Positions 1-64,000 of a DNA stretch of 64,000 nt are shown piece after piece. Location of the stretch: positions 1 through 64,000 of the forward strand of contig JAFLCC010000001.1 of the NCBI GenBank assembly GCA_017302835.1, given 5' to 3'. The position numbers and the translations under genes were made by a program. The notes below the pieces were generated by a model. The model saw only the letters and a program-made list of their open reading frames with translations. It was not told where the DNA came from and did no database searches. This stretch comes from Deltaproteobacteria bacterium. GTDB taxonomy: Bacteria > Bdellovibrionota > Bdellovibrionia > Bdellovibrionales > Bdellovibrionaceae. Position 1 is the stretch's first letter, and the number at the start of each line of letters is the position of its first letter.

Positions 1-60
1 ATTAAACTTGAAAAAGTAGACATGATTCAACAACTAGAACTTGACTTGTATGCAGCTTAG
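1..60 (+). CDS. 3' end of a truncated upstream gene (partial)
   Basis: Only the first frame of this edge is open. It reads 19 codons ending in LELDLYAA and a TAG at 58-60, and the other two plus frames stop at once. This fits the C-terminus of a gene that begins before the window, but the piece is too short to recognise a family. An A-rich stretch follows directly. Confidence 0.3.
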   Translation: MKLEKVDMIQQLELDLYAA

Positions 61-95
61 AAAATAAAAATAAAAAATCATTCTGGAGTATTTCT

Positions 96-115
96 AAAAA
101 GTTTCTACCAGAAAC
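96..115 (-). terminator. rho-independent terminator behind the tRNA
   Basis: Read on the minus strand, a 5-bp stem (GTTTC/GAAAC) with a 5-nt loop is followed directly by TTTTT. It lies about 70 nt downstream of the tRNA-Met 3' end, so it probably ends the tRNA transcript and possibly read-through from the rpoD operon. A second short G/C hairpin (CCCC/GGGG) lies at about 125-137. Confidence 0.5.
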
Positions 116-186
116 GGGACGCCATCCCCCGTAGAGGGGAAGACATTTAATAGTTTGGGTATCCTTGGTTCGCAAGTTGTAGGAAT

Positions 187-263
187 TGGTAGGGGTGCAC
201 GGACTTGAACCGCGGATCCATCGGTTATGAGCCGATTGCTTTAACCAACTAAGCTACACCCCC
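187..263 (-). tRNA. tRNA-Met (anticodon CAT)
   Basis: A complete cloverleaf is read on the minus strand. It has a 7-bp acceptor GGGGGTG/CACCCCT (the first pair is G-U), D stem GCTT/AAGC, anticodon stem ATCGG/CCGAT around the loop CTCATAA, T stem CGCGG/CCGTG with TTCAAGT, and an encoded ACCA end. The paired 1-72 position argues against initiator tRNA. It could be elongator Met or a lysidine-modified Ile2 tRNA, which the primary sequence alone does not settle. It lies 68 nt downstream of rpoD on the same strand. Confidence 0.93.
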
Positions 264-331
264 GTCTATTGTTCTTTAAAACTTAGGATCTAAATATTTA
301 ATTTTTGAAATAAAATTTAAACCAAGTCAAT

Positions 332-2164
332 TTACCCGTCAACAAAAGCTTTCAGCTTGTTAGATCTGCTTGGATGCCTCAATTTACGTAATGCTTTAGC
401 CTCAATTTGACGAATTCGTTCCCTAGTAACATTAAAATCTTGACCCACTTCTTCGAGAGTATGATCGCTTTCCTCTCCAATTCCAAAACGCATTCTCAGT
501 ACTTTTTCTTCCCGAGCCGTCAATGTCGACAAGACTCTTCTTGTTTGTTCCGCAAGATTCAGATTCACGATGGCCTCTGAAGGATTAATCACTTTTTTAT
601 CTTCAATGAAATCTCCCAAATGAGAATCTTCTTCTTCCCCAACAGGAGTTTCAAGGCTGATCGGCTCCTTAGCTATCTTTAAAACTTTTCTTACTTTATC
701 AACAGGCATATCCATTTTTTCAGCAATTTCTTCGGGAATTGGCTCACGACCTAATTCTTGAATTAAATACCTTGAAGTTCGTACCAACTTATTAATGGTT
801 TCAATCATATGCACAGGAATTCGAATAGTGCGTGCTTGGTCGGCAATAGCCCTTGTGATGGCTTGACGGATCCACCAAGTCGCATAGGTAGAAAACTTAT
901 AACCTCTTCGGTACTCAAATTTGTCTACAGCCTTCATTAAACCAATATTTCCTTCTTGAATCAAATCCAAAAACTGCAAACCTCGATTGGTATATTTTTT
1001 TGCAATCGAGACCACCAGTCTTAAGTTAGCTTCCACCAATTCGGATTTTGCAGCGTCAGCTTCTCTTTCGCCCTTCCAAATTGCTGTATAGGTCTCTTGA
1101 ATCCAGCGGAAGTTCATTTCTGTTTCTAAATCCAAACGAGTTAACCGATCATGGGCCTCTTGAGCTTGAACCGCATAAGATCTGAAGCGATGATAATTCA
1201 AACCGGTATCTTTGGTCATCTTTTGCAAATCTTTTTCATTGCCTTCAATGTGTTTTAATTTTTCAACTAATGACGCCACATCTTTAGAAAAGGTTCTTTC
1301 AGTGCCATCTTTAATTCTTTTTCTTAAAGCGCCGATACGATGAACTAAGTTCTTAAATTTAATAACCACTCGGTTAATCGTTTTTCTATTGAAATTAATA
1401 GATTCAAAATTGAGCATCAGGCTTTCATTTAAAACTCGAAGATCTGCCATTGTGGAATTTCTTTTATCCGCTGGCGTTGACTCTTTTCTTAAGGTTTCAA
1501 AATGAGTCTTTGTCGCCACTTGATATTCAGTTACTTTTCCAATGAGCTCATGGATTTTATCAATATACTCTTTTTCGTCATATTGAGTCTCTTCGTCCTC
1601 TAAGCCTCTGAAGATGGCTTTTACTTTAATTCGCCCCTCATCCAATCGTTTACCTAAATTAATAATTTCCCAAGTGCCCAGAGGTGACATCAAAATGGCT
1701 CGAACTATTTCTCTTTCCCCTTTTTCAATTCTTCTAGCAATCTCCACTTCCCCTTCACGAGTCAGTAAAGAGACACTTCCCATTTTTCTTAAATACAATC
1801 TAACTGGATCATTGCCTTTGACATCTTCGCTTTCAGCAACCTCTTCCTCGTCAGCTTCTTCATCTTCTTCATCGATATCTGATAAAAAGGGAGAGTCCCC
1901 CTCTTCACCAGTCTTTCCGTTTTCATCTGTATGATCAGAAATAGAAACACCATTTGATTCTAAAGACTGCATAAAGAAATCTAAAACAGAAGCCAACATG
2001 ATTTCTGGAGGCAGAAGTTCGTTTATTTCTTCAATCGATAAAACTTTCTTTTCTTTAGCAATAGTCAGAAATCTGACAATTTCTTCTTTAATTATTGCTT
2101 CTTGCTCTGCCTGAGACAGAACTTTAACTGGTTCTTTAGACTTTTTATTCACACCTGGCTTCAT
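332..2164 (-). CDS. rpoD: RNA polymerase primary sigma factor (sigma-70, RpoD)
   Basis: This is the housekeeping sigma factor that directs core RNA polymerase to -10/-35 promoters. At 610 residues it matches full-length group 1 sigma. Region 1.1 is at about 25-75, followed by a very acidic stretch (about 80-118). Region 1.2 follows ([16 protein letters not shown] from 119). The conserved region 2 (about 373-450) contains the -10 recognition helix segment ending [15 protein letters not shown]. Region 3 is at about 455-530, and region 4 (about 545-605) has the [21 protein letters not shown]. It is the last gene of rpsU-yqeY-dnaG-rpoD and starts 11 nt after the dnaG stop with a GGGG ribosome site. 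The large non-conserved insert (about 150-365) is usual for proteobacterial RpoD. Confidence 0.98.
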
Positions 2165-2175
2165 TAAAACCCCAT

Positions 2176-4128
2176 TTATTTATTATCTTTTAAAGCTTTC
2201 TGTATCTGTATCATTTTTTCCATTTTTTCAGGAGTGGCACCCAACTTAAGTTCGTGAGAAATTTGTTTCAACGTTTGTTTCAAATAATTTTCTCGAACTC
2301 TTTTTATCGCGTCCCTAACTAATTTTTCTTCGATCTCTTTCTGCTGTTCATCACTTTGTTCATATTTCTGACTGAATGACAAATCACTGTTTTTAGTTTC
2401 AAAATTTATTTCATCAGTATACTTACTTCCTAATGAATTTTCTAATCCACTTTCAGATTTACTATCTTCCCGACTGTCCACTAAAGACCCTGATCGAAAA
2501 TACCCCTTCATTGGATCATTAAAAAACAAAAGCTTTGGTTCATCAACCTTTGATACAAGAAGACTAGTTAATCTATCAAATTTTTCAGGACTTTGTCTAT
2601 ATACTTGATGAGCTTCTTGCAATAGTTTTTTTACATCCCTATGTAATAAAAACTCTTCAACAGATTCCTCAGAATAAATCTTCATGTTGGCATAAGATTT
2701 GATTACTAAAGAAAGCAACATCAACTCAGCCCTGCTGGCCTTTTTTAAATGGTAAACTGGCTCCGAGTACAATTCAGTTGGCACGGGAATTGATTGAATC
2801 TCTCTAGAGCTAGTTTGATTTAATTCCTTTGAACCAGAGGTCACAATTTGATTCAGCCAAGACCTATCAACTCCCATCACAGGAGCTAATTGTTGAATGT
2901 AAAGTTGGGTATAATTTTTGTCTGGAATCATATCTAAAATTTTTTTTAATTTTCCGGCTAGCTTAATTTTTTCACTGGGCTCACCATGGAAATCAACCAT
3001 CCACTCCTTAAAAATAAGATTCATCAGATCCAGCGAATGGTCAATTTTGTCCTTCAATTCCTTCGATCCATATTTTCGAACAAAATCATCTGGATCTTGA
3101 TTATCGGGAAGAGTTAGTCCCTTTGGATAAAGATCTTGCTCTAACAACACCCCTAAGGCTCTCTCCGTGGCTTCCCTACCCGCCGAATCCCCGTCAAACA
3201 ATACAACCACATTACGCGTTAATTTCCGGATAATTCTTCCATGATCTGAGGTTAAAGCTGTACCCATGGTCGCAACAACATTTCGGATACCCTTCTGATA
3301 TAAAGAAATCAGATCCATGTATCCCTCAACGATAATTATCTGATCTTCCGAGCGAATATACCTTGCGGTCTGTTCTAAACCATAAAAAATTTTTCCCTTT
3401 TGAAAAACCATGGTTTCAGGAGAATTAAGATATTTGGGTTCACCCGATTGTACAACACGACCACCAAATGCCAAAACTTCGCCCATAGAATTTGTAATTG
3501 GAAAAATGAGGCGGTCCCTAAAAATATCGTACTTGCCGTCTTCTTTGCTTTTGGCCTTTACCAGCCTGGCCTCTTCAGCTAATTCTAAAGAATAATTCTT
3601 TCTTTTCAGATGTTCACAAAGCCCACTCCATTCGGGAAGGGCATAGCCAATTTTAAAGGATTGAATAATATCTGAACTCATTTCTCTTTTCTGCAGGTAA
3701 GCAAATACTTCATGATTTTTTGGCAGTCGTTTTAAACTTTCAGTAAAGTAGTTCAAGGCTTCTTTGTTGATGGATAATAATTCTTTTCTTTTTTTAAATT
3801 TTAAATCAGCTCCGCGGTCTTCTTCCATCTCTGAGGGGATTGGCAATCCGGCGCGGTCAGCTAAAAACTCGATAGCCTGGGGAAAATTCAAGCCTTGATA
3901 GTCCCTTAGAAAGGTAAAAATATTTCCACTCTTATGACATCCGAAACAATGATAAACTTGCTTTAATTCTGAGACGGAAAAACTGGGAGTTTTTTCTTGA
4001 TGATCTGGAAAAGGGCAACGCCCCATCAATCCAGTCCCGGAAGACTTTAACTGAGTGTACTGAGAAATAATATCAACAAGATTGCTGGAACTCTGTACTT
4101 TTTCAATAAAGTCTTGGGTGTATTTCAT
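2176..4128 (-). CDS. dnaG: DNA primase DnaG
   Basis: DnaG synthesises RNA primers at the replication fork and is recruited by DnaB helicase. The N-terminal CHC2 zinc-binding domain shows Cys38, His43, Cys61 and Cys64. The TOPRIM catalytic core has the Glu of VEGYMD and the acidic pair in [13 protein letters not shown]. The C-terminal part (from about 430) is the poorly conserved helicase-binding region. It carries a Ser/Glu-rich linker (about 545-600), which makes the 650-residue protein longer than the E. coli enzyme. It lies between yqeY and rpoD in the classical macromolecular synthesis operon. Confidence 0.97.
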
Positions 4129-4160
4129 TTATTTTATTACTTAATTCTATCATTGGGAAC

Positions 4161-4200
4161 ACCATCTTGATTACCTGACTAAACCAGTAACCAAGATGGT
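4161..4200 (-). terminator. intercistronic hairpin between yqeY and dnaG
   Basis: A nearly perfect inverted repeat (ACCATCTTG on one arm, CAAGATGGT on the other) forms about 15 contiguous pairs in the minus-strand RNA. Two of these are G-U wobbles that would be A-C mismatches on the other strand. There is no U-tract after it, so it is more likely an attenuator, a pausing hairpin or an RNA-processing site than a simple terminator. The E. coli rpsU-dnaG-rpoD operon also has a terminator before dnaG and a processing site before rpoD. Confidence 0.55.
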
Positions 4201-4214
4201 TCTCTTTAAAAAAC

Positions 4215-4661
4215 TTATACAAGTTTCGCTTTTATAATCTCACTAATAGTTTTGTTGTCAGCGGTACCCGCCGTTCTCGCAAGCGTTTCCTTCATGACGG
4301 CACCCATATCTTTTATGGTTTTCGCCTGAAGAGAAGCCATCACCTCAGTAACAACAACACCAATTTGTTCTCTTGACATCTGTTGAGGAAGGTAGGCCTC
4401 AAGAACTTTTAGCTCCGCCTCTTCTTTCTCTACAAGATCTTGCCGGGATGCCTTTTGAAACTGATCAATAGATTCCTTACGTTGTTTTACAAGCTTTTTA
4501 ATAACACCTAAAACATCTTCGTTACCTATCGGATTGGGGCGAAGTTCGACCTCTTTGTACTTTATTGCTGATTGCAAAAAACGAATCGCTTCCAGTCTCA
4601 CAGAATCTCTAGCTCTCATAGCCTCTTTCATGTCTGCCATAATTTTTTCACGAATTTCCAT
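4215..4661 (-). CDS. yqeY: GatB/YqeY domain protein
   Basis: This 148-residue protein has the full length of the YqeY family, a helical domain related to the C-terminal tRNA-binding domain of GatB. Typical features are the N-terminal MKEAMRARDSVRLEAIRFL, the central KQRKESIDQFQKA, and the C-terminal GAVMKETLARTAGTADNKT. Its role is not firmly established, and a link to tRNA-dependent amidation or tRNA binding is inferred only from the GatB homology. It sits between rpsU and dnaG, an arrangement found in many bacteria. The hairpin at 4161-4200 separates it from dnaG. Confidence 0.93.
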   Translation of the reverse strand: MEIREKIMADMKEAMRARDSVRLEAIRFLQSAIKYKEVELRPNPIGNEDVLGVIKKLVKQRKESIDQFQKASRQDLVEKEEAELKVLEAYLPQQMSREQIGVVVTEVMASLQAKTIKDMGAVMKETLARTAGTADNKTISEIIKAKLV

Positions 4662-4681
4662 GAAAACTCCCTAATCCTAAG

Positions 4682-4876
4682 TTATTCTCTAATTCTTGTT
4701 TTTTTAAGAGCTCTTTTTCTAGCTGCAATAGATTTTTTCTTAAGTCTAACGCTTGGCTTTTCGAAGTGTTCTCTTTTTTTAACTTCAGAAAGAATACCGG
4801 CTTTTTCGCAAGATTTTTTAAACTTACGAAATGCGCCTTCGAAGTTTTCACCATCTCTGATTTTTACGACTGGCAT
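4682..4876 (-). CDS. rpsU: 30S ribosomal protein bS21
   Basis: This small, very basic protein (64 residues from [10 protein letters not shown]) has the bS21 hallmarks [13 protein letters not shown] and an arginine/lysine-rich C-terminus. It binds the 30S platform near the anti-Shine-Dalgarno region. An upstream in-frame GTG (4885) would add MNL. The ATG at 4876 is preferred because AAGG lies about 7-8 nt before it, and family members begin MP(V/I)V. It is the first gene of the rpsU-yqeY-dnaG-rpoD operon, so the operon promoter should lie in 4877-5027. Confidence 0.95.
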
Positions 4877-4977
4877 TAAATTCACCTTCCCTTCAAAACA
4901 ATCCTAAGTAAGTAGCAAATTGCTTAGTTTATTACAACTTATGAAACGATAAAAAATAATGCAAAGCATCTATTTTT

Positions 4978-4983
4978 TATACT
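4978..4983 (+). promoter_or_regulatory. candidate -10 box in the rpsU / PLP-enzyme divergent region
   Basis: TATACT lies about 45 nt upstream of the plus-strand PLP-enzyme gene. No convincing -35 is seen, and the gene itself lacks a clear Shine-Dalgarno sequence. The 150-nt region 4877-5027 must hold promoters for both directions; nothing stronger is visible. Confidence 0.25.
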
Positions 4984-5027
4984 GCCTATTTGCTTCTTCA
5001 GGAAAAACCGACTAATTACTCTAACTT

Positions 5028-6302
5028 ATGGAAAATAAAAAAGTTTCTCCAAGAACTGCTGCTTTACATGGTCGATTTCAATCCCAGGCTTGGGATTTCA
5101 AACATCATCTCATACCACCTCTAACCGCTTCGACAACTTTTCGACTTGAGTCCCTTGAACGTGGCGCTAAAGGATTTTCGAATTTTGCAACTTCTCAAGC
5201 CAAGGAAGAAGAACCCATTTTAATTTATGATCGGCTAGATGAGCCAAACACTTTGATGTTGGAAGAACAACTTTCAAATCTCCATCAGGGCGAACTGGCC
5301 TTGGTCTTTGGAAGTGGAATGGGAGCTATTTCTACCTTATTTTTGGCTCTGACTCAAAAGAATCAAAAAATTCTTTCTCACCGTACTTTGTATGGTTGTA
5401 CCTATAGCTTAATGAAAAATTGGCTTCCAAGATTAGGCATAGAAACTGATTTTTTTGACTTTAACGATAACCTTCTTTTTTCAAAAAAAATTTCAGATAA
5501 GTCTGTTCGTTTTGTCTATTTTGAATCTATTTCCAACCCCCTTTTAGAAATGATAGATTTTGAATCTATTGTTTCGCTTGTTAAAACTGAAAATACTTTT
5601 CGCACTGAAGATACTCAAATTCTTATTGCTGTTGATAATACATTTGCCACCCCTTGGGCCCTGAGACCCCTAGAAACAGGAGTTGATTTCGTTATTGAAA
5701 GCTTAACCAAGAATATCTCTGGTTTTGGTACCGATATGGGTGGGGCGATTGTCACCTCCAAGAAATATGAAACGTCTCTTAAGGTTGCCAGAAAAGACTT
5801 TGGTGGCATCATGACATCTCATTCTGCATGGCATATTATGGTCTATGGAATCAGCACCCAAGCCCTTCGTTTTGAAAAACAACAAGAAAATGCCTTGACC
5901 CTGGCTCGGTTTTTAAAACAACACCCAAAAGTAGACTCCGTTATTTATCCCGGTTTAGAAGACTACAAGTATCATTCATTCGCAAAAAAATATTTGAAAA
6001 CTCCCGAAGGAAAAATGGCTCCAGGAACGATGATTGTTTTTAAACTTAAAGGAAGCGAGGCCCAGACATCTAATTTCATTAATGACATCGCAAAAAATAG
6101 CTACACGATAACTCTCGCAGTGAGTTTAGGCCTAACCAAAACCTTAATTGAATTACCTGGTTTTATGACCCACGCAGCCCTTTCTGACCAGGATAAAAAA
6201 ACATGTGAAATTGATGCCAAGGTGATCCGACTCAGTGTTGGTCTTGAAAATGTAACGGATATCATGAACGATTTAGATGCCTCTTTTCACCGAATTATAT
6301 GA
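5028..6302 (+). CDS. Cys/Met metabolism PLP-dependent enzyme (cystathionine/methionine gamma-lyase type)
   Basis: This is a fold-type I PLP enzyme of the trans-sulfuration family, which cleaves or forms C-gamma-S bonds of cystathionine, homocysteine or methionine. The cofactor lysine is Lys228 in SLTKNISGFG. Asp203 in AVDNTFATPW contacts the pyridine nitrogen, and FGSGMGAIST (94-103) is the phosphate-binding loop. The C-terminal VRLSVGLENVTDI is also typical. The length of 424 is slightly long for the family because of an insertion around 185-197. Substrate preference (gamma-synthase, gamma-lyase or O-acetylhomoserine sulfhydrylase) cannot be told from the sequence. The stop overlaps the tadA start (ATGA), so the two are coupled. 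Confidence 0.9.
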   Translation: MENKKVSPRTAALHGRFQSQAWDFKHHLIPPLTASTTFRLESLERGAKGFSNFATSQAKEEEPILIYDRLDEPNTLMLEEQLSNLHQGELALVFGSGMGAISTLFLALTQKNQKILSHRTLYGCTYSLMKNWLPRLGIETDFFDFNDNLLFSKKISDKSVRFVYFESISNPLLEMIDFESIVSLVKTENTFRTEDTQILIAVDNTFATPWALRPLETGVDFVIESLTKNISGFGTDMGGAIVTSKKYETSLKVARKDFGGIMTSHSAWHIMVYGISTQALRFEKQQENALTLARFLKQHPKVDSVIYPGLEDYKYHSFAKKYLKTPEGKMAPGTMIVFKLKGSEAQTSNFINDIAKNSYTITLAVSLGLTKTLIELPGFMTHAALSDQDKKTCEIDAKVIRLSVGLENVTDIMNDLDASFHRII

Positions 6303-6784
6303 TATCTAAATATCAAAATGAAAAATATTCTGATGAGTATTGGATGGCCATGGCCTTGAGTTTAGCCAGGAAAGCCTTTGATTTGAAAGAGGTTCCTGTT
6401 GGATGTGTTATTGTTGCTAATAATAAAATTATTAGCAAAGCTTCAAATCTGAAGGAAAAGCTACAAACTCCTTTGGCCCATGCCGAGGTTCTCGCCATAC
6501 ACAAAGCTTCAAAAAAAAGGAAATCTTGGAGACTTGAGGACTGCACCCTTTATGTCACCCTAGAGCCTTGTCCCATGTGTGCAGGAGTTATCTTACAATC
6601 TCGAATTAAAAGAGTGGTTTTTGCAAGCAAGGATCCTAAAAGTGGCTCCGTCCAGAGTCTTTATCAATTGCTGTCCGATAAAAGATTAAATCATCAGGTG
6701 GAAATTTCCGCAGGGCTTTTAGAAGAAGAATCGACCGCGCTATTAAAGTTATTTTTTAAACAATTGCGATCAAGAAATATCTAG
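6299..6784 (+). CDS. tadA: tRNA-specific adenosine deaminase TadA
   Basis: TadA deaminates A34 to inosine in tRNA-Arg(ACG). The zinc-deaminase motifs are His61-Ala-Glu63 and the Pro-Cys91-Pro-Met-Cys94 pair, with conserved LYVTLEPCPMCAG context. The C-terminal helix (about 130-160) is present, and 161 residues is the usual length. Translation is coupled to the upstream PLP enzyme through a 4-nt ATGA overlap. The last 15 nt overlap the 3' end of the convergent response-regulator gene. Confidence 0.95.
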   Translation: MISKYQNEKYSDEYWMAMALSLARKAFDLKEVPVGCVIVANNKIISKASNLKEKLQTPLAHAEVLAIHKASKKRKSWRLEDCTLYVTLEPCPMCAGVILQSRIKRVVFASKDPKSGSVQSLYQLLSDKRLNHQVEISAGLLEEESTALLKLFFKQLRSRNI

Positions 6785-7444
6785 TCGATATCCTTGACTG
6801 GGAACTGCAGAAATTTTCCCTTTAAAGTGTTCAATTTTTCTCTTTAAATAGTTAATTTGACTGTCTACATTTCGAGATGTGACTTCCGTATCTCCCCATA
6901 TTTCATTTAAAAATCTTTCTCGACTTACAAGATTATTTTTTGACTCTACCAATAACTTAAGAATATCAAACTGTTTTGGTGTTAATTGAACTTCATGATC
7001 GTCAACATAAACTCTTCTGGTTATCAAATTCATCTTCAGATTAGAGACCATAAATTCACTGTGCGGTTCGTTTTCACGCTCAAGTAATCTTTTAATTCTT
7101 AAAATCAATTCTTTAACATGAAAAGGTTTCGAAACAAAATCATCTGCACCCATTTCAAAGGCTTTAATTTTTTCATCCACCGTGGCTACTCCAGAAACAA
7201 AAATCACAGGGATGTATTTTAATTCTTCAGTACTCCGAATTCGCTGACAGATATCAATTCCTTGCAAGCCTGGCATTCGATAGTCTAGTAAAACGAGATT
7301 TGGTTTATATGAATCAATCAATTCAAAAGTTTTAGTGCTATCTTGCGTGGTCAGACATTCATAATTATCGCAAAGAATTTCTTTAAACATGTTACAGCTA
7401 TCTTCATAGTCATCGACGATTAAAACTTTTTTTAAAGCTCCCAT
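6770..7444 (-). CDS. OmpR/PhoB-type response regulator
   Basis: This two-domain transcription factor has an N-terminal receiver (about 1-120) with the acidic pair in VLIVDDYED. The phosphoacceptor Asp lies in LVLLDYRMPG, the switch Ser in IFVSGVAT, and the conserved Lys in SKPFH. The C-terminal winged helix (about 130-222) has LTPKQFDILKLLVE and the recognition segment TSRNVDSQINYLKRKIE. GGAG precedes the ATG by 8 nt. No histidine kinase is adjacent, so it is an orphan by position and its partner is unknown. Confidence 0.93.
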   Translation of the reverse strand: MGALKKVLIVDDYEDSCNMFKEILCDNYECLTTQDSTKTFELIDSYKPNLVLLDYRMPGLQGIDICQRIRSTEELKYIPVIFVSGVATVDEKIKAFEMGADDFVSKPFHVKELILRIKRLLERENEPHSEFMVSNLKMNLITRRVYVDDHEVQLTPKQFDILKLLVESKNNLVSRERFLNEIWGDTEVTSRNVDSQINYLKRKIEHFKGKISAVPSQGYRLDIS

Positions 7445-7591
7445 TTGTTTTCTCCAAGGCTCTCTAGTATTTTAAATTCTATTTCCTACAAATTCCCTGC
7501 AATTGACAAGAACTATATAAATTCATTCTTCTCTTAAAAACATTTACCTTTAAATGCGATCACTTTTAAATAAGTTTCTTAAACTGAGAAA

Positions 7592-7954
7592 TTATAAACC
7601 TTTAAACTTTATTTCATGTTGCTGTAAAATTTTTTTAATGACATCTACTTTTTCACCCTGAATTTCTATCAATGACTCATTTACACTGAGCCTGTAAGTC
7701 CCTCCAGTAGCGCATTTTGACTTCAATTCCTTCGTTAACTGTTTTAAAAAAATTTCATTTTTTGGGAGCTTATCGATGACAGTGACTGCCTTACCTCCTC
7801 GTCCTTTTTTTTCAATTCTTAGAATGGCGACAACTTGACTTAAATTTACTCCTTGTTCTTTAACACACCTACACTCTGTCAAATTTTTTTTACATTTTGG
7901 ACAAGTAATTTTATCTTTAGGATCGGTAGAGTAAACTGTTCTTAAATTTGACAT
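7592..7954 (-). CDS. SUI1/YciH-family translation initiation factor-like protein
   Basis: This is the bacterial homologue of eukaryotic initiation factor eIF1 (120 residues). The N-terminal part carries a CPKCKKNLTECRC cluster of four cysteines, likely a small zinc ribbon. The SUI1 fold follows (about 42-118), with KGRGGKAVTVIDKLP and LKSKCATGGTYR. YciH proteins bind the 30S subunit in some bacteria. The start codon overlaps the stop of spoVR, placing it last in the prkA-DUF444-spoVR operon, which suggests joint stress-related expression. Confidence 0.9.
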   Translation of the reverse strand: MSNLRTVYSTDPKDKITCPKCKKNLTECRCVKEQGVNLSQVVAILRIEKKGRGGKAVTVIDKLPKNEIFLKQLTKELKSKCATGGTYRLSVNESLIEIQGEKVDVIKKILQQHEIKFKGL

Positions 7955-9474
7955 TACTCTTTCTCTTTTTTTTGAGGCAATTGAGTCAACTTGTGGTTTT
8001 GCAATTCTTTACCATCATACCGGTACAGATAACCATCATTTTCCATACTGGTTATAAGATTCACCGGGCGGTTCCAAATTTTCTGCACATTTTTAAGAGT
8101 CTCATTCATAAAGTCCGGCTGCAAATCTATTCCTTCATGCAAATGAGTTAACAATAACTCGCCTCTGTTTTCAAAATTTGCATCTTCAATTCGAATAATG
8201 GGTTGGCCAAAATTAGTCATATGAAATAGTAATTTAGCTTTAATAGCTCTAAAATCTCTGGTGTCGACCTCAAATTTATTAGTTCTCTTATTGAATTTAT
8301 AGACAAAAAGTTTATTACGAATACAAAAGTCTTCCGTTAGAAATTCATCCACAAAAGTAACATCATTATAGAACTTTCTGACTTCAAATATTTTTTCTTT
8401 ACCTATTCCTGTTTTTTTATCCCAATTTTTGCGCTCTCGAATATCATCGCACTCTTCCCATTCTCTGCCAAACTGTCCTTTGTTCCATCGATATTCAATG
8501 TCTCTAAAAAGTTCTATCCCTACTTTGTAGGGATTATATCCATTAGGTGCCATGGCCATCGTTCCCGAGTGATGATCTGCAAAATCTATGATTTCAGAAT
8601 CATTTAAAATCTTTTCAGTCATCAGCTTTGAATGCCAGTAAGAAGCCCAACCTTCATTCATGGTTTTAGTCATACCTTGAGGTGAAAAATAATAAGCTTC
8701 ATCGCGGATAATACTTAAAACGTCTTGTTGCCAATCTTCCAAAGGTGCATAGTGAATTAAAAAATTTAGTATGTCTTTTTCAGGTTGTTGAGGGAATTTG
8801 GATCTTTTTGCTGCCAACATGTCTTGATGCTTTTTTCTTTGCTCCTGAATAAATTCAGGAGGATTAATGTAATCCCTCATGTAAGGTCGATGAACTTTAA
8901 GAAGTCCTCTATCTGACTCATCTCTTGTGGTATCCTCAACGGGCTTGGTCACCACCGACGATTTCTCATAATAAGGTAAATACCGATCAATTAAGTTTTC
9001 AAGACTGAGACAAGTATCTATAAATTCCTCGACGACATCGTAACCTACGCGGTCCATATACCTGCGAATGCGCGTGGCGTGATTTGCCATCTGATCCATC
9101 ATTTTTCTATTTGTTTTACCAAACCAAACATTGTTTTTGAAAAAATCACAATGACCGTAAACATGAGCCATCACAAGTTTTTGGTCCATCAACAGATTGC
9201 CTTCCATGAGATAGGCGTAGCAAGGATCTGTGTTAATCACCATTTCGTAAATCTTAGAAAGTCCGTACTCATAACTCTTTGAAAGATGCTCATACTCCAT
9301 ACCAAATTTCCAATGTGGATAACGAACAGGAAAACCCCCATAGGCTGCAAATTGATTAATCTGATCATAGGTGATAATTTCAAAAACAGTTTCAAAAAAA
9401 TCTAAACCTACATCTTTTGCTACCTTGCAGATTTTGACTCTTTCTTTTTCTAATTCTGGAGTTAAATTGGACAT
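7954..9474 (-). CDS. SpoVR family protein
   Basis: This full-length SpoVR homologue (506 residues) has family signatures including YHSQG-region equivalents such as FPVRYPHWKFGMEYEHL, YAYLMEGNLLMDQKLVMAHVYGH, and NEGWASYWHSKLM. The family is cytoplasmic. It is needed for spore cortex formation in Bacillus, but is widespread in non-sporulating bacteria together with PrkA and DUF444 proteins, as here. The biochemical function is unproven. It follows the DUF444 gene by 3 nt and is translationally linked to the SUI1 gene. Confidence 0.93.
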   Translation of the reverse strand: MSNLTPELEKERVKICKVAKDVGLDFFETVFEIITYDQINQFAAYGGFPVRYPHWKFGMEYEHLSKSYEYGLSKIYEMVINTDPCYAYLMEGNLLMDQKLVMAHVYGHCDFFKNNVWFGKTNRKMMDQMANHATRIRRYMDRVGYDVVEEFIDTCLSLENLIDRYLPYYEKSSVVTKPVEDTTRDESDRGLLKVHRPYMRDYINPPEFIQEQRKKHQDMLAAKRSKFPQQPEKDILNFLIHYAPLEDWQQDVLSIIRDEAYYFSPQGMTKTMNEGWASYWHSKLMTEKILNDSEIIDFADHHSGTMAMAPNGYNPYKVGIELFRDIEYRWNKGQFGREWEECDDIRERKNWDKKTGIGKEKIFEVRKFYNDVTFVDEFLTEDFCIRNKLFVYKFNKRTNKFEVDTRDFRAIKAKLLFHMTNFGQPIIRIEDANFENRGELLLTHLHEGIDLQPDFMNETLKNVQKIWNRPVNLITSMENDGYLYRYDGKELQNHKLTQLPQKKEKE

Positions 9475-9477
9475 TTT

Positions 9478-10572
9478 TTATTTTCCCTTACCTAAGAAGT
9501 CTTTTATAGAATCTAAGATTTTATCTCGATTTTCTATCTGACTTAATATCACTTGTTCATTTCCAGAAAATTCTTTTTGTAAATCTTTTAAAAATTGCCC
9601 ACTTCCGTATTTACTTTCTACCTGTCCATAACAAAACATATTTGTATTAGGGATAAAAAACTCTTTCATTAACTTTATGCATAAGCGCGTGTCTTCCCCG
9701 CTCCAGTTATCTCCATCACTGAAATGAAAAGGATAAATATTCCATTCATTAATGGGATAATCTGTTTCAATTATTTGTTGGCAAAGTTTGTAGGCGGAAC
9801 TAATTAGCGTTCCGCCAGATTCGCTGGTTCTAAAGAACGTATTTTCATCTACTTCTTTTGCAGCCGCATCATGAATGATGAACCTAGTTTCCAAACCTTT
9901 ATAATGTTTTTTCAACCAGGTGTTAATCCAAAAGCTTTCTAGCCTAACAATTTCTTTTTGTTCATCCCCCATCGAGCCCGAAACGTCCATCATGTATATA
10001 ACGACCGCTTTTGTCTGTGGTTGAACTATTTTTTTAAATGTCCGGTAGCGATAGTCTCTTCGGATAGGAATAATTCTTGGATCTTCCGGATTGTATATTC
10101 CTGAAGAAATCAGTCTTCTCAAGGCATGTTTATAGGTAGATTTGAATTGTCTCAATCCCTCCGGTCCCACAGGTGCTAGGCCAGAATACTTAGTTTTGAT
10201 GCTTTCAATATTTTTATTTCCCTTTGGAACGATTCTTGGGAGCTGTAGTTTTTCTCCTAAAATCTCTGCCAACTCGTCAATGGACAATTCCACTTCCAAA
10301 AGATGCTCTCCGGATTCATTGCCAGCTTGCCCTTGGCCACTTCCTGGATCCCCAACATCTTCACCTGGTTGCCCCTGGCCTTGACCAACTCCGCCCTGCT
10401 GTTTGGGGCCGTAACGAAAGTTTGGAATATCAATTTGAGGAAGGGGAATTTTAATGAACTCATCTTCCCTCTTCCCAATCATTTCCCCCTGAGACACGTA
10501 CTTACGAAAGTTTTCTTTCACTTTTCCTTTTACTATGTCTCTGAAACGGGAATGATCTTCTTTAATTGGCAT
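9478..10572 (-). CDS. DUF444 family protein (YeaH/YhbH-like)
   Basis: This protein (364 residues) belongs to the YeaH/YhbH family. A Gly/Gln-rich, low-complexity segment (about 58-90) separates the N-terminus from a von Willebrand A-like domain whose metal-site motif is DVSGSMG in [22 protein letters not shown] precedes the ATG. The family is co-expressed with the PrkA kinase in starvation or stress regulons of enterobacteria. Its direct role is unknown. It lies 6 nt after prkA and 3 nt before spoVR. Confidence 0.92.
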
Positions 10573-10578
10573 ATTTTC

Positions 10579-12654
10579 CTACTTGTTCTTTACGTCTCCA
10601 CGAGCAAAGATGCTAGCTACATAGTGTAACACATCTGTCGCCGAAATTTCATCGTAACCAAAATCTTTTATTAATCGTGATTTAACAATTTCAATTTTTT
10701 CTTGAGTGTCCTTATCCACAACTGAGCTCACAATGCTTGTGAGTTTGATGCTGTCTTTTTGATCTTCGAACAGTTTTAACTCCAAAGCCTTATGAAGTCG
10801 TTCATTCATTTTATAATTGAATTTTTTGCCTTCAAGAGACAAAGCTCCAATATAATTCATGATCTCTCTTCTAAAATCATCCTTCCTAGATTCTGGAATT
10901 TCGATTTTTTCCTCGATAGATCTCATTAACCTTTCATCTGGCTCCTCATCCACTCCCGTAAAATGATTTCGAACTTTTTCTTTTTGTGTGTAGGCTTTTA
11001 CGTTGTCGATATAGTTTCCGCACAATCGTGATAAAGCACTTTCATCAGCACTGATTGCTCTTTGCACTTCGCTTTTAATGATCTCTTCATACTCCTGCTT
11101 CACAACTCCGATTAATTCTCGATAGTCTGATTTTAATTCCTCATTTGAAATTAAAGAATGATTTCTTAGTCCACCTTCAAGCTCTAATAAAACCATAAAT
11201 GGATTCACCGAGCCTTTGTTATTCTGTTGAGAATTGACAATAGCGTTAGATAATTTGTCCTGAATATAACGAGGTGAAATCCCCTCTAAACCTTCTCGAA
11301 CTGTTTCTTTTCTGAGTTCCTTGACATTATCTTCAGTGTAACTTGGCAAGGTTTTGCCATTATATAATTTTAGTTTTTGCAATCTGGTCAGATTCGCCTT
11401 TTTAGGTTTTTCAAGCCTGGTCAGAATGGCCCACATCGCCGCCATCTCGATAGTATGTGGAGCAATTGAAATCCCTCGCAGTTTCTGAGAATTAAAATCT
11501 TTTTTATAAATATTAATTTCTTCTTTCCAACGAGTGATATAAGGAATATCAATTTTGACTGTTCTGTCTCTTAAGGCTTCCATAAACTCATTATCCTGAA
11601 GTCTTCGATATTCAGGCTCATTGGTATGTCCAATAATCACTTCATCAATAAATGTCTGTGCAAATTTCTTTGGTTTTACTCGGTGTTCTTGTGAAGCACC
11701 CAAAAGATCGTACAAAAACGCTACATCCAGTTTCAAAACCTCAACAAACTCGATCATCCCACGGTTAGCTACATTAAACTCTCCATCAAAATTGAAGGCT
11801 CTTGGATCTGAATCAGAACCATACTCAGCAATTTTTCGATAATTGATATCTCCAGTTAACTCTGTTGAATCTTGATTTTTTTCATCTTTGGGTTGAAAGG
11901 TTCCAATCCCAACACGATCAGCTTCTGAAAGAAATAATCTCTTCACTCTGACATGGGACAAAACTTTCATCGTATCCCCATTGTATTTATCCATTAAGTT
12001 TTTGAAGATATACCTAGAAGGCGGAGACAACTCCCCCTCGATTTTTACTCTAAATTCTCCCATTTGTCCGCGATTAATCTCTTCTGCTATTTGAGTGCGA
12101 ATCTCTTCAGGAATCAGCAACAAGGGATCTTCATGCATAGGGCTCGGAAAGCTTCTTATATTTTTACCAAATAAACCATCCAATTCCTCTTTCTCATCGA
12201 CCCATTCAAACGTGTAGAGAGCTCCCTCGTCCGACTTAGAGTAGGCTTCCAAGCCTTTTTTGAGCATCCGACAAATTGTAGATTTAGCACTTCCCACGGG
12301 ACCATGAAGCAAGATAACCCTTTTTTCAGTACCGTAACCCAGCGCCGCTGCTTTTAATACATTTACGAGTTTCATCAATGCAATATCTAACCCGAATACG
12401 GCATCTTTCCCATTGTTACCAGCATCATCAAAGAATTTATAACGAACAACTTCCTTCTTAAAATCAATGTATTTTTCAGTACCTGAATCTACAATCATAT
12501 CGTACATTCTTTGAAAAGCATTTCTAGTAATCCGCGGATTCGTTTTGACTAATTGTAAATACTGATCAAAGGTTCCTGACCAATGAAGTTTAGCTACATT
12601 TGAACTATTTTGCCAATTTTGAACTATGGTTTTAAAATTATCGGTTCCTGCCAT
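10579..12654 (-). CDS. PrkA-type serine protein kinase (YeaG-like)
   Basis: This is a PrkA family protein with an AAA+ P-loop domain carrying Walker [13 protein letters not shown]. The C-terminal PrkA kinase-like domain occupies roughly the last 250 residues. The ATG at 12654 (MAGTDN, 691 residues) is chosen over 12672 because AAGGAG lies 6 nt before it. Recent work on related proteins suggests ATP-dependent protease activity in Bacillus, so the kinase label is inherited from the family. It heads the operon prkA-DUF444-spoVR-SUI1. Confidence 0.93.
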
Positions 12655-12843
12655 AAACTCTCCTTGTGTCAAAGAACGACAAAAGCCTTCATGGACTCGA
12701 GTGGTTCTTCTTCTTAGAGTATTGCAAATTTAAGTCTGGTTAGAAAATGAATATTATTATTTTTTGATTTATTTAATTTTGCTATTCCTTAGTCGAGGTC
12801 ACAGTCGAGTTTTTTCTAGGGCTCCACTCGATAACATGCTGCT

Positions 12844-13560
12844 CTAAATATTAATTGTTTTATATCCGCTAGGGATTTCTATATTAAATGTCTCTGGTTT
12901 TATCTCTAAAGGTTTAGGTTGCTTAAAAAACCAGTCCACTTCCATCTCTGGACTTGAAATCTTAACTAACTTTGCACCTTGATTTCGATTTTTCCATTCA
13001 ATTTTTGATAAGGTCATCGCATTTTCACAAAGACTTACTATTTTATTTAAATCGAAATAACATTTCCAATAAGGGCCTTTTACCGTATCATCAAAAGCTA
13101 TAGCATAAAGGGCCTCTGGAGGAATCGGCAAATTGAAAGACTTCTCTAATGTTTGCTCATTCATTTTTCCTTGAATGACTTTCTTTTGTGTGTACAAAAT
13201 GGCCACAAATTGTTCTTGTGTCATGCCCAATGATCCAACTTGAATTCCTAGGGCTGCTTGAATTTCTAATCTTAGTTTGTAATTTTTTATGGCTAAAAAA
13301 TCGATGCTCACATTATTATTTTTATTTCTTTTGAGATCACGAATTTGAGCTTTCGTTTCCCAAATAAATTTTTGCAGTTTAGATGTATCTATTTTGTCTT
13401 TTGATTCAATTGTTTTTTTGGGCGTTGTTTGGCATCCAAATAAAAAAAACAACCCAAGAATAAAATATATAAAATTCTTTGTATGATTCACATTGCGAAC
13501 ACAAATTTTATTTTTAACACAATTCACAATACAATGATACGCCAGCTTCGTTGGTTTCAT
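12844..13560 (-). CDS. putative outer-membrane lipoprotein, LolB/DUF4292-like
   Basis: A hydrophobic segment ending in the lipobox LFGC (Cys43) indicates a lipoprotein. The mature part (about 195 residues) resembles the beta-rich half-barrel of LolB/LolA-type proteins: paired KNYKLRLEIQAALG and QVGSLGMTQEQF segments, later IPSGY near the C-terminus. A role in lipoprotein sorting is possible but unproven. The annotated start gives an unusually long n-region. A GTG 24 codons downstream (VNHTKNFIYF) would give a normal signal peptide, though neither start has a good ribosome site. Confidence 0.6.
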   Translation of the reverse strand: MKPTKLAYHCIVNCVKNKICVRNVNHTKNFIYFILGLFFLFGCQTTPKKTIESKDKIDTSKLQKFIWETKAQIRDLKRNKNNNVSIDFLAIKNYKLRLEIQAALGIQVGSLGMTQEQFVAILYTQKKVIQGKMNEQTLEKSFNLPIPPEALYAIAFDDTVKGPYWKCYFDLNKIVSLCENAMTLSKIEWKNRNQGAKLVKISSPEMEVDWFFKQPKPLEIKPETFNIEIPSGYKTINI

Positions 13561-13671
13561 ATTTCTTGATGTTAAGGGTATTTAAATTTAGAAACAACTC
13601 TTAATATGCTTTTCAAACGAACCCTATGTGCCCGTGCAAGAATAACTTTTCTGCTTTAGCGCTAGCCCTAG

Positions 13672-15528
13672 CTATTTACTTGCAGGAATTCGATTGGGAT
13701 AATTCTGTTTTTCAATTGCAATTATTTTTTGAGAGAGTTCCTCTATTTTTTTGTCATCATTTTCAAGAGACTTTGCCTTTTCATACATTCTTTTCGCTTT
13801 TTCAACCATCGAAAGTTCACGGTAAACATCCCCCAAGTGCTCAGCGATGATTGACACTCCTGGTTGGAATCGATTGGCTGCTTCAAGTAATTTCATAGAT
13901 TCTTTTTTGTTTCCTTTTTTAAACAAAACCCATCCCAGAGTATCCAGAATGTAACCGTCCTGTGGATCCAGTTCGACGGCTCTTCTTGATAATTTTTCAG
14001 CTTCATCTAAATTGACATTCAGCTCTACCCAAGTGAATGCCAGGTAATTTAACCCTTGTGTGTGATTGGGATCTAACTCAACCACTTTTTTCATAACCTC
14101 AATAACCTTATCTTTTTTGCCAATACGATCATACACTGTTCCATAATAAAAATAAATTTGAGCATTGTCTGGAAATTTCTTTATCCCACTTTCTAGTATT
14201 TCAATCGCTTTTACATAATCCTTTTTTTCATCAAGAAGAGATCCATACATCGCATAAATTTGAGGCAAATCTTTTTTCTTATTATAACCATCTTCTAATA
14301 AAGCTATGGCCTCATTCAATTTCCCTATATTTTTCAAGAGATATCCTGCATGGACTATGGACTCTCCATAAAAAGAACTGGATGCTGGAATCGCCCGATA
14401 ATGCTCTATGGCCTTTGCATCTGATTTTACTTCTTCATAAACAGCAGCCAAGTAAAATCGAATTTTATCAGACTCTGGTGCCACTCTTAATATTTCTTCC
14501 AATTTTGAAATGGCTTTATCAAACATCTTTTTCTCAATGAGTATTAATGCCATTTTAACCTTAATACTCAAAGGATCTTCTGATTGCGTTTCCATAATTT
14601 CTAGCTGTTCAAAGGCTTCATCGTATTTTTGTTTTTCAATGTAAATTTGCGATAGAATTTCAGCAATTTTAGAACTAGGGCCTTTATTTTTTTGAAAATC
14701 TTGAAATAACTTAATTGCTTTGTTTTCATCTTTGCTTGCTCGGTAAAGACTTCCCAAGGAAATTGTTGAATCCACAAACTCAGGTTTGATGCTGATAGAT
14801 TTTTTGTAGAAGTTTTCAGCTTGCTTTAATAACTTTGGTTCATTTTGTTCTTCTCTGATTCTTCCCATATAATAATAGATTAAATGTTTATTCCCGTAAT
14901 TTAAGTCCTGTAGAACCTTCTGAAATAAATCTATAGCCTTATCATATTCTTTTGTTTCTGAATAGACAGCTGCAAGATAAATCATTACATCCGCTTGAGC
15001 CGGTTGGCTTTTTAAAGCCATTTCATAATTTTCAATTGCTTTGGGATAAGCTTTGATCGTCGTGTAGAGCCCACCTAAAAAAATTCGCGCTTCTTTATTT
15101 TGTTCATTTTTTTCTAGAATTTCTTTGATGACTTCTATGGATTGATTTACTTGTCCTAATTTTAAATATTCTTTTGCTAACCTAATTCTTACAGATTCAG
15201 AGTTAGGATCATATACTAATACAGCTTTAAACGCTTCAATCGCTTTCATCGTATCGCCGTCCAAAGAATATGCTTCTGCCAAAGAATAATTATAATCTGC
15301 CTGGGTCCGAACATAGAGTGAATCCATTTTTTGTGATTCATTTAAAGCTGCGGCTGGTAAAAACATAGCCGAAGCCCTATTTTTATTATCAATTGAAGAT
15401 TCTAAATAGTACTGTCCCTCTGAAAAGGTCTCACTCTTAGAGGTAGAGGCTGCTTTTTTAACTGAAGAGCAATTACTTAAAACAAAAGTTAAAAATAAGA
15501 CTAATATGCTTAGAAGGCTTCTCACCAT
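13672..15528 (-). CDS. TPR-repeat lipoprotein
   Basis: The start at 15528 (MVRSLLSILVLF, 618 residues) is preferred because AGGGAGA lies 6 nt upstream. A longer reading to 15573 lacks this. The signal peptide ends in the lipobox LSNC, so it is a lipoprotein. The rest is almost entirely tetratricopeptide repeats, about fourteen 34-residue units such as NKEARIFLGGLYTTIKAYPK and DGYILDTLGWVLFKKGNKKE. Such proteins act as scaffolds for envelope assembly complexes; no specific partner is visible. It is followed by the LolB-like lipoprotein on the same strand and preceded by a small membrane protein. Confidence 0.85.
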   Translation of the reverse strand: MVRSLLSILVLFLTFVLSNCSSVKKAASTSKSETFSEGQYYLESSIDNKNRASAMFLPAAALNESQKMDSLYVRTQADYNYSLAEAYSLDGDTMKAIEAFKAVLVYDPNSESVRIRLAKEYLKLGQVNQSIEVIKEILEKNEQNKEARIFLGGLYTTIKAYPKAIENYEMALKSQPAQADVMIYLAAVYSETKEYDKAIDLFQKVLQDLNYGNKHLIYYYMGRIREEQNEPKLLKQAENFYKKSISIKPEFVDSTISLGSLYRASKDENKAIKLFQDFQKNKGPSSKIAEILSQIYIEKQKYDEAFEQLEIMETQSEDPLSIKVKMALILIEKKMFDKAISKLEEILRVAPESDKIRFYLAAVYEEVKSDAKAIEHYRAIPASSSFYGESIVHAGYLLKNIGKLNEAIALLEDGYNKKKDLPQIYAMYGSLLDEKKDYVKAIEILESGIKKFPDNAQIYFYYGTVYDRIGKKDKVIEVMKKVVELDPNHTQGLNYLAFTWVELNVNLDEAEKLSRRAVELDPQDGYILDTLGWVLFKKGNKKESMKLLEAANRFQPGVSIIAEHLGDVYRELSMVEKAKRMYEKAKSLENDDKKIEELSQKIIAIEKQNYPNRIPASK

Positions 15529-15598
15529 TGATTCTCCCTGACAGAAAATTCTTCGGTGAATCTCGGAATTCACTTAAACAAAAGCTTAAAATTTAGTC

Positions 15599-16036
15599 TT
15601 AGGTCGATGGATTTAATGGAATAACCAAGTCAACGCTCACTTCATCGGAGTCGTTTTTTGAATTGGAAGTATCTTGTTTATTGGTCAGTATGACGCGAAC
15701 TGAATTTGGTCCCACTTCCTGAATTTTATACTTGAATGGTCTTCCCTCGGCATCGGCGCCTATGAAACCTTCATTTTTAAATTCGAATTTTTCAGAATTT
15801 GCCGAGGCCGGGCCACGTTTAGACTGTGAACTTTGCTCTAACTTTTGATCTCGATAAATCTGCGCAAGTTGATAGCCTAAAATTTCAGCTTTTCCCTTTG
15901 ATTCCTGAGCTGATTTTTTATTTAAATGTTGATTTATGGGGTAGGAATAAAAAAATATTCCCATACTTAGAAGGATAAGGATAGAAATGACATCAAAACT
16001 TTTAAATAATTGATTTTCCTTAACATTTTTATTCAT
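15599..16036 (-). CDS. hypothetical single-pass membrane protein
   Basis: Start 16036 (MNKNVKENQLF, 145 residues) is chosen because TTTGGAG precedes it by about 7 nt; an upstream in-frame ATG at 16084 lacks a site. A short cytoplasmic N-terminus is followed by one membrane segment (ISILILLSMGIFFYSY), then a charged periplasmic domain with a GFIGADAEGRPFKYKI strand pattern. The family is not recognised. The arrangement is reminiscent of pseudopilin-like or periplasmic assembly proteins, but no cleavage motif is present. It lies directly upstream of the TPR lipoprotein and is probably co-transcribed with it. Confidence 0.65.
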   Translation of the reverse strand: MNKNVKENQLFKSFDVISILILLSMGIFFYSYPINQHLNKKSAQESKGKAEILGYQLAQIYRDQKLEQSSQSKRGPASANSEKFEFKNEGFIGADAEGRPFKYKIQEVGPNSVRVILTNKQDTSNSKNDSDEVSVDLVIPLNPST

Positions 16037-16220
16037 TACTATCTCCAAAATCGACTTATGTCTACGGATCGGATTTTTGTCCATAATACTTTAGGCCGAT
16101 TAAGAAAATTTTTTATAATTTGTTGATTTTTAACCAACCACAAATGTGGATAAGTCTTAGCAATATGTTCATTCCCGCGCTGCGTTTACGACTTTTTTTG
16201 GATCAGCACTTGACAGTCTG

Positions 16221-16249
16221 TTGCGTCACAGCTAGTTTGCCGCTATACA
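16221..16249 (+). promoter_or_regulatory. candidate promoter for the PhaR-like gene
   Basis: TTGCGT and TATACA are separated by 17 nt, and the -10 lies about 50 nt before the proposed TTG start. A perfect TTGACA is at 16210-16215 but has no good -10 at the right distance. The region is noticeably richer in G/C than the surrounding DNA. Confidence 0.3.
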
Positions 16250-16301
16250 GCTTACCCCCAACAAATGCTATAAAATGGGGCGAATTTTTATGGGAGGCCA
16301 A

Positions 16302-16916
16302 TTGATAACTCAAAATGAAACAAATCAAACAACTTTACAAGTAAATGTGCCATCAAACATACAACCTATGTCTTTAAATAAATCTAATTCCAAAGTAAAA
16401 ATCATTAAAAGATATCAAAATAGAAAACTTTATGACACCCAACAAAGCTGTTATGTCACTCTTGATGATATTGCCAAAATGATCAGGACTAATGAAGAGG
16501 TCATGGTTATAGATAATAAATCTAAAAACGATATTACAGCAGCTACACTGACTCAAATTATATTTGAAGCAGAAAAAAAAGCTGCCCAATACGCTCCACT
16601 TTTCACATTAAGAGACATCATTCAAAACGGAAATGGAAGTATTTCTAGCTACTTAGCAAAACTTGGAGCTTTCCCTTTAGATTACATGACAAAACAACAA
16701 CAGAATCAACAGCTTGTTGAAAAATTAGCTGCTGAAGAGCAAAAACAAAATCTTGAAAACAGAATTGTTAATGCAGCAACAAGATACAATCCAGACAACA
16801 CGGCTAAAATGGCAGCTGAGAAAGCAACAGTTCTTCCTGGTGCCTCTCAAGAAGATGAAACTCCGAACTTACCTACCCACAATCCTAGTTTAAATCTTCC
16901 TCAGGCTGGTTCTTAA
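16302..16916 (+). CDS. PhaR-like polyhydroxyalkanoate synthesis repressor
   Basis: The N-terminal PHB/PHA accumulation regulator DNA-binding domain is clear: IIKRYQNRKLYDTQQSCYVTLDDIAKMIR then VIDNKSKNDITAATLTQIIFEAE. The C-terminal half is Gln/Ala-rich and coiled, as in PhaR proteins that bind PHB granules or phasins. A TTG start at 16302 is proposed because GGGAGG ends 4 nt before it. The in-frame ATG at 16275 has no ribosome site. No PHA synthase or phasin gene is in the window, so the target is unknown. A strong terminator follows. Confidence 0.85.
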   Translation: MITQNETNQTTLQVNVPSNIQPMSLNKSNSKVKIIKRYQNRKLYDTQQSCYVTLDDIAKMIRTNEEVMVIDNKSKNDITAATLTQIIFEAEKKAAQYAPLFTLRDIIQNGNGSISSYLAKLGAFPLDYMTKQQQNQQLVEKLAAEEQKQNLENRIVNAATRYNPDNTAKMAAEKATVLPGASQEDETPNLPTHNPSLNLPQAGS

Positions 16917-16995
16917 GTTACGATTAAATAACAATTAGCCTTGTTATAATCTTGCCGCTTCTTGCTTATTATAAAGATAAAATATTGAAAAATGA

Positions 16996-17027
16996 AAAAA
17001 GCTGACTCCTAAAAAAGTCAGCTTTTT
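16996..17027. terminator. bidirectional rho-independent terminator
   Basis: A 12-bp perfect stem (AAAAAGCTGACT with AGTCAGCTTTTT) lies between two convergent genes and has A-runs and T-runs on both sides, so it can end transcription from either side. A second small inverted repeat (AGATCT ... AGATCT, 17035-17053) overlaps the stop of the minus-strand gene. Confidence 0.85.
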
Positions 17028-17051
17028 AATTAGAAGATCTCCTTTCGAGAT

Positions 17052-18293
17052 CTAATTTAAAGATCGCCAATTCAAAAATTTCGTTTTCCCTTTTTCAAGT
17101 TTAATTTTTTTAACACTCATCTTGTCTTGTGTTTGATTTCCAAATGCCGAGAGTCCTTGAATTTCTATGTCATATTCACCGGGAGGTAATAAAGTACGAA
17201 TGACCTGAATCGAGCTTGGCAAAGTAGACCATTGCCTTAGATCTGCTCTTTCCGAAGCATGCATTACAAACCATGCAATCAAGCCAAGGGCCTCGTTCTT
17301 TCTTGAAATCTCTCTCGAAGCAACTTCTTTTGCAACAAAAGCCCCTACCCTCCTGGCAAGCAGAGCCGCTTGATCATCCTTTAAAGTTTTAATGGCTGCT
17401 TCTTGCACATCGTAAATATTTTTGGATATTTTTTCAATTTTTGGTGAGCTCAAACTGCTGATGATCACCTTTGCTTTTTGTGTGTCATTAAATACCGGAC
17501 TCAAGATTGAAAATTTTACATCATAACTGTTATATCTTTTCCGTGGTCCCCATCCTTGTTGATAAATAACTATCAATTCTGCTTTTTCTTTATCATGTCC
17601 GTCTTGAGCTTCATTATTTAAAAGAAATTCTGACTTGTACCTTTTATACTCATCCAACCTTTGTGCTTTCTTGGAAATTCGAACCAGATCTTCTTTTATG
17701 GTTTCTATATGAGGATCTATCTCATAGGCTTCCTTGTAGGCAATAAAAGCATCGTCATATTTTTTGTCTGCTTCCCAAATCATCGCTGAAAGGTATTTGG
17801 CAAAAGAATTCAATTCAAAGCTCTTTTTCTCTTCCGATCTTAAGAGTTTATATTTATCATTTATTCTTCTTGTTTCAACCAAAGCACTATCTAAATCACC
17901 TAATTCTAAATAATTCATCGCCAGATAGGCATTGATAAAAATTCTTTCAAAGGTATCCCCTTTGTACTGCTTCATTTCCTCATTTAGCAAAAAGGATCCC
18001 GTAACCCGAGATACAGAATGATAGTCCTGTTCCTCCGCCAGCTTTTCGGCTTTAAAAAAAAACTTATTACTTTCCTTGTATTGACCACTGATCTGGAGTG
18101 TCGTTGCATAGTCTAGTAGATATACAAGCTGATCTCCAGACTCTTCTTGTGCCAATGGCAATAAATGACTTTGAGCAGATTCAAATTGATTTGCGCCCAA
18201 AAATTGACGAGCTTTCTCAACTTTATTTTGATATGTCGCACACCCCAAAGTCAGAAGCATTAGTTGTAAGAAACAAATCTTCAAAAGAAACAT
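17052..18293 (-). CDS. COG3014-type TPR lipoprotein
   Basis: The signal peptide MFLLKICFLQLMLLTLGC ends in a lipobox (LTLGC, Cys18). The mature part has helical TPR-like repeats (about 20-240), followed by a beta-rich C-terminal domain with PPGEYDIEIQGLSAFG. The overall pattern matches COG3014 lipoproteins, which are regularly found beside LpoB-like lipoproteins, as here (18322-18918 just upstream on the same strand). A role in cell-envelope synthesis is inferred from that pairing only. Confidence 0.75.
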   Translation of the reverse strand: MFLLKICFLQLMLLTLGCATYQNKVEKARQFLGANQFESAQSHLLPLAQEESGDQLVYLLDYATTLQISGQYKESNKFFFKAEKLAEEQDYHSVSRVTGSFLLNEEMKQYKGDTFERIFINAYLAMNYLELGDLDSALVETRRINDKYKLLRSEEKKSFELNSFAKYLSAMIWEADKKYDDAFIAYKEAYEIDPHIETIKEDLVRISKKAQRLDEYKRYKSEFLLNNEAQDGHDKEKAELIVIYQQGWGPRKRYNSYDVKFSILSPVFNDTQKAKVIISSLSSPKIEKISKNIYDVQEAAIKTLKDDQAALLARRVGAFVAKEVASREISRKNEALGLIAWFVMHASERADLRQWSTLPSSIQVIRTLLPPGEYDIEIQGLSAFGNQTQDKMSVKKIKLEKGKTKFLNWRSLN

Positions 18294-18321
18294 AATGCTA
18301 TCTTTTTACAATCTATCGTTG

Positions 18322-18918
18322 TTATAAACCAATCGTTTTTTTTCTAAATTGTTTTCTGATTTGTTTATAGTCAGACCAAGGTATTTTGGTGGTCTTAAGA
18401 TTTGTTAAATTTAAGGTAATTTTGTAGTAAACGGTCTTGTCTTTCCCTACTTCTTGCACAATCGAATCAAGCCTACCATTAATAATAAAATCAGCACCAG
18501 CCTGTCCTCCTGGACCTTTTTTGGATTCCGCAGAAACAATGCCAGAATTCTGATAATCGTACTCTTCTTTTATATCTTGCCTTGCCTCCTTGTCGATGAA
18601 CTCTACTTTTCCTGTTTTCATTAATTCAACCCTAACCATATCCATAATATTCTGTGTATCGATATGCTCGCTGGTCTTATTCTGAAGCTGGGTCACCATA
18701 ACAACCGGAGGAGACTTAGCGTTAGCGATAGTTTGATGAGAAATTAAACTGTTTACCAAGTCCTTAACAGCGTTTTGCATGTCTGTCTCTGACCAGGAAT
18801 CATTGAGTAAGTTTTCTCTTTCAACATTGTCATATTTTCCTTTCACAAAGGCCGACGGTCCACACTGCATAAGAATCAATGAAATAAAACAAACCAAAAC
18901 TTTCAGAGGCATCATCAC
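18322..18918 (-). CDS. LpoB-like lipoprotein (penicillin-binding protein activator)
   Basis: This is a lipoprotein with signal MMMPLKVLVCFISLILMQC (lipobox LMQC). The mature domain follows the LpoB/YcfM pattern: an early LNDSWSETDMQNAVKDLV helix, VVMVTQLQNKTSEHIDT, VELMKTGKVEFIDKE, and GADFIINGRLDSI strands. LpoB reaches from the outer membrane through the peptidoglycan to stimulate PBP1b in E. coli. Conservation of that role here is an inference. It is followed by the COG3014 lipoprotein, a recurrent pair. Confidence 0.82.
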   Translation of the reverse strand: MMMPLKVLVCFISLILMQCGPSAFVKGKYDNVERENLLNDSWSETDMQNAVKDLVNSLISHQTIANAKSPPVVMVTQLQNKTSEHIDTQNIMDMVRVELMKTGKVEFIDKEARQDIKEEYDYQNSGIVSAESKKGPGGQAGADFIINGRLDSIVQEVGKDKTVYYKITLNLTNLKTTKIPWSDYKQIRKQFRKKTIGL

Positions 18919-19009
18919 GGACTCCTTTTTAAAACATTCCGAATCTCAAATTTCTAATCAAATATAAGGCTTATTGAAAATAGTATAGAAATTGAATGGA
19001 AAAGACAAC

Positions 19010-19420
19010 ATGGTTCTTGATTCGTTAGGCCAATCCTTTTCCTATTTCCAATCTAAAATAGTTTGGTCTAATTCCGAAGAACTTTGGGTCGCAGCGCTAA
19101 ATTCACATTGTCGAATTATTTCTTCCGCCTTGTTGTTTAAAGGCACTATAAATTATTGTTTTTTTCACCCTAGGGATATCTTAAGATTCGCCATTGTTCA
19201 TAACTCTGTTTCAATTATCATAGCTCACAATCACCCCTCAAATAACTGTTTACCTTCACAAAGCGACTATGAAAATACTAAAGATCTTTACTTGCTCTGC
19301 CAGCTTCTACAAATTCCTTTATTGGATCATTTGATAATAACGGAAAAGGACTGTTATTCCTTTAAACAAAATAAAGTATTTGATTCCTGGGAGCTTGAGT
19401 TAGGGCTCGTCAAAAAATAA
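19010..19420 (+). CDS. minimal RadC-like JAB/MPN-domain protein
   Basis: This is a RadC-type JAB domain without the N-terminal helix-hairpin-helix region. The metal motif AHNHPSNNCLPSQSD (His-x-His ... Asp) is intact, followed by LLDHLIITEKDCYSF as in RadC. The Glu usually found before LFRGT appears to be replaced (ISSALLFKGT), which may impair peptidase chemistry. The ATG at 19010 is taken; a TTG at 18992 would add six residues. RadC proteins are often linked to mobile elements or competence, but no such context is visible here. The stop lies inside a hairpin shared with the convergent gene. Confidence 0.75.
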   Translation: MVLDSLGQSFSYFQSKIVWSNSEELWVAALNSHCRIISSALLFKGTINYCFFHPRDILRFAIVHNSVSIIIAHNHPSNNCLPSQSDYENTKDLYLLCQLLQIPLLDHLIITEKDCYSFKQNKVFDSWELELGLVKK

Positions 19421-19448
19421 CGACATGGAACGAATTTTTTGACGGGCC
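19404..19448. terminator. convergent-gene terminator hairpin
   Basis: Arms GGCTCGTCAAAAAAT and ATTTTTTGACGGGCC pair over 15 positions with one mismatch (a G-U in RNA), with a 15-nt loop. The left arm includes the stop codon of the RadC-like gene. The T-run is within the stem on both strands, so it may act in both directions. Confidence 0.6.
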
Positions 19449-19481
19449 AACGAAGTAGGTGAGCTTTTGGGGACAGGCTCA

Positions 19482-20111
19482 TTACTTGTTTGGAAACAAT
19501 TCATAGCCTTCAAATTTTTTATTCTCTTGTTCCTCTTCAGAGGGAGACCCTATTTTATTATAGGATTTAATCTTAAAGTCTTTGTCTAGCTCAACTTCCC
19601 AGCCATCTTTTCTGGCATCGGAAATAAACTTTTTTGCAGCCGCAACTTTTTCTTTATAAGCAATCGCTTTATTTCTTTTTTCATCAAACATTGATTGATA
19701 AACTCTACTCTTCGGATCTTTATTATTTATGGCCTTTGCATCATTAGCTCTCCCGAGATCTTCGGCCATTTGCCTTACCCTTGGATCTCCTTCAAAATCA
19801 AAAAAATTGTCTTTCTCAGAATACTTAGGTTTTTCTGATTTCGTTTCATCAAAGGATTTTAACACCTTAAAATTTTCAACCTGGGTTTTCATTTTTTGAA
19901 ATTCAAGATCTTCTGTTGTTTTTAAAAGATGCTTATTGACTATCGTATTTTCTAAATTTCCATGAAATGAAGACAACTCAGTTTCTCCAGGAGTTAAATT
20001 TTTTGGTTCATTTATTGAAAAAAATATTAACAAAAGGGAACTAAAGATAAACCCTACGGCTAAGACGTTTAGGTAATTGTTATTCAAGTTCTTTTTTGTA
20101 CGATTATTCAT
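19482..20111 (-). CDS. hypothetical membrane-anchored protein
   Basis: AGAGAGG precedes the ATG by 3 nt. There is one N-terminal membrane segment (about 14-33, LNVLAVGFIFSSLLLIFFS), then a mostly charged, helical periplasmic domain rich in Lys/Glu/Asp with no recognised motif. The C-terminal segment KKFISDARKDGWEVELDKDFKIKSY may form a small fold. No family is assigned. It stands alone between a terminator and the histidine-kinase operon. Confidence 0.65.
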   Translation of the reverse strand: MNNRTKKNLNNNYLNVLAVGFIFSSLLLIFFSINEPKNLTPGETELSSFHGNLENTIVNKHLLKTTEDLEFQKMKTQVENFKVLKSFDETKSEKPKYSEKDNFFDFEGDPRVRQMAEDLGRANDAKAINNKDPKSRVYQSMFDEKRNKAIAYKEKVAAAKKFISDARKDGWEVELDKDFKIKSYNKIGSPSEEEQENKKFEGYELFPNK

Positions 20112-20215
20112 AATCCTCTCTTGAGAATATCACAATGTTCAAGACTATTCGGTAATAAGAAAAATAAATAAAATTACTTTTGTATCAAAAGGAGACAAAA
20201 TCGAAATTGAGGGCA

Positions 20216-20250
20216 CGTCTAGAAGTAAATACTTATTTTTTTTCTAGACG
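20216..20250 (-). terminator. hairpin after the histidine kinase gene
   Basis: CGTCTAGAA and TTCTAGACG form a perfect 9-bp stem just after the kinase stop on the minus strand. The loop contains an A/T run, but no T-run follows the stem in the sense direction. It is a probable transcript end for the mreB-to-kinase operon. Confidence 0.45.
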
Positions 20251-20254
20251 GGCA

Positions 20255-22186
20255 CTAATTTAGAGCGTGTTTAAAATGAGTTGGAATAGTAATTATAAAC
20301 TCAGTTCCTACATTTTCACTAGATTTTACTTGAATATCACCGCCATGTTTTTGAATAATTCCATAGGTAATACTTAAGCCAAGTCCCGTTCCCTTACCAA
20401 CAGGTTTTGTTGTAAAAAACGGATCAAATATTTGATCCAAATTTTGAGCTTTTATACCTTTGCCAGTGTCTTGAATTGAGATCTGAATATATTCTATATT
20501 TTTAACATTTATCGATTTAATGGTTACCCAAATGCGACCACTGGACTCAATTGCCTGAATCGCATTTGATAGTATATTTACAAAAACTTGACTAATTTGA
20601 CTTGCATAGCAGGTTAGTCTTGGAACATCCTCGAAATTCTTTTCAATTTCTATTTTATTTTTAATTTCACCTTGAACCAAACTCAAAGATGTTTCCATCA
20701 GTTCTCGCACATCCACTTCTTTTATTTGCGCCTCATCCAATCTAGAAAAATTTCTTAAACCAAGAACAATATCGCGAGTTCTGCGGGCGCCTTCTTCACA
20801 AGAGCTAATCAATTTTGGTAAATCTTTTGTTATGAAATCAAACTCAAATTCCTCTTTTTTTTCTGAAAGAATTTCTTTATTAGTTTCTGCAATGTTTACG
20901 AGCTCAATGAGCTTGAAGGAATAGTCTTTTAAATGAGCCATATTACTATAAATAAAGCTGATCGGATTATTTAGTTCATGGGCGACCCCGGCTACCAGCT
21001 CTCCTAAACTGATCATTTTTGCCGAATGTACTAATTTTTTTTGTGTTTCTAAAAGCATTTTGTTTGCTTCTTCTAATTCCGTAACTTTATTTCTTAAATC
21101 CGATCTGGCCTGCCATATTTTGATACTCATTTGGTTAAAGCTTTCGGTCAATAAACCAATCTCTGTGTTGTTTTTAACTGGTATGGTAATGGCTTGCTCT
21201 TGAGTCTCGAATGATTGAAGTGCTTCTACCAGTTCATACAAAGGTTTTAAGATCCAATTACTTGTTATGACAATGGTAATAAATAAAAATATCACTACAA
21301 TTCCAACAACTGTATAAAAGGCAAAGCTTATATTTTTAAGTACTTCGCGCGAGTCCGCTTTTGAAACGCCCATACCAATTAAAAATTGACCATTGCCCCA
21401 CTCGATCTTTGAAACAAAAAAACCATAAGGACTTGTATTGATAACTGCTTCGAAAAGTGGCTCTTTGCTTTCGTAAACTGCATTTAAAATCTTGTTCGAG
21501 AGGACTTTTGACTTGTCAGAGAAAGAAGAAGCTAATACTGTCGCGTCTTCCTTAGAAATAAAAAATTCAAGTTTTAATTTGGTCTTTAATCTATTCAAAA
21601 ATGAGCTGTCTATATATATAACTTGCTGAAGGTAGCCAATAATTTTTTGTTTTGGGTTTAAAACCCTAGTCACTGTTCCAAGTTTTATTTTATTCTCATT
21701 AAAATCCAAGGATCCAGTATCCTTTTTTGATTTTAAAATTGAAATAATTTTATCAGACAAAAAAGTGGCTTCATTGGTCTCATTTTCTGATAAAACACCC
21801 TCCTTTTCATTTTTGTATACTTTTGAAAGACGTCTTCCTTCCCTATTAAAAAAAATCAACTCTGAACTAAGTTCATGAAGAATTAATTTTTCAGACAATT
21901 TTATCAAGTTTTCCCTATCTCCGATAGATAAGTTGTAAATTAAGAAGGGATCTCTTATGTACTTTTCTTTTTGCAATTGCATTCCAGACTTGAAGTCAGA
22001 AAAAATAACTTCAACCTCCCTTGAGTTAACCGAAAGCCTTTGTGCCAGCTCTTTACTGATTGCCTGTTCGTACTTTAGTGTTGAATAGTAGGCGACTAAA
22101 AGAAGCGGAAAAAATGATAGAAAAAAAAACCAGGTTATGATGATGGTTCTTATGGACCTTTGGGACTTCTTTTTTTTATAGTTCAC
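20255..22186 (-). CDS. membrane sensor histidine kinase
   Basis: Membrane helices are at about 15-35 and 287-309 and flank a periplasmic sensor domain of about 250 residues (dCache-like spacing). A HAMP linker (310-360), a coiled-coil, and the HisKA box follow, with His403 in LVAGVAHELNNPISF. The ATPase domain has N box NILSNAIQAIE, G1 DTGKGI, F box FDPFFTTKP and G2 GTGLGLSITYG. No receiver is attached and no response regulator is adjacent. The start overlaps the stop of the anti-sigma-like gene (ATGA-type coupling), so the kinase is last in the mreB operon. Confidence 0.93.
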   Translation of the reverse strand: MNYKKKKSQRSIRTIIITWFFFLSFFPLLLVAYYSTLKYEQAISKELAQRLSVNSREVEVIFSDFKSGMQLQKEKYIRDPFLIYNLSIGDRENLIKLSEKLILHELSSELIFFNREGRRLSKVYKNEKEGVLSENETNEATFLSDKIISILKSKKDTGSLDFNENKIKLGTVTRVLNPKQKIIGYLQQVIYIDSSFLNRLKTKLKLEFFISKEDATVLASSFSDKSKVLSNKILNAVYESKEPLFEAVINTSPYGFFVSKIEWGNGQFLIGMGVSKADSREVLKNISFAFYTVVGIVVIFLFITIVITSNWILKPLYELVEALQSFETQEQAITIPVKNNTEIGLLTESFNQMSIKIWQARSDLRNKVTELEEANKMLLETQKKLVHSAKMISLGELVAGVAHELNNPISFIYSNMAHLKDYSFKLIELVNIAETNKEILSEKKEEFEFDFITKDLPKLISSCEEGARRTRDIVLGLRNFSRLDEAQIKEVDVRELMETSLSLVQGEIKNKIEIEKNFEDVPRLTCYASQISQVFVNILSNAIQAIESSGRIWVTIKSINVKNIEYIQISIQDTGKGIKAQNLDQIFDPFFTTKPVGKGTGLGLSITYGIIQKHGGDIQVKSSENVGTEFIITIPTHFKHALN

Positions 22187-23172
22187 GGCGAACCCGACGT
22201 TGTTGATTTTTCATCAATAGTAAAAATAATCCTCAAAATCCCATCGGGCATAACTCTAGCATGTGGTTCTTTCTTTAGTTTTAATTCTGAATAAATTTTT
22301 AACAGGGATTCCAATTCTGGTAATTTACTTTTAGGAAGGGTAAAATGATAATAAAAAGTTTGGTTGGACTTTTTCCACCCTATCTCCACTTCACCAGCTT
22401 TTCTTCCTCCTAATTCAAATATTTTATCAGATATTTTTGGGGCAATCATTTCTACGTTAGTGACCTGCAATTGGCCACGGTATAAAAAACCTACTGTTGT
22501 TTTGGCGTAAGATACATCGGTACTATTTTGAACAACTGGTTTTTCTTGATTTGGTTCATTACTCTTAATTTCAATTGAGTTCTTTACGCTAAACGGAATT
22601 TTAACTAAGCTTAATTTTTTACTGTCTAGCTTAATTCCTTCATCAATAAATTCAGGTTTCGCATTAACAACTTCTTTTAAGCTACGTTCACTTCCTGCAT
22701 TTAATAATTCTTTCTTTTTTCGATCAATTTTAGTGATTATCATATCCTTATTTTGATCTTCTGAAGCCAAATGAACGATTTTACCCCATGGAAAAACATT
22801 CAAAGTAATGACCATTGCAAGTATGATAATCAATGCCTCAAGTGTCCATTTTAAGGATAATGGCCACCGATCAAATTTGATTTTATTTAATATTTTATGA
22901 AATGAGGTATTTCTATTTACTGTTTGATCCACGATCTTATCGCTGATAACGACTTCGCTTAGCAATTCTACATATTGAAGCCCATTCGTCATTTTCATAA
23001 AATCGGACTGTGTGTTTTTGTCAGTGTGAATGACTTCTTCAACTGCCTTTTTTCTTTCTTCATCAAGCAAATTTTGAAGATATTCATAAAGAAAATTTTG
23101 TCCAAAAAAAGGACTTATCTCCCTTTTCTTGAATTTCTTTAATTTTATTTTAGTTTTAAATTCCTTGTCCAT
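22183..23172 (-). CDS. anti-sigma-factor-like single-pass membrane protein
   Basis: The N-terminal cytoplasmic part (about 22-85) has the helical pattern of anti-sigma domains (LYEYLQNLLDEERKKAVEE) but lacks the zinc-binding His/Cys residues. One membrane helix (about 109-127) leads to a periplasmic region with a C-terminal beta domain (about 220-325). The gene is 3 nt after the sigma-region-4-like gene and coupled to the histidine kinase. The anti-sigma call is inferred from pattern and neighbourhood; no database match was run. Confidence 0.55.
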   Translation of the reverse strand: MDKEFKTKIKLKKFKKREISPFFGQNFLYEYLQNLLDEERKKAVEEVIHTDKNTQSDFMKMTNGLQYVELLSEVVISDKIVDQTVNRNTSFHKILNKIKFDRWPLSLKWTLEALIIILAMVITLNVFPWGKIVHLASEDQNKDMIITKIDRKKKELLNAGSERSLKEVVNAKPEFIDEGIKLDSKKLSLVKIPFSVKNSIEIKSNEPNQEKPVVQNSTDVSYAKTTVGFLYRGQLQVTNVEMIAPKISDKIFELGGRKAGEVEIGWKKSNQTFYYHFTLPKSKLPELESLLKIYSELKLKKEPHARVMPDGILRIIFTIDEKSTTSGSP

Positions 23173-23175
23173 AAT

Positions 23176-23637
23176 TCAACCTAAACTAAAAGTGATTTTT
23201 CCAAGTTTTTTAAGTGCGCTTGAAATTCGGTAATAATGAGTTCCCCTATTAAGCTCAAGAGCTTCTAACACTGTTGACTCTTCCATTTTGAGCACGTGAG
23301 TCCAGAGCAAAGAAATCATTTCCTCCTTTCTTGCATTCTTATGAAATTCTTTCCATGGTCCAATATCCTGTCCCATAGAAAGAATCCATTTTTCATTAAG
23401 TCCTTTGGTTATATAAACTTGACTTAAATCAGAGTCATAAACAATGTCAGTTGCCATTCGAATAAGGACTGACTCTTTAGTTTTTGAATCTTTGATTTTT
23501 TTAATCTTATCTAAAATCTTGATCGTGTTAAGTATCGCATGATCCTCATGCATTAATGAAAAGAAGAAAAATACAGCAAGTGTTCTAACATAGCTCTCAG
23601 CACTCTTTGCATCACCCAATGCTATCGCTGAGCTCAT
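23176..23637 (-). CDS. sigma-70 region-4-like small protein
   Basis: This is a 153-residue protein. The C-terminal segment (about 105-147: EEMISLLWTHVLKMEESTVLEALELNRGTHYYRISSALKKLG region) resembles an ECF sigma region 4 helix-turn-helix. The N-terminal half shows only weak similarity to region 2 and lacks the recognisable -10 binding motif. It may be a divergent ECF sigma factor or a sigma-like regulator held by the adjacent membrane protein. Its ATG follows the mreB stop by one nucleotide, a sign of tight co-translation. Confidence 0.5.
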   Translation of the reverse strand: MSSAIALGDAKSAESYVRTLAVFFFFSLMHEDHAILNTIKILDKIKKIKDSKTKESVLIRMATDIVYDSDLSQVYITKGLNEKWILSMGQDIGPWKEFHKNARKEEMISLLWTHVLKMEESTVLEALELNRGTHYYRISSALKKLGKITFSLG

Positions 23638-23638
23638 T

Positions 23639-24709
<1,071 letters not shown>

Positions 24710-24854
24710 TTAAGTTTGAATTTGAAAATAAGTCACTAGTGCAAGTCTATGAGGCTTAAAAAGAAGAGTCAATGCAGATATTTAACTAGATTTTTTTCCC
24801 TTTCCTGCTTTGCGGCAAGGGAGCTTCCTGGTTTTGTGATTCTTAAATTTGGTG

Positions 24855-24881
24855 TATAAACTTTTTTGCTTTAAAAAGGAG
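24855..24881 (+). promoter_or_regulatory. candidate -10 and ribosome site of lysC
   Basis: TATAAA (24855-24860) lies 25 nt before the lysC start, and AAGGAG (24876-24881) is 4 nt before the ATG. No good -35 is seen at 16-18 nt. No attenuator or lysine riboswitch structure was recognised in the 197-nt gap 24689-24885. Confidence 0.35.
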
Positions 24882-24885
24882 CTTC

Positions 24886-26256
24886 ATGAAAAACATTATC
24901 GTTTCTAAATTTGGTGGCACCTCGATGGCTAATGCGCTCTGTATGGTTAGAAGTGCGACCGTTTCAGTTCAACAAAAATCATCACTGATTGTCGTTTCGG
25001 CAACCTCTGGAACTACTAACAAACTTATTGAACTGGGCGAACATGCCAGAAACTCAAACTTAGAATCGGCGGAAAAAGTCTTTCAGGAAATCTATAGTAG
25101 ACATCAACAAATAGCTTCCGATTTAAATCTTTCACCAGAAAAGCAACATCAGCTTTCTGAATTGTTTAATGAGTTAAATTCGCTAACGAAGGGCATCTTC
25201 TACCTTAGGGACTGTTCTCCTAGAGCCTCTGATGTTTTAATAAGTATGGGTGAGCGGATTTCTTCTGTTTTGTTTTCCCAAGCCATGGAAAACGTCCTCA
25301 AAGAAATGAATCTAGACTCTAAAGTGATTTTATATGATGTAAGAAAAGTCATTAAAACAGATGATCAGTTTGGAAAAGCTAGACCACTAACAGAGGAAAT
25401 TAATCGTCAAGGAAAATTGTTTTTTTCAGATATCCTTAATTCCAATTGTATTGGCGTGACCCAAGGATTTATTGGTTCGACTTTGGATGGGCAAACATCC
25501 ACTTTGGGAAGAGGAGGAAGTGATTTTTCTGCAGCCATTTTGGCTGAAGCCATTGATGCAAAAATTCTTGAAATTTGGACGGATGTTGCGGGCGTAGCGA
25601 CAACTGATCCCAGGATCGTACCTCAAGCCAAGCTCATCGATGAATTGAGTTTTAAAGAGGCTTCAGAATTAGCTACTTTCGGCGCTAAAGTTCTTCACCC
25701 CGCAACACTGCTTCCCGCTATAAAAAAGAATATTCCCGTGTTTGTAGGCTCCAGTTTTGAGCCTGACAAAAAAGGCACTTGGATCAAAAAAGATGTTCCT
25801 TCCCACCCCTTAATCCGTGCGATGGCCTTAAGAAAAAACCAAGCCCTTTTAACTCTTTCAACACCTGAAATGCTACAAACCCATGGTTTTTTATTTCAGG
25901 TGTTCAAAATTTTTAATGATCTTAAAATTTCCATTGATGCCATTACCACTTCAGAGATTTCAGTTTCTATGACTTTAGATGACTCAACTCTGCTCAACAA
26001 AACCCTTGTTGAAAGACTTTCTGAAATTGCAGAAGTCCAAATTGAAGAAAATTTTTCATTAGTTTCACTTATAGGCAACCATATCAATCATACCCCAGGT
26101 ATTTCAAAACAAATTTTTGAAACTATTTCAGATATCAATGTACGCATGATTTGCCTTGGAGCAAGTAAGCACAACTTCTGCTTTCTCGTTAGCGAAGATC
26201 AAGCAGAAGAAGCCCTAAAGAGACTACATAAAGTTTTTTTTCCAACTCATTTCTAA
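24886..26256 (+). CDS. lysC: aspartate kinase (LysC type)
   Basis: Aspartate kinase phosphorylates aspartate in the first step of the lysine, threonine and methionine pathway. The N-terminal motif KFGGTSMA (8-15) and the later FIGSTLDGQTSTLGRGGSDFSAA (substrate and ATP site) mark the kinase domain. The C-terminal about 150 residues form paired ACT domains for feedback control. The 456-residue monofunctional length resembles E. coli LysC (lysine-sensitive) more than alpha/beta-type enzymes. The final 33 nt overlap the 3' end of the convergent glpD gene. Confidence 0.94.
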   Translation: MKNIIVSKFGGTSMANALCMVRSATVSVQQKSSLIVVSATSGTTNKLIELGEHARNSNLESAEKVFQEIYSRHQQIASDLNLSPEKQHQLSELFNELNSLTKGIFYLRDCSPRASDVLISMGERISSVLFSQAMENVLKEMNLDSKVILYDVRKVIKTDDQFGKARPLTEEINRQGKLFFSDILNSNCIGVTQGFIGSTLDGQTSTLGRGGSDFSAAILAEAIDAKILEIWTDVAGVATTDPRIVPQAKLIDELSFKEASELATFGAKVLHPATLLPAIKKNIPVFVGSSFEPDKKGTWIKKDVPSHPLIRAMALRKNQALLTLSTPEMLQTHGFLFQVFKIFNDLKISIDAITTSEISVSMTLDDSTLLNKTLVERLSEIAEVQIEENFSLVSLIGNHINHTPGISKQIFETISDINVRMICLGASKHNFCFLVSEDQAEEALKRLHKVFFPTHF

Positions 26257-27837
26257 CTTGATATGATTTTGAATTTTTTCATATTCTTTTATAATAAATT
26301 TCTCATCAACAAGCAGTTGTTTCTTAAAAACATCTGCTATTTCATCAAATAAACTTATTCCATGATCACGATGAGTTAATACCAAATGAGATCTTCTCAG
26401 ATAATAATCAGCAATCGATAAACACATGGTATTCTCAATATGAAAGGCTACCATCTTTTGAACCGTACTTAAGTCGGGATATTTTTTTATAATATCATCA
26501 GCCTCAACTCCAAATTTTTCAGCCAGGATATAATCATTTTTGCCTTTCTTCCGATCTAAATAATTTTTGTAACTCTCCTGAGTTACCAGAGGGTTGATGG
26601 GTATTTTTGTATTTGATTTTCCAAAGCTGACTCTTTTCTCAAAGGAAAGGGAACCTACCAACTTATCCACGGCTTCTTCTGCAATTTTTCTATAAGTTGT
26701 ATATTTTCCGCCGGCGACATAAAGAATTTCATTCTTCCCTTTTTTAATAACATGTTCTCTGCTTGTCTTTCCCGTAGACTCGGCATCATCTTTAACTAAA
26801 GGCCTGACTCCGGCATAGGAGGATATGATGTCTTCTTTTGCGATCTTGCATGTAGGAAAATATGAATTCACAATTTGTAATAAATATTCAACATCTGTTT
26901 TGTCTGAATGAACATTATCTGGAGATTCATTGTAGTCTGTATCGGTAGTACCAATGATTACAAAATCACCCCTTGGTATGGCGAAGATAATTCTTTTTCC
27001 AGTTTCAGCTCCCATAACTATAGCTTGATGCAAATCCATTTTACTTCGAGACAAAATAAGATGAATTCCCTTGGTCGGACGGAGCATCTGTTTCCAATTC
27101 GCATCCATTATCTGACCAAAACTATCTGTCCACGGCCCCACACAAGAAACCATTTGATGCGCACGAATGGTCAGAGATTTTTGTGTCAATGAATCTATGG
27201 CCTGAATTGTATGTATTTGATTTTCAAAAGTATACTTTTTAGCTTCCACATAATTTGCTATAATGGCGTCCTGATCATTTGCCGATCTTAGAGTTTCAAA
27301 AACCAAAAGATCATCATCCATATAAGCATCACAATAAATAAAAGAGCCCAACAAATCTTTATTTTTTATCTCTGGCTGCAAATATTGAGTCTGTTGTTTA
27401 TTTAATTTTTCATGAATTTCGGGTGTTTGAAAAAGGGATAAAATGTCGTAAAGCCACATTCCTATACCCATTTTAAACATTCCAACTCGTGATGATTTAA
27501 ATAGGGGGATCATAAACTTTAGTTGATGCACAAGATGTGGAGCTATTTCAAACAAGAGACTTCGTTCGCTCAAGGCTTCAAATACCAATTTAAATTCTAA
27601 ATTCTCCAAATAACGAATACCACCATGAATGAGTTTACTTGATCTTGATGAGGTGCCCGAAGCAAAGTCGTTAGCCTCAATAAGAGCTACCTTCATTCCC
27701 CTGGAGGTTGCATCCCTGGCGATACCTGCGCCGTTAATGCCGCCACCAATAATGAGAACATCAAAAATATTTTCTTCTAGGTGATTTAAATTTTGTGCAC
27801 GTTTGTTGAAATCAAATTTTTTCATAGATTCAATCAT
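26224..27837 (-). CDS. glpD: aerobic glycerol-3-phosphate dehydrogenase
   Basis: GlpD is an FAD-dependent oxidase of glycerol-3-phosphate at the membrane, feeding electrons to quinone. The dinucleotide-binding motif DVLIIGGGINGAGIARDA opens the protein, followed by the conserved SGTSSRSSKLIHGGIRYLE. VVAGGKYTTYRKIAEE-type sequence (YVAGGKYTTYRKIAEEA) appears near 365, and a C-terminal DAO_C domain runs from about 390. Length 537 is typical. Met1 or Met5 could be the start; neither has a good ribosome site. The 3' end overlaps lysC. Confidence 0.93.
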   Translation of the reverse strand: MIESMKKFDFNKRAQNLNHLEENIFDVLIIGGGINGAGIARDATSRGMKVALIEANDFASGTSSRSSKLIHGGIRYLENLEFKLVFEALSERSLLFEIAPHLVHQLKFMIPLFKSSRVGMFKMGIGMWLYDILSLFQTPEIHEKLNKQQTQYLQPEIKNKDLLGSFIYCDAYMDDDLLVFETLRSANDQDAIIANYVEAKKYTFENQIHTIQAIDSLTQKSLTIRAHQMVSCVGPWTDSFGQIMDANWKQMLRPTKGIHLILSRSKMDLHQAIVMGAETGKRIIFAIPRGDFVIIGTTDTDYNESPDNVHSDKTDVEYLLQIVNSYFPTCKIAKEDIISSYAGVRPLVKDDAESTGKTSREHVIKKGKNEILYVAGGKYTTYRKIAEEAVDKLVGSLSFEKRVSFGKSNTKIPINPLVTQESYKNYLDRKKGKNDYILAEKFGVEADDIIKKYPDLSTVQKMVAFHIENTMCLSIADYYLRRSHLVLTHRDHGISLFDEIADVFKKQLLVDEKFIIKEYEKIQNHIKLEMSWKKNFM

Positions 27838-27857
27838 TACATTGATCTAAAAAAGGA

Positions 27858-28331
27858 TCAACGAACTGTTTTAATTAAGAAGCACTGAGGATTCCAGTTT
27901 TCTGGTTTAAAAGGATTTATAGAATTTTGAATACCTGATTGATTTGGGAAAAAGACTCTTTGAAAATGTTTTTCTTTGGAGAGCTTATAAGCAAGTTCAC
28001 TTAACTCATCCCGAGCCTGAAGGGAAGAATAGGACAAATGTTCAACCCACAAAGATTGAGTTTGGCCATCTAGAAACAATAACGGCTGTGCGGTAAAAAA
28101 CCCGACTAATTGCCCTTCAGGAGAAAAGGTACTCGAGGTGTCCTTATTTCTTGCAAGAAAGCTCCAACCCAAAGAAACATAGTGTTCAAGAGACTCTTGT
28201 CTCCATTTAGAGTTCCATTTTGTAAAAACTCTTTCTGCCTCTTCACTTATTGCATCTATTAATTTTTTTTCTTCGTACTCAAGCAGTTCTGGAATATCTT
28301 CAATTTGAATGGTTCGACAATAAAAGCTCAC
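27858..28331 (-). CDS. conserved protein of unknown function, possibly GNAT-like
   Basis: A GTG start at 28331 is proposed because AGAGGAAAA lies about 8 nt upstream; this gives 157 residues. The pattern TIQIEDIPELLEYEEKKLI at the start, followed by LGWSFLARNK, LVGFFTAQPLLFLDGQTQSLWVEHL and RDELSELAYKLSKEKHFQRVFFP, resembles N-acetyltransferase order (beta strands plus an acetyl-CoA-side helix). The typical R/Q-x-x-G-x-A motif is absent. The function is therefore open. It sits 20 nt upstream of glpD and may be co-transcribed with it. Confidence 0.6.
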   Translation of the reverse strand: MSFYCRTIQIEDIPELLEYEEKKLIDAISEEAERVFTKWNSKWRQESLEHYVSLGWSFLARNKDTSSTFSPEGQLVGFFTAQPLLFLDGQTQSLWVEHLSYSSLQARDELSELAYKLSKEKHFQRVFFPNQSGIQNSINPFKPENWNPQCFLIKTVR

Positions 28332-28412
28332 TCTATTTTTTCCTCTGAAATGTAAAAGAAAACATATAGTATAACTGGACACAATTCACAAATTATTTTA
28401 AATTCTGGGACT

Positions 28413-29159
28413 ATGAAATACAAAAAATATCCTAAAGAATTTTGGACAAACATTAAAAATACAACAAAAGAAATAAAGGAACAAGGGAAGCCTCTTGTTG
28501 CTGCCTTTGATGCCGATGGCACCCTATGGGATTTAGATATGGGCGAAAATCTTTTTCACTACACTATAGAACATAAACTAGTTCCTCTCCCAGAGAACCC
28601 CTGGGAGGAATATCTTCAAATGAAAAAAATTAGTAACGACCCTAGAGCTGCCTATCTTTGGCTAGCTCAAATTTATAAAGGAATTCCTCTTTCTCAGGTA
28701 AAAAAATGGGCTGAAGAAGCACTTCAATCGATCACGCCTGTTCCTATATTTTCTGAACAGAAAGAATTAATTTCTTTTTTTAAAAGTGAAAATGTGGATG
28801 TCTATATTATCACGGCCTCTATTAAATGGGCCGTTGAACCCGGCGCTCTGCTCCTAGGTCTTGAACATGATAATGTTATTGGCATAGAAACTAAAGTTAA
28901 AGATCTAATTGTTACTAATGAATTAAAAGGTATCATTTCTTATAAAAAAGGGAAGCCTGAAGCTTTAAAACTTAAAACTGGATTTTTTCCATTTTTTGCC
29001 TCAGGTAATACCGAAGGAGATTTAGAACTATTAGAATCAGCCACTCATTTGAAGTTAGCTGTGAGTGCAGCTAATAGAGATGATGAACTTTATAAGACTG
29101 AATTTTTATTACAGGAAACTGCCAATAAAAAAAATTGGATGTCCCATCGTTTTTTATAA
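28413..29159 (+). CDS. HAD-superfamily phosphatase (phosphoserine-phosphatase-like)
   Basis: Motif I is AAFDADGTLWD, with nucleophile and acid/base aspartates in DxD form. Motif II lies in VYIITASIKWAVEP, motif III Lys in SYKKGKPEALKLK, and motif IV acids in ASGNTEGDLELLESA. The helical cap between motifs I and II and the 248-residue length fit the SerB/PSP-like C1 class. Substrate cannot be assigned. It is divergent from the 27858-28331 gene and convergent with the ABC exporter pair. Confidence 0.85.
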   Translation: MKYKKYPKEFWTNIKNTTKEIKEQGKPLVAAFDADGTLWDLDMGENLFHYTIEHKLVPLPENPWEEYLQMKKISNDPRAAYLWLAQIYKGIPLSQVKKWAEEALQSITPVPIFSEQKELISFFKSENVDVYIITASIKWAVEPGALLLGLEHDNVIGIETKVKDLIVTNELKGIISYKKGKPEALKLKTGFFPFFASGNTEGDLELLESATHLKLAVSAANRDDELYKTEFLLQETANKKNWMSHRFL

Positions 29160-29163
29160 CAAA

Positions 29164-29222
29164 GCCAATTCACAGGGAGTCCTACCGACGAGATCAAAGA
29201 ATTAAGTAGTAAGCGTAATACC
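29164..29222 (-). repeat. dispersed 3'-end element, copy C (partial)
   Basis: This copy aligns with about 59 nt of one half of the elements at 36497-36615 and 43237-43354. The shared core is CCGACGAGA, and the end resembles GCGTAA. It begins 4 nt after the stop of the ABC-transporter gene on the minus strand. The other half is missing, so it cannot form the full paired structure. Confidence 0.6.
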
Positions 29223-29226
29223 TTTT

Positions 29227-31044
29227 CTAACGGTGATATTTTTCGATTAATTCTCTATAATGATTGGAATTCTCCATCAGCTGCTGATGGGTGCCGACCT
29301 CTAAAATCCTTCCTTGATCCAAAATAATAATTTTATTACAATTTCTAATTGTTGATAACCTGTGAGCAATAATAATACTTGTTCTGTTTTTTATTATTTT
29401 TTCTGTGGCAACTTGGATTAATTGCTCTGTCTGAGAATCAATATTAGAAGTCGCCTCATCTAAAATAATGACATCGGGAGCAAAAGCAAGAATTCGCGCA
29501 AAAGCAATGAGCTGCCTTTCCCCTGCACTTAGATTCGCCCCTTTTTCCTCAACAGTTGAAAAAAGGTTTCTGCCTGTCAGCTTAAGATGATCTACTATTC
29601 CTAAATCTATCGCAATTTTTTCAATTGTTTCAAAAGAAATTAAATTCGACTCTAAAGAAATATTACTCCATATATTTCCTTTAAAGATGAAGTTATCCTG
29701 CTGAACAGCAGCTATTTTTTTTCTTAAAAAATCCCTTGGAATATTTTCAATTGATATGTGACTGATAAAAATTGAATTTTCTGGTGCCTTGTAAAATCCT
29801 TGGAGTAAATTTATTAATGTTGATTTTCCACTTCCTGTTTTTCCAATAATAGCAACAGAATCATTTCTATTAATATGCAAATTGATGTTTTTTAAAACGG
29901 GATTTGATGACCTTTCATAACTGAAATTCAAATTTCTGAATTCAATATCTGCCTTAAATTTTTCACCATTAAGCTCACTACTAAATCCACTGCTAAATCC
30001 ACTGCTAAACTTGGTATTCAGCTCACTGTTTTTATAATGATGTTCCGTCGGTTCGTCTAGCATTGAAAATACTCTTTCTGCGCTTGTCAGACTGTTTTGA
30101 AACTGTTGGTATTTTTCAATAATTTCTCGAAAAGGGTGTACAATGTCCAACGCATGAAGAAAAAAAGCCACCATACTTCCTACGGCTAGAAACTCTTGCC
30201 TGCCGAAAACCCCAATAAAATAAAAAGCCGATGTGATAGTCACCGCATTTAAAATATTCATAATTGGCATCATCAGTGCGTAATTTCGAGTTGATTCAAG
30301 GCTTAAATCTTTATACTCGCTGGATAACGTTTCAAATTGAGCTCTGTTTCTATGGATCCGATTGTAAAGTTGGACAATTTTAATTCCATTTAAATTTTCA
30401 GCTACAAAGGAATTTAACTCAGATAATTTTTTTTTCGATTCTCGCAATGTTTCTTTTATTTTTTCACTTAATTCAAAAGCGAAATAAACAAAAAATGGAA
30501 AACTAACTAAAGTCAACAGGGCTATCTTCGGAGAAATAATAAAAATGGCGATAAGTATTGAAATTAAAGTCAGACTTTGAACAAAAATATTAACAACTCC
30601 ATCGGAAAATAATTCTCCGATTTGAGCGACATCATTAGTGGCTCTTGTGACGATTCTTCCAATTGGATTTTTATTAAAATAATCTATGGGATAGCTTTGA
30701 ATTTTAGTGATTAAATCTTCTCTCAAGTTAAACAATACTCTCGCTCCTAATTTTTGAAAAAAATAGAGCTGTAGTAAATCTAAAAGCGCATGAGTTATTT
30801 CTAAACCAATATAAAAAAATAATAGTTTTATCAGCAACTCATTGTTTTTTTTAAGCAAGGATTCGTCTACGGCATATCCTATCAAAGTTGGAATCAATCT
30901 TGAAATAACAGCCATAAGAATAACCATAACAATGACAGCACCTAAACTTAGCCAATACTTTCTGAAATAAGGTGTCATTCTTACAAAAAGATCTTTATAT
31001 TTTAATGTCGTATTAATTTTATCTTCTTGAAGAAAATCACTCAT
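29227..31044 (-). CDS. ABC exporter half-transporter B (MdlB/MsbA-type)
   Basis: This protein has an N-terminal six-helix transmembrane domain (about 30-310) and a C-terminal ATPase. The ATPase has Walker A IGKTGSGKSTLINLLQG, signature LSAGERQLIAFAR, and Walker B VIILDEATSNID with the catalytic Glu. The partner gene (31037-32812) overlaps the start by 8 nt, indicating a heterodimeric exporter. A short repeat SSGFSSGFSS in the linker (about residue 350) comes from a 12-nt tandem repeat. The substrate is unknown; lipid, peptide or drug export are all possible. Confidence 0.9.
   Translation of the reverse strand: MSDFLQEDKINTTLKYKDLFVRMTPYFRKYWLSLGAVIVMVILMAVISRLIPTLIGYAVDESLLKKNNELLIKLLFFYIGLEITHALLDLLQLYFFQKLGARVLFNLREDLITKIQSYPIDYFNKNPIGRIVTRATNDVAQIGELFSDGVVNIFVQSLTLISILIAIFIISPKIALLTLVSFPFFVYFAFELSEKIKETLRESKKKLSELNSFVAENLNGIKIVQLYNRIHRNRAQFETLSSEYKDLSLESTRNYALMMPIMNILNAVTITSAFYFIGVFGRQEFLAVGSMVAFFLHALDIVHPFREIIEKYQQFQNSLTSAERVFSMLDEPTEHHYKNSELNTKFSSGFSSGFSSELNGEKFKADIEFRNLNFSYERSSNPVLKNINLHINRNDSVAIIGKTGSGKSTLINLLQGFYKAPENSIFISHISIENIPRDFLRKKIAAVQQDNFIFKGNIWSNISLESNLISFETIEKIAIDLGIVDHLKLTGRNLFSTVEEKGANLSAGERQLIAFARILAFAPDVIILDEATSNIDSQTEQLIQVATEKIIKNRTSIIIAHRLSTIRNCNKIIILDQGRILEVGTHQQLMENSNHYRELIEKYHR
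29975..30010. repeat. 12-nt tandem repeat inside the ABC exporter gene
   Basis: Three imperfect copies of CTAAATCCACTG lie in tandem and encode SGFS repeats in the linker between transmembrane and ATPase domains. Because the unit is a multiple of three, copy-number slippage would keep the frame. Confidence 0.7.
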
Positions 31045-32812
31045 GTGATAATCCCTTGTCCTGCATATGAAATGCCCCTTGCAGATCAGCCATTTGTCGG
31101 TAAATTTTGGACGTCTCTAACAACTGTAAATGCGTTCCCATCGCCTCTATTCTTCCTTTTTCCAAGACGATGATTTGATTAGCTTTACCTACTGTCTTTA
31201 ATCGATGGGTGATAACTATTCTTATCTGATTGGGATTCGCTTGATAGAGTTCATTTTGAATTTTTTCTTCTGTTTCCGCATCCACAGCACTTAAAGTATC
31301 ATCGAGTAAAAGAACTGGAGAATGTAGTATCAGCCCTCTGGCTAAAGCTAATCTTTGTTTCTGCCCGCCAGATAAATTGACTCCTCGTTCCCCAAGTTGG
31401 GATTCAAAAGCTTCAGGCAATGACAAAATTTCATTTTTGATTCCCACCTGATCGATCGTTTTTTCTAACAATATTTCTTCATTTGGAATTACTGATCCAT
31501 GGCCATACAAGATATTATTTCGAACAGTTTCGCTAAACAAAAAAGATTCTTGGGGGACAAGTTTTATATTTTTCCAAATTTCAGAGTACTTATAAACATT
31601 ATAATCTTCTCCATTTAGTAAAATAACTCCCGAAGTTGGATCTAAATACTTACAAAGGAGATTTATTAAAGTTGATTTTCCAGAACCAACAGAACCAACG
31701 ATTCCAAGAAAATCACCTTTTACTATTTTAAAATTGATATCTTGTAAGGTTTTTATTTCTTTATCATAGGAAAAGGATAAATTTTTTACTTCGATACTAG
31801 AAATCTCTTTAATTTCTTTTCCTTCATCGTTTATAAACTCTGGTATTTCTTTAAGTTGATTTTTTATTCGTGAAAACGAAGCCATCCCTTTTTGAAATTG
31901 TGAAAACCCAAAACCCAAGGCAGACATAGGCCAAATTATTTTGTTAATGTAACGCTGGAATGCAATAAAGGAGCCCACTGTCTTTATTCCCGAAATCACT
32001 TCAGTTCCACCAACATAAAATAAAATAATCGTTCCCGTTGCAACCGACAGTTGCATGATGGGATTAAAAAAAGCATCTACCAAATTCATTCGATTTGTTG
32101 CCTCTTCATATTTTTTGCTAAAAATATTGAAAAGTTTTGTTTTATTTAACTCTTGCGAAAACGTTTTAATAGTTCTAATACCCGAAATAATTTCCTGAGT
32201 GTAACCGGTCATTTCAGAAAGGCGGTCTTGTTGATCTTTATAATTATGCCATATTTTTTTCATAATAAAGCTTATGATAAAAGGAACGAGAGGCATTAAA
32301 ATCAGACATTTCCAAGTCCAACCAAAATCGACATAAATCATCATAGGAACGATGATAGCAATCAGGCTAATACCATCTACCAGAATCAACAAACCCGGAC
32401 CAATCCCATTTCTAAAGGACTGGACATCATTGGTGATCAAGCTCATCAATTCACCAATTGGATTCTTATTGAAAAATTTAGGCCCCAAAACTGTAAACTG
32501 ATTAAAAATACGATTACGTAAATCCTCAGCAGATAGCGTATGGAATTGGCCCCAAAAAACCCGCCAACCATACCTGGTTATTGCTAACGTAGCCATGATT
32601 GAAAAAAACATTCCAGAAATTTTAAAAATTTCGACAGGTTGATAAATTCCTTTTGCAAGGTAATCTATAGCCATTTTTAAAACTATAGGAGTTAAACAAT
32701 CAATAAAATTATTAAAAACTAAAAGCGAAAGTCCCACAAAAAAGGGTCTTTTATTTTTTTTTATGTAGTAAATTACAGGGTTTTTTAATAATAAATCTAA
32801 ATCATCCATCAC
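31037..32812 (-). CDS. ABC exporter half-transporter A (MdlA-type)
   Basis: Six membrane helices (about 22-310) precede an ATPase domain with Walker A IVGSVGSGKSTLINLL, signature LSGGQKQRLALARG and Walker B VLLLDDTLSAVD. The catalytic Glu after Walker B is Asp here, while the partner 29227-31044 keeps Glu. This is the asymmetric site arrangement known from heterodimeric exporters such as BmrCD or TM287/288. It overlaps the partner gene by 8 nt, suggesting coupled synthesis. Confidence 0.9.
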   Translation of the reverse strand: MMDDLDLLLKNPVIYYIKKNKRPFFVGLSLLVFNNFIDCLTPIVLKMAIDYLAKGIYQPVEIFKISGMFFSIMATLAITRYGWRVFWGQFHTLSAEDLRNRIFNQFTVLGPKFFNKNPIGELMSLITNDVQSFRNGIGPGLLILVDGISLIAIIVPMMIYVDFGWTWKCLILMPLVPFIISFIMKKIWHNYKDQQDRLSEMTGYTQEIISGIRTIKTFSQELNKTKLFNIFSKKYEEATNRMNLVDAFFNPIMQLSVATGTIILFYVGGTEVISGIKTVGSFIAFQRYINKIIWPMSALGFGFSQFQKGMASFSRIKNQLKEIPEFINDEGKEIKEISSIEVKNLSFSYDKEIKTLQDINFKIVKGDFLGIVGSVGSGKSTLINLLCKYLDPTSGVILLNGEDYNVYKYSEIWKNIKLVPQESFLFSETVRNNILYGHGSVIPNEEILLEKTIDQVGIKNEILSLPEAFESQLGERGVNLSGGQKQRLALARGLILHSPVLLLDDTLSAVDAETEEKIQNELYQANPNQIRIVITHRLKTVGKANQIIVLEKGRIEAMGTHLQLLETSKIYRQMADLQGAFHMQDKGLSHE

Positions 32813-32831
32813 TTAAAAAATCATGAAAGAG

Positions 32832-34361
32832 CTATTCATACAATTTGGCAATTTCTACAAAAGTTCTGATCATAACCCCAGTTGCACCTTTTTTTGTACA
32901 ATATTTAAGTCTATTCCCTGCGGCCCAACCCGTTCCTGCAATATCAAAATGAGCCCAAGGTATTTTTTCACTAACAAATTGTTCTAAAAAGGCTGCCGCA
33001 GTTGCAGAGCCTGCTCCTTTACCTGAAGACATATTTGATAAATCTGCGTAAGTTCCTTTCATGTCTTGAACATGAAAATCACACAACGGCATATTCCATA
33101 CCCATTCACCTGATTTCTTAGCGGCCGTTTCTATCTTTTCCTTGAGTTGCTTATTTCTTGTAAAGTATCCCGTGTGCGTGTTGCCTAAAGCAACGATCAT
33201 GGCTCCAGTCAGTGTCGCCGCATCAATGATTATTTCTGGATTTTGCTCAGAAGCGTAGGCTAAAGCGTCACTCAGAATCAATCTACCTTCTGCATCCGTG
33301 TTATTTACTTCAAAAGTTTTTCCGTTCCTTCCAGTTAAAATATCACCAGGCTTAGTCGCTGAAGGTCCTGGCATATTTTCAGTTGAGGGAACTAAACACA
33401 TCACATTGACTTTTAAATTTAATTTAGCGATAGCAAGTATCGTTCCAATGACATTTGCCCCGCCGCACATATCATATTTCATTTCTTCCATAGCCGCAGA
33501 AGGTTTTATGGAAATACCTCCGGAATCAAAAGTTAAGCCTTTTCCGACAAAAATAAGCGGTTTTTTTGCCCCCTTTTGAGGAGACCCGTGATATTCCAAA
33601 ACTATAAATCGAGGTTCTTCCGAAGAGCCCAGGGACACGCCCAACAAACCACCCATTTTTTCTTTGATAATTCTTGCTTTATTCCAAACTGTGGCCTTAA
33701 TTTTTGTTCCTTTGACTGCCTCAAGCGTTTTTTGCGCCAAAATTTCTGGAGTCATTCGATTTCCAGGCATATCACCCAGATATTTAGCAAAGTTGATGGT
33801 CTGTGCTAAAATCAATCCCTCTTCAAAGGCCTCTTTGATCAATGATTGTTTTGCTTCTTTCAATAATAAATGCACTTGAAGCTCTGAAGATTTTTCTTTT
33901 TCACTCTTAGGTTTTTTAGATTTTAATTCGGTAAAATCATAGGAACCAAGTTCTAATCCTTCCACTGTTGCTTTGACATATTCAGATGCTTGTTTTTTTA
34001 AATGCAAATCGTTTAAATCAATAAAAATATCTTCACTTTTTAAGGTTTTAAATGCCTCCAAAGCCACAGCTACTGCCTGTCTTAAGACTTCATGAGACAA
34101 CTCATTTTTTTTGCCTAGGCCAACGACTAGCACATGATTAAAGGATTCAAATGAAAATTCTTTGTACAAGGAAACTTCAAAAACCTTCCCTGATATGAGT
34201 TTTGAGTCCAAAGAGTTAACGAGTTTTAAACTTAAATTTTTATTTGGAACAAAAGCATTTTTTTCTTTGTCTTCTGAGGAAAAAGAAAACGTAACATAAA
34301 CACCATCTTTAGTATTCTTACTAACTGTTTTAAGGTCCTGGGCTAAAAGATTAATAATCAT
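32832..34361 (-). CDS. pepA: leucyl aminopeptidase (M17 family)
   Basis: This is a cytosolic dimetal exopeptidase that removes N-terminal residues. The active-site signature NTDAEGRLILSDAL is present, together with VGKGLTFDSGGISIKPS and MKYDMCGGANV carrying the metal-binding Lys and Asp residues. The C-terminal catalytic domain (about 190-509) follows the usual N-terminal domain. Length 509 matches PepA. It stands 20 nt upstream of the ABC exporter genes on the same strand and may be in the same transcript. Confidence 0.95.
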   Translation of the reverse strand: MIINLLAQDLKTVSKNTKDGVYVTFSFSSEDKEKNAFVPNKNLSLKLVNSLDSKLISGKVFEVSLYKEFSFESFNHVLVVGLGKKNELSHEVLRQAVAVALEAFKTLKSEDIFIDLNDLHLKKQASEYVKATVEGLELGSYDFTELKSKKPKSEKEKSSELQVHLLLKEAKQSLIKEAFEEGLILAQTINFAKYLGDMPGNRMTPEILAQKTLEAVKGTKIKATVWNKARIIKEKMGGLLGVSLGSSEEPRFIVLEYHGSPQKGAKKPLIFVGKGLTFDSGGISIKPSAAMEEMKYDMCGGANVIGTILAIAKLNLKVNVMCLVPSTENMPGPSATKPGDILTGRNGKTFEVNNTDAEGRLILSDALAYASEQNPEIIIDAATLTGAMIVALGNTHTGYFTRNKQLKEKIETAAKKSGEWVWNMPLCDFHVQDMKGTYADLSNMSSGKGAGSATAAAFLEQFVSEKIPWAHFDIAGTGWAAGNRLKYCTKKGATGVMIRTFVEIAKLYE

Positions 34362-34447
34362 ATTGACTCCGTGAGTTATTAGCTATTTATGTTAATTGTT
34401 AAGCTCTATCACAGATATTTGATTCTTCAAGGTCTTTTTCAATAAAG

Positions 34448-34453
34448 TATAAT
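34448..34453 (+). promoter_or_regulatory. candidate -10 box of clpP
   Basis: A perfect TATAAT lies 86 nt before the clpP start. No good -35 precedes it (heat-shock or activator control is possible). The leader that follows ends with AGGAG at 34528-34532. Confidence 0.4.
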
Positions 34454-34539
34454 ATACTATGGCCGATAGATTTTTTAAATAACCAAATAGAAAGTGAAAT
34501 TTCATAAAAAAATTTACTTTCAGAACGAGGAGAACTGCT

Positions 34540-35151
34540 GTGGCATTAATTCCCTATGTGATAGAACAAACATCTAAAGGAGAAAGATCCTACGATATCT
34601 ATTCCCGCTTATTAAAAGATAGAATTATCATGCTTGGAAGTGCGGTGACAGATGATGTTGCCAATTCATTAATTGCTCAGATGTTGTTTCTAGAAGTAGA
34701 CAATCCAGAAAAAGATATTCACCTTTATATCAACTCCCCAGGGGGAAGTGTCTCTGCGGGAATGGCTATTTATGATTTCATGCAATTTGTTAAATGCGAT
34801 ATTGCAACCTATTGTATGGGAATGGCGGCAAGTATGGGCTCTCTTTTATTAGCCGGCGGGACAAAGGGGAAAAGATATTCCTTACCAAACACAAGAATTA
34901 TGATCCATCAACCCCATCTCGGTGGTGGTGGGATCGGTGGTCAAGTTACTGACATAGAAATCCATGCAAGAGAGCTCGTAAAAACAAAAGAGAAATTAAC
35001 AAAGATTTATGAGTTACATACTGGACAACCGTATGATAAGTTGTTTAGTGCTATGGAACGGGATAATTTCATGAGTCCCATTGATGCAAAGGAATTTGGT
35101 ATCGTAGATCATATCGTGGACTCTAGAAAATCTAGCTTAAAAAAAGGATAA
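34540..35151 (+). CDS. clpP: ATP-dependent Clp protease proteolytic subunit
   Basis: ClpP forms the tetradecameric serine protease chamber. The catalytic Ser lies in [11 protein letters not shown] and His in MIHQPHLGG, and the catalytic Asp follows in the [13 protein letters not shown] region. The GTG start has AGGAG 7 nt upstream. Length 203 fits. clpX follows after 6 nt, the usual pair. The trigger-factor gene, often upstream of clpP, is not present here. Confidence 0.97.
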
Positions 35152-35157
35152 TAAATT

Positions 35158-36447
35158 ATGTCAACACCATCTCAGAGTAATTTACGTTGTAGCTTTTGCG
35201 GAAAAGGTCAAAAAGAAGTTAAAAAACTAATTGCTGGGCCTGGAGTCTACATTTGTGATGAATGTATAGATCTTTGTAATGATATTATTGATGAGGAAAA
35301 AGATCGTGAATCCGCTTTTAAAGGAAGTTTTAAGGTCCCTAAACCTCTAGAAATCAAATTGCACTTAGACGAGTATGTCATTGGCCAGACCCAAGCTAAA
35401 AAATCCCTGGCTGTGGCCGTGCACAATCACTACAAGAGAATCAACAATATCTCTACAGGTAAAAAAAGCTCAGATGTCGAATTGCAAAAATCGAATATCT
35501 TGCTTATTGGCCCAACAGGATCAGGAAAGACTTTGCTGGCCCAAACTATTGCCAAGATTTTAAATGTACCCTTTGCTATGGCTGATGCAACAACCTTAAC
35601 CGAAGCGGGTTATGTGGGGGAAGATGTGGAAAACGTTGTTTTAAATCTTCTTCAAGCTGCCGACTATGATGTTGAAAAGTGTCAAAAAGGCGTTATTTAC
35701 ATAGATGAAATAGATAAGATCTCAAGAAAGTCAGAGAACCCATCTATCACCAGAGATGTGAGTGGTGAGGGAGTCCAGCAGGCCTTATTAAAAATTTTAG
35801 AAGGAACGGTGGCTAACTTGCCTCCTAAAGGTGGCAGAAAACATCCACAACAAGAGTTTATTCAAATCGACACCTCAAATATCCTGTTTATTTGCGGCGG
35901 GGCATTTGTCGGTTTAGAAAAAATTATCGAAAATCGAACTACTAATAAAACCATGGGCATAGCTGCTGATATCAAAACGGATCAAGAAAAAGAATCTTCA
36001 ATCAATATACTTCAAAGCGTAGAGCCTGATGATCTTGTCAAATTTGGAATTATTCCCGAATTCATTGGTCGTTTACCAGTAATGGCAGTCCTTGATCCTT
36101 TAAACGAAGTTGCTTTAATTGATATTTTGGTAAGACCTAAAAATGCTATCACCAAACAATATCAAAAACTATTTAACTTTGAGGGAATCGATTTAAAATT
36201 TACCGAAAGTGCTCTGAAGGCTATCGCTCAAACAGCTATCAAACGTCGGACAGGCGCCCGAGGCCTCCGTGCTGTATTGGAAACATCCATGTTAGATATC
36301 ATGTTTGATGTTCCTTCAAAGGTAAATGTTAAAGAAGTTCTTATCGATGAAAATGTAATTAATTTAAAATCTCAGCCCGAATTGATTTTTAAATCTGAAG
36401 AAGAAATTAAAAACACAAAACTATCCGACCCCGCAGAAAGCGCCTAG
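35158..36447 (+). CDS. clpX: ClpX, ATP-binding subunit of Clp protease
   Basis: ClpX is the AAA+ unfoldase that feeds substrates to ClpP. The N-terminal zinc domain has CSFCGKGQ and CDECIDLC cysteine pairs. Walker A is [12 protein letters not shown], the pore-loop region [11 protein letters not shown], Walker [11 protein letters not shown], and sensor 2 is near [11 protein letters not shown]. Length 429 is typical. It is encoded directly after clpP and followed by a strong terminator hairpin. Confidence 0.97.
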
Positions 36448-36449
36448 TC

Positions 36450-36481
36450 CCTGTTTGAAAAGTCTTAACTTTTCAAACAGG
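36450..36481 (+). terminator. clpPX rho-independent terminator
   Basis: A perfect 13-bp stem (CCTGTTTGAAAAG/CTTTTCAAACAGG) with a 6-nt loop begins 3 nt after the clpX stop, followed by a T-rich stretch. It could also act on the opposite strand. Confidence 0.85.
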
Positions 36482-36496
36482 TTCTTCCCTTAAGCA

Positions 36497-36615
36497 GGGA
36501 TTACCCATATGACTCAAATCGAGGCCGCAGGTGGGAGGCGACTGGGGCTTGGCACAGCCAAGTCACAAAGAGTCCTTCCGACGAGAACGAAGAGTTAAGT
36601 CATTAACGTAACCCC
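36497..36615 (-). repeat. dispersed 3'-end element, copy A (full, 119 bp)
   Basis: Read on the minus strand it begins 5 nt after the histidine-kinase stop. Its ends pair (GGGGTTAC with GTAATCCC; ATGACTTAA with TTTGAGTCAT), and an inner hairpin CTTGGC/GCCAAG is present. The core CTCAAATCGAGGCCGCAGG (plus strand) recurs in copies B and D, and CCGACGAGAACGAAGAGTT recurs in copy B and, slightly changed, in copy C. Confidence 0.75.
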
Positions 36616-36620
36616 TTCGC

Positions 36621-38198
36621 TTAGGCGGATTTTAGATCTTTGATGAGTTGATATTGATTAACTAGCAAGGCAATATCATTTACTTCGTCTTGTGTCAGAT
36701 CGGACGAAAAGATGTAGATATTCTTGAATTTTTCAATTTTCTTTAGCTCTAAATGGTTAAAGTTTTTCGTGACAATAACAATGGGGATAAGTGTATTAAG
36801 TTTGATAAATTCAAGGTATGTCTGATAGGAATTTTCTTTTTTAAAATCAATGTCAATAACGATGGCGTCGATAAGACTGCAGGTCATTTCTTGATTAGCT
36901 TCAGAAACATTTTTTGCGTTCAAAACCTTCAGTCCAGAGGCAACCAATAAAGGACTTAGTTGATCTCTATACCCGATATTTTCAGTTAATAAAACAATGT
37001 TTTTGTGTGTCGCTTCACTCACTGAAAACATGGATGCCCGTCTAGGAAAATGTAAATAGAAAATGGTTCCTTTTTTTGCGTTTGATTCAAAGGTAATTTT
37101 ACCTTCATGGGTCTTCATAATATTTTGTGCTAAATATAATCCCAAGCCCACGCCCTCATTTACTTGTTTGGTTGTAAAAAAAGGTGTAAATAATTTGTCA
37201 AAATTTTCTTCTGGTATCAAGGCTCCATTATTATGGATTGAAATAATAATTTCATTAGCCGTTTCAGAAGTGCGGATATTTATCATTCTAAGATCTGTAA
37301 ATTTAACTAGAGCAGAAATAGCATTATTAAATATATTCAATATTACCTGTTCAGTGTAAAGAAGATCACAAGTAATATTTAAATCCTCAATTTCTAGAGT
37401 TACAATTATATTTGTGTTAGCGATTTGATTTTTAATCGTAGCCAATGCAATATTTATGAGACTCCGAACGCTAACGGTGTTGAGCTTTATTTCATCAGAT
37501 CGAAACATTTTCATCAATTTTGAAATGATATAAGACATCCGTGCGATATTATTTTTTATGGGCTTGATATTTTTCTTAATATCTTCCACTGATTTTTTAC
37601 TATTATTTAGGTTTTCCTCTATGATATCTGTGTACCCAGAAATGACAGAAAGTGGATTATTCAACTCATGAGTCAAGCCGGTCGTCAGCCTTGCCAAATC
37701 TGCCAGTTTAGAAATTCTTAAATTATCTTGTAATAACTGATCTTTTTCAATTTGTTTAGAATGCAACATCGACAAATCAATCAAGTTAAATAATATATAT
37801 TTTTGGTTATCTAATTCAATGAGTGAACATGAGGCTTCAACTAAGCACCTTCGACCCGTTTTTCTGCGAATGAACAAATCCCCTTCTCTTACTTTTAAGC
37901 CAAGCGCATTCGTTATACATATTTCTATAATCGCATCAATATTTTTTCTATTTTGGGCCGCAAAGATTTTATTTATTTCTAGTTCCATCATTTCCCCAAC
38001 AGAATATCCAAAAAGTTCTTCACAAGATTCATTAACCATAACAATTTTTCTGTCTGGTACTGAAACTAATACCACCGGCACGGACATTTGCTTAGAGAAA
38101 TAAGTAAAATCGCTAATCTTTGTAACCATCGATTTTGAATCGGAACCAAATAGAAATTCCTCTAGTCTAGCTCTTGAATTGATACAAAAACTAGACAT
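36621..38198 (-). CDS. PAS-containing hybrid histidine kinase with C-terminal receiver-like domain
   Basis: A PAS domain (about 35-150) precedes HisKA with His177 in TGLTHELNNPLSV. The ATPase domain (about 235-390) has N box ILNIFNNAISAL and G2 GVGLGLYLAQ, but the G1 motif is unusual (HNNGALI). The last about 120 residues resemble a receiver (VIDIDF carries an Asp), with a weak acidic pocket, so it may be degenerate. There are no membrane helices; it is likely a cytoplasmic sensor. Its 3' end is followed by repeat copy A. Confidence 0.88.
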   Translation of the reverse strand: MSSFCINSRARLEEFLFGSDSKSMVTKISDFTYFSKQMSVPVVLVSVPDRKIVMVNESCEELFGYSVGEMMELEINKIFAAQNRKNIDAIIEICITNALGLKVREGDLFIRRKTGRRCLVEASCSLIELDNQKYILFNLIDLSMLHSKQIEKDQLLQDNLRISKLADLARLTTGLTHELNNPLSVISGYTDIIEENLNNSKKSVEDIKKNIKPIKNNIARMSYIISKLMKMFRSDEIKLNTVSVRSLINIALATIKNQIANTNIIVTLEIEDLNITCDLLYTEQVILNIFNNAISALVKFTDLRMINIRTSETANEIIISIHNNGALIPEENFDKLFTPFFTTKQVNEGVGLGLYLAQNIMKTHEGKITFESNAKKGTIFYLHFPRRASMFSVSEATHKNIVLLTENIGYRDQLSPLLVASGLKVLNAKNVSEANQEMTCSLIDAIVIDIDFKKENSYQTYLEFIKLNTLIPIVIVTKNFNHLELKKIEKFKNIYIFSSDLTQDEVNDIALLVNQYQLIKDLKSA

Positions 38199-38230
38199 TT
38201 ATTTTTGGAAAAATATTCCGATTTAAAATC

Positions 38231-38905
38231 ATGTCGATGAAGGTCTGTTTTTTAATTTGGCTCGTTATAGGCCTGGCTCTGGCGGGAGTAGGCCTTGCTG
38301 ATCAAATCTACAATAGAGAATTTCTTCAAATCTCTGCCTGTAAAATAATTTATGACTTTGATCAGAAAAAAATAGAGACCATCTTATCCAAATTCAAAAT
38401 CAATTCGAGTCAATTTGTCTATAGCAACTTTATAAACAAAGAGAATTTAGAAATTCAAAATAGTTTGAAATCAATTAACGATTTGCCCTGTGAAAATCGG
38501 TCTTCTTCAAATTTTACTTATATGCTATTCAATGCAATGGAATCTTTTTTTTATTTAGACTCAATTTTTAATGAAGAAGTCAAATGGCAAAAATCTATTT
38601 CGCAAATTTACACACGGCTGAATTTTTTAATTAAAAATGTCGAAAAAGGGAAATCAATAGAAAAAATCTACCTTGCCGATTTAAAAAAAATATGCAACTT
38701 GAAACATCAGCACCAAATATTAACTAATTATCTAAATACGGGAAGGGGCTGTCGCAGGCCAATTAATACTTGTTCTAATACCTCGCCAAAATTAGAATTG
38801 TCTTTACATGAGATCAATTTGAATAAAAACTATTCTCTATTTAAAAAAAAATGGACCTCTTATGAAATCAAAGAAGAATTAGATGCTGATTGTATTGATA
38901 TTTAA
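38231..38905 (+). CDS. hypothetical secreted protein
   Basis: The N-terminal hydrophobic stretch (VCFLIWLVIGLALAGVGLA) is a signal peptide or anchor. The rest is helical, with a C-terminal cysteine-containing part (GRGCRRPINTC). The family is not recognised. Its end overlaps the start of the next secreted TPR/propeller protein by 23 nt, so the two are probably expressed together. Confidence 0.6.
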   Translation: MSMKVCFLIWLVIGLALAGVGLADQIYNREFLQISACKIIYDFDQKKIETILSKFKINSSQFVYSNFINKENLEIQNSLKSINDLPCENRSSSNFTYMLFNAMESFFYLDSIFNEEVKWQKSISQIYTRLNFLIKNVEKGKSIEKIYLADLKKICNLKHQHQILTNYLNTGRGCRRPINTCSNTSPKLELSLHEINLNKNYSLFKKKWTSYEIKEELDADCIDI

Positions 38906-40550
38906 CTCGATATTTTCTCTCTCTGTGTCCCTTATTGCCCTCTCTGAGGAGCCCACTCCTAATTGCGTTAATGAGTCTTCAAATAAACTCTTACTTCAGG
39001 CTTATGAATTACAGAAAAATAATAATACTTCAAAGGCCCTTGAAATTTATAAAAAGGGAATCGATTTAGACAAAAGTTGCGAAGCCCTTTATTATGAAAT
39101 CGGTTGGTCCTACTGGAAACTAGGTGAATGGAAACTTGTCGTAGATTCTTGGAAATCCGCTTTAAAAATTAATCCTGAGCATAAAAATATTAAGCTGTAT
39201 ATGGATACGGCGGTTGAAAACCTCAAAATTATTAATTCTGGTCAAAAAACTAATGTCTTTCGAAAGGAGACCGCCCTCTTCAGTCAATCACTGCCAAAAG
39301 ACTCACCACTTCAATTAACCTTAATCCAACGCTGGCAATCTTATAACAAAACGCCAGAATTGATTTCTGATCATTATGATGAGGATATATTTTCTCCAAA
39401 ATCTATTCAATTTTCTAAAAATGGTGAAAGTGTTTTTGTACATTCATTAGAAGGACATAAAACAGTTGTTTTTAATCAAGATGGCAGTCAGAAAAAACAC
39501 GTTATTCACCATTCTTTTACCTCAAAAGACTCACCACTTTTTGAGAAACGTCCACCTTTTGATTATAAATTTAGCTATGAAAATCCTAACGTTTTTTCAG
39601 GAAAACCTGTTGAAAGTGTTCTTTCTCATAATGGAAAATATCTTTGGGTTACCTATTATCGAAGAAGTTATGATGAGCTGGGACAAGAACCCTCTGCCGT
39701 ATCTATTATTGATACGGATTCATATAAAACAGAAAAGGTTTTCGGCACAGGCCCCATTTCTAAGTATATTGAAAAATCACATGACGATAAGTGGATGGCA
39801 ATTTCAAATTGGGGAGACAATACCGTCAGTATTTATAAAATCGATAATCCAAATCTAAAAAATATCAAGCCTTACCAATTACTTATTGTTGAAAAGAGAC
39901 CTTCTGCAATAAATAGGAAAGTAAATAGGGACAAACTCTGTGGATTTTGCATTAGAGGTTTAGCTTTCTCAAAAGATAGTAAATACCTTTTCGTTTCACG
40001 AATGAAAGGGGGTGGGATTTCAATCTTTCATCTGGATAAAAATAATAAATTTCAGTATAAAGCAACGGTCTTTGGTATCCAACCTGGCACAAGAGACTTA
40101 CATCTATCCCTAGATGGGAAATTTTTATTTGCTGGCTGTAACTCATCTGGAACCATTGCCAAGATCCCTGTTGAAGATTTTCTTACCTTCGTAGATAGAA
40201 AGAAAACTCAAACAATTGAGTTAACAAGCCTGGAAATCTCTAACTTGAAAATTTTAAAACAATTTATCGGCTTGGGTGTACGCAGTTTTAAACTCCATCC
40301 AACATTAAATTATATATTTTCCACATCTAATAATGGAAGTGAAGTCATCATGCTTAAATCTGATGATTTAAAAGTTTTAGGAAGGATCCCCGTTGATTCT
40401 TATCCTGTTGGATTGGGCATAAGCCCGTCAGGAAAATATCTGTGGGTATCCTCCCAGGGGAAAAATTCTCAAGGTGGAAACTCTGTTTCTATATTTTTAA
40501 TTTCAGAATTCTTAAGTCAGCAAATTATTTTAGAAGACACCCCTCAATGA
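38883..40550 (+). CDS. secreted TPR plus beta-propeller (YVTN-like) protein
   Basis: A signal-peptide-like start is followed by two or three TPR units (about 33-115, AYELQKNNNTSKALEIYKKG). A long propeller with seven-blade-type repeats follows: SIQFSKNGESVFVHS, SVLSHNGKYLWVTYY, GLAFSKDSKYLFVSR, HLSLDGKFLFAG and GISPSGKYLWVSS. Two cysteines sit close together in LCGFCIRG. YVTN-type propellers usually mediate protein contact or surface binding. No enzymatic site is visible. It overlaps the hypothetical gene upstream. Confidence 0.75.
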   Translation: MLIVLIFNSIFSLSVSLIALSEEPTPNCVNESSNKLLLQAYELQKNNNTSKALEIYKKGIDLDKSCEALYYEIGWSYWKLGEWKLVVDSWKSALKINPEHKNIKLYMDTAVENLKIINSGQKTNVFRKETALFSQSLPKDSPLQLTLIQRWQSYNKTPELISDHYDEDIFSPKSIQFSKNGESVFVHSLEGHKTVVFNQDGSQKKHVIHHSFTSKDSPLFEKRPPFDYKFSYENPNVFSGKPVESVLSHNGKYLWVTYYRRSYDELGQEPSAVSIIDTDSYKTEKVFGTGPISKYIEKSHDDKWMAISNWGDNTVSIYKIDNPNLKNIKPYQLLIVEKRPSAINRKVNRDKLCGFCIRGLAFSKDSKYLFVSRMKGGGISIFHLDKNNKFQYKATVFGIQPGTRDLHLSLDGKFLFAGCNSSGTIAKIPVEDFLTFVDRKKTQTIELTSLEISNLKILKQFIGLGVRSFKLHPTLNYIFSTSNNGSEVIMLKSDDLKVLGRIPVDSYPVGLGISPSGKYLWVSSQGKNSQGGNSVSIFLISEFLSQQIILEDTPQ

Positions 40551-40596
40551 CATTGCCCCTATGCCGCATTCAAAATGCTTTGTATAAATTTAAGAT

Positions 40597-40665
40597 AAAT
40601 ATTTTGTCTTCATTTAAGATATTGTCAAAAAATACAACAGCTGGGTTTTAAATAGACAAATATTT
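40597..40665. repeat. imperfect inverted repeat before the lipoprotein protease
   Basis: The arms AAATATTTTGTCT and AGACAAATATTT are separated by 44 nt. They could be an operator pair or a long hairpin in the 195-nt gap 40551-40745. No clear promoter was recognised there. Confidence 0.3.
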
Positions 40666-40745
40666 CTGAAGTATTTTTCACTTTCTCAATTTGGATCATC
40701 TATTCTTCTAAGGTCATAAGCACAATAGTCCGATCTAGGTGAGAC

Positions 40746-42638
40746 ATGAAAATTCAGTTTCTGTTACCCTTTCGTATGGCCTTATTCACCACTTTTTTAA
40801 GCCTGGTATTGATTTCCTGTTCAAGTGGTAAAAATGATGATAACCCATCTAGCGGCGTCACTCCTGAATCAGAACCATGTGTAAACTATAGATCTTTTTC
40901 TGACTCTATCACTATTTCGGGAACGGCAAATTTTCAATATCGGCCAGTGGCCATCACTTCTTCCAAACAAGGCCTGATCAGGGCGCTCTCTGGTAGTCCA
41001 CAAAGTGATTCTATCTCTTATGCAGAAATCGCTGTTTTGAATTCCTCTGGAGATATTATCCAGTGCGGTATTACAAATGCGGATGGTACTTTCCAAATGC
41101 CTTTATCTAAAAATGTGGGCGACGTCAGAGTTAGGATTTTTTCAAGAGCTTTTAATGGACGACTTAAAGTGAGTGTCTTGAACAATCCCAACAATAATTC
41201 TCCCTACAGCATTGAAAAATCAGTTTCTGTCGGCTCCAGCGATGTCAGCACAGGAGAAATTTTGGCTTATGCAAGAACTAGCCAGAGCGAAAAAATCGAG
41301 GGCGGTGCCTTTAATATTCTAAAAGGCCTCCACAAGGGAAATGATTATATTCGAACTCAAATAAACAACGACTCTTGGGTTGCCGAAAAAGTAACAGTGT
41401 ATTGGAAAATGGGTTTTAACCCTTACTCTTATTTTGGCAACCCCGACAGCCCACTTTCATTTTATAAACCTGGAGAAAGAAAATTATTTATCCTTGGTGG
41501 TTCTAATGGAAATGTTGATACTGCAGATACTGATCACTTCGATAATTCTATAATTTTACATGAGTACGGTCACTTCCTTGAGGATGTTTATGGAAAAACA
41601 GATTCTCCTGGTGGATATCACAACGGTGACTCTATCATTGACCCAAGGCTTGCGTGGAGTGAAGGTTTCGCCAATTTCTTTCAGGGAGCAGCTCTTGGGA
41701 AAAATTTTTATTTAGACACCGCAGGGTTTTGCAATGACCCCGAAGAACCTAGTGGATCTTGTTCGCAAAATGTGTATTTGTCCTTGAGTGAAAATGCTGA
41801 AACAGCATCGCTAGACCGCATGCCAGCAGGTACAACTTCAGGAGAAGGTGTCTTTCGAGAGGTTTCCATAAGTCGAACATTATACAAAATGATTTCACCA
41901 GCGCAAAACACTCATCCTCTTGGGGCTGGCATTCCTTTTAAAGAGCTTTGGAAATCTTTCACAGATGAAACCATAGGTTACCATGCGGGTTCTCAATCTT
42001 TCAGATCAAGTATAATTATGAACAAAAACATAGATCAAATTATTTCGACATCCTATTCTAGCTTAAGTTCTTATTTGGATACCATTTTAACTAATGAGAA
42101 ACAAAGTAAAGTCTACAAAGATTATGCGAATTCATTTACAGAACAAACAGTTAATACCTGCCCCCAAGTAATTCTGAATCCGGTGGCTGATAAGACTTAT
42201 TGTTCTGGTACCTATTGCCCTATTTATAAAAAATCAGACCAATTTCGCTCAAATGATTTCTATAAGATAGATATTAGTCAGGCGGAAATTGATTCAAATG
42301 CGACTATTTCTTTGACTTATACGCAGACAAATTCTCAATACCCCGTGGACCTTGATTTATATTTATATAAACAAGACTATAGTTACTTCGAAGAATTCCA
42401 AGAAAAAGAATCGGGAGAACAATCAACAAATATAGTTAAAAGAAGCTCCCGAGCCTATTCGACGTTTGAGTCAGGAAATGAAGCTATTTCATTAAGCCAA
42501 TTGTCACCGGGAACTTACTTCCTTGTTGTGAAAGCGAACACCTATGGTAAAACCTCGGCGGGAGTTGGATTAGAAGCTCGGTATGTTCTGCAAAAAACTG
42601 TAAACTCAATCTCGAGGGATTTATGTCCAATTTATTAA
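40746..42638 (+). CDS. secreted lipoprotein with HEXXH metalloprotease motif (gluzincin-like)
   Basis: AGGTGAG precedes the ATG. A lipobox LISC (Cys25) marks a lipoprotein. Residues 50-180 form a beta-rich, carboxypeptidase-regulatory-like region. The zinc site is HEYGH (272-276), and a probable third ligand is Glu306 in WSEGFANFF, as in gluzincins. The C-terminal about 150 residues (from about 470) look like a pre-peptidase C-terminal domain (VDLDLYLYKQD, LSPGTYFLVVKAN). It is likely a surface protease. It overlaps the next gene by 16 nt. Confidence 0.8.
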   Translation: MKIQFLLPFRMALFTTFLSLVLISCSSGKNDDNPSSGVTPESEPCVNYRSFSDSITISGTANFQYRPVAITSSKQGLIRALSGSPQSDSISYAEIAVLNSSGDIIQCGITNADGTFQMPLSKNVGDVRVRIFSRAFNGRLKVSVLNNPNNNSPYSIEKSVSVGSSDVSTGEILAYARTSQSEKIEGGAFNILKGLHKGNDYIRTQINNDSWVAEKVTVYWKMGFNPYSYFGNPDSPLSFYKPGERKLFILGGSNGNVDTADTDHFDNSIILHEYGHFLEDVYGKTDSPGGYHNGDSIIDPRLAWSEGFANFFQGAALGKNFYLDTAGFCNDPEEPSGSCSQNVYLSLSENAETASLDRMPAGTTSGEGVFREVSISRTLYKMISPAQNTHPLGAGIPFKELWKSFTDETIGYHAGSQSFRSSIIMNKNIDQIISTSYSSLSSYLDTILTNEKQSKVYKDYANSFTEQTVNTCPQVILNPVADKTYCSGTYCPIYKKSDQFRSNDFYKIDISQAEIDSNATISLTYTQTNSQYPVDLDLYLYKQDYSYFEEFQEKESGEQSTNIVKRSSRAYSTFESGNEAISLSQLSPGTYFLVVKANTYGKTSAGVGLEARYVLQKTVNSISRDLCPIY

Positions 42639-43219
42639 CTTCAAAAAAGATTCTTATTTTCTTCTCTTTTTTTTCTTTTGGATTTTTTACTACTTATTTC
42701 TTTCAAAGTTATTTTGCCAAAAATCCAAACTTTGCAGACCATAAAATTTCTGAAATTGAATTTAAATCAAAATTAGGAAAGTCCTTATCTTTTGTAAATG
42801 TTCAAATGGAAATCATAAATTTAGCCAGAAATAATTCGGATATTACAGAGATAAAAGCCTATATCACCTTGCTTAAATCTTCGAACAACCTCGCTTCTTA
42901 CTGGTGGACTCTGCCTGAGGGAGTGACCCTCGTTGAGGGCGACATCGAGGGCCTACTTCAAAATGTCGAACCAGAAACGCCTCAAGAATTAAGTCTTAAG
43001 GTTTCTGGATTTTCAAAAAGTGAGAAAAAATTAATTTCTCTTTCCGCAAGCACTTTAATTGGAGACAATAGTTTCAGCAATGTGGGATTGATTTCATCAA
43101 AACCAGAAGATTCCTATGAATTCATTGCCAATAAGAATTTCCAAGGCAACCTCCTCCAACAAATGGATCTATCAAGTAAAAGTTTAAAACACTTCGACGA
43201 AAATAAAATTTATCGCTAA
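42623..43219 (+). CDS. hypothetical membrane-anchored or secreted protein
   Basis: GAGGGA lies 3 nt before the ATG, inside the end of the protease gene. One N-terminal hydrophobic helix (IFFSFFSFGFFTTYFF) precedes a beta-rich domain with LPEGVTLVEGDIEG and a late KVSGFSKSEKKLISLSA that resembles an Ig-like or protease-associated fold. The family is not recognised. Coupling to the gluzincin suggests a chaperone, inhibitor or accessory role; this is inferred from position alone. Confidence 0.6.
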   Translation: MSNLLTSKKILIFFSFFSFGFFTTYFFQSYFAKNPNFADHKISEIEFKSKLGKSLSFVNVQMEIINLARNNSDITEIKAYITLLKSSNNLASYWWTLPEGVTLVEGDIEGLLQNVEPETPQELSLKVSGFSKSEKKLISLSASTLIGDNSFSNVGLISSKPEDSYEFIANKNFQGNLLQQMDLSSKSLKHFDENKIYR

Positions 43220-43236
43220 GAGCAAGTTTGAACAAC

Positions 43237-43354
43237 GGTTGCGGATAAGACTCAAATCGAGGCCGCAGGAGGGCCACGACTAAGTCTTGGCAAAACGAAG
43301 TCGCTAGGAGTTTCCGCCGACGAGAACGAAGAGTTGAGTCATTTGCGTAACTCC
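43237..43354 (-). repeat. dispersed 3'-end element, copy B (full, 118 bp)
   Basis: The sequence is close to copy A (core CTCAAATCGAGGCCGCAGG, and CCGACGAGAACGAAGAGTT shared). On the minus strand it starts at the stop codon of the metzincin gene. The inner pairing GACTCAA/TTGAGTC is perfect, where copy A has a G-U pair. Confidence 0.75.
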
Positions 43355-44835
43355 TAGTAATAACAAGATGAAGGTTCTGGGAAAACATCCATAGTTATCA
43401 TTGGCAAGTAGGTTCCCGGAAAGTGGTTTCCCGCTTTAAAGGATCCGTTGAGAATATATTTACCATAAGCTTTTTCTGAAACCCTGCCCACCAAAGTAGA
43501 AATCTGAAACCTTAATGGCAGCATCTGATCAATGGCTAAGGATCTGACACCGTAATTAAAGTTTTCAAGATACTCTGGTTTAAAAAAACGAAAGTCTTCT
43601 TGCACAAAGCCAGCATATCCTATTAACAATTCAAGTCCTGGAAAAATACTGAATAACTCTCTACTTCTAAATAAATATAAAGGACTAGTTGAAACCAATG
43701 GATCATTTAATGTTATTTTAGAAGGTAAAGATTTAATTGTAGCATAGGAATCTGAACCTTCATCAATACCAAATAATCGAAACTGTATATCTAAAACTTC
43801 TCCTGGCATCACACATAAATAGGGAGTAAACCAATTTGAAGGAATTTTGAATTGAGCATCAGGCAGAGCTAACTTTTTTGACCATTTCCATAATAAAGAC
43901 CGATAGAGCGAAGTTTGCTGAAGGTCCCAGCGGTTCCAAAGTTCAACGGGTGCTGAAAGTCGTAACTCTAACTGTTCCAATTTTCGTTGAGAGTTATCCA
44001 TTCCCATAACTGAAAGCTCTGGATTTAACGTTACTGAAGACGGCATCTTTATATGTGCAAAACCAAGAACATGACCAAGCTCATGAAAAAACAAGGACCG
44101 TCCATCCACTTTTATTTTATGACCTTGAGAAGCTTCAAGATACTTCCCAGAACGACCCTGAAAATCGATTTCTAACTGAGGATGAAATGAGATCACCGGC
44201 AGGGTTGTCTCAGTCTGTCGGTAATAAAGTCCTAGAACAAGCTGAGGAAGATCAGTTGAATTTGATGGCAGAACCTCTTGAAACTGCGAAAATGGAAATT
44301 GACCGTCATCTGCTTGAAACGCTAAGACATCACAATCTTTAAAAGAATTTGGATTCATGGACTTTGAATCCACCTTCAGAATATTCACTTTAAGTGGTTT
44401 TCTTCCGTCAATAAGGTCAAATCCACTTACTTTTTTAAGAAAAACTGTCATCGCTTGATCAAAACCAAACCCTTCAATTTTGAGTTTTTTGTCAACACAA
44501 AGATTTAGCTCTCGATACAAAAAAACAATATCATTTATAAAAATATGCTTAGAAGAAGAATCACTTGAAATTTTTATTGAAAGCGGCGCTGGTCGCCGCA
44601 CTGGCAACCGGTACAACCACGGAACATTTTCCTCTCTCAGATCAACTTTTTTTCTAAGTACATCGTCGGTTCCCCACGAACTCCCTTCTTTTTCCACAAA
44701 GGTATGTTCCATTTCAAGAATATTAGGTTTTGCTTCTGTTGTATTCAAGAATAACAAAAAATTAAACACCAATATCAAGACTCCGTAGCTAAAGGTGTTA
44801 CTACTGATTAAAACCCATCTTAATAAATTTTTCAT
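43354..44835 (-). CDS. secreted metzincin metalloprotease (matrixin-like)
   Basis: The start at 44835 (MKNLLRWVL, 493 residues) is chosen over 44859 because GCGGAG lies 9 nt before it. A signal sequence ending near NTTEA is present. The zinc motif HELGHVLGFAH (about 251-261) fits the metzincin pattern HExxHxxGxxH, with the Met-turn SVMGMD about 25 residues later. The C-terminal half has no known motif. It is a different fold class from the HEYGH lipoprotein 600 nt away. The upstream transcription regulator overlaps by 4 nt. Confidence 0.82.
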   Translation of the reverse strand: MKNLLRWVLISSNTFSYGVLILVFNFLLFLNTTEAKPNILEMEHTFVEKEGSSWGTDDVLRKKVDLREENVPWLYRLPVRRPAPLSIKISSDSSSKHIFINDIVFLYRELNLCVDKKLKIEGFGFDQAMTVFLKKVSGFDLIDGRKPLKVNILKVDSKSMNPNSFKDCDVLAFQADDGQFPFSQFQEVLPSNSTDLPQLVLGLYYRQTETTLPVISFHPQLEIDFQGRSGKYLEASQGHKIKVDGRSLFFHELGHVLGFAHIKMPSSVTLNPELSVMGMDNSQRKLEQLELRLSAPVELWNRWDLQQTSLYRSLLWKWSKKLALPDAQFKIPSNWFTPYLCVMPGEVLDIQFRLFGIDEGSDSYATIKSLPSKITLNDPLVSTSPLYLFRSRELFSIFPGLELLIGYAGFVQEDFRFFKPEYLENFNYGVRSLAIDQMLPLRFQISTLVGRVSEKAYGKYILNGSFKAGNHFPGTYLPMITMDVFPEPSSCYY

Positions 44836-45737
44836 GTTATAAGCTCCGCCAATTGCCAATGAATATGAATTAATGTTTCCGGCTCGCCTGAAGATTTAAC
44901 TTCTTGACGAATTTTTTCCCTGAGTTCAGAAATCCATTGAACTATTTTATCTTTACTTTCGTGAGTCAACGCATGCTGCTCCAGTTTATGATATCCAGGA
45001 TAATTCAAGAAGTTGGCTGCTTGATCGAACCAATACTGATGAATTTCATTAATTTTTTCAGGAGTGATTGAAGGAATGACATTAAACTGAACGGGGTTTG
45101 AGAAGAACTTGCCCTCTTTCTGGTAAATTAACTGTAGCTGAACTAACAAATCCAAAGATTTTTCAACTGAAGAAAGTGGTATCTTCAAACTATGGCTTAG
45201 GAAAACAGCTTGCTCTTGAGGATTGGATAACTTCAAAACCTGCGGCAGGCGTAAGGACATCAAAATAGTAGGAGTCCATGGATCGTTAAAAAAAAGTTCA
45301 TATCTTCCTATATGTAAATCTTCAAGGCCTTGGGCCTTTAATTTATTTTTTAGTCCTAATGTTTCTAAGAATGCTGGTAGCCTGCCACTAAAAACATCGA
45401 TGGCTTTTAAAAACATTTCAAATGGAATATCCCGTCGTCCCATTTCCCAATGGTGATATGTGGAAAGGGTTGCTATTTCTAAGGCTTCTTTCGCAGCTAA
45501 CAAAGTTCGGGATCCTCGAAGGGCTTTCAGAAAGGGAACAATGAAATCTTTACGAATACCTAATTGAGTTTTCATCTTGGATTTTTTTCGCAATGTCGGA
45601 ACAATTCTGGGTGCAAAAATGGCTTGTTCCATTTCTTGAAGCTTCATTCCTTCTTTCTGTAAAAATAGAAGAACCTCTGGCAGACGTGCCTTTCTTTTTG
45701 GATAAATTATTTTAGCAAGAATCGCATAACGTGACAT
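44832..45737 (-). CDS. TIGR02147/DUF4423-like regulatory protein
   Basis: The N-terminal half contains a helix-turn-helix-like stretch (LLAAKEALEIATLSTYHHWEMGRR). The C-terminal half (about 150-300) follows the DUF4423 pattern: LKLSNPQEQAVFLSHSLKIPLSSVEKSLDLLVQLQLIYQKEGKF. These proteins are numerous in Bdellovibrio-like bacteria and are thought to regulate adjacent genes. The start is uncertain: the ATG at 45737 overlaps the upstream ORF, and internal Mets (KTQLG, KLQEME) are possible. The stop overlaps the metzincin start, suggesting joint control. Confidence 0.6.
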   Translation of the reverse strand: MSRYAILAKIIYPKRKARLPEVLLFLQKEGMKLQEMEQAIFAPRIVPTLRKKSKMKTQLGIRKDFIVPFLKALRGSRTLLAAKEALEIATLSTYHHWEMGRRDIPFEMFLKAIDVFSGRLPAFLETLGLKNKLKAQGLEDLHIGRYELFFNDPWTPTILMSLRLPQVLKLSNPQEQAVFLSHSLKIPLSSVEKSLDLLVQLQLIYQKEGKFFSNPVQFNVIPSITPEKINEIHQYWFDQAANFLNYPGYHKLEQHALTHESKDKIVQWISELREKIRQEVKSSGEPETLIHIHWQLAELIT

Positions 45738-45847
45738 TAAAACACTTTCTTGATGTCTGTATAATTCTACTTCGATTTTCTACATTTATTTTCTACAGAA
45801 AGAAAGGAGTAAATACACAGTTTTCAAAACTCATTATAGACTGGGTT

Positions 45848-47056
45848 ATGATTGTACTTTTTATGGCCGAATCTATTACGATGGCCCATATCCTTAGACC
45901 CTTGATGCTAGCAGAAATGCTAAATAAAACCGATAATAAAATATTTTTCGCCTGTTCAAAAAAATACCAACCTTGGGTTGAAGAAAAGAAGCTATCTTTC
46001 TGTGAAATTCATTCCCTAGAAACACATACTTTTCAACAACGCTTGAGCGTTGGTAAAACCTTTTTGGTTCATGATGAAATTTCTGAGCAGGTAACAGAGG
46101 ACCTTCAACTTCTTCAGACCTTGCGCCCAGATGTTGTTATTGGTGATTTCAGACTCTCTCTCGGCATCAGTGCTCGAATTGCTAATATTCCCTATCTAAG
46201 TATCATTAATTCTTATTGGCCTCGGTTTGATCCAAAGAAGTTGCCTGTCCCTGATATCCCTTTTTTTCGCTTCTTAGGAAGGAAAATCTCCTTCTTTCTG
46301 TTTTATTGGGTCCGCCGTTGGATTGTTCCATTAGTACTTAAAAATCAAGTCCAAGACTTTAACAAAGTTCGTCGTGAATTTGGGCTGCCTCCACTTAGCA
46401 ATGTTATCGACTCTTATTACGATGCCGATTATTTACTTTTTGCAGATGCCGAAGAGTTGATTCCTCCTCCAAAAAATTTTCATACTCCATGGAGTTACCT
46501 AGGGCCACTAGCTGGCAGTTTACCTTGTGAGTTACCTGAGTGGTGGTCTGATCTTTCTTCTGAATTGCCCCTTGTGTATATTAATTTGGGTTCCTCAGGA
46601 CGTCAGGAACTTGTACCTGAAATAGTTGAAGAGTTAAAAAAACTTCCTATTCAGATCATTGTTGGCAGTCCACAATTGATTCCACATACTCCAGGGAAAG
46701 TATTTTCAGCGGCTTTCCTTCCTGGTGAAAAAGTTTGTGCTCGAGCAGATTTAATTATTTGCAATGGAGGGGCTCCCTCTGTTTATCAAGCCCTCCTTGC
46801 CGGTAAGCCGGTCATTGGAATCACAAATAACTTAGATCAAAGAATTGGAATGCCTTATTTTTCTAGAGTGCCTTTTGTTAAACAATTTCGTGGCTGGGAT
46901 TTTAATGCCCATAAATTGATGGATCTCGTTAAAGAAACTCTGAATAATAAATCTCTCAATCTCCAAGCTCAAGAATTTTCAATCATTTTGCAAAAATATG
47001 ATATTCAAAAACGGCTTTTAGATGCCATCGCCAAAGTAAGAACTCGCTCAAATTAA
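45848..47056 (+). CDS. GT1-family glycosyltransferase (MGT-like)
   Basis: The ATG at 45848 is chosen (MIVLFMAESITMAHILRPL, 402 residues); the N-terminus aligns with the Rossmann start of GT-B enzymes, whereas the upstream in-frame 45731 start would add a non-homologous tail. AAGGAG lies about 40 nt upstream, not at a useful distance. The donor-binding half has VYINLGSSGRQE, VKAADL-type AAFLPGEKVCARADLIICNGG and APSVYQALLAGKPVIGI. It resembles UDP-glycosyltransferases acting on lipids or macrolides. The acceptor is unknown. Confidence 0.83.
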   Translation: MIVLFMAESITMAHILRPLMLAEMLNKTDNKIFFACSKKYQPWVEEKKLSFCEIHSLETHTFQQRLSVGKTFLVHDEISEQVTEDLQLLQTLRPDVVIGDFRLSLGISARIANIPYLSIINSYWPRFDPKKLPVPDIPFFRFLGRKISFFLFYWVRRWIVPLVLKNQVQDFNKVRREFGLPPLSNVIDSYYDADYLLFADAEELIPPPKNFHTPWSYLGPLAGSLPCELPEWWSDLSSELPLVYINLGSSGRQELVPEIVEELKKLPIQIIVGSPQLIPHTPGKVFSAAFLPGEKVCARADLIICNGGAPSVYQALLAGKPVIGITNNLDQRIGMPYFSRVPFVKQFRGWDFNAHKLMDLVKETLNNKSLNLQAQEFSIILQKYDIQKRLLDAIAKVRTRSN

Positions 47057-47134
47057 ATGGTCCTTCTTATTACATTGTTTTCATTAGACAGCTTCTCTTT
47101 CTTATATTAATTTCAGGTAAGGAGATTTGTACTC

Positions 47135-47407
47135 ATGCAAAAAGGATTTAATTCAGATGTCACAGTCAAAGGGAAGAATTACCACGTTCAAACAGAAGAC
47201 TGGGGTTTGCAAAATCCTTATATCGTTACACGAGTGTTTAATGGGGGGGCTGTTGTTTCAACGATCAAAAAAGCCTACTCTGAAGTCTTAAATCAATTTT
47301 CCATTCGTTCGGAAGTCGCCATCAATTCTGCTCTAAGAAAACAACACGCCGACACCATCGATCATCTCGTCAGCGGCAAGATTGGAATAGAACAAAACCC
47401 ATTCTAG
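47135..47407 (+). CDS. small conserved protein
   Basis: This is a 90-residue protein. AAGGAG lies 10 nt before the ATG. The sequence MQKGFNSDVTVKGKNYHVQTEDWG is characteristic of a family seen in many deltaproteobacteria-like genomes, but its role is unknown and no motif of catalysis is visible. It stands alone after the glycosyltransferase and converges with the next gene. Confidence 0.7.
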   Translation: MQKGFNSDVTVKGKNYHVQTEDWGLQNPYIVTRVFNGGAVVSTIKKAYSEVLNQFSIRSEVAINSALRKQHADTIDHLVSGKIGIEQNPF

Positions 47408-47414
47408 TGTTAGG

Positions 47415-47828
47415 CTATTTTTCTTTGGAGGAAGTGCTGCCGCCATCCGTACCGCCAGATTTCGAAGATGGCGCTCCCTTTCCTTTGTCTTTTTCAATAC
47501 GAGGATTAGAGTTGTCACTCAATTTTGTATCAGCCAAAACGCAATTAGGGCAAATCCCTTTAACCTTCTCATTTAAACCAGCTTCAGTTCCAGCTTCATC
47601 TAATCTCATGGCTCTTCTATAATCCTTATCTATATCTTTTAGGATATCAACTTGATCTTTTAGATCAAACTTTTTTACACCACTCATATTAATAGGTTCA
47701 GCTGTTGGTGTTGGAGTTGTCTCAGGTTGTGGAGGCCCACCCGCAGATCCCTGAGAACCTGCAGCAGGTTCTTCAGCGTGGGTGAGGGTATAAAAACAAA
47801 ATGTTATCACTAAAAGTATTTTAATCAT
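47415..47828 (-). CDS. small secreted protein with low-complexity tail
   Basis: A signal peptide (MIKILLVITFCFYTLTHA) is followed by a Pro/Thr/Gly-rich stretch and a short helical middle (VDILKDIDKDYRRAMRLDEAG). A CPNC motif (GICPNCVLADTKL) and a Gly/Ser/Lys-rich end follow. The CPNC pair could form a disulfide or metal site. It is the last gene of the strand that carries the RHS protein and the Tad locus, 8 nt after the RHS stop. Confidence 0.65.
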   Translation of the reverse strand: MIKILLVITFCFYTLTHAEEPAAGSQGSAGGPPQPETTPTPTAEPINMSGVKKFDLKDQVDILKDIDKDYRRAMRLDEAGTEAGLNEKVKGICPNCVLADTKLSDNSNPRIEKDKGKGAPSSKSGGTDGGSTSSKEK

Positions 47829-47836
47829 CCCTACTC

Positions 47837-49498
47837 CTATAAAAATAATTCTTGTGTTGCGGGAGCTATAATGTCTAACAAATTGTTAAAGGTACTCGCC
47901 ACCTGCATGGCGACGCTGGGACCTTCTTTGCTATCCACCTTATTAATATCTCCGTTCGGTTTATAAGTTACTTTAATACTGCCCAGACCTGGTCGAGTGA
48001 CTGCCACGGGTTTATTATACTTTTCTTCATATTGAAGCTTAACTACTTTTTTTGCCTGGTCCTTAATTTGAGTGATCCTGCCCTTGTTATCATAGGATAA
48101 CTCAATTTTCTGCCCTTCGGAGTTTTCAGCAAAATTTAAATTGCCTTTTGTATCATATTGAAACTTTGTAAATTTTGTGGAAACTTTTTTCCCTTTTTCA
48201 TTTAAATTTTCGATAGTCACTTTGACGGGCTTTTTAATTGTCGCTCCGTACTCGAATATCAGTTTGTTACGATCCGTCGTTTTAGACCTTACCATCCCGT
48301 CGGTCGTGTACTCATAGGTCATTTTATTTCCATTTTTTCTAATGGAAATGGGTCTCCCAAAAACTTCGTGATAACTGATATCCATTTCATCATCATTTTC
48401 TTTGGATAACACTCGCGAAAGAATGAACTCACCATCAGGTTTTTGTTTATGCCAAAATTCATATCGACTTTGAGCCATTGTTTGTTTTCCACATACCTTT
48501 TTAACAGAAGACCAAAAATGACCCTTAGGATCTTTTTTATCTACCTCATAATTATATGTTTCTGTACATTTATCTCTATCGACAAACCCAATAACCCAAT
48601 CATTATTTTGATTATATTTGATCTGCACAGTTGAACCATCGGTAAAAGTAATTTTAGTCACATTATGTAGATCATCATACTGATATTTAGTAGCAAATTT
48701 CTTTGAATCGAGAGAATAGGTTAAATCATCTGTATTTTGATATTGATATTCTGCCTTCAAAGAATTAGGTCCCAAGACTTGATGTACTTTTTTATTAGCT
48801 GGATAGTATTTAAAAGTTAATTTTCTTGAACTCGAATCAGAAACTTCTTTTAAAAGACCTAATTTATCATATTCGAGCTTTAACATATTGCTATTCTTAT
48901 CATACATATGAGTCAGCTGTCCTTGGGGATTAAATCTTTGTTTGGATCCATCGGGAAGAGTTCGTTCATAATAAGTTGATTTGAATACAATGCTATCTAC
49001 CTCTTTGCCATTTGCTAAAAATTTACTTCCATCACTTAATTTACTAACCATGCCGTATTTTTTTGCTTCTGCAGCCCTGGTTTCATCGTACTCCAGAAGT
49101 TCTTCTCTTCTCTTTTTGTAAAACTCTTCGTTTCTTCCTGAAGATTTTTCAGCTTTCATTTTTCCAATAACGAAATCGATGGTTTTTTCTACATCCTGTT
49201 TGCTTATTTCTCTTTGTGAAAAAACAAGCTCTGAACCCGCACCGCACTCTTTAACTTTCAAATTATTTTCACTGGTAATTTCCAATTTCGTTTCAAAGTT
49301 CGTACACCATCCAAAACCAAAAATTCCATTGAACAAAGTTCGACTATTGTAAGTTCTTTCTAATTTAAGATCATATCCTATTCCATCAAGGTGAAAATCC
49401 ACCCATGTATTCGAATAATTGGCATTTTTCATATCCACAATGGAAAAGGCAGGAAGAGAAATAGTCAAAACGAGTAACGGCAACAACATCCATTTCAT
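47837..49498 (-). CDS. secreted RHS/YD-repeat protein
   Basis: Signal peptide MKWMLLPLLVLTISLPAFS is followed by a DUF6531-like start (YDLKLERTYNSRTLFNGIFGFGWCTNFE). At least a dozen YD repeats fill the rest, such as LEYDKLGLLKEVSD, YQYDDLHNVTKITF, FQYDTKGNLNFAEN and LSYDNKGRITQIKD. It is short for an RHS protein (553 residues) and shows no C-terminal toxin or RHS core boundary motif. It lies 22 nt downstream of the Tad inner-membrane gene on the same strand, so it may be co-transcribed with the pilus locus. Confidence 0.85.
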   Translation of the reverse strand: MKWMLLPLLVLTISLPAFSIVDMKNANYSNTWVDFHLDGIGYDLKLERTYNSRTLFNGIFGFGWCTNFETKLEITSENNLKVKECGAGSELVFSQREISKQDVEKTIDFVIGKMKAEKSSGRNEEFYKKRREELLEYDETRAAEAKKYGMVSKLSDGSKFLANGKEVDSIVFKSTYYERTLPDGSKQRFNPQGQLTHMYDKNSNMLKLEYDKLGLLKEVSDSSSRKLTFKYYPANKKVHQVLGPNSLKAEYQYQNTDDLTYSLDSKKFATKYQYDDLHNVTKITFTDGSTVQIKYNQNNDWVIGFVDRDKCTETYNYEVDKKDPKGHFWSSVKKVCGKQTMAQSRYEFWHKQKPDGEFILSRVLSKENDDEMDISYHEVFGRPISIRKNGNKMTYEYTTDGMVRSKTTDRNKLIFEYGATIKKPVKVTIENLNEKGKKVSTKFTKFQYDTKGNLNFAENSEGQKIELSYDNKGRITQIKDQAKKVVKLQYEEKYNKPVAVTRPGLGSIKVTYKPNGDINKVDSKEGPSVAMQVASTFNNLLDIIAPATQELFL

Positions 49499-49520
49499 AA
49501 TTGTATTTCCTTAATAAACT

Positions 49521-50396
49521 TCATACCTTGATTGTAACAATTTTTTTAATCCAAATTCCACCAATAACTTGCAAGACTAGCATTATAAAAATAAAAATAT
49601 AGCCCATTGTCGTAGTGTACATTGGTCTGATAAAAGCTGGATCCATAAACAAAAATACAATAAAAATTACTAGAGGTACCAACATGACAATAATTCCCTG
49701 CATGACGCCCTTTGAAGTTATCGCGTCAATTTTTTTCTCAATTTTTTGTCTTTCCCTAATAACATAGACAATGGTCTCGAAGGTTTCGGCTAAATTGCCG
49801 CCCGTTTCCTTTAAAATATTAATTGAAGTCACAAACATTTGCACATCGGGTCTGGGTATTCTCTGTCCCAGTTTTGTTAGAGCTTCCTCAAAACTAGATC
49901 CTAATTGAGTTTCTGACACGATCGTTTGAAACTCCTGACTGACAGGATTTCCCATAATTTCGATAACTCTTTGCATGGATTGAATGGGGTTTGATCCTGT
50001 TTTAATTCCATTTGCCATGATGGTAAGAGCATCAACCATTTGAGTGACAAATCGTGAACATCTTTTTTCATAATTAGCCTTAACCAAGAGCAATGGAGCA
50101 TTCCATCCTGCTATTCCAATGGATATTCCAAATAACAATCCAGACATAATATCAGGCCATAATAAAAAGAAAAAAACAGCACCCAGCCCGAAACTCATTC
50201 CATATAAAAGCCAAGTTACTTTTTTAGGCTCAACAGAAACGCCCATAAGTGAATAATACTTTAGTATAAGGTCCCTGGTACTAGTGGATTTTGTACTAAA
50301 ATATTTTGAAAAAATACCCGTAAAGTTATAAACAGCAATCGCAATGGCGACCGTAACAACCGGAATAAAAATAAAAGGTTTAAACAAAAATTCCAT
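49521..50396 (-). CDS. tadB: Tad secretion inner-membrane protein (TadB/TadC type, T2SF domain)
   Basis: This protein has membrane helices at the N-terminus, at about 65-105 and at the C-terminus, around a type II secretion F domain (about 110-230: RFVTQMVDALTIMANGIKTGSN, EFQTIVSETQLGSSFEEALTKLGQRI). It is the platform protein of a Flp pilus machine. Standard Tad loci have two such genes, tadB and tadC; only this one is seen. It follows the fused ATPase gene by 9 nt. The TadB assignment is by length and by position after TadA. Confidence 0.85.
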   Translation of the reverse strand: MEFLFKPFIFIPVVTVAIAIAVYNFTGIFSKYFSTKSTSTRDLILKYYSLMGVSVEPKKVTWLLYGMSFGLGAVFFFLLWPDIMSGLLFGISIGIAGWNAPLLLVKANYEKRCSRFVTQMVDALTIMANGIKTGSNPIQSMQRVIEIMGNPVSQEFQTIVSETQLGSSFEEALTKLGQRIPRPDVQMFVTSINILKETGGNLAETFETIVYVIRERQKIEKKIDAITSKGVMQGIIVMLVPLVIFIVFLFMDPAFIRPMYTTTMGYIFIFIMLVLQVIGGIWIKKIVTIKV

Positions 50397-50405
50397 TTTA
50401 GTCCT

Positions 50406-52634
50406 TTACCCACTTTTCTTTACAGTGGGGTTCGCGTTCAACGGAGCGTTCAAAGGTACATTTGGCTTGATCGCCTCAGCCAAAAATAATTCTTTAGGGA
50501 CAATGACATTTTTTGCAGCTAACTTTTGAATGATTTTAGGAACATACCCTGTGGGTTGAAAATTTCCCAGTATTTTTCTTTTTGCATCATAACCCGATTC
50601 TTTAAAAATAAAAATTGGAGCTAACGTTACCGCGTCTCCCTGAATTCCATCGACTTCCGTTATAGAAAGAATTTTTCTCGTACCATCACTCAGCCTTGAA
50701 ATCTGCACAATAATGTGAACAGCACTTGAAATTTGTTCTCTGATAGCTCGAGCCGGCAAATCCATTCCAGCCATCATACAAAGAGTCTCCAAGCGAGAGA
50801 TACACTCCTTGGCGCTGTTTGCATGAGTGGTTGTCATTGAACCATCGTGACCTGTATTCATGGCTTGAAGCATATCAAGGGCTGCGCCATCACGACATTC
50901 ACCCACAACGATTCTATCAGGGCGCATCCGTAAAGCATTTTTTATCAAATCTCTGATATGAATGGCATTAGTCCCTTCCATCGAGGTAGGTCGGGTTTCG
51001 AGCCTGACCACGTGCTCTTGCTGCAATTGCAGCTCCGCCGCATCTTCTACAGTAACTATTCTTTCTGTAGAAGGAATAAATGAGGACATCATATTCAGCA
51101 ATGTTGTTTTTCCTGAACCTGTTCCTCCAGAAATCACAATATTCATTCCATTTTCTACGCATATTCTTAAAAAATCGATCATGTTTTTTGTCATGGAACC
51201 ATATTCAATATATTTTTCTGGAGTCACTCCCCCTTTTTTGAATTTTCTGATGGTCACAGAGGGACCATCAATAGAACAAGGTTCAATAATGGCGTTCACT
51301 CGAGAGCCATCTTTTAATCTTGCATCCACCATTGGCGACGCGCTATTAATTTGTCGACCTAAGGGAGTGACGATTCTTTCAATAATTCTCCTTAAGTGAT
51401 CATTCGAAGTAAACTGTACATCTTTTAGCAAAGTTAATTTTCCACTTTTTTCCACAAAAATTCTTTTTGCTCCATTAATCATGATTTCTGTGACATCTTT
51501 ATCTGCTAATAAGTCTTCTAAGGGGCCTAACCCTAGGGCTTCTTCCAAAACCTCTTTAATTAAAATTTGTCTTTTTTCTCTGGAAATTTCTGGAGCTTCT
51601 TTATCAACAATCTGAGTGATCTCTCTTCTAGTGCGCTCGCGAAGTTCATTTTGTTTCCCTTCATCTTGTCCACTTTCCTTCATCATTTTCGTTAACTCAG
51701 GAGACCGTAACAATTCTGAATGAACTCTTATTCTCAACTGCACCTGTGGATCTAATGAGTTTTGACCCCCATTAACCGTTGCTCCTGCTCCCGACAAATC
51801 GATCGAGTTTGCAGCGCTCACAGCGGGGCTCTTAGGTTTTGATAAGGACTTAAGCCTTTGCAAGGTTCCACCAGTAAGTCTACGAACCACATCATAGTAA
51901 CTGCTAGTAAGAGCCGATTTAGGTTGTGAAATCACAAAAGGCGTGTTTTTTTGAATCGACGAAAGAGTTAAAATGTCATCTTGAGGAATCAGTCCCATCG
52001 GAGGCATTCGCAAGGAATTACTAATTTCCTGAGGGGCAATTCCTGAACTCGAAACTTTGTTAATAATCAACTGGAACATGTCCCTAGGAAAGGTGGCTGA
52101 AAGCAAATCGTTTATCAAACGTTGTGTTTGGGCTACCACTAAAATCTCGGGTGTTGTCACAATAAAAGCAGCCGTAGCCTCAAGTAAAAACGCATTTTGT
52201 AATGGTCCGATGTCATTACCCAAATCAACCACGATGAATTTAAATTGGCGGCTAAAAAAATCAAGTTGTCTCATCAAGGACTCTGGATTGACATCTAATT
52301 TTTCTTCAGGCCCTCGAACCGCCCCAAGATAAGCCAAACCAGAAGAGTGAACAGTAACTAATTGATTTAAAGGCTGAGAGGCTAATCCCATATTTAAATT
52401 GATAATTTCTTTTAAAGTTTTATTTGGCCTTATTCCCAGAAGAACATTTTGATCACCGATTGTTTTTGCATCTCCATCAATCAATAATACTTGGGTTCTT
52501 AACTCGGTCATTAAGGCCAAAGAAAAGTTGGCAGCAAATAGACTTTTGCCAACTCCACCTTTTCCTCCGATAACACCAATCAATGTACAATTTGGATTTA
52601 TTGCCAATGGACCCCCGTCATCACTACTGACCAT
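50406..52634 (-). CDS. TadZ/CpaE-TadA/CpaF fusion ATPase of the Tad pilus
   Basis: Two Tad ATPases are fused in one protein of 742 residues. The N-terminal MinD/ParA-like domain (about 20-265) has a deviant Walker A in GGKGGVGKS (26-34 in the longer reading), and lipid- or pole-directed positioning is the known role of TadZ/CpaE. The C-terminal CpaF motor (about 300-745) has NGAKRIFVEKSGKL, Walker A GGTGSGKTT (506-514), Walker B in RPDRIVVGECRDGAALDML and the His box GSMTTTHANSA. The linker (about 265-310) is Ser/Ala/Gly-rich. The ATG at 52634 is taken; a TTG at 52643 would add MPI. Confidence 0.9.
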   Translation of the reverse strand: MVSSDDGGPLAINPNCTLIGVIGGKGGVGKSLFAANFSLALMTELRTQVLLIDGDAKTIGDQNVLLGIRPNKTLKEIINLNMGLASQPLNQLVTVHSSGLAYLGAVRGPEEKLDVNPESLMRQLDFFSRQFKFIVVDLGNDIGPLQNAFLLEATAAFIVTTPEILVVAQTQRLINDLLSATFPRDMFQLIINKVSSSGIAPQEISNSLRMPPMGLIPQDDILTLSSIQKNTPFVISQPKSALTSSYYDVVRRLTGGTLQRLKSLSKPKSPAVSAANSIDLSGAGATVNGGQNSLDPQVQLRIRVHSELLRSPELTKMMKESGQDEGKQNELRERTRREITQIVDKEAPEISREKRQILIKEVLEEALGLGPLEDLLADKDVTEIMINGAKRIFVEKSGKLTLLKDVQFTSNDHLRRIIERIVTPLGRQINSASPMVDARLKDGSRVNAIIEPCSIDGPSVTIRKFKKGGVTPEKYIEYGSMTKNMIDFLRICVENGMNIVISGGTGSGKTTLLNMMSSFIPSTERIVTVEDAAELQLQQEHVVRLETRPTSMEGTNAIHIRDLIKNALRMRPDRIVVGECRDGAALDMLQAMNTGHDGSMTTTHANSAKECISRLETLCMMAGMDLPARAIREQISSAVHIIVQISRLSDGTRKILSITEVDGIQGDAVTLAPIFIFKESGYDAKRKILGNFQPTGYVPKIIQKLAAKNVIVPKELFLAEAIKPNVPLNAPLNANPTVKKSG

Positions 52635-52740
52635 TATCGGCAAGAAATTGTAATTTAATGAGACAAGTTTTATTAAACTAGATTTTCGTCAGTATGCGTT
52701 CATTTTTGGCCTGTTTGTTGCTTCACTTTATAAGCTATAT

Positions 52741-53463
52741 ATGAAAACTTTTTGCCATCTTTTTACTAAATGTATTCTCATAATTACTTTATTAACTCAA
52801 TCCGCATTGAGTTCGGGAAAAAAATGTAAAGATGTTTATGAACTGTATAATAATACAACATTTACCGTTTATGACAAAAGCTTTCAATCCTTCAATGGAA
52901 AATTGAATTATAAACTTTTGGTCAGAAATGAGGTATTCGATATTTCTCACTCTGATGTTCCCCTGTTCAAGAATTCCCTCCTGTTAAATGTTACCATCAA
53001 TGGACATGCCCAGCTCATCTATAATGGAAAAAAAATTTCCTCTTACGGCGACCCCGGTATAAGTATGAAAAGCTCTTTTAGTGAAGAGCCTTTATTGACC
53101 GAAGGAATTTATTTTGTATTTAGTAAGTCAAGTAAGAACCTTGATGAGATTTTTTCAAAACTCGGCAATGAAACTAAAGGTAACTATGCTTTTACTTGCG
53201 CTTCAAATACTTGTAGCGCTTTCAATTCACTAAATATCGGAGAAAAAAAGCTGCCCATCAGTATTACTCCACTTTCCCTGGCCAACTACTTATTAAAAGA
53301 AAAAGCCCTTGGGAATAATAGCTTTGAAGTTGTCACTTATTTAACTGAAATTGATTCCATTTTGACATTCGTCAAATACAACCAATTTAGATATAAAATG
53401 TTCCCAGTTTTGCTTTCTATTTGGTCCACTTTATTAGGCATCACATTATTAAAAATTTTCTAA
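52741..53463 (+). CDS. hypothetical secreted protein, opposite strand within the Tad locus
   Basis: A signal peptide (about 1-24) leads to a domain with several cysteines (KKCKDVYEL, FTCASNTCSAF) and a possible C-terminal membrane helix (LLSIWSTLLGITLLKIF). The family is not recognised. It lies on the plus strand between the fused ATPase and the secretin, so it breaks the Tad operon. No Shine-Dalgarno sequence is clear at this ATG. Confidence 0.5.
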   Translation: MKTFCHLFTKCILIITLLTQSALSSGKKCKDVYELYNNTTFTVYDKSFQSFNGKLNYKLLVRNEVFDISHSDVPLFKNSLLLNVTINGHAQLIYNGKKISSYGDPGISMKSSFSEEPLLTEGIYFVFSKSSKNLDEIFSKLGNETKGNYAFTCASNTCSAFNSLNIGEKKLPISITPLSLANYLLKEKALGNNSFEVVTYLTEIDSILTFVKYNQFRYKMFPVLLSIWSTLLGITLLKIF

Positions 53464-53495
53464 AAATAGGATAAATTTAAACAATCAACTTCATA

Positions 53496-55091
53496 TTAAT
53501 AAGGCATCTTAAATTTAGCTTTTACTTTCTCGCTGTCAGTGCTTGCAGAAGTTAAAATTACGGGCGTTACAAAAACCACGAATTGATTTTGGTTTCTGGA
53601 ATTTCCTTTAGCAGCCAAGGCGTTAAACAAAGTATTGGATGCGGGATCCCTGTTATAGTTTGTGTCCGTAGAATTTTTAATTAGTCCACCAACGGCAGCA
53701 CTTTGCCTATCTCTGACAGTAATCACTGTTTGTAAGGCATTCTTTGATACCACGGGTTTGCCATCAACAACTCCAATTTTTTGGCTCACTTGAAATTCCA
53801 TTTTCATCTCGACACTGCCTGAACGGTCTTGACTGATTGTCGGTGTAATCACGGCCGAAAGTCCAGTGGGAGTAAATGCAGTCCCTTGATTCCCTGTTTG
53901 ACCGATCACTGTATAGGGCTCATCTATAGTTTGTGATATAGTACCCTTTTCACCATCTTTAACCATAAAAGAAGTGCTTTCTAAAACCCTAGCGTGACCA
54001 TGGGTTTTAGCCGAATTGAGCTTCGGCAATAAATTACTAATCACGGCCGTCAAAGAAGTCACAATGCCGCCACCTTGATCTCCTGTTTTGACCTCAACAC
54101 CCGAAGTCTGATCGCTGATTCGAGGTGCCCATTCAAATCGAAATGATTTGGAATAATCCTTTTTTAATTCCACATAGTGAATATTTAATTTCACGATTTT
54201 TTTAGGTGCAGGAGGTGCTCCTTCTTTGATGGTAATCATATTTATAATTCCATCATTAGCAGGTTTGGGACATTTTATAGAACCATCCGAACAAGATGGA
54301 TCAACAAATACAGGCGGAACATAAACCTTAGCAATAATCTCTGCTTTGATCTTTTCGTCTTCACTGCCTACTTGGCCTTGTAAAATTATTTTTTCGTTAG
54401 CCGCTCGACATTCAATTTCTGGATTGTTAATGTCTCTCATAATAAATTCACAAATTTTCTTATATGCCATTGGGTTCACCGTAACGATACTATCCACCTT
54501 ATCACCAAATTGTCGCAAAACACTTTTGATTCGCATTAAATCTTTAGGGGTTAAGACTTGCCCATCTATGACAACTTTATTATTTATAATTTTAGTGTTG
54601 ATTCCATCAATCTCAGCCAACATTCCTTTAAGTTCAATGACGACTTTATCAAGACTATTTTTTCTGACATTGATTCTATATTCAGCCACTTTTTTATTGT
54701 TCTTTGAATCGTAAATAACAAGCGTACCAAACCCTTCCTTTAAGGGTTTAAATCTAAAAATATTTAATTTTTTGTTGAATTCAATTTTTACGAACCCTTT
54801 ATAACTGCCATCAATTTTGATTTTTTTAGGTAAAGGGGGGAGCTTCTTGTCTTCTTCAATTCCATAAGTTAAATTGATATATTCTGCTTGTTTGTAGGAA
54901 ATAAATTGCTCGGACCCTTCGGTTGTTAGAACTGAATCATCAGAAGTTTCTGCTCCTAATTTTTGATCCTCAGTTTGACCAGAACTGTCATCAGCTAAGT
55001 TTGAAGTGTCCTCTTGGGCCAATGCTGCTTGAAAAGGTGCTTGAATTGAAATCACCAAATATAAAAACAAAAATAATTTCATCGCCTTCAT
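53496..55091 (-). CDS. cpaC: Tad pilus secretin (RcpA/CpaC type)
   Basis: AAGGGG precedes the ATG by 5 nt. The signal peptide (MKAMKLFLFLYLVISIQA) precedes a pilus-formation N-terminal domain (about 60-150: INLTYGIEEDKKLPPLPKKI) and a BON-like region (ITVNPMAY). The C-terminal secretin domain (about 290-525) has HARVLESTSFMVKDGEKGTI and QFVVFVTPVIL. Secretins form the outer-membrane pore through which the pilus passes. It lies 15 nt after cpaB, a standard order. Confidence 0.92.
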   Translation of the reverse strand: MKAMKLFLFLYLVISIQAPFQAALAQEDTSNLADDSSGQTEDQKLGAETSDDSVLTTEGSEQFISYKQAEYINLTYGIEEDKKLPPLPKKIKIDGSYKGFVKIEFNKKLNIFRFKPLKEGFGTLVIYDSKNNKKVAEYRINVRKNSLDKVVIELKGMLAEIDGINTKIINNKVVIDGQVLTPKDLMRIKSVLRQFGDKVDSIVTVNPMAYKKICEFIMRDINNPEIECRAANEKIILQGQVGSEDEKIKAEIIAKVYVPPVFVDPSCSDGSIKCPKPANDGIINMITIKEGAPPAPKKIVKLNIHYVELKKDYSKSFRFEWAPRISDQTSGVEVKTGDQGGGIVTSLTAVISNLLPKLNSAKTHGHARVLESTSFMVKDGEKGTISQTIDEPYTVIGQTGNQGTAFTPTGLSAVITPTISQDRSGSVEMKMEFQVSQKIGVVDGKPVVSKNALQTVITVRDRQSAAVGGLIKNSTDTNYNRDPASNTLFNALAAKGNSRNQNQFVVFVTPVILTSASTDSEKVKAKFKMPY

Positions 55092-55106
55092 ATATTCCCC
55101 TTACTA

Positions 55107-55982
55107 TCATCGTCCATTGAAGTTTGAATTGTTAGGTCTAGCAGTTGGAATAACTCCACCGGCCATTGGATTTGCTGATGGCTCGGTGCTAGACATATTG
55201 CCTTCGGTGGCACGAGCTAAAATTGAATCAGAAGTGGAACTGGGTAACCTTGATTTAATAATCCCATCAGTAGGATTTCTTAATGTTACAAATATATTTC
55301 CAGGCGACGTGGATAAAATATACACCAAATCCTGAGCTTCTTTGATTTCAGCCTCTACGGTTATCGTACTATATTTTGTATCACCAGTGAGAGACGTTTG
55401 AATGGCATTTTTTCCAGTTGAATCATATTCAATTAGACGAGGGATATTGTTTTGAACTGAGACACCCGTTGCGAGAACGGGGACATTTTGCATCAATAAA
55501 AAGCTTTCTCTTCGCAAGTTGGCGCCTTTGCCAATATCCAAAGCCACAAATAAATCAATTCGATCTCCAGGTCGAATCAATTTCGAAACGCCCCTGATCT
55601 CATCGATAGGTATGGAAATCGCCCTCTTGGATGGTGCTACCTGCAAAGCAATTCCAGTATCTGCGCCCGGTGAATATAAATGATTTTTTAAAATGGGTTG
55701 CCCTTTTTTGATTGGAACTGCAGCAACATTTCCAATTATTTCCTGAATATTAGAAAAGTTTCCATCTGGGACGTAATCATTGGGATAGGCTTTAGTTTCT
55801 AGCATCGAATCATAAATCGTCGTCATTTCAGAAATATCTTCTTTAGCAACAACGACAACTTTTTTTTGACCAAGCTGCAGATTGATCGCTTTTCTCTGCT
55901 CTTGTGCATAGCTGTAAATCATAAACGCAGCAAAGACACCAGCAATAATTGATATCCACAAGTTTTTCGATTCATTCGCCAT
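55107..55982 (-). CDS. cpaB: Tad pilus assembly protein CpaB/RcpC (SAF domain)
   Basis: One N-terminal membrane helix (about 8-26) precedes a SAF domain (about 43-110, VVVAKEDISEMTTIYDSML). The RcpC/CpaB core follows (RAISIPIDEIRGVSKLIRPGDRIDLFVALD). GAGGAG lies about 7 nt before the ATG. It is a periplasmic partner of the secretin in Flp pilus assembly. It precedes cpaC, and a short hairpin lies upstream between it and the TadE-like gene. Confidence 0.92.
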   Translation of the reverse strand: MANESKNLWISIIAGVFAAFMIYSYAQEQRKAINLQLGQKKVVVVAKEDISEMTTIYDSMLETKAYPNDYVPDGNFSNIQEIIGNVAAVPIKKGQPILKNHLYSPGADTGIALQVAPSKRAISIPIDEIRGVSKLIRPGDRIDLFVALDIGKGANLRRESFLLMQNVPVLATGVSVQNNIPRLIEYDSTGKNAIQTSLTGDTKYSTITVEAEIKEAQDLVYILSTSPGNIFVTLRNPTDGIIKSRLPSSTSDSILARATEGNMSSTEPSANPMAGGVIPTARPNNSNFNGR

Positions 55983-56030
55983 AACACACTCCTCTAGGGC
56001 TCATCGGTCTTTTTTATTAATTTACAATAG

Positions 56031-56065
56031 GACTTAGGGCCCGTTATGGCGCCGGTCCTAAAGTC
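56031..56065 (-). other. intercistronic hairpin between pseudopilin genes and cpaB
   Basis: Arms of about 11 pairs with small bulges (GAC, TTAGG, CCG / CGG, CCTAA, GTC) overlap the stop of the upstream TadE-like gene. The stem is GC-rich in an AT-rich locus but has no T-run after it. It may set different mRNA levels for pilins and assembly proteins. Confidence 0.35.
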
Positions 56066-56600
56066 ACTTCTTTGTTGGAGTACAGGTAGAATTAAGACAA
56101 ATCCCATAAATAGGTCTTATCCAAACTGGAAAAGCTTGGTATTGATCTTTTTCTTCAAGCAAAGGTTTTCCATCATCTTTGATTTTAAAAACATCCTGAT
56201 TGTGCAATTTAGAATTTGTATCTTTTTCAGGAGTGGAACTTAGCTGATCTCCGTCAGAGTTAGTTCCTCCGAACGAGGAAACGAAAGAAATAGGTCTTGC
56301 GGTAGCTATCCAGTTTTCGTTATTTCCACTCACTCGATTCTCTGACACCACCCCATGAAATCTATTGCCGAATAATCGAAACTTAGAAATTTTATCCGTC
56401 CCATTATTTTCCCTCCAAAAGAATTCTAGATTTGATCTGAACCTATAGGTTTCAAAGGCATAATTTCTAGCGGCTATATTTTTTAAAATTCCCGTATGTA
56501 TGACACCAAAAAATCCAAGACCAAAATTAAATAAAATCATCACCACAGCAAAAATAGCAACGACTTCTAAGGCAGCCATTCCCGATTTATTCTTTAACAT
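56064..56600 (-). CDS. TadE/TadF-like minor pseudopilin
   Basis: The N-terminus MLKNKSGMAALEVVAIFAVVMILFNFG is a prepilin-like start: Gly before the hydrophobic helix, with Glu at position +5 counted from Met8. The remainder is a soluble globular domain with C-terminal cysteines (GICLNSTC). It overlaps the upstream pseudopilin gene by 7 nt. The TadE/F label rests on this N-terminus and on the position in the Tad locus. Confidence 0.7.
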   Translation of the reverse strand: MLKNKSGMAALEVVAIFAVVMILFNFGLGFFGVIHTGILKNIAARNYAFETYRFRSNLEFFWRENNGTDKISKFRLFGNRFHGVVSENRVSGNNENWIATARPISFVSSFGGTNSDGDQLSSTPEKDTNSKLHNQDVFKIKDDGKPLLEEKDQYQAFPVWIRPIYGICLNSTCTPTKK

Positions 56601-57223
56601 CCGTTATCCTCCATCGGAAGATACTTACTATTGCTTCCTGGTGACTTATCGTTGTCCCTGTACCGCAAATCTAACTCGATAATAGCTTTGTGCCGGACCC
56701 CCACCGACATAAATTTTTGACATTCATCACTTGTAGGGTTTCGCAACATAAAGCCCGTCACTTTAGAGGTAAAAGATTGATCTGTAGGATTGGTACTTCC
56801 TAAAAAACCCAATTTCATATTGAAAAGATTTGTTTTAAATAGTAATCGTACGCCTGTGGCAATCAACTTAGTGCCATCAGGTTCAGAATCATATTCATTA
56901 AAAATTTCTCCCTTATAACCACTTCGAAATGCTGGTTTGTCAAAACCTAATTCAAACCAGCCCTGTTTAAATAGTTTTCCTAATCCAGGTTTATTCATTA
57001 TTTGAGTCATTTTTTTTCTTGCTAAAGACTCCTGTTCAGAAATATTGATATGTCCAGCCGAATAGGTTCTTCCTACAGAGTAAGCAATGTACTGAGCCAC
57101 TTCAATGCTGGACAAGGTAAATGCCACAACAAAAAACAAGACGGCTAATGAAAAAGAAATAATAATGGATAATATGAAATCAATAGTCAAAAATCCCGTA
57201 TTATTTGCAATCCTTTTTTTCAT
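56594..57223 (-). CDS. TadF-like minor pseudopilin
   Basis: The N-terminus NNTGFLTIDFILSIIISFSLAVLFFVVAF has a Gly followed after five residues by an acidic residue (Asp in place of Glu) and a long hydrophobic helix. The soluble domain (about 40-209) has two cysteines near the C-terminus. It lies downstream of repeat copy D and overlaps the next TadE-like gene. No sequence motif of known TadF function is visible beyond the N-terminus. Confidence 0.65.
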   Translation of the reverse strand: MKKRIANNTGFLTIDFILSIIISFSLAVLFFVVAFTLSSIEVAQYIAYSVGRTYSAGHINISEQESLARKKMTQIMNKPGLGKLFKQGWFELGFDKPAFRSGYKGEIFNEYDSEPDGTKLIATGVRLLFKTNLFNMKLGFLGSTNPTDQSFTSKVTGFMLRNPTSDECQKFMSVGVRHKAIIELDLRYRDNDKSPGSNSKYLPMEDNGC

Positions 57224-57237
57224 TTCATTTCTTTCTA

Positions 57238-57294
57238 GGGGTTGCGCTTATGCCTCAAATCGAGGTCGCAGGAGGGAGTCAAAGGCCTAACCCC
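57238..57294 (-). repeat. dispersed 3'-end element, copy D (short, 57 bp)
   Basis: The plus-strand core CTCAAATCGAGGTCGCAGG matches copies A and B with one change. Ends GGGGTT/AACCCC pair over the full element. It begins 4 nt after the stop of the TadE-like gene at 57299-57562 on the minus strand. The long middle part seen in A and B is absent. Confidence 0.7.
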
Positions 57295-57298
57295 TTGA

Positions 57299-57562
57299 TT
57301 ACTTTCTTTGCATAACGGTAGATACGGCAGAAGGATTATGGGGGTGTCTTTTTCTCGTTGCATTTGGTAACCCCCAAACACCATTTTCTATCATTCCAGA
57401 AACCTTTTCCCAAGGTTTTACGAGTATGTTTTCCATAATTTGACGTTCCTTAAAGGATTTTATAAGTGCCAAAAATAGCATTAAACTTATGACTAACAAC
57501 AGAACCGCCTCAATGACAAATTGTCCGCGCTGATTTAGTTTTGCTAATACTGCTCCCATCAA
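57299..57562 (-). CDS. TadE-like pseudopilin, small
   Basis: This is an 87-residue protein with a pilin-like N-terminus NQRGQFVIEAVLLLVISLMLFLALI: Gly, then Glu at +5 counted from Gln. A short soluble tail follows. It is in the Flp locus directly after the leaderless pilin-like gene. A start at the second Met (GAVLAKLNQRG) is equally possible. Copy D of the repeat follows its stop. Confidence 0.65.
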   Translation of the reverse strand: MMGAVLAKLNQRGQFVIEAVLLLVISLMLFLALIKSFKERQIMENILVKPWEKVSGMIENGVWGLPNATRKRHPHNPSAVSTVMQRK

Positions 57563-57598
57563 AAAATCCTTTTAATGAACCTAATTTCTAGTAAAGTC

Positions 57599-57790
57599 TT
57601 ACCTTGCCATCTCCCAAGCATGATCACTTCCATCTTGGGTTTTGAATCCATGACCAGTGACAAGATGCTTTTCAACTCTCGCCGCTAACACCGGACTGTA
57701 ATCCCTAAAGGCATCCCTTGGCGCCAAAAAAAAGAACTTCAGCCCAATCATAAAAAAACATACAAGTAACAACACATATTCAATGGTCAT
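57599..57790 (-). CDS. small pilin-like protein without a leader peptide
   Basis: The protein starts MTIEYVLLLVCFFMIGLKFFF, which copies the mature Flp N-terminus (EYVLLL) seen in the neighbouring Flp pilin but has no leader or processing Gly. An in-frame stop lies three codons upstream of the ATG, so no leader can be read. The 63-residue protein ends in a charged tail. Its ATG comes one nucleotide after the flp stop, suggesting coupling. Confidence 0.55.
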   Translation of the reverse strand: MTIEYVLLLVCFFMIGLKFFFLAPRDAFRDYSPVLAARVEKHLVTGHGFKTQDGSDHAWEMAR

Positions 57791-57791
57791 G

Positions 57792-57995
57792 CTATTGGAT
57801 TATTTCACCCATTTGAGTCGTGGCTTTACCTGTCGCTTGATTAAATTTTTCTGTAATTGGCCCTTTAAATACGATTATCAAACCAATAATCACGACAAGC
57901 AGAAGAACGTATTCAACCATCCCCTGGCCTTTATTATTGTTTACCAAGCTTTTTTTAAAGCTGATTTTTTTAACTCTTTCAAATAAAAATTTCAT
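57792..57995 (-). CDS. flp: Flp-type IVb major pilin
   Basis: Start 57995 (MKFLFERVK, 67 residues) is chosen because GGAGGAA lies 3-4 nt before it. The prepilin site is KGQGMVEYVLL: cleavage after the first Gly would place Glu5-Tyr6, the Flp signature, at the mature N-terminus. A single hydrophobic helix and a short hydrophilic tail follow. It is the first gene of the Tad locus and likely the main pilus subunit. Confidence 0.88.
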   Translation of the reverse strand: MKFLFERVKKISFKKSLVNNNKGQGMVEYVLLLVVIIGLIIVFKGPITEKFNQATGKATTQMGEIIQ

Positions 57996-58343
57996 TTCTT
58001 CCTCCATCTCGAATTGTAGTCTTTAGTGTCCCTTTCATTATCGTCAATATTCGGAATTTACATAAGTACATTCTTTAAGAATCTCAAAATAATTCACTTC
58101 ATTTGCGGTCAAAAGTCCTAGATATTTGATAATTTCTATTTTCATTTTTAAAAAACTTTGGACCAAGGACTTGAGCTCTCGTTGAAGTTGACAATTGACT
58201 GCTGCTTTTACAACTAAATGTAATAGACTCAATAAACAGGGAGGGTAGGAAAAGTTAATGCAAAAAAAATTAGTACTCTTGTACGTGTTCTGTGTCGTCG
58301 TTTTGTTTTTAGTTAATGTTGCTGTTTCTTGAAGTTACCAAGG
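57996..58343. other. 348-nt gap upstream of flp
   Basis: This gap should contain the flp promoter on the minus strand; TTGACG (58046-58051 in minus reading) is a candidate -35 but has no matching -10. A 24-codon plus-strand ORF is at 58258-58332. A 62-codon minus-strand reading frame (58044-58232) has a TTG start and no ribosome site, and is not supported. No other structure was recognised. Confidence 0.3.
58258..58332 (+). CDS. possible 24-residue membrane peptide
   Basis: ATG at 58258 is preceded by GGGAGGGTAGGA and opens MQKKLVLLYVFCVVVL, a lysine-charged start followed by a pure hydrophobic helix of about 20 residues, ending at TGA 58330-58332. The length and pattern fit a small membrane protein or a toxin-like peptide. 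Without homologues this is only a possibility. It points toward hpt, which is on the opposite strand. Confidence 0.3.
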   Translation: MQKKLVLLYVFCVVVLFLVNVAVS

Positions 58344-58862
58344 TTAGTTCTTAAAATTATAAATACTGGAATAATTTCTGCCCAGCTCCTCTTGGTCCAT
58401 TCCATAACCAACAACGTACCGGTCATCTATAACCTTACCTATATAGTCTGGTTTGACAGGTAATTCACGTCTTGCTGGCTTATCCAGCAAACAAGCAATT
58501 TTCACAGAAGCGGGGTTTGCAGACAATAATCGGTTTTTTAAAAAGCTTAATTTCCTTCCTGAATCAATAACTTCTTCAAGAATCAAAATATGTTTGTTAT
58601 CCACATTTATAGAAATATCCTTTGTGATTTTTATTCCAGAACCCTTACCACCTGAGGTTAGATAAACAAAATCTATCTGCATTGGAAAATCTAATTTTCT
58701 AACAAGATCTGCGGCAAAATGAATCGAGCCCTTTAACGGACAAATCATGACTACCTCTTTATCTCGATAATCTTCTGACAGCTTTTTTGCAAGTTTAGTT
58801 ACTATCTCTTCGATTTCCTTTTGGTTTAGAAAGGGGACCATATCATCTTTAATTTGTTTCAT
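58344..58862 (-). CDS. hpt: hypoxanthine phosphoribosyltransferase
   Basis: This purine salvage enzyme forms IMP (or GMP) from PRPP. The PRPP motif is ILILEEVIDSGRKLSFL, with two acidic residues before the Asp-Ser-Gly loop. An early PLKGSIHFAADLVR and a late RYVVGYGMDQEELGRN are typical HPRT features. Length 172 fits. The start overlaps the upstream TPR gene by 14 nt. Confidence 0.93.
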   Translation of the reverse strand: MKQIKDDMVPFLNQKEIEEIVTKLAKKLSEDYRDKEVVMICPLKGSIHFAADLVRKLDFPMQIDFVYLTSGGKGSGIKITKDISINVDNKHILILEEVIDSGRKLSFLKNRLLSANPASVKIACLLDKPARRELPVKPDYIGKVIDDRYVVGYGMDQEELGRNYSSIYNFKN

Positions 58863-59568
58863 ATAAATCTCTTTTTAATTGTTTGATATATTTTCTAGCT
58901 TCAGGATTTTGAGGATCTCTGATAAGTACATTTTCCCACTGTTCTAAAGCTTCTGATGTTCTATTTGCATTGTATAATATGATTCCTAACTTAAGCCTGG
59001 CCTGATAAAATTGGGGAAATTCGCTAATGATATTCTTTAAGTCTCTTACAGCCTTTTCCATTTGTCCCTGTTGAACATAGATCTCAGAAATTCTCATTGT
59101 AATTTCAGGTTTCCTGGAAGAAAGTTTTTGGGCTTTTAATAACTGCTCTAAGGCCTCATTAAGTTTTTTATACTGAAAATATAAGTCCGCTAATTCCTCA
59201 TGCTTCCCAGCAATTTTTTCATCAATATAGGGATCGGCTCTTCCTGATCTTAAATCAATTAATTTTTTAGCATCTTGAAATACCTTTTTGCCCTCATCAT
59301 ATCTTCCAATATCATTAAGTATAATAGAAAGCCCAACACTGGCGTCGGTGTATGATGGGTCAATTTCCAATGCTCTCTGGAAAGTCTTGATCGCTTTGTT
59401 AAATTTTCCCTGGTCATAATAGATGGTTCCTAACATTTGAAACACCTCTGGATTTTTCTGGGGCCTCTGCAGCAATTGAGCAATCAATGGTTCTGCGACC
59501 TTATAATTACCAGCGATAAATTGCTCTTTGGCCTCTTGAAAAACGGCTTCAAATTGATACTCCATCAA
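58849..59568 (-). CDS. cytoplasmic TPR-repeat protein
   Basis: This protein has about six TPR units over the full 239 residues (for instance PEVFQMLGTIYYDQGKFNKA and YTDASVGLSIILNDIGRYDE). No signal peptide is present, so it is probably cytoplasmic. The stop overlaps hpt and the start overlaps the BamD-like gene by 4 nt (ATGA), placing it in a tight operon. Its partner is unknown. Confidence 0.8.
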   Translation of the reverse strand: MMEYQFEAVFQEAKEQFIAGNYKVAEPLIAQLLQRPQKNPEVFQMLGTIYYDQGKFNKAIKTFQRALEIDPSYTDASVGLSIILNDIGRYDEGKKVFQDAKKLIDLRSGRADPYIDEKIAGKHEELADLYFQYKKLNEALEQLLKAQKLSSRKPEITMRISEIYVQQGQMEKAVRDLKNIISEFPQFYQARLKLGIILYNANRTSEALEQWENVLIRDPQNPEARKYIKQLKRDLYETN

Positions 59569-60320
59569 GGTTCCTCTACGCCCTTTAAAAAACTCAATTC
59601 TTTTGAATTTGGATATTTTTTATTTAATTGTTCTAAATACTTTTTAGACTTTTCCCGATCCCCATTTTTAAAAGAAGAAAAATAAGCACGAGCCAAAGCT
59701 TTTTCCTGTAAATTAGACTCTGGATAGGATTTTAATAAAAATTCATACCTTATTAAGGCACTATCATAAATTTTTCTTTTAAAATAAAAATCACCAACAT
59801 AATCTTCTTTTTCAGCTAACTTCTTTAAAGCTTCCACTTTTTTTTCTTTAGCTTCTTTCACATGAATAGAATTGCTATGTTTCTCAATTAATTCATCAAA
59901 GGCATCAATTGCAGAATGGGCATGAGTCAAGTCTCTGTCAATGGAATCAGGTAGCTGATTAAAAAAGCTGAGCCCTATTCTAAAAATGACGTAATCAATT
60001 TGAGGGTGCTTAGGGTGAAGCTCTCTAAATGTTTGATAATTAATTTGTGCTTCAGCAAAAGATTCTTCTTTGAAATAAACATCGGCGATTGCCAATTCTG
60101 CCTTTAAAGCAAATTGTGAATACGGATACTTATTTTTTACCTCAGTGTATTTACGAATAGATTCGTCATACAACTCATCTTTTTCGTACTGTTGAGCCAC
60201 CACAAAGGTGGCCTCGGCGGTGTCTGTTTTCTTTTCATCACTTGAACATGACGACAAACAAAAACTTAGACTTAACAATAGGAGGAGACCAAGGGTTTTA
60301 ATATACATGGACTTTAGCAT
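59565..60320 (-). CDS. bamD: BamD-like TPR lipoprotein
   Basis: Signal peptide with lipobox LSSC (CLSSCSSDEKK) precedes a helical TPR region (about 40-250) of the YfiO/BamD kind: EKDELYDESIRKYTEVKNKYPYSQFA and AQINYQTFRELHPKHPQIDYVIFR. BamD is the essential TPR lipoprotein of the BAM complex for outer-membrane beta-barrels. Start could be 60320 or the second Met at 60308 (MYIKTLGLLLL). It is coupled to the TPR gene. Confidence 0.75.
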   Translation of the reverse strand: MLKSMYIKTLGLLLLLSLSFCLSSCSSDEKKTDTAEATFVVAQQYEKDELYDESIRKYTEVKNKYPYSQFALKAELAIADVYFKEESFAEAQINYQTFRELHPKHPQIDYVIFRIGLSFFNQLPDSIDRDLTHAHSAIDAFDELIEKHSNSIHVKEAKEKKVEALKKLAEKEDYVGDFYFKRKIYDSALIRYEFLLKSYPESNLQEKALARAYFSSFKNGDREKSKKYLEQLNKKYPNSKELSFLKGVEEP

Positions 60321-60325
60321 AGCTA

Positions 60326-60355
60326 AATTTATTAGTTATTGGCTTATAATGTCAA
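60326..60355 (-). promoter_or_regulatory. candidate promoter of the bamD operon
   Basis: On the minus strand TTGACA (60350-60355) and TAAATT (60326-60331) are 18 nt apart. The -10 lies only 5-6 nt before the first ATG, so the transcript would have almost no leader, which would favour the second Met (60308) as start. Confidence 0.3.
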
Positions 60356-60381
60356 TAGACAACTTCGTGCCCGAAAATCAA

Positions 60382-60404
60382 GGGTTATCCATAATGCATA
60401 ACCC
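60382..60404 (-). terminator. hairpin after the AI-2E permease gene
   Basis: A 7-bp perfect stem GGGTTAT/ATAACCC with a 9-nt loop lies 14 nt after the permease stop on the minus strand. It is followed by TTGATTTT, a moderate T-run, fitting an intrinsic terminator. Confidence 0.5.
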
Positions 60405-60417
60405 CCGCGATAATAAA

Positions 60418-61470
60418 CTAAAAGTTTTTGTTATCTGTCAAATGATTGTAAAAAGCCCCATAGACAACCTTAATAGCACTGGCTAAAGGAATTGAAATAA
60501 TCATTCCTAAAATACCCATCAACTGGGAACCTATCATGACCACGACAACCACAATCACCGGATGAAGATTTACAATTTTTGCAACCACGAGTGGAACAAT
60601 AAAAATGGCATCTATAATTTGGGCAAGTAAGTATATAAAAAGAATCCAAAAAAGAACTGAACTGGGATCATTATTTATCCAAGCTATTAAAACTGCCGGC
60701 ATGATACCTATAACGGGCCCCAGATAAGGAATCAAATTTAATATTCCGGCAAAAATAGCCAAGGTTAACGAGTATGGAAAATCCAATATGACGAGGCCGA
60801 CTCCGACAACCAAACTAACGATGACAGATTCTAAAAGACGAGCCCTAATGAATCCACCCATTTGTTCAATAATTTGATGCTGCAGATACAACATAAGTTC
60901 AAAATAGGAATTTGGAACTGTTGAAATTACCTTTCGAGCAAATTCCTTTCCATCTAAAAGCATAAAAAAGGTTAGAAAGGGGGCTAAAAATAATACCGTC
61001 AATGAGTTTGACAAGGCGTTGGGAAGATCTCTAAAAAAATATTCTGCATACAGTTGCAATTTGTCTTGAATTTGCGCAGAAATTTGATTTTTTGAACTCA
61101 ATGACATAATGCTTTCAAGTTTTGCTTCTAAACTTATCACTAATTTTTGTGTTCCTTCGATATATTTAGGTAGCTCTCTTCTTAATAACTCCGCTTGATT
61201 ACTTAAAAGCGGTAGCAAAATCACACCTAATAATAGCAAAAGGAAAGAAAAGAAAATAAAAGGAACCAGCGTCGAAGCCAATCGACTTAAACCTTTTCTT
61301 TCTAAAAAATCAACAAAAGGCTTGAGTAAAAAAAACCCCACAAAGGCTAAAAACGTAGAAACTAACAAATTATTAACGAACAACAACCCGGCTATAAAAA
61401 AAAGAAAGGCCACTAAAAAAAAATAAATTTTAAGTTTTTGCGATTTTATTAAATGATTATTTGGTTTCAC
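60418..61470 (-). CDS. AI-2E/PerM family membrane protein
   Basis: This polytopic protein has about eight membrane helices, paired at the N-terminus (about 13-50 and 62-90) and in the C-terminal half. The family core GGFIRARLLESVIVSLVVGVGLVILDFPYSLTLAIFAGILNLIPYLGPVIGIMPA includes the conserved PYLGP. Proteins of this class export autoinducer-2 or act as Na+/H+ antiporters. The substrate here is not known. The start overlaps the cNMP-binding gene by 14 nt. Confidence 0.9.
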   Translation of the reverse strand: MKPNNHLIKSQKLKIYFFLVAFLFFIAGLLFVNNLLVSTFLAFVGFFLLKPFVDFLERKGLSRLASTLVPFIFFSFLLLLLGVILLPLLSNQAELLRRELPKYIEGTQKLVISLEAKLESIMSLSSKNQISAQIQDKLQLYAEYFFRDLPNALSNSLTVLFLAPFLTFFMLLDGKEFARKVISTVPNSYFELMLYLQHQIIEQMGGFIRARLLESVIVSLVVGVGLVILDFPYSLTLAIFAGILNLIPYLGPVIGIMPAVLIAWINNDPSSVLFWILFIYLLAQIIDAIFIVPLVVAKIVNLHPVIVVVVVMIGSQLMGILGMIISIPLASAIKVVYGAFYNHLTDNKNF

Positions 61471-61954
61471 GTCTTAAAGTCCTCACCAAAGATGTCGTTT
61501 CATGAAGCCTTAAACCTAAAACTTGAGCAATTCTAAACAATATTTTAACGCCAATCTCCGGACTTTGATGAGTAATCTCTAGTAAATCAGGTTTAAAAAA
61601 TCCCAAAAGCTGGGAATCTTCTTTTATAAGTGCTGAAGCTGTTCTCAATCCATGTTCTTCCACGAGGGCTAACTCACCAAAAAAATCATCTTCCTTTAAA
61701 GTGGTTATGTATTTTTCGTCATAGATAACGTCCACAGCTCCGCTAATAATGATATACATTCCAACACCTACATCACCTTGCTTGAACACCATTTCCCCTT
61801 GACTGTACTTACGAAAATGAATGATATTCTGCACTAATTTTATCTCGCTTACAGAAAGATCTTTAAACAAAATATTTTTTTTCAAGGTTTCGATAACCGT
61901 CAATTGCTTCCTGTCTTTTTTAAAAATATTTTCCCAATAATAATTAACACTCAT
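61457..61954 (-). CDS. cyclic-nucleotide-binding domain protein
   Basis: The single CNB domain (about 30-140) has the phosphate-binding cassette FFGELALVEEHGLRTASA, with Gly-Glu and Arg conserved, and strands FKQGDVGVGMYIIISGAVDVIYD. A short helical tail (about 140-165) is too short for a DNA-binding domain. It may regulate the overlapping AI-2E-type permease or an unlinked target. Ligand identity (cAMP or cGMP) is not decided by the sequence. Confidence 0.85.
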   Translation of the reverse strand: MSVNYYWENIFKKDRKQLTVIETLKKNILFKDLSVSEIKLVQNIIHFRKYSQGEMVFKQGDVGVGMYIIISGAVDVIYDEKYITTLKEDDFFGELALVEEHGLRTASALIKEDSQLLGFFKPDLLEITHQSPEIGVKILFRIAQVLGLRLHETTSLVRTLRRETK

Positions 61955-61959
61955 ATTTC

Positions 61960-62745
61960 CTACCTAATTAATATTATTTTTTCTTTTGAAACCCAACCTG
62001 TTAAAGATCCTGGATAGGTTACTTGAACCCATTCATTTTGTAGTTGTCCCACTAAAACCTCAGAACCTTCTTGTAATACAAACAACTCAGATTGCTCTTC
62101 ACCAGGAGCCATTTTCACCTGGGTATTGTCACTCAAAATGATGGCCCTTGGGCTATAAGCTTCAATAATTTTTGATAAACCTAGGCCGGCTGATAGTATA
62201 AATAAGAAAAAAATAATCATGCCAACTGCGGGAAAATCAGGTGAATCTAATTCTTGCTCAACAGATTTCTTCTTCTGAGAAAAATATCTAATCCACAAAT
62301 ACCCAGAAAATAAAAGCGAAATAGCACCTAAAGCCAGAATAATATTAAGTGAAATTTTATTTAAAATCGAATTTCTGAAAACTTCAAAATAGGAATTTTT
62401 TTGAGCTAGAGAATTTGTTTTAAGTTGCCCTCTTATAACTTCGATAGCCTGATTTATTGGTTCAAAATCAGGATCTAAAGCATTCCCTTTTAATAAATAA
62501 ACTAAGGCCTTCCCTTTTTGATTGAGTTGATAATAGGTCAAGCCAAGATTCAATAAAACAGCAACATTTCGTGGGTTTTCATCTAAAGCCTGGTTAAATT
62601 GACTTTGTGCTTCTGTGTAATTTTTGTTTTTATACTCATTCATTCCATTTTTAAAATGTACACCTGCGCTATCACCAATATTGTCACTAGCTTCAATAGT
62701 TTTAATTAGGAATAAAAAAATAATAACTAGTAATTTATATGACAT
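61960..62745 (-). CDS. BatE-like TPR/SH3 membrane protein
   Basis: A signal peptide (about 1-19) precedes two or three TPR units (about 27-95: YTEAQSQFNQALDENPRNVA). Two membrane helices follow (about 132-152 and 172-192), then an SH3-like domain at the C-terminus (EGSEVLVGQLQNEWVQVTYPGSLTGWVSKEKI). This order matches BatE-type proteins of aerotolerance operons, but batA-D are absent here. It is 5 nt upstream of the CNB protein. Confidence 0.75.
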   Translation of the reverse strand: MSYKLLVIIFLFLIKTIEASDNIGDSAGVHFKNGMNEYKNKNYTEAQSQFNQALDENPRNVAVLLNLGLTYYQLNQKGKALVYLLKGNALDPDFEPINQAIEVIRGQLKTNSLAQKNSYFEVFRNSILNKISLNIILALGAISLLFSGYLWIRYFSQKKKSVEQELDSPDFPAVGMIIFFLFILSAGLGLSKIIEAYSPRAIILSDNTQVKMAPGEEQSELFVLQEGSEVLVGQLQNEWVQVTYPGSLTGWVSKEKIILIR

Positions 62746-62905
62746 AAAGACAACCTTTTTCCTTCAGAATAAAATAATACCTATTTTAAAATAATGTAAG
62801 ACTTTATACTTAGTTTTTCTTCAATACTAGACTCCTTAACAAAAAAAGTGCTAGGCTGTAGAAACACAGTTTAGGGTCTATTTTTATTACCAAATGAGGA
62901 TACAA

Positions 62906-64000
62906 ATGAAATTACTTGGAGATCAACTATTACAATCAGAAAGAATAAATCAACTTATCCAAGAATTAACTGCGGAAGTTGAGAAAAATAATTCACAAAT
63001 TTCTGGAATTAAATCACCCACTTCGGAAAATCTAGATTCCTATAAGAAACTGCTCGACTCTGCTGGTCAGTTTCGTGGCCGCCCTCTTCACTATCCCTAT
63101 GTGGGCTCAGGAGCCGGCCGTGGACCCTATGTAGAACTTGCCGATGGCAGTGTCAAAATGGATTTAATCAATGGCATCGGAATTCATCTTTTTGGTCATG
63201 CACACCCCAGGGTGATTCATGCCTCCTTGCGTGGATCTCTTATGGATATCGTGATGCAGGGAAATCTAGAGCCCAACCGGGAATATCTTCAGCTATCCCA
63301 AAAATTAGTCGGTCTTGCTGGCAAAAAAAGTCGTCTAAAATATGTTTGGTTTGCTACCTGTGGCACCATGGCAAATGAGAATGCGCTCAAAATGGCTAGA
63401 CAAAAAAATTCGCCTGCAAGAATGATTGTCTCTTTTAAAAATGCTTTTGCTGGCAGATCCACCATGATGGCAGAAGTCACTGACAATCCGGCTTATAAGC
63501 AAGGTCTTCCTGAATACCATGAAGTTCTGCGTCTTCCTTTTTATGATAAAAAAGACCCCTCCTCTTCAGAAAAAACATTGCGAGCCCTCAAAGAGCATGT
63601 CGTGCAACAAGAACAGCATGGAAATAAAATTGCCTGTTTTTCATTCGAACCCATGTTGGGTGAAGGTGGCTACATGCCTGCAAATAGAGAATTTTTTGTT
63701 CCACTTTTAGATTTTTGTAAGCAACAAAAAATCGCTATCTGGGCGGATGAAGTTCAAACTTTCGCAAGAACAGGAGAGCTTTTTGCCTTTGAGACTTTGG
63801 ACATTGGTAACTATATTGATATTGTTACTATTGCCAAGACAGTTCAATTAGGCGCTACTATCTACACTGAAGAATTTAACCCTAAACCAGGTCTTATTGC
63901 AGGAACGTTTTCTGGATCCACTGTCTCCATGCATGCGGGAATGGAAATGCTAGACATGCTTGTTGGCGAAAATTATTTTGGCCCCCAAGGGCGCATTCAA
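62906..64000 (+). CDS. class III aminotransferase, 5' part (L-lysine 6-transaminase-like)
   Basis: The reading frame runs from ATG 62906 to the window edge without a stop (365 codons). GAGGA lies 5 nt before the ATG. Class III PLP-enzyme features are GAGRGPYVELADGSVKMDLINGIGI, WFATCGTMANENALKMAR, FEPMLGEGGY and IWADEVQTFARTG. The cofactor Lys is in TIAKTVQLGAT. The sequence pattern is closest to lysine epsilon-aminotransferase-type enzymes; 4-aminobutyrate or ornithine enzymes are alternatives. The C-terminal end is outside the window. Confidence 0.85.
   Translation, partial: MKLLGDQLLQSERINQLIQELTAEVEKNNSQISGIKSPTSENLDSYKKLLDSAGQFRGRPLHYPYVGSGAGRGPYVELADGSVKMDLINGIGIHLFGHAHPRVIHASLRGSLMDIVMQGNLEPNREYLQLSQKLVGLAGKKSRLKYVWFATCGTMANENALKMARQKNSPARMIVSFKNAFAGRSTMMAEVTDNPAYKQGLPEYHEVLRLPFYDKKDPSSSEKTLRALKEHVVQQEQHGNKIACFSFEPMLGEGGYMPANREFFVPLLDFCKQQKIAIWADEVQTFARTGELFAFETLDIGNYIDIVTIAKTVQLGATIYTEEFNPKPGLIAGTFSGSTVSMHAGMEMLDMLVGENYFGPQGRIQ

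Follow-up and report, generated by a model that had tools for sequence, protein, structure and literature searches.

A Tad pilus motor fused to a receiver-less TadZ-type ATPase in Bdellovibrionota

If a TadZ/CpaE-type ATPase and a TadA/CpaF-type motor are read in one frame, then either two genes have been joined by error, or the Tad pilus, a gripping pilus, is served by a motor that carries a second ATPase as part of the same protein. This question is raised by the Tad locus of a stretch of 64,000 nucleotides from a Bdellovibrionaceae genome, the whole of which is referred to here as the window. According to the original prediction, the motifs GGKGGVGKS and GGTGSGKTT lie in a single 742-residue frame joined by a Ser/Ala/Gly-rich linker, and both motifs are indeed present in the same frame, with SLSKPKSPAVSAANSIDLSGAGATVNGGQNSL as the linker. 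The frame lies on the minus strand, which the prediction did not give, and is continuously open from its earliest start codon, TTG 52643 (745 aa), to the stop at 50406; the 742 residues are obtained from the ATG at 52634. A comparison of the upstream DNA points to a later start, as nearly all close relatives have an ATG, GTG or TTG that aligns with TTG 52607-52605 and follows a GGAGG-type box. Because both the aligned start codon and the Shine-Dalgarno sequence are conserved in relatives, TTG 52607 is probably the start and the fusion protein is probably 733 aa long. The gene and its parts are as follows.

50406-52607, minus strand: tadZ-tadA fusion gene, most likely coding sequence (TTG start, 733 aa; open frame, with start and Shine-Dalgarno conserved in relatives)
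52612-52616, minus strand: Shine-Dalgarno-like GGGGG ahead of TTG 52607 (relatives have a GGAGG-type box there)
51849-52598, minus strand: TadZ/MinD-type ATPase module, model residues 7-256 (AlphaFold2, fold matches, tree with TadZ)
52542-52568, minus strand: deviant Walker A GGKGGVGKS, with signature and catalytic lysines present in the sequence
51753-51848, minus strand: disordered Ser/Ala/Gly-rich linker, model residues 257-288, approximately 32 residues (pLDDT below 50 for 264-287)
51597-51752, minus strand: CpaF NTD1 three-helix bundle, model residues 289-340 (aligns from CpaF residue 80; three helices in the model)
50472-51596, minus strand: CpaF NTD2 and C-terminal motor ATPase domain, model residues 341-715 (matches to CpaF 8rjf/9e24)
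51102-51128, minus strand: motor Walker A GGTGSGKTT in the sequence (Lys invariant in 94/94)

A sequencing or assembly artefact that joins two genes has a practically negligible probability, and nothing was found that speaks for it. All 60 relatives searched match the fusion protein, 58 of the 60 over its full length with the halves in one frame or nearly so, and several of the full-length homologues come from single-contig genomes. Across the phylum, both halves occur in one match in at least 148 of 192 Bdellovibrionota genomes, a lower bound counted from the listed matches. Since full-length homologues are present in well over a hundred independent genomes, single-contig assemblies among them, chance, frameshift and misassembly are ruled out, and the tadZ-tadA fusion is real. 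Seventeen genomes with weak or short best matches were re-examined, and these proved to hold mostly genes cut at contig ends, together with a few paralogues only and one family in which the fusion has a shortened N domain. Neither a separate adjacent tadZ/tadA pair nor an intact stop between the two genes was found within Bdellovibrionota, including the 17 re-examined genomes. Within the phylum the fusion is the rule and is in no way special to this genome; it also recurs in other phyla. Many Bdellovibrio-type bacteria are predatory. In the family with the shortened N domain (f13; loci L157, L158, L160 and L162) the fusion is kept and the P-loop is altered, for instance to YGAKESGKT.

As predicted, tadZ and tadA are usually separate in the Tad loci of the other sampled phyla. 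Among 80 named loci, TadZ is followed by TadA as two adjacent genes in Chloroflexota, Bacillota, Actinomycetota, Planctomycetota, most Acidobacteriota and others, and fused frames are found in six loci of Omnitrophota, one of Acidobacteriota, one of an unclassified bacterium and two of Eremiobacterota. In a larger sample of 117 Omnitrophota genomes, approximately 36 have the fusion and approximately 15 have the genes separate, as counted among the matches listed. In a published study, Velamenicoccia (Omnitrophota) have TadB and TadC proteins that cluster with their counterparts from Bdellovibrionales and from other Omnitrophota (PMC10066038).

On the origin of the fusion, a careful TadA tree has a branch (support 95/96) that divides the motors with a separate TadZ from the FHA-linked motors and the fused ones of Bdellovibrionota and Omnitrophota. 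When the fused motors of Bdellovibrionota, Omnitrophota and Acidobacteriota-type were forced into one clade, the constraint was not rejected (p 0.476), and the same was true when Eremiobacterota were added (p 0.564); quick trees set the Eremiobacterota fused proteins apart. A single origin is therefore not rejected by the constraint tests, and equally not demonstrated.

The N half had been called TadZ/CpaE, and this identity stood as to kinship but not as to completeness. In the 745-aa frame, residues 23-226 match Pfam CbiA (MinD/ParA-type, 7.8e-9), the N half matches NCBIfam MinD (1.6e-22), and residues 7-256 align to ParA/MinD-type ATPases, with fold matches (3ea0, MinD and FleN) at Z 26-30, those of MinD and FleN being 26-28. 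The best profile and structure match is 3ea0, a ParA-family ATPase of Chlorobium tepidum (1.1e-41, Z 29.5), which has a single ATPase domain in its solved chain, unlike the fusion. MinD and FlhG score well in single-sequence searches and the Walker A of the N half is standard, as would suit a fresh recruitment from MinD or FlhG and not from TadZ, yet such a recruitment is very unlikely in view of the tree. When a quick tree was built, the N halves of the Bdellovibrionota and Omnitrophota fusions grouped with separate TadZ (SH-aLRT 96), and the same branch excluded the ParA, FlhG/MinD-like and Mrp-like proteins that these genomes encode. By its sequence relationships, then, the N half is placed in the TadZ clade and outside MinD, FlhG and ParA proper. 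A profile search with the N half reaches TadZ 3fkq at 5.5e-10; this structure was not among the 50 fold matches listed, which is no evidence against TadZ identity.

CpaE/TadZ proteins (Caulobacter CpaE; Eubacterium rectale TadZ 3fkq) have the same MinD-fold Tad ATPase and belong to the same clade by tree, but they are separate proteins with an N-terminal receiver-like domain. Approximately 150 residues precede the ATPase in separate TadZ, and Pfam matches Response_reg/TadZ_N there in locus L080. In contrast, the receiver-like domain is absent from the window protein, the frame of which begins 10-20 residues before the P-loop, and the N half corresponds to part of a TadZ only. No second stand-alone TadZ was found in the genome of the window, where the next match to the TadZ profile scores 5.5e-16 versus 1.6e-101 for the fusion. 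The helix that closes the TadZ module has an unremarkable hydrophobic moment of 0.47, where other segments of the protein reach 0.50-0.66, and no membrane-targeting role is claimed for it.

The identity of the C half as CpaF/TadA was borne out. The best NCBIfam match of the frame is the TadA family (1.9e-92), residues 370-655 of the 745-aa frame match Pfam T2SSE (5.2e-64), and the solved CpaF structures (8rjf/9e24) are matched at 2.3e-113 and Z 36-38 (8rjf, Z 37.6). CpaF scores 383 bits versus 137 for FlaI and 107 for VirB11, and PilT is also far below. The half thus combines a T2SSE domain with its box residues, CpaF as nearest relative, the three-helix NTD1 and Tad-locus neighbours. In comparison to Caulobacter crescentus CpaF/TadA (8rjf, 8rkd and 9e24), the three-helix bundle, NTD2, motor domain and operon partners are the same, and 414-419 residues align at 42-44% identity. 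Pfam found no FHA domain in the window protein, which therefore falls outside CpaF class III (FHA-CpaF, including KilF).

Conservation within the fusion is uneven. Motor residues K503, E528, E573 and H598 are invariant in 94/94 fused sequences. In the TadZ module, the signature Lys is present in 88/94 and the catalytic Lys in 86/94 of the aligned fused sequences, and these two together with two key Asp are each kept in 86-92 of 94. The linker is 12-49 aa long in relatives and its conservation is low (0.29). From the conserved Lys and Asp of the TadZ module versus the variable linker, both ATPases seem to be maintained by selection. All 57 fused rows from Bdellovibrionota retain the catalytic Walker lysine, as do 15 of 16 from Omnitrophota; among the separate TadZ sampled this residue is present in 18/44 overall and in 0/7 from Omnitrophota.

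An AlphaFold2 monomer, built from an alignment of 18 fused proteins, has two well-folded parts and a disordered stretch (mean pLDDT 78, and mostly 85-93 in the TadZ module); its pTM is 0.46, and the placement of the halves relative to each other is not fixed by the model. Residues 289-715 align to CpaF 80-503, that is, from the start of the Caulobacter three-helix bundle. The first 79 residues of Caulobacter CpaF are disordered (PMC11300603), whereas the window protein has a folded TadZ-type ATPase and linker there. Because the CpaF alignment begins at residue 80, the start of NTD1, the TadZ module takes the place of the disordered NTD0 (residues 1-79) of Caulobacter CpaF; at this point other CpaFs have either such a tail or an FHA domain.

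What would such a protein do? A ratio of 1:1, as was predicted, follows from the covalent link between TadZ and TadA halves. In Caulobacter, a ring of six CpaE dimers has been modelled about the CpaF hexamer, with the receiver domains probably joining the dimers, and CpaE shifts against the CpaF base when a pilus is present; this 12:6 arrangement consists of predicted models fitted into a tomographic average (PMC13170226). Removal of the CpaF N-terminal tail led to less retraction in one study (PMC11300603) and lowered extension and retraction alike in another (PMC12019362). For the window protein, the most likely function would be that of a Tad motor carrying its own TadZ-type ATPase switch at 6:6. 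Six motor subunits would form the usual hexamer, placing six TadZ modules around the ring; these would bind ATP and pair between neighbouring subunits, giving three pairs per ring, with the flexible tether standing in for receiver-domain contacts. The paired modules would recruit and hold the motor at the assembly site and influence the choice of the ring between pilus extension and retraction, and hydrolysis would let the pairs go. We infer hexamerisation, pairing, localisation, motor control and the coupling of the two ATPase cycles, and we consider the explanation as a whole, a Tad-pilus motor with a built-in receiver-less TadZ ATPase whose modules recruit, hold and influence it, moderately probable. 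In places, the full ATPase cycle of the module may be dispensable, because family f13 has a shortened and altered N domain; the cycle may thus not be essential everywhere.

It is possible, if somewhat doubtful, that the fusion is a convenience of expression and stoichiometry only, with the module acting like a separate TadZ and the two ATPases uncoupled. A passive tether would fit a disordered linker that varies from 12 to 49 aa at conservation 0.29, and joining would be a small step given that, in other phyla where the two genes are separate, tadZ and tadA lie side by side in this order. However, the fusion has no receiver domain, the part through which CpaE dimers are joined in the Caulobacter model (PMC13170226), and with 6:6 versus the 12:6 modelled in Caulobacter the machine is not buildable in the same way.

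That the fusion ties polar localisation to the hexamer, as the original prediction had it, is plausible. The FHA-linked motor KilF of Myxococcus accumulates where prey is contacted, not at a particular place in the cell (PMC8460266), and polar placement is therefore not to be assumed. KilF and other FHA-TadA (class III; PMC12019362, PMC8460266) likewise have an N-terminal folded module, and share a side of the TadA tree with the fused motors, but the module is FHA and not an ATPase. FHA domains were found in loci L061, L064, L070 and L099, and no TadZ-like ORF was found within the FHA-TadA loci examined. These loci bear on a further reading, in which the N module positions nothing and regulates the motor in place of the disordered CpaF tail, as FHA may. 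The module sits exactly at the NTD0 position, FHA-linked TadA loci are without a TadZ-like ORF nearby, and the fused and FHA-linked motors share one side of the 95/96 branch. Regulation without positioning is nevertheless unlikely, given that the module branches with TadZ, the known members of which localise the machine, and keeps both Walker lysines.

Returning to the built-in TadZ switch, a stronger form of it is tentative and rather improbable. Here the two ATPase cycles would be mechanically coupled in each subunit, ATP-driven pairing would break the ring into three pairs, and the pairing of six modules would set both docking and extension or retraction; the protein would then be a fourth CpaF architecture, an adaptation spread among predatory Bdellovibrionota and those Omnitrophota that are considered predatory or parasitic.

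A survey of 292 CpaF orthologs from major phyla distinguished three architectures (no tail, tail, and FHA with tail), and the TadZ-fused form is missing from them (PMC12019362). The fusion adds a class to this published scheme. No paper describing a TadZ-TadA fusion was found in the open literature, and the fusion is apparently undescribed. Domain databases will display both of its domains. The action of TadZ/CpaE on the motor, and the ratio between the two, are matters of ongoing research. Their natural joining in one chain is an argument for TadZ and motor sitting together in the working machine; it also sets the ratio to 1:1 and makes clear that a receiver domain is dispensable.

The neighbouring genes place the fusion within a Tad locus, as follows.

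47837-49498, minus strand: RHS-repeat protein, positional counterpart of Bd0109 (Pfam RHS_repeat 3.1e-15; order as in PMC3818213; phylum-wide)
49521-50396, minus strand: TadB (T2SSF platform protein), directly downstream of the fusion (Pfam T2SSF 1.2e-17)
53496-55091, minus strand: secretin RcpA/CpaC (Pfam Secretin 1.7e-16)
55107-55982, minus strand: RcpC/CpaB (NCBIfam pilus_cpaB 5.7e-41)
56064-56600, minus strand: putative minor pilin (N-terminal hydrophobic segment, syntenic in relatives; no Pfam match)
56594-57223, minus strand: putative minor pilin (N-terminal hydrophobic segment, syntenic in relatives; no Pfam match)
57299-57562, minus strand: putative pilin-like protein with GQFVIEA and a hydrophobic stretch (sequence, synteny)
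57599-57790, minus strand: flp2-like trimmed pilin beginning MTIEY (sequence; trimmed Flp motif of BALOs, PMC5430801)
57792-58007, minus strand: Flp major pilin with GQGMVEY and a hydrophobic stretch (sequence)

The order cpaB, secretin, fusion, TadB and RHS protein is kept across Bdellovibrionota. From gene order, and from the fusion being general in the family, Bd0111 of B. bacteriovorus is identified as the positional counterpart of the window fusion. Bd0111 has been named TadA and detected by mass spectrometry in attack phase, and the pilins flp1 and flp2 of the same TAD locus are needed for predation (PMC5430801). As the fusion belongs to a Tad locus whose pilins are required for predation there, it is testable in B. 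bacteriovorus.

Several other genes were observed in and beyond the locus. Between the secretin gene and the fusion, on the opposite strand (52741-53463, plus), is a 240-aa ORF with a signal-like N terminus and no match in the relatives compared, in which the gap is mostly short; it seems to have been inserted into the Tad operon. Beside the RHS protein, the gene at 47415-47828 (minus strand) is the counterpart of the hit-locus gene bd0108 by position alone, and no sequence match to it was found in locus L113. Elsewhere in the genome are two more CpaF-like ATPases (L111 8692-9798, minus strand, 368 aa; L112 7161-8252, plus strand, 363 aa), neither of which has a TadZ-like ORF nearby; stand-alone copies of this kind are also found repeatedly in relatives. 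Outside the locus, at G000:C3:33062-33451, is a second T2SSF protein with the size of a TadC, and bd0470 tadC of B. bacteriovorus is likewise outside its locus (PMC3818213).

Directly upstream of the fusion gene is a candidate promoter element.

52634-52641, minus strand: GCCGATAA, sigma-28 (FliA) -10-like box (CCGATA conserved in relatives)

The sequence [ACGT]CCGATA, which resembles the sigma-28 -10 box GCCGATAA, is present in many relatives, mostly 25-35 nt before the start, and CCGATA occurs at most 70 nt from the start in 23/53 loci versus 0.012 expected per locus. Because no sigma-28 -35 box was found at standard spacing in the window, where TAAA is 12 nt from the GCCGATAA box, the element can be proposed only as a candidate promoter within the Tad operon. 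In B. bacteriovorus, FliA dependence of the TAD operon has been reported (PMC5430801). If the GCCGATAA box is a promoter, then ATG 52634 would fall upstream of the transcript.
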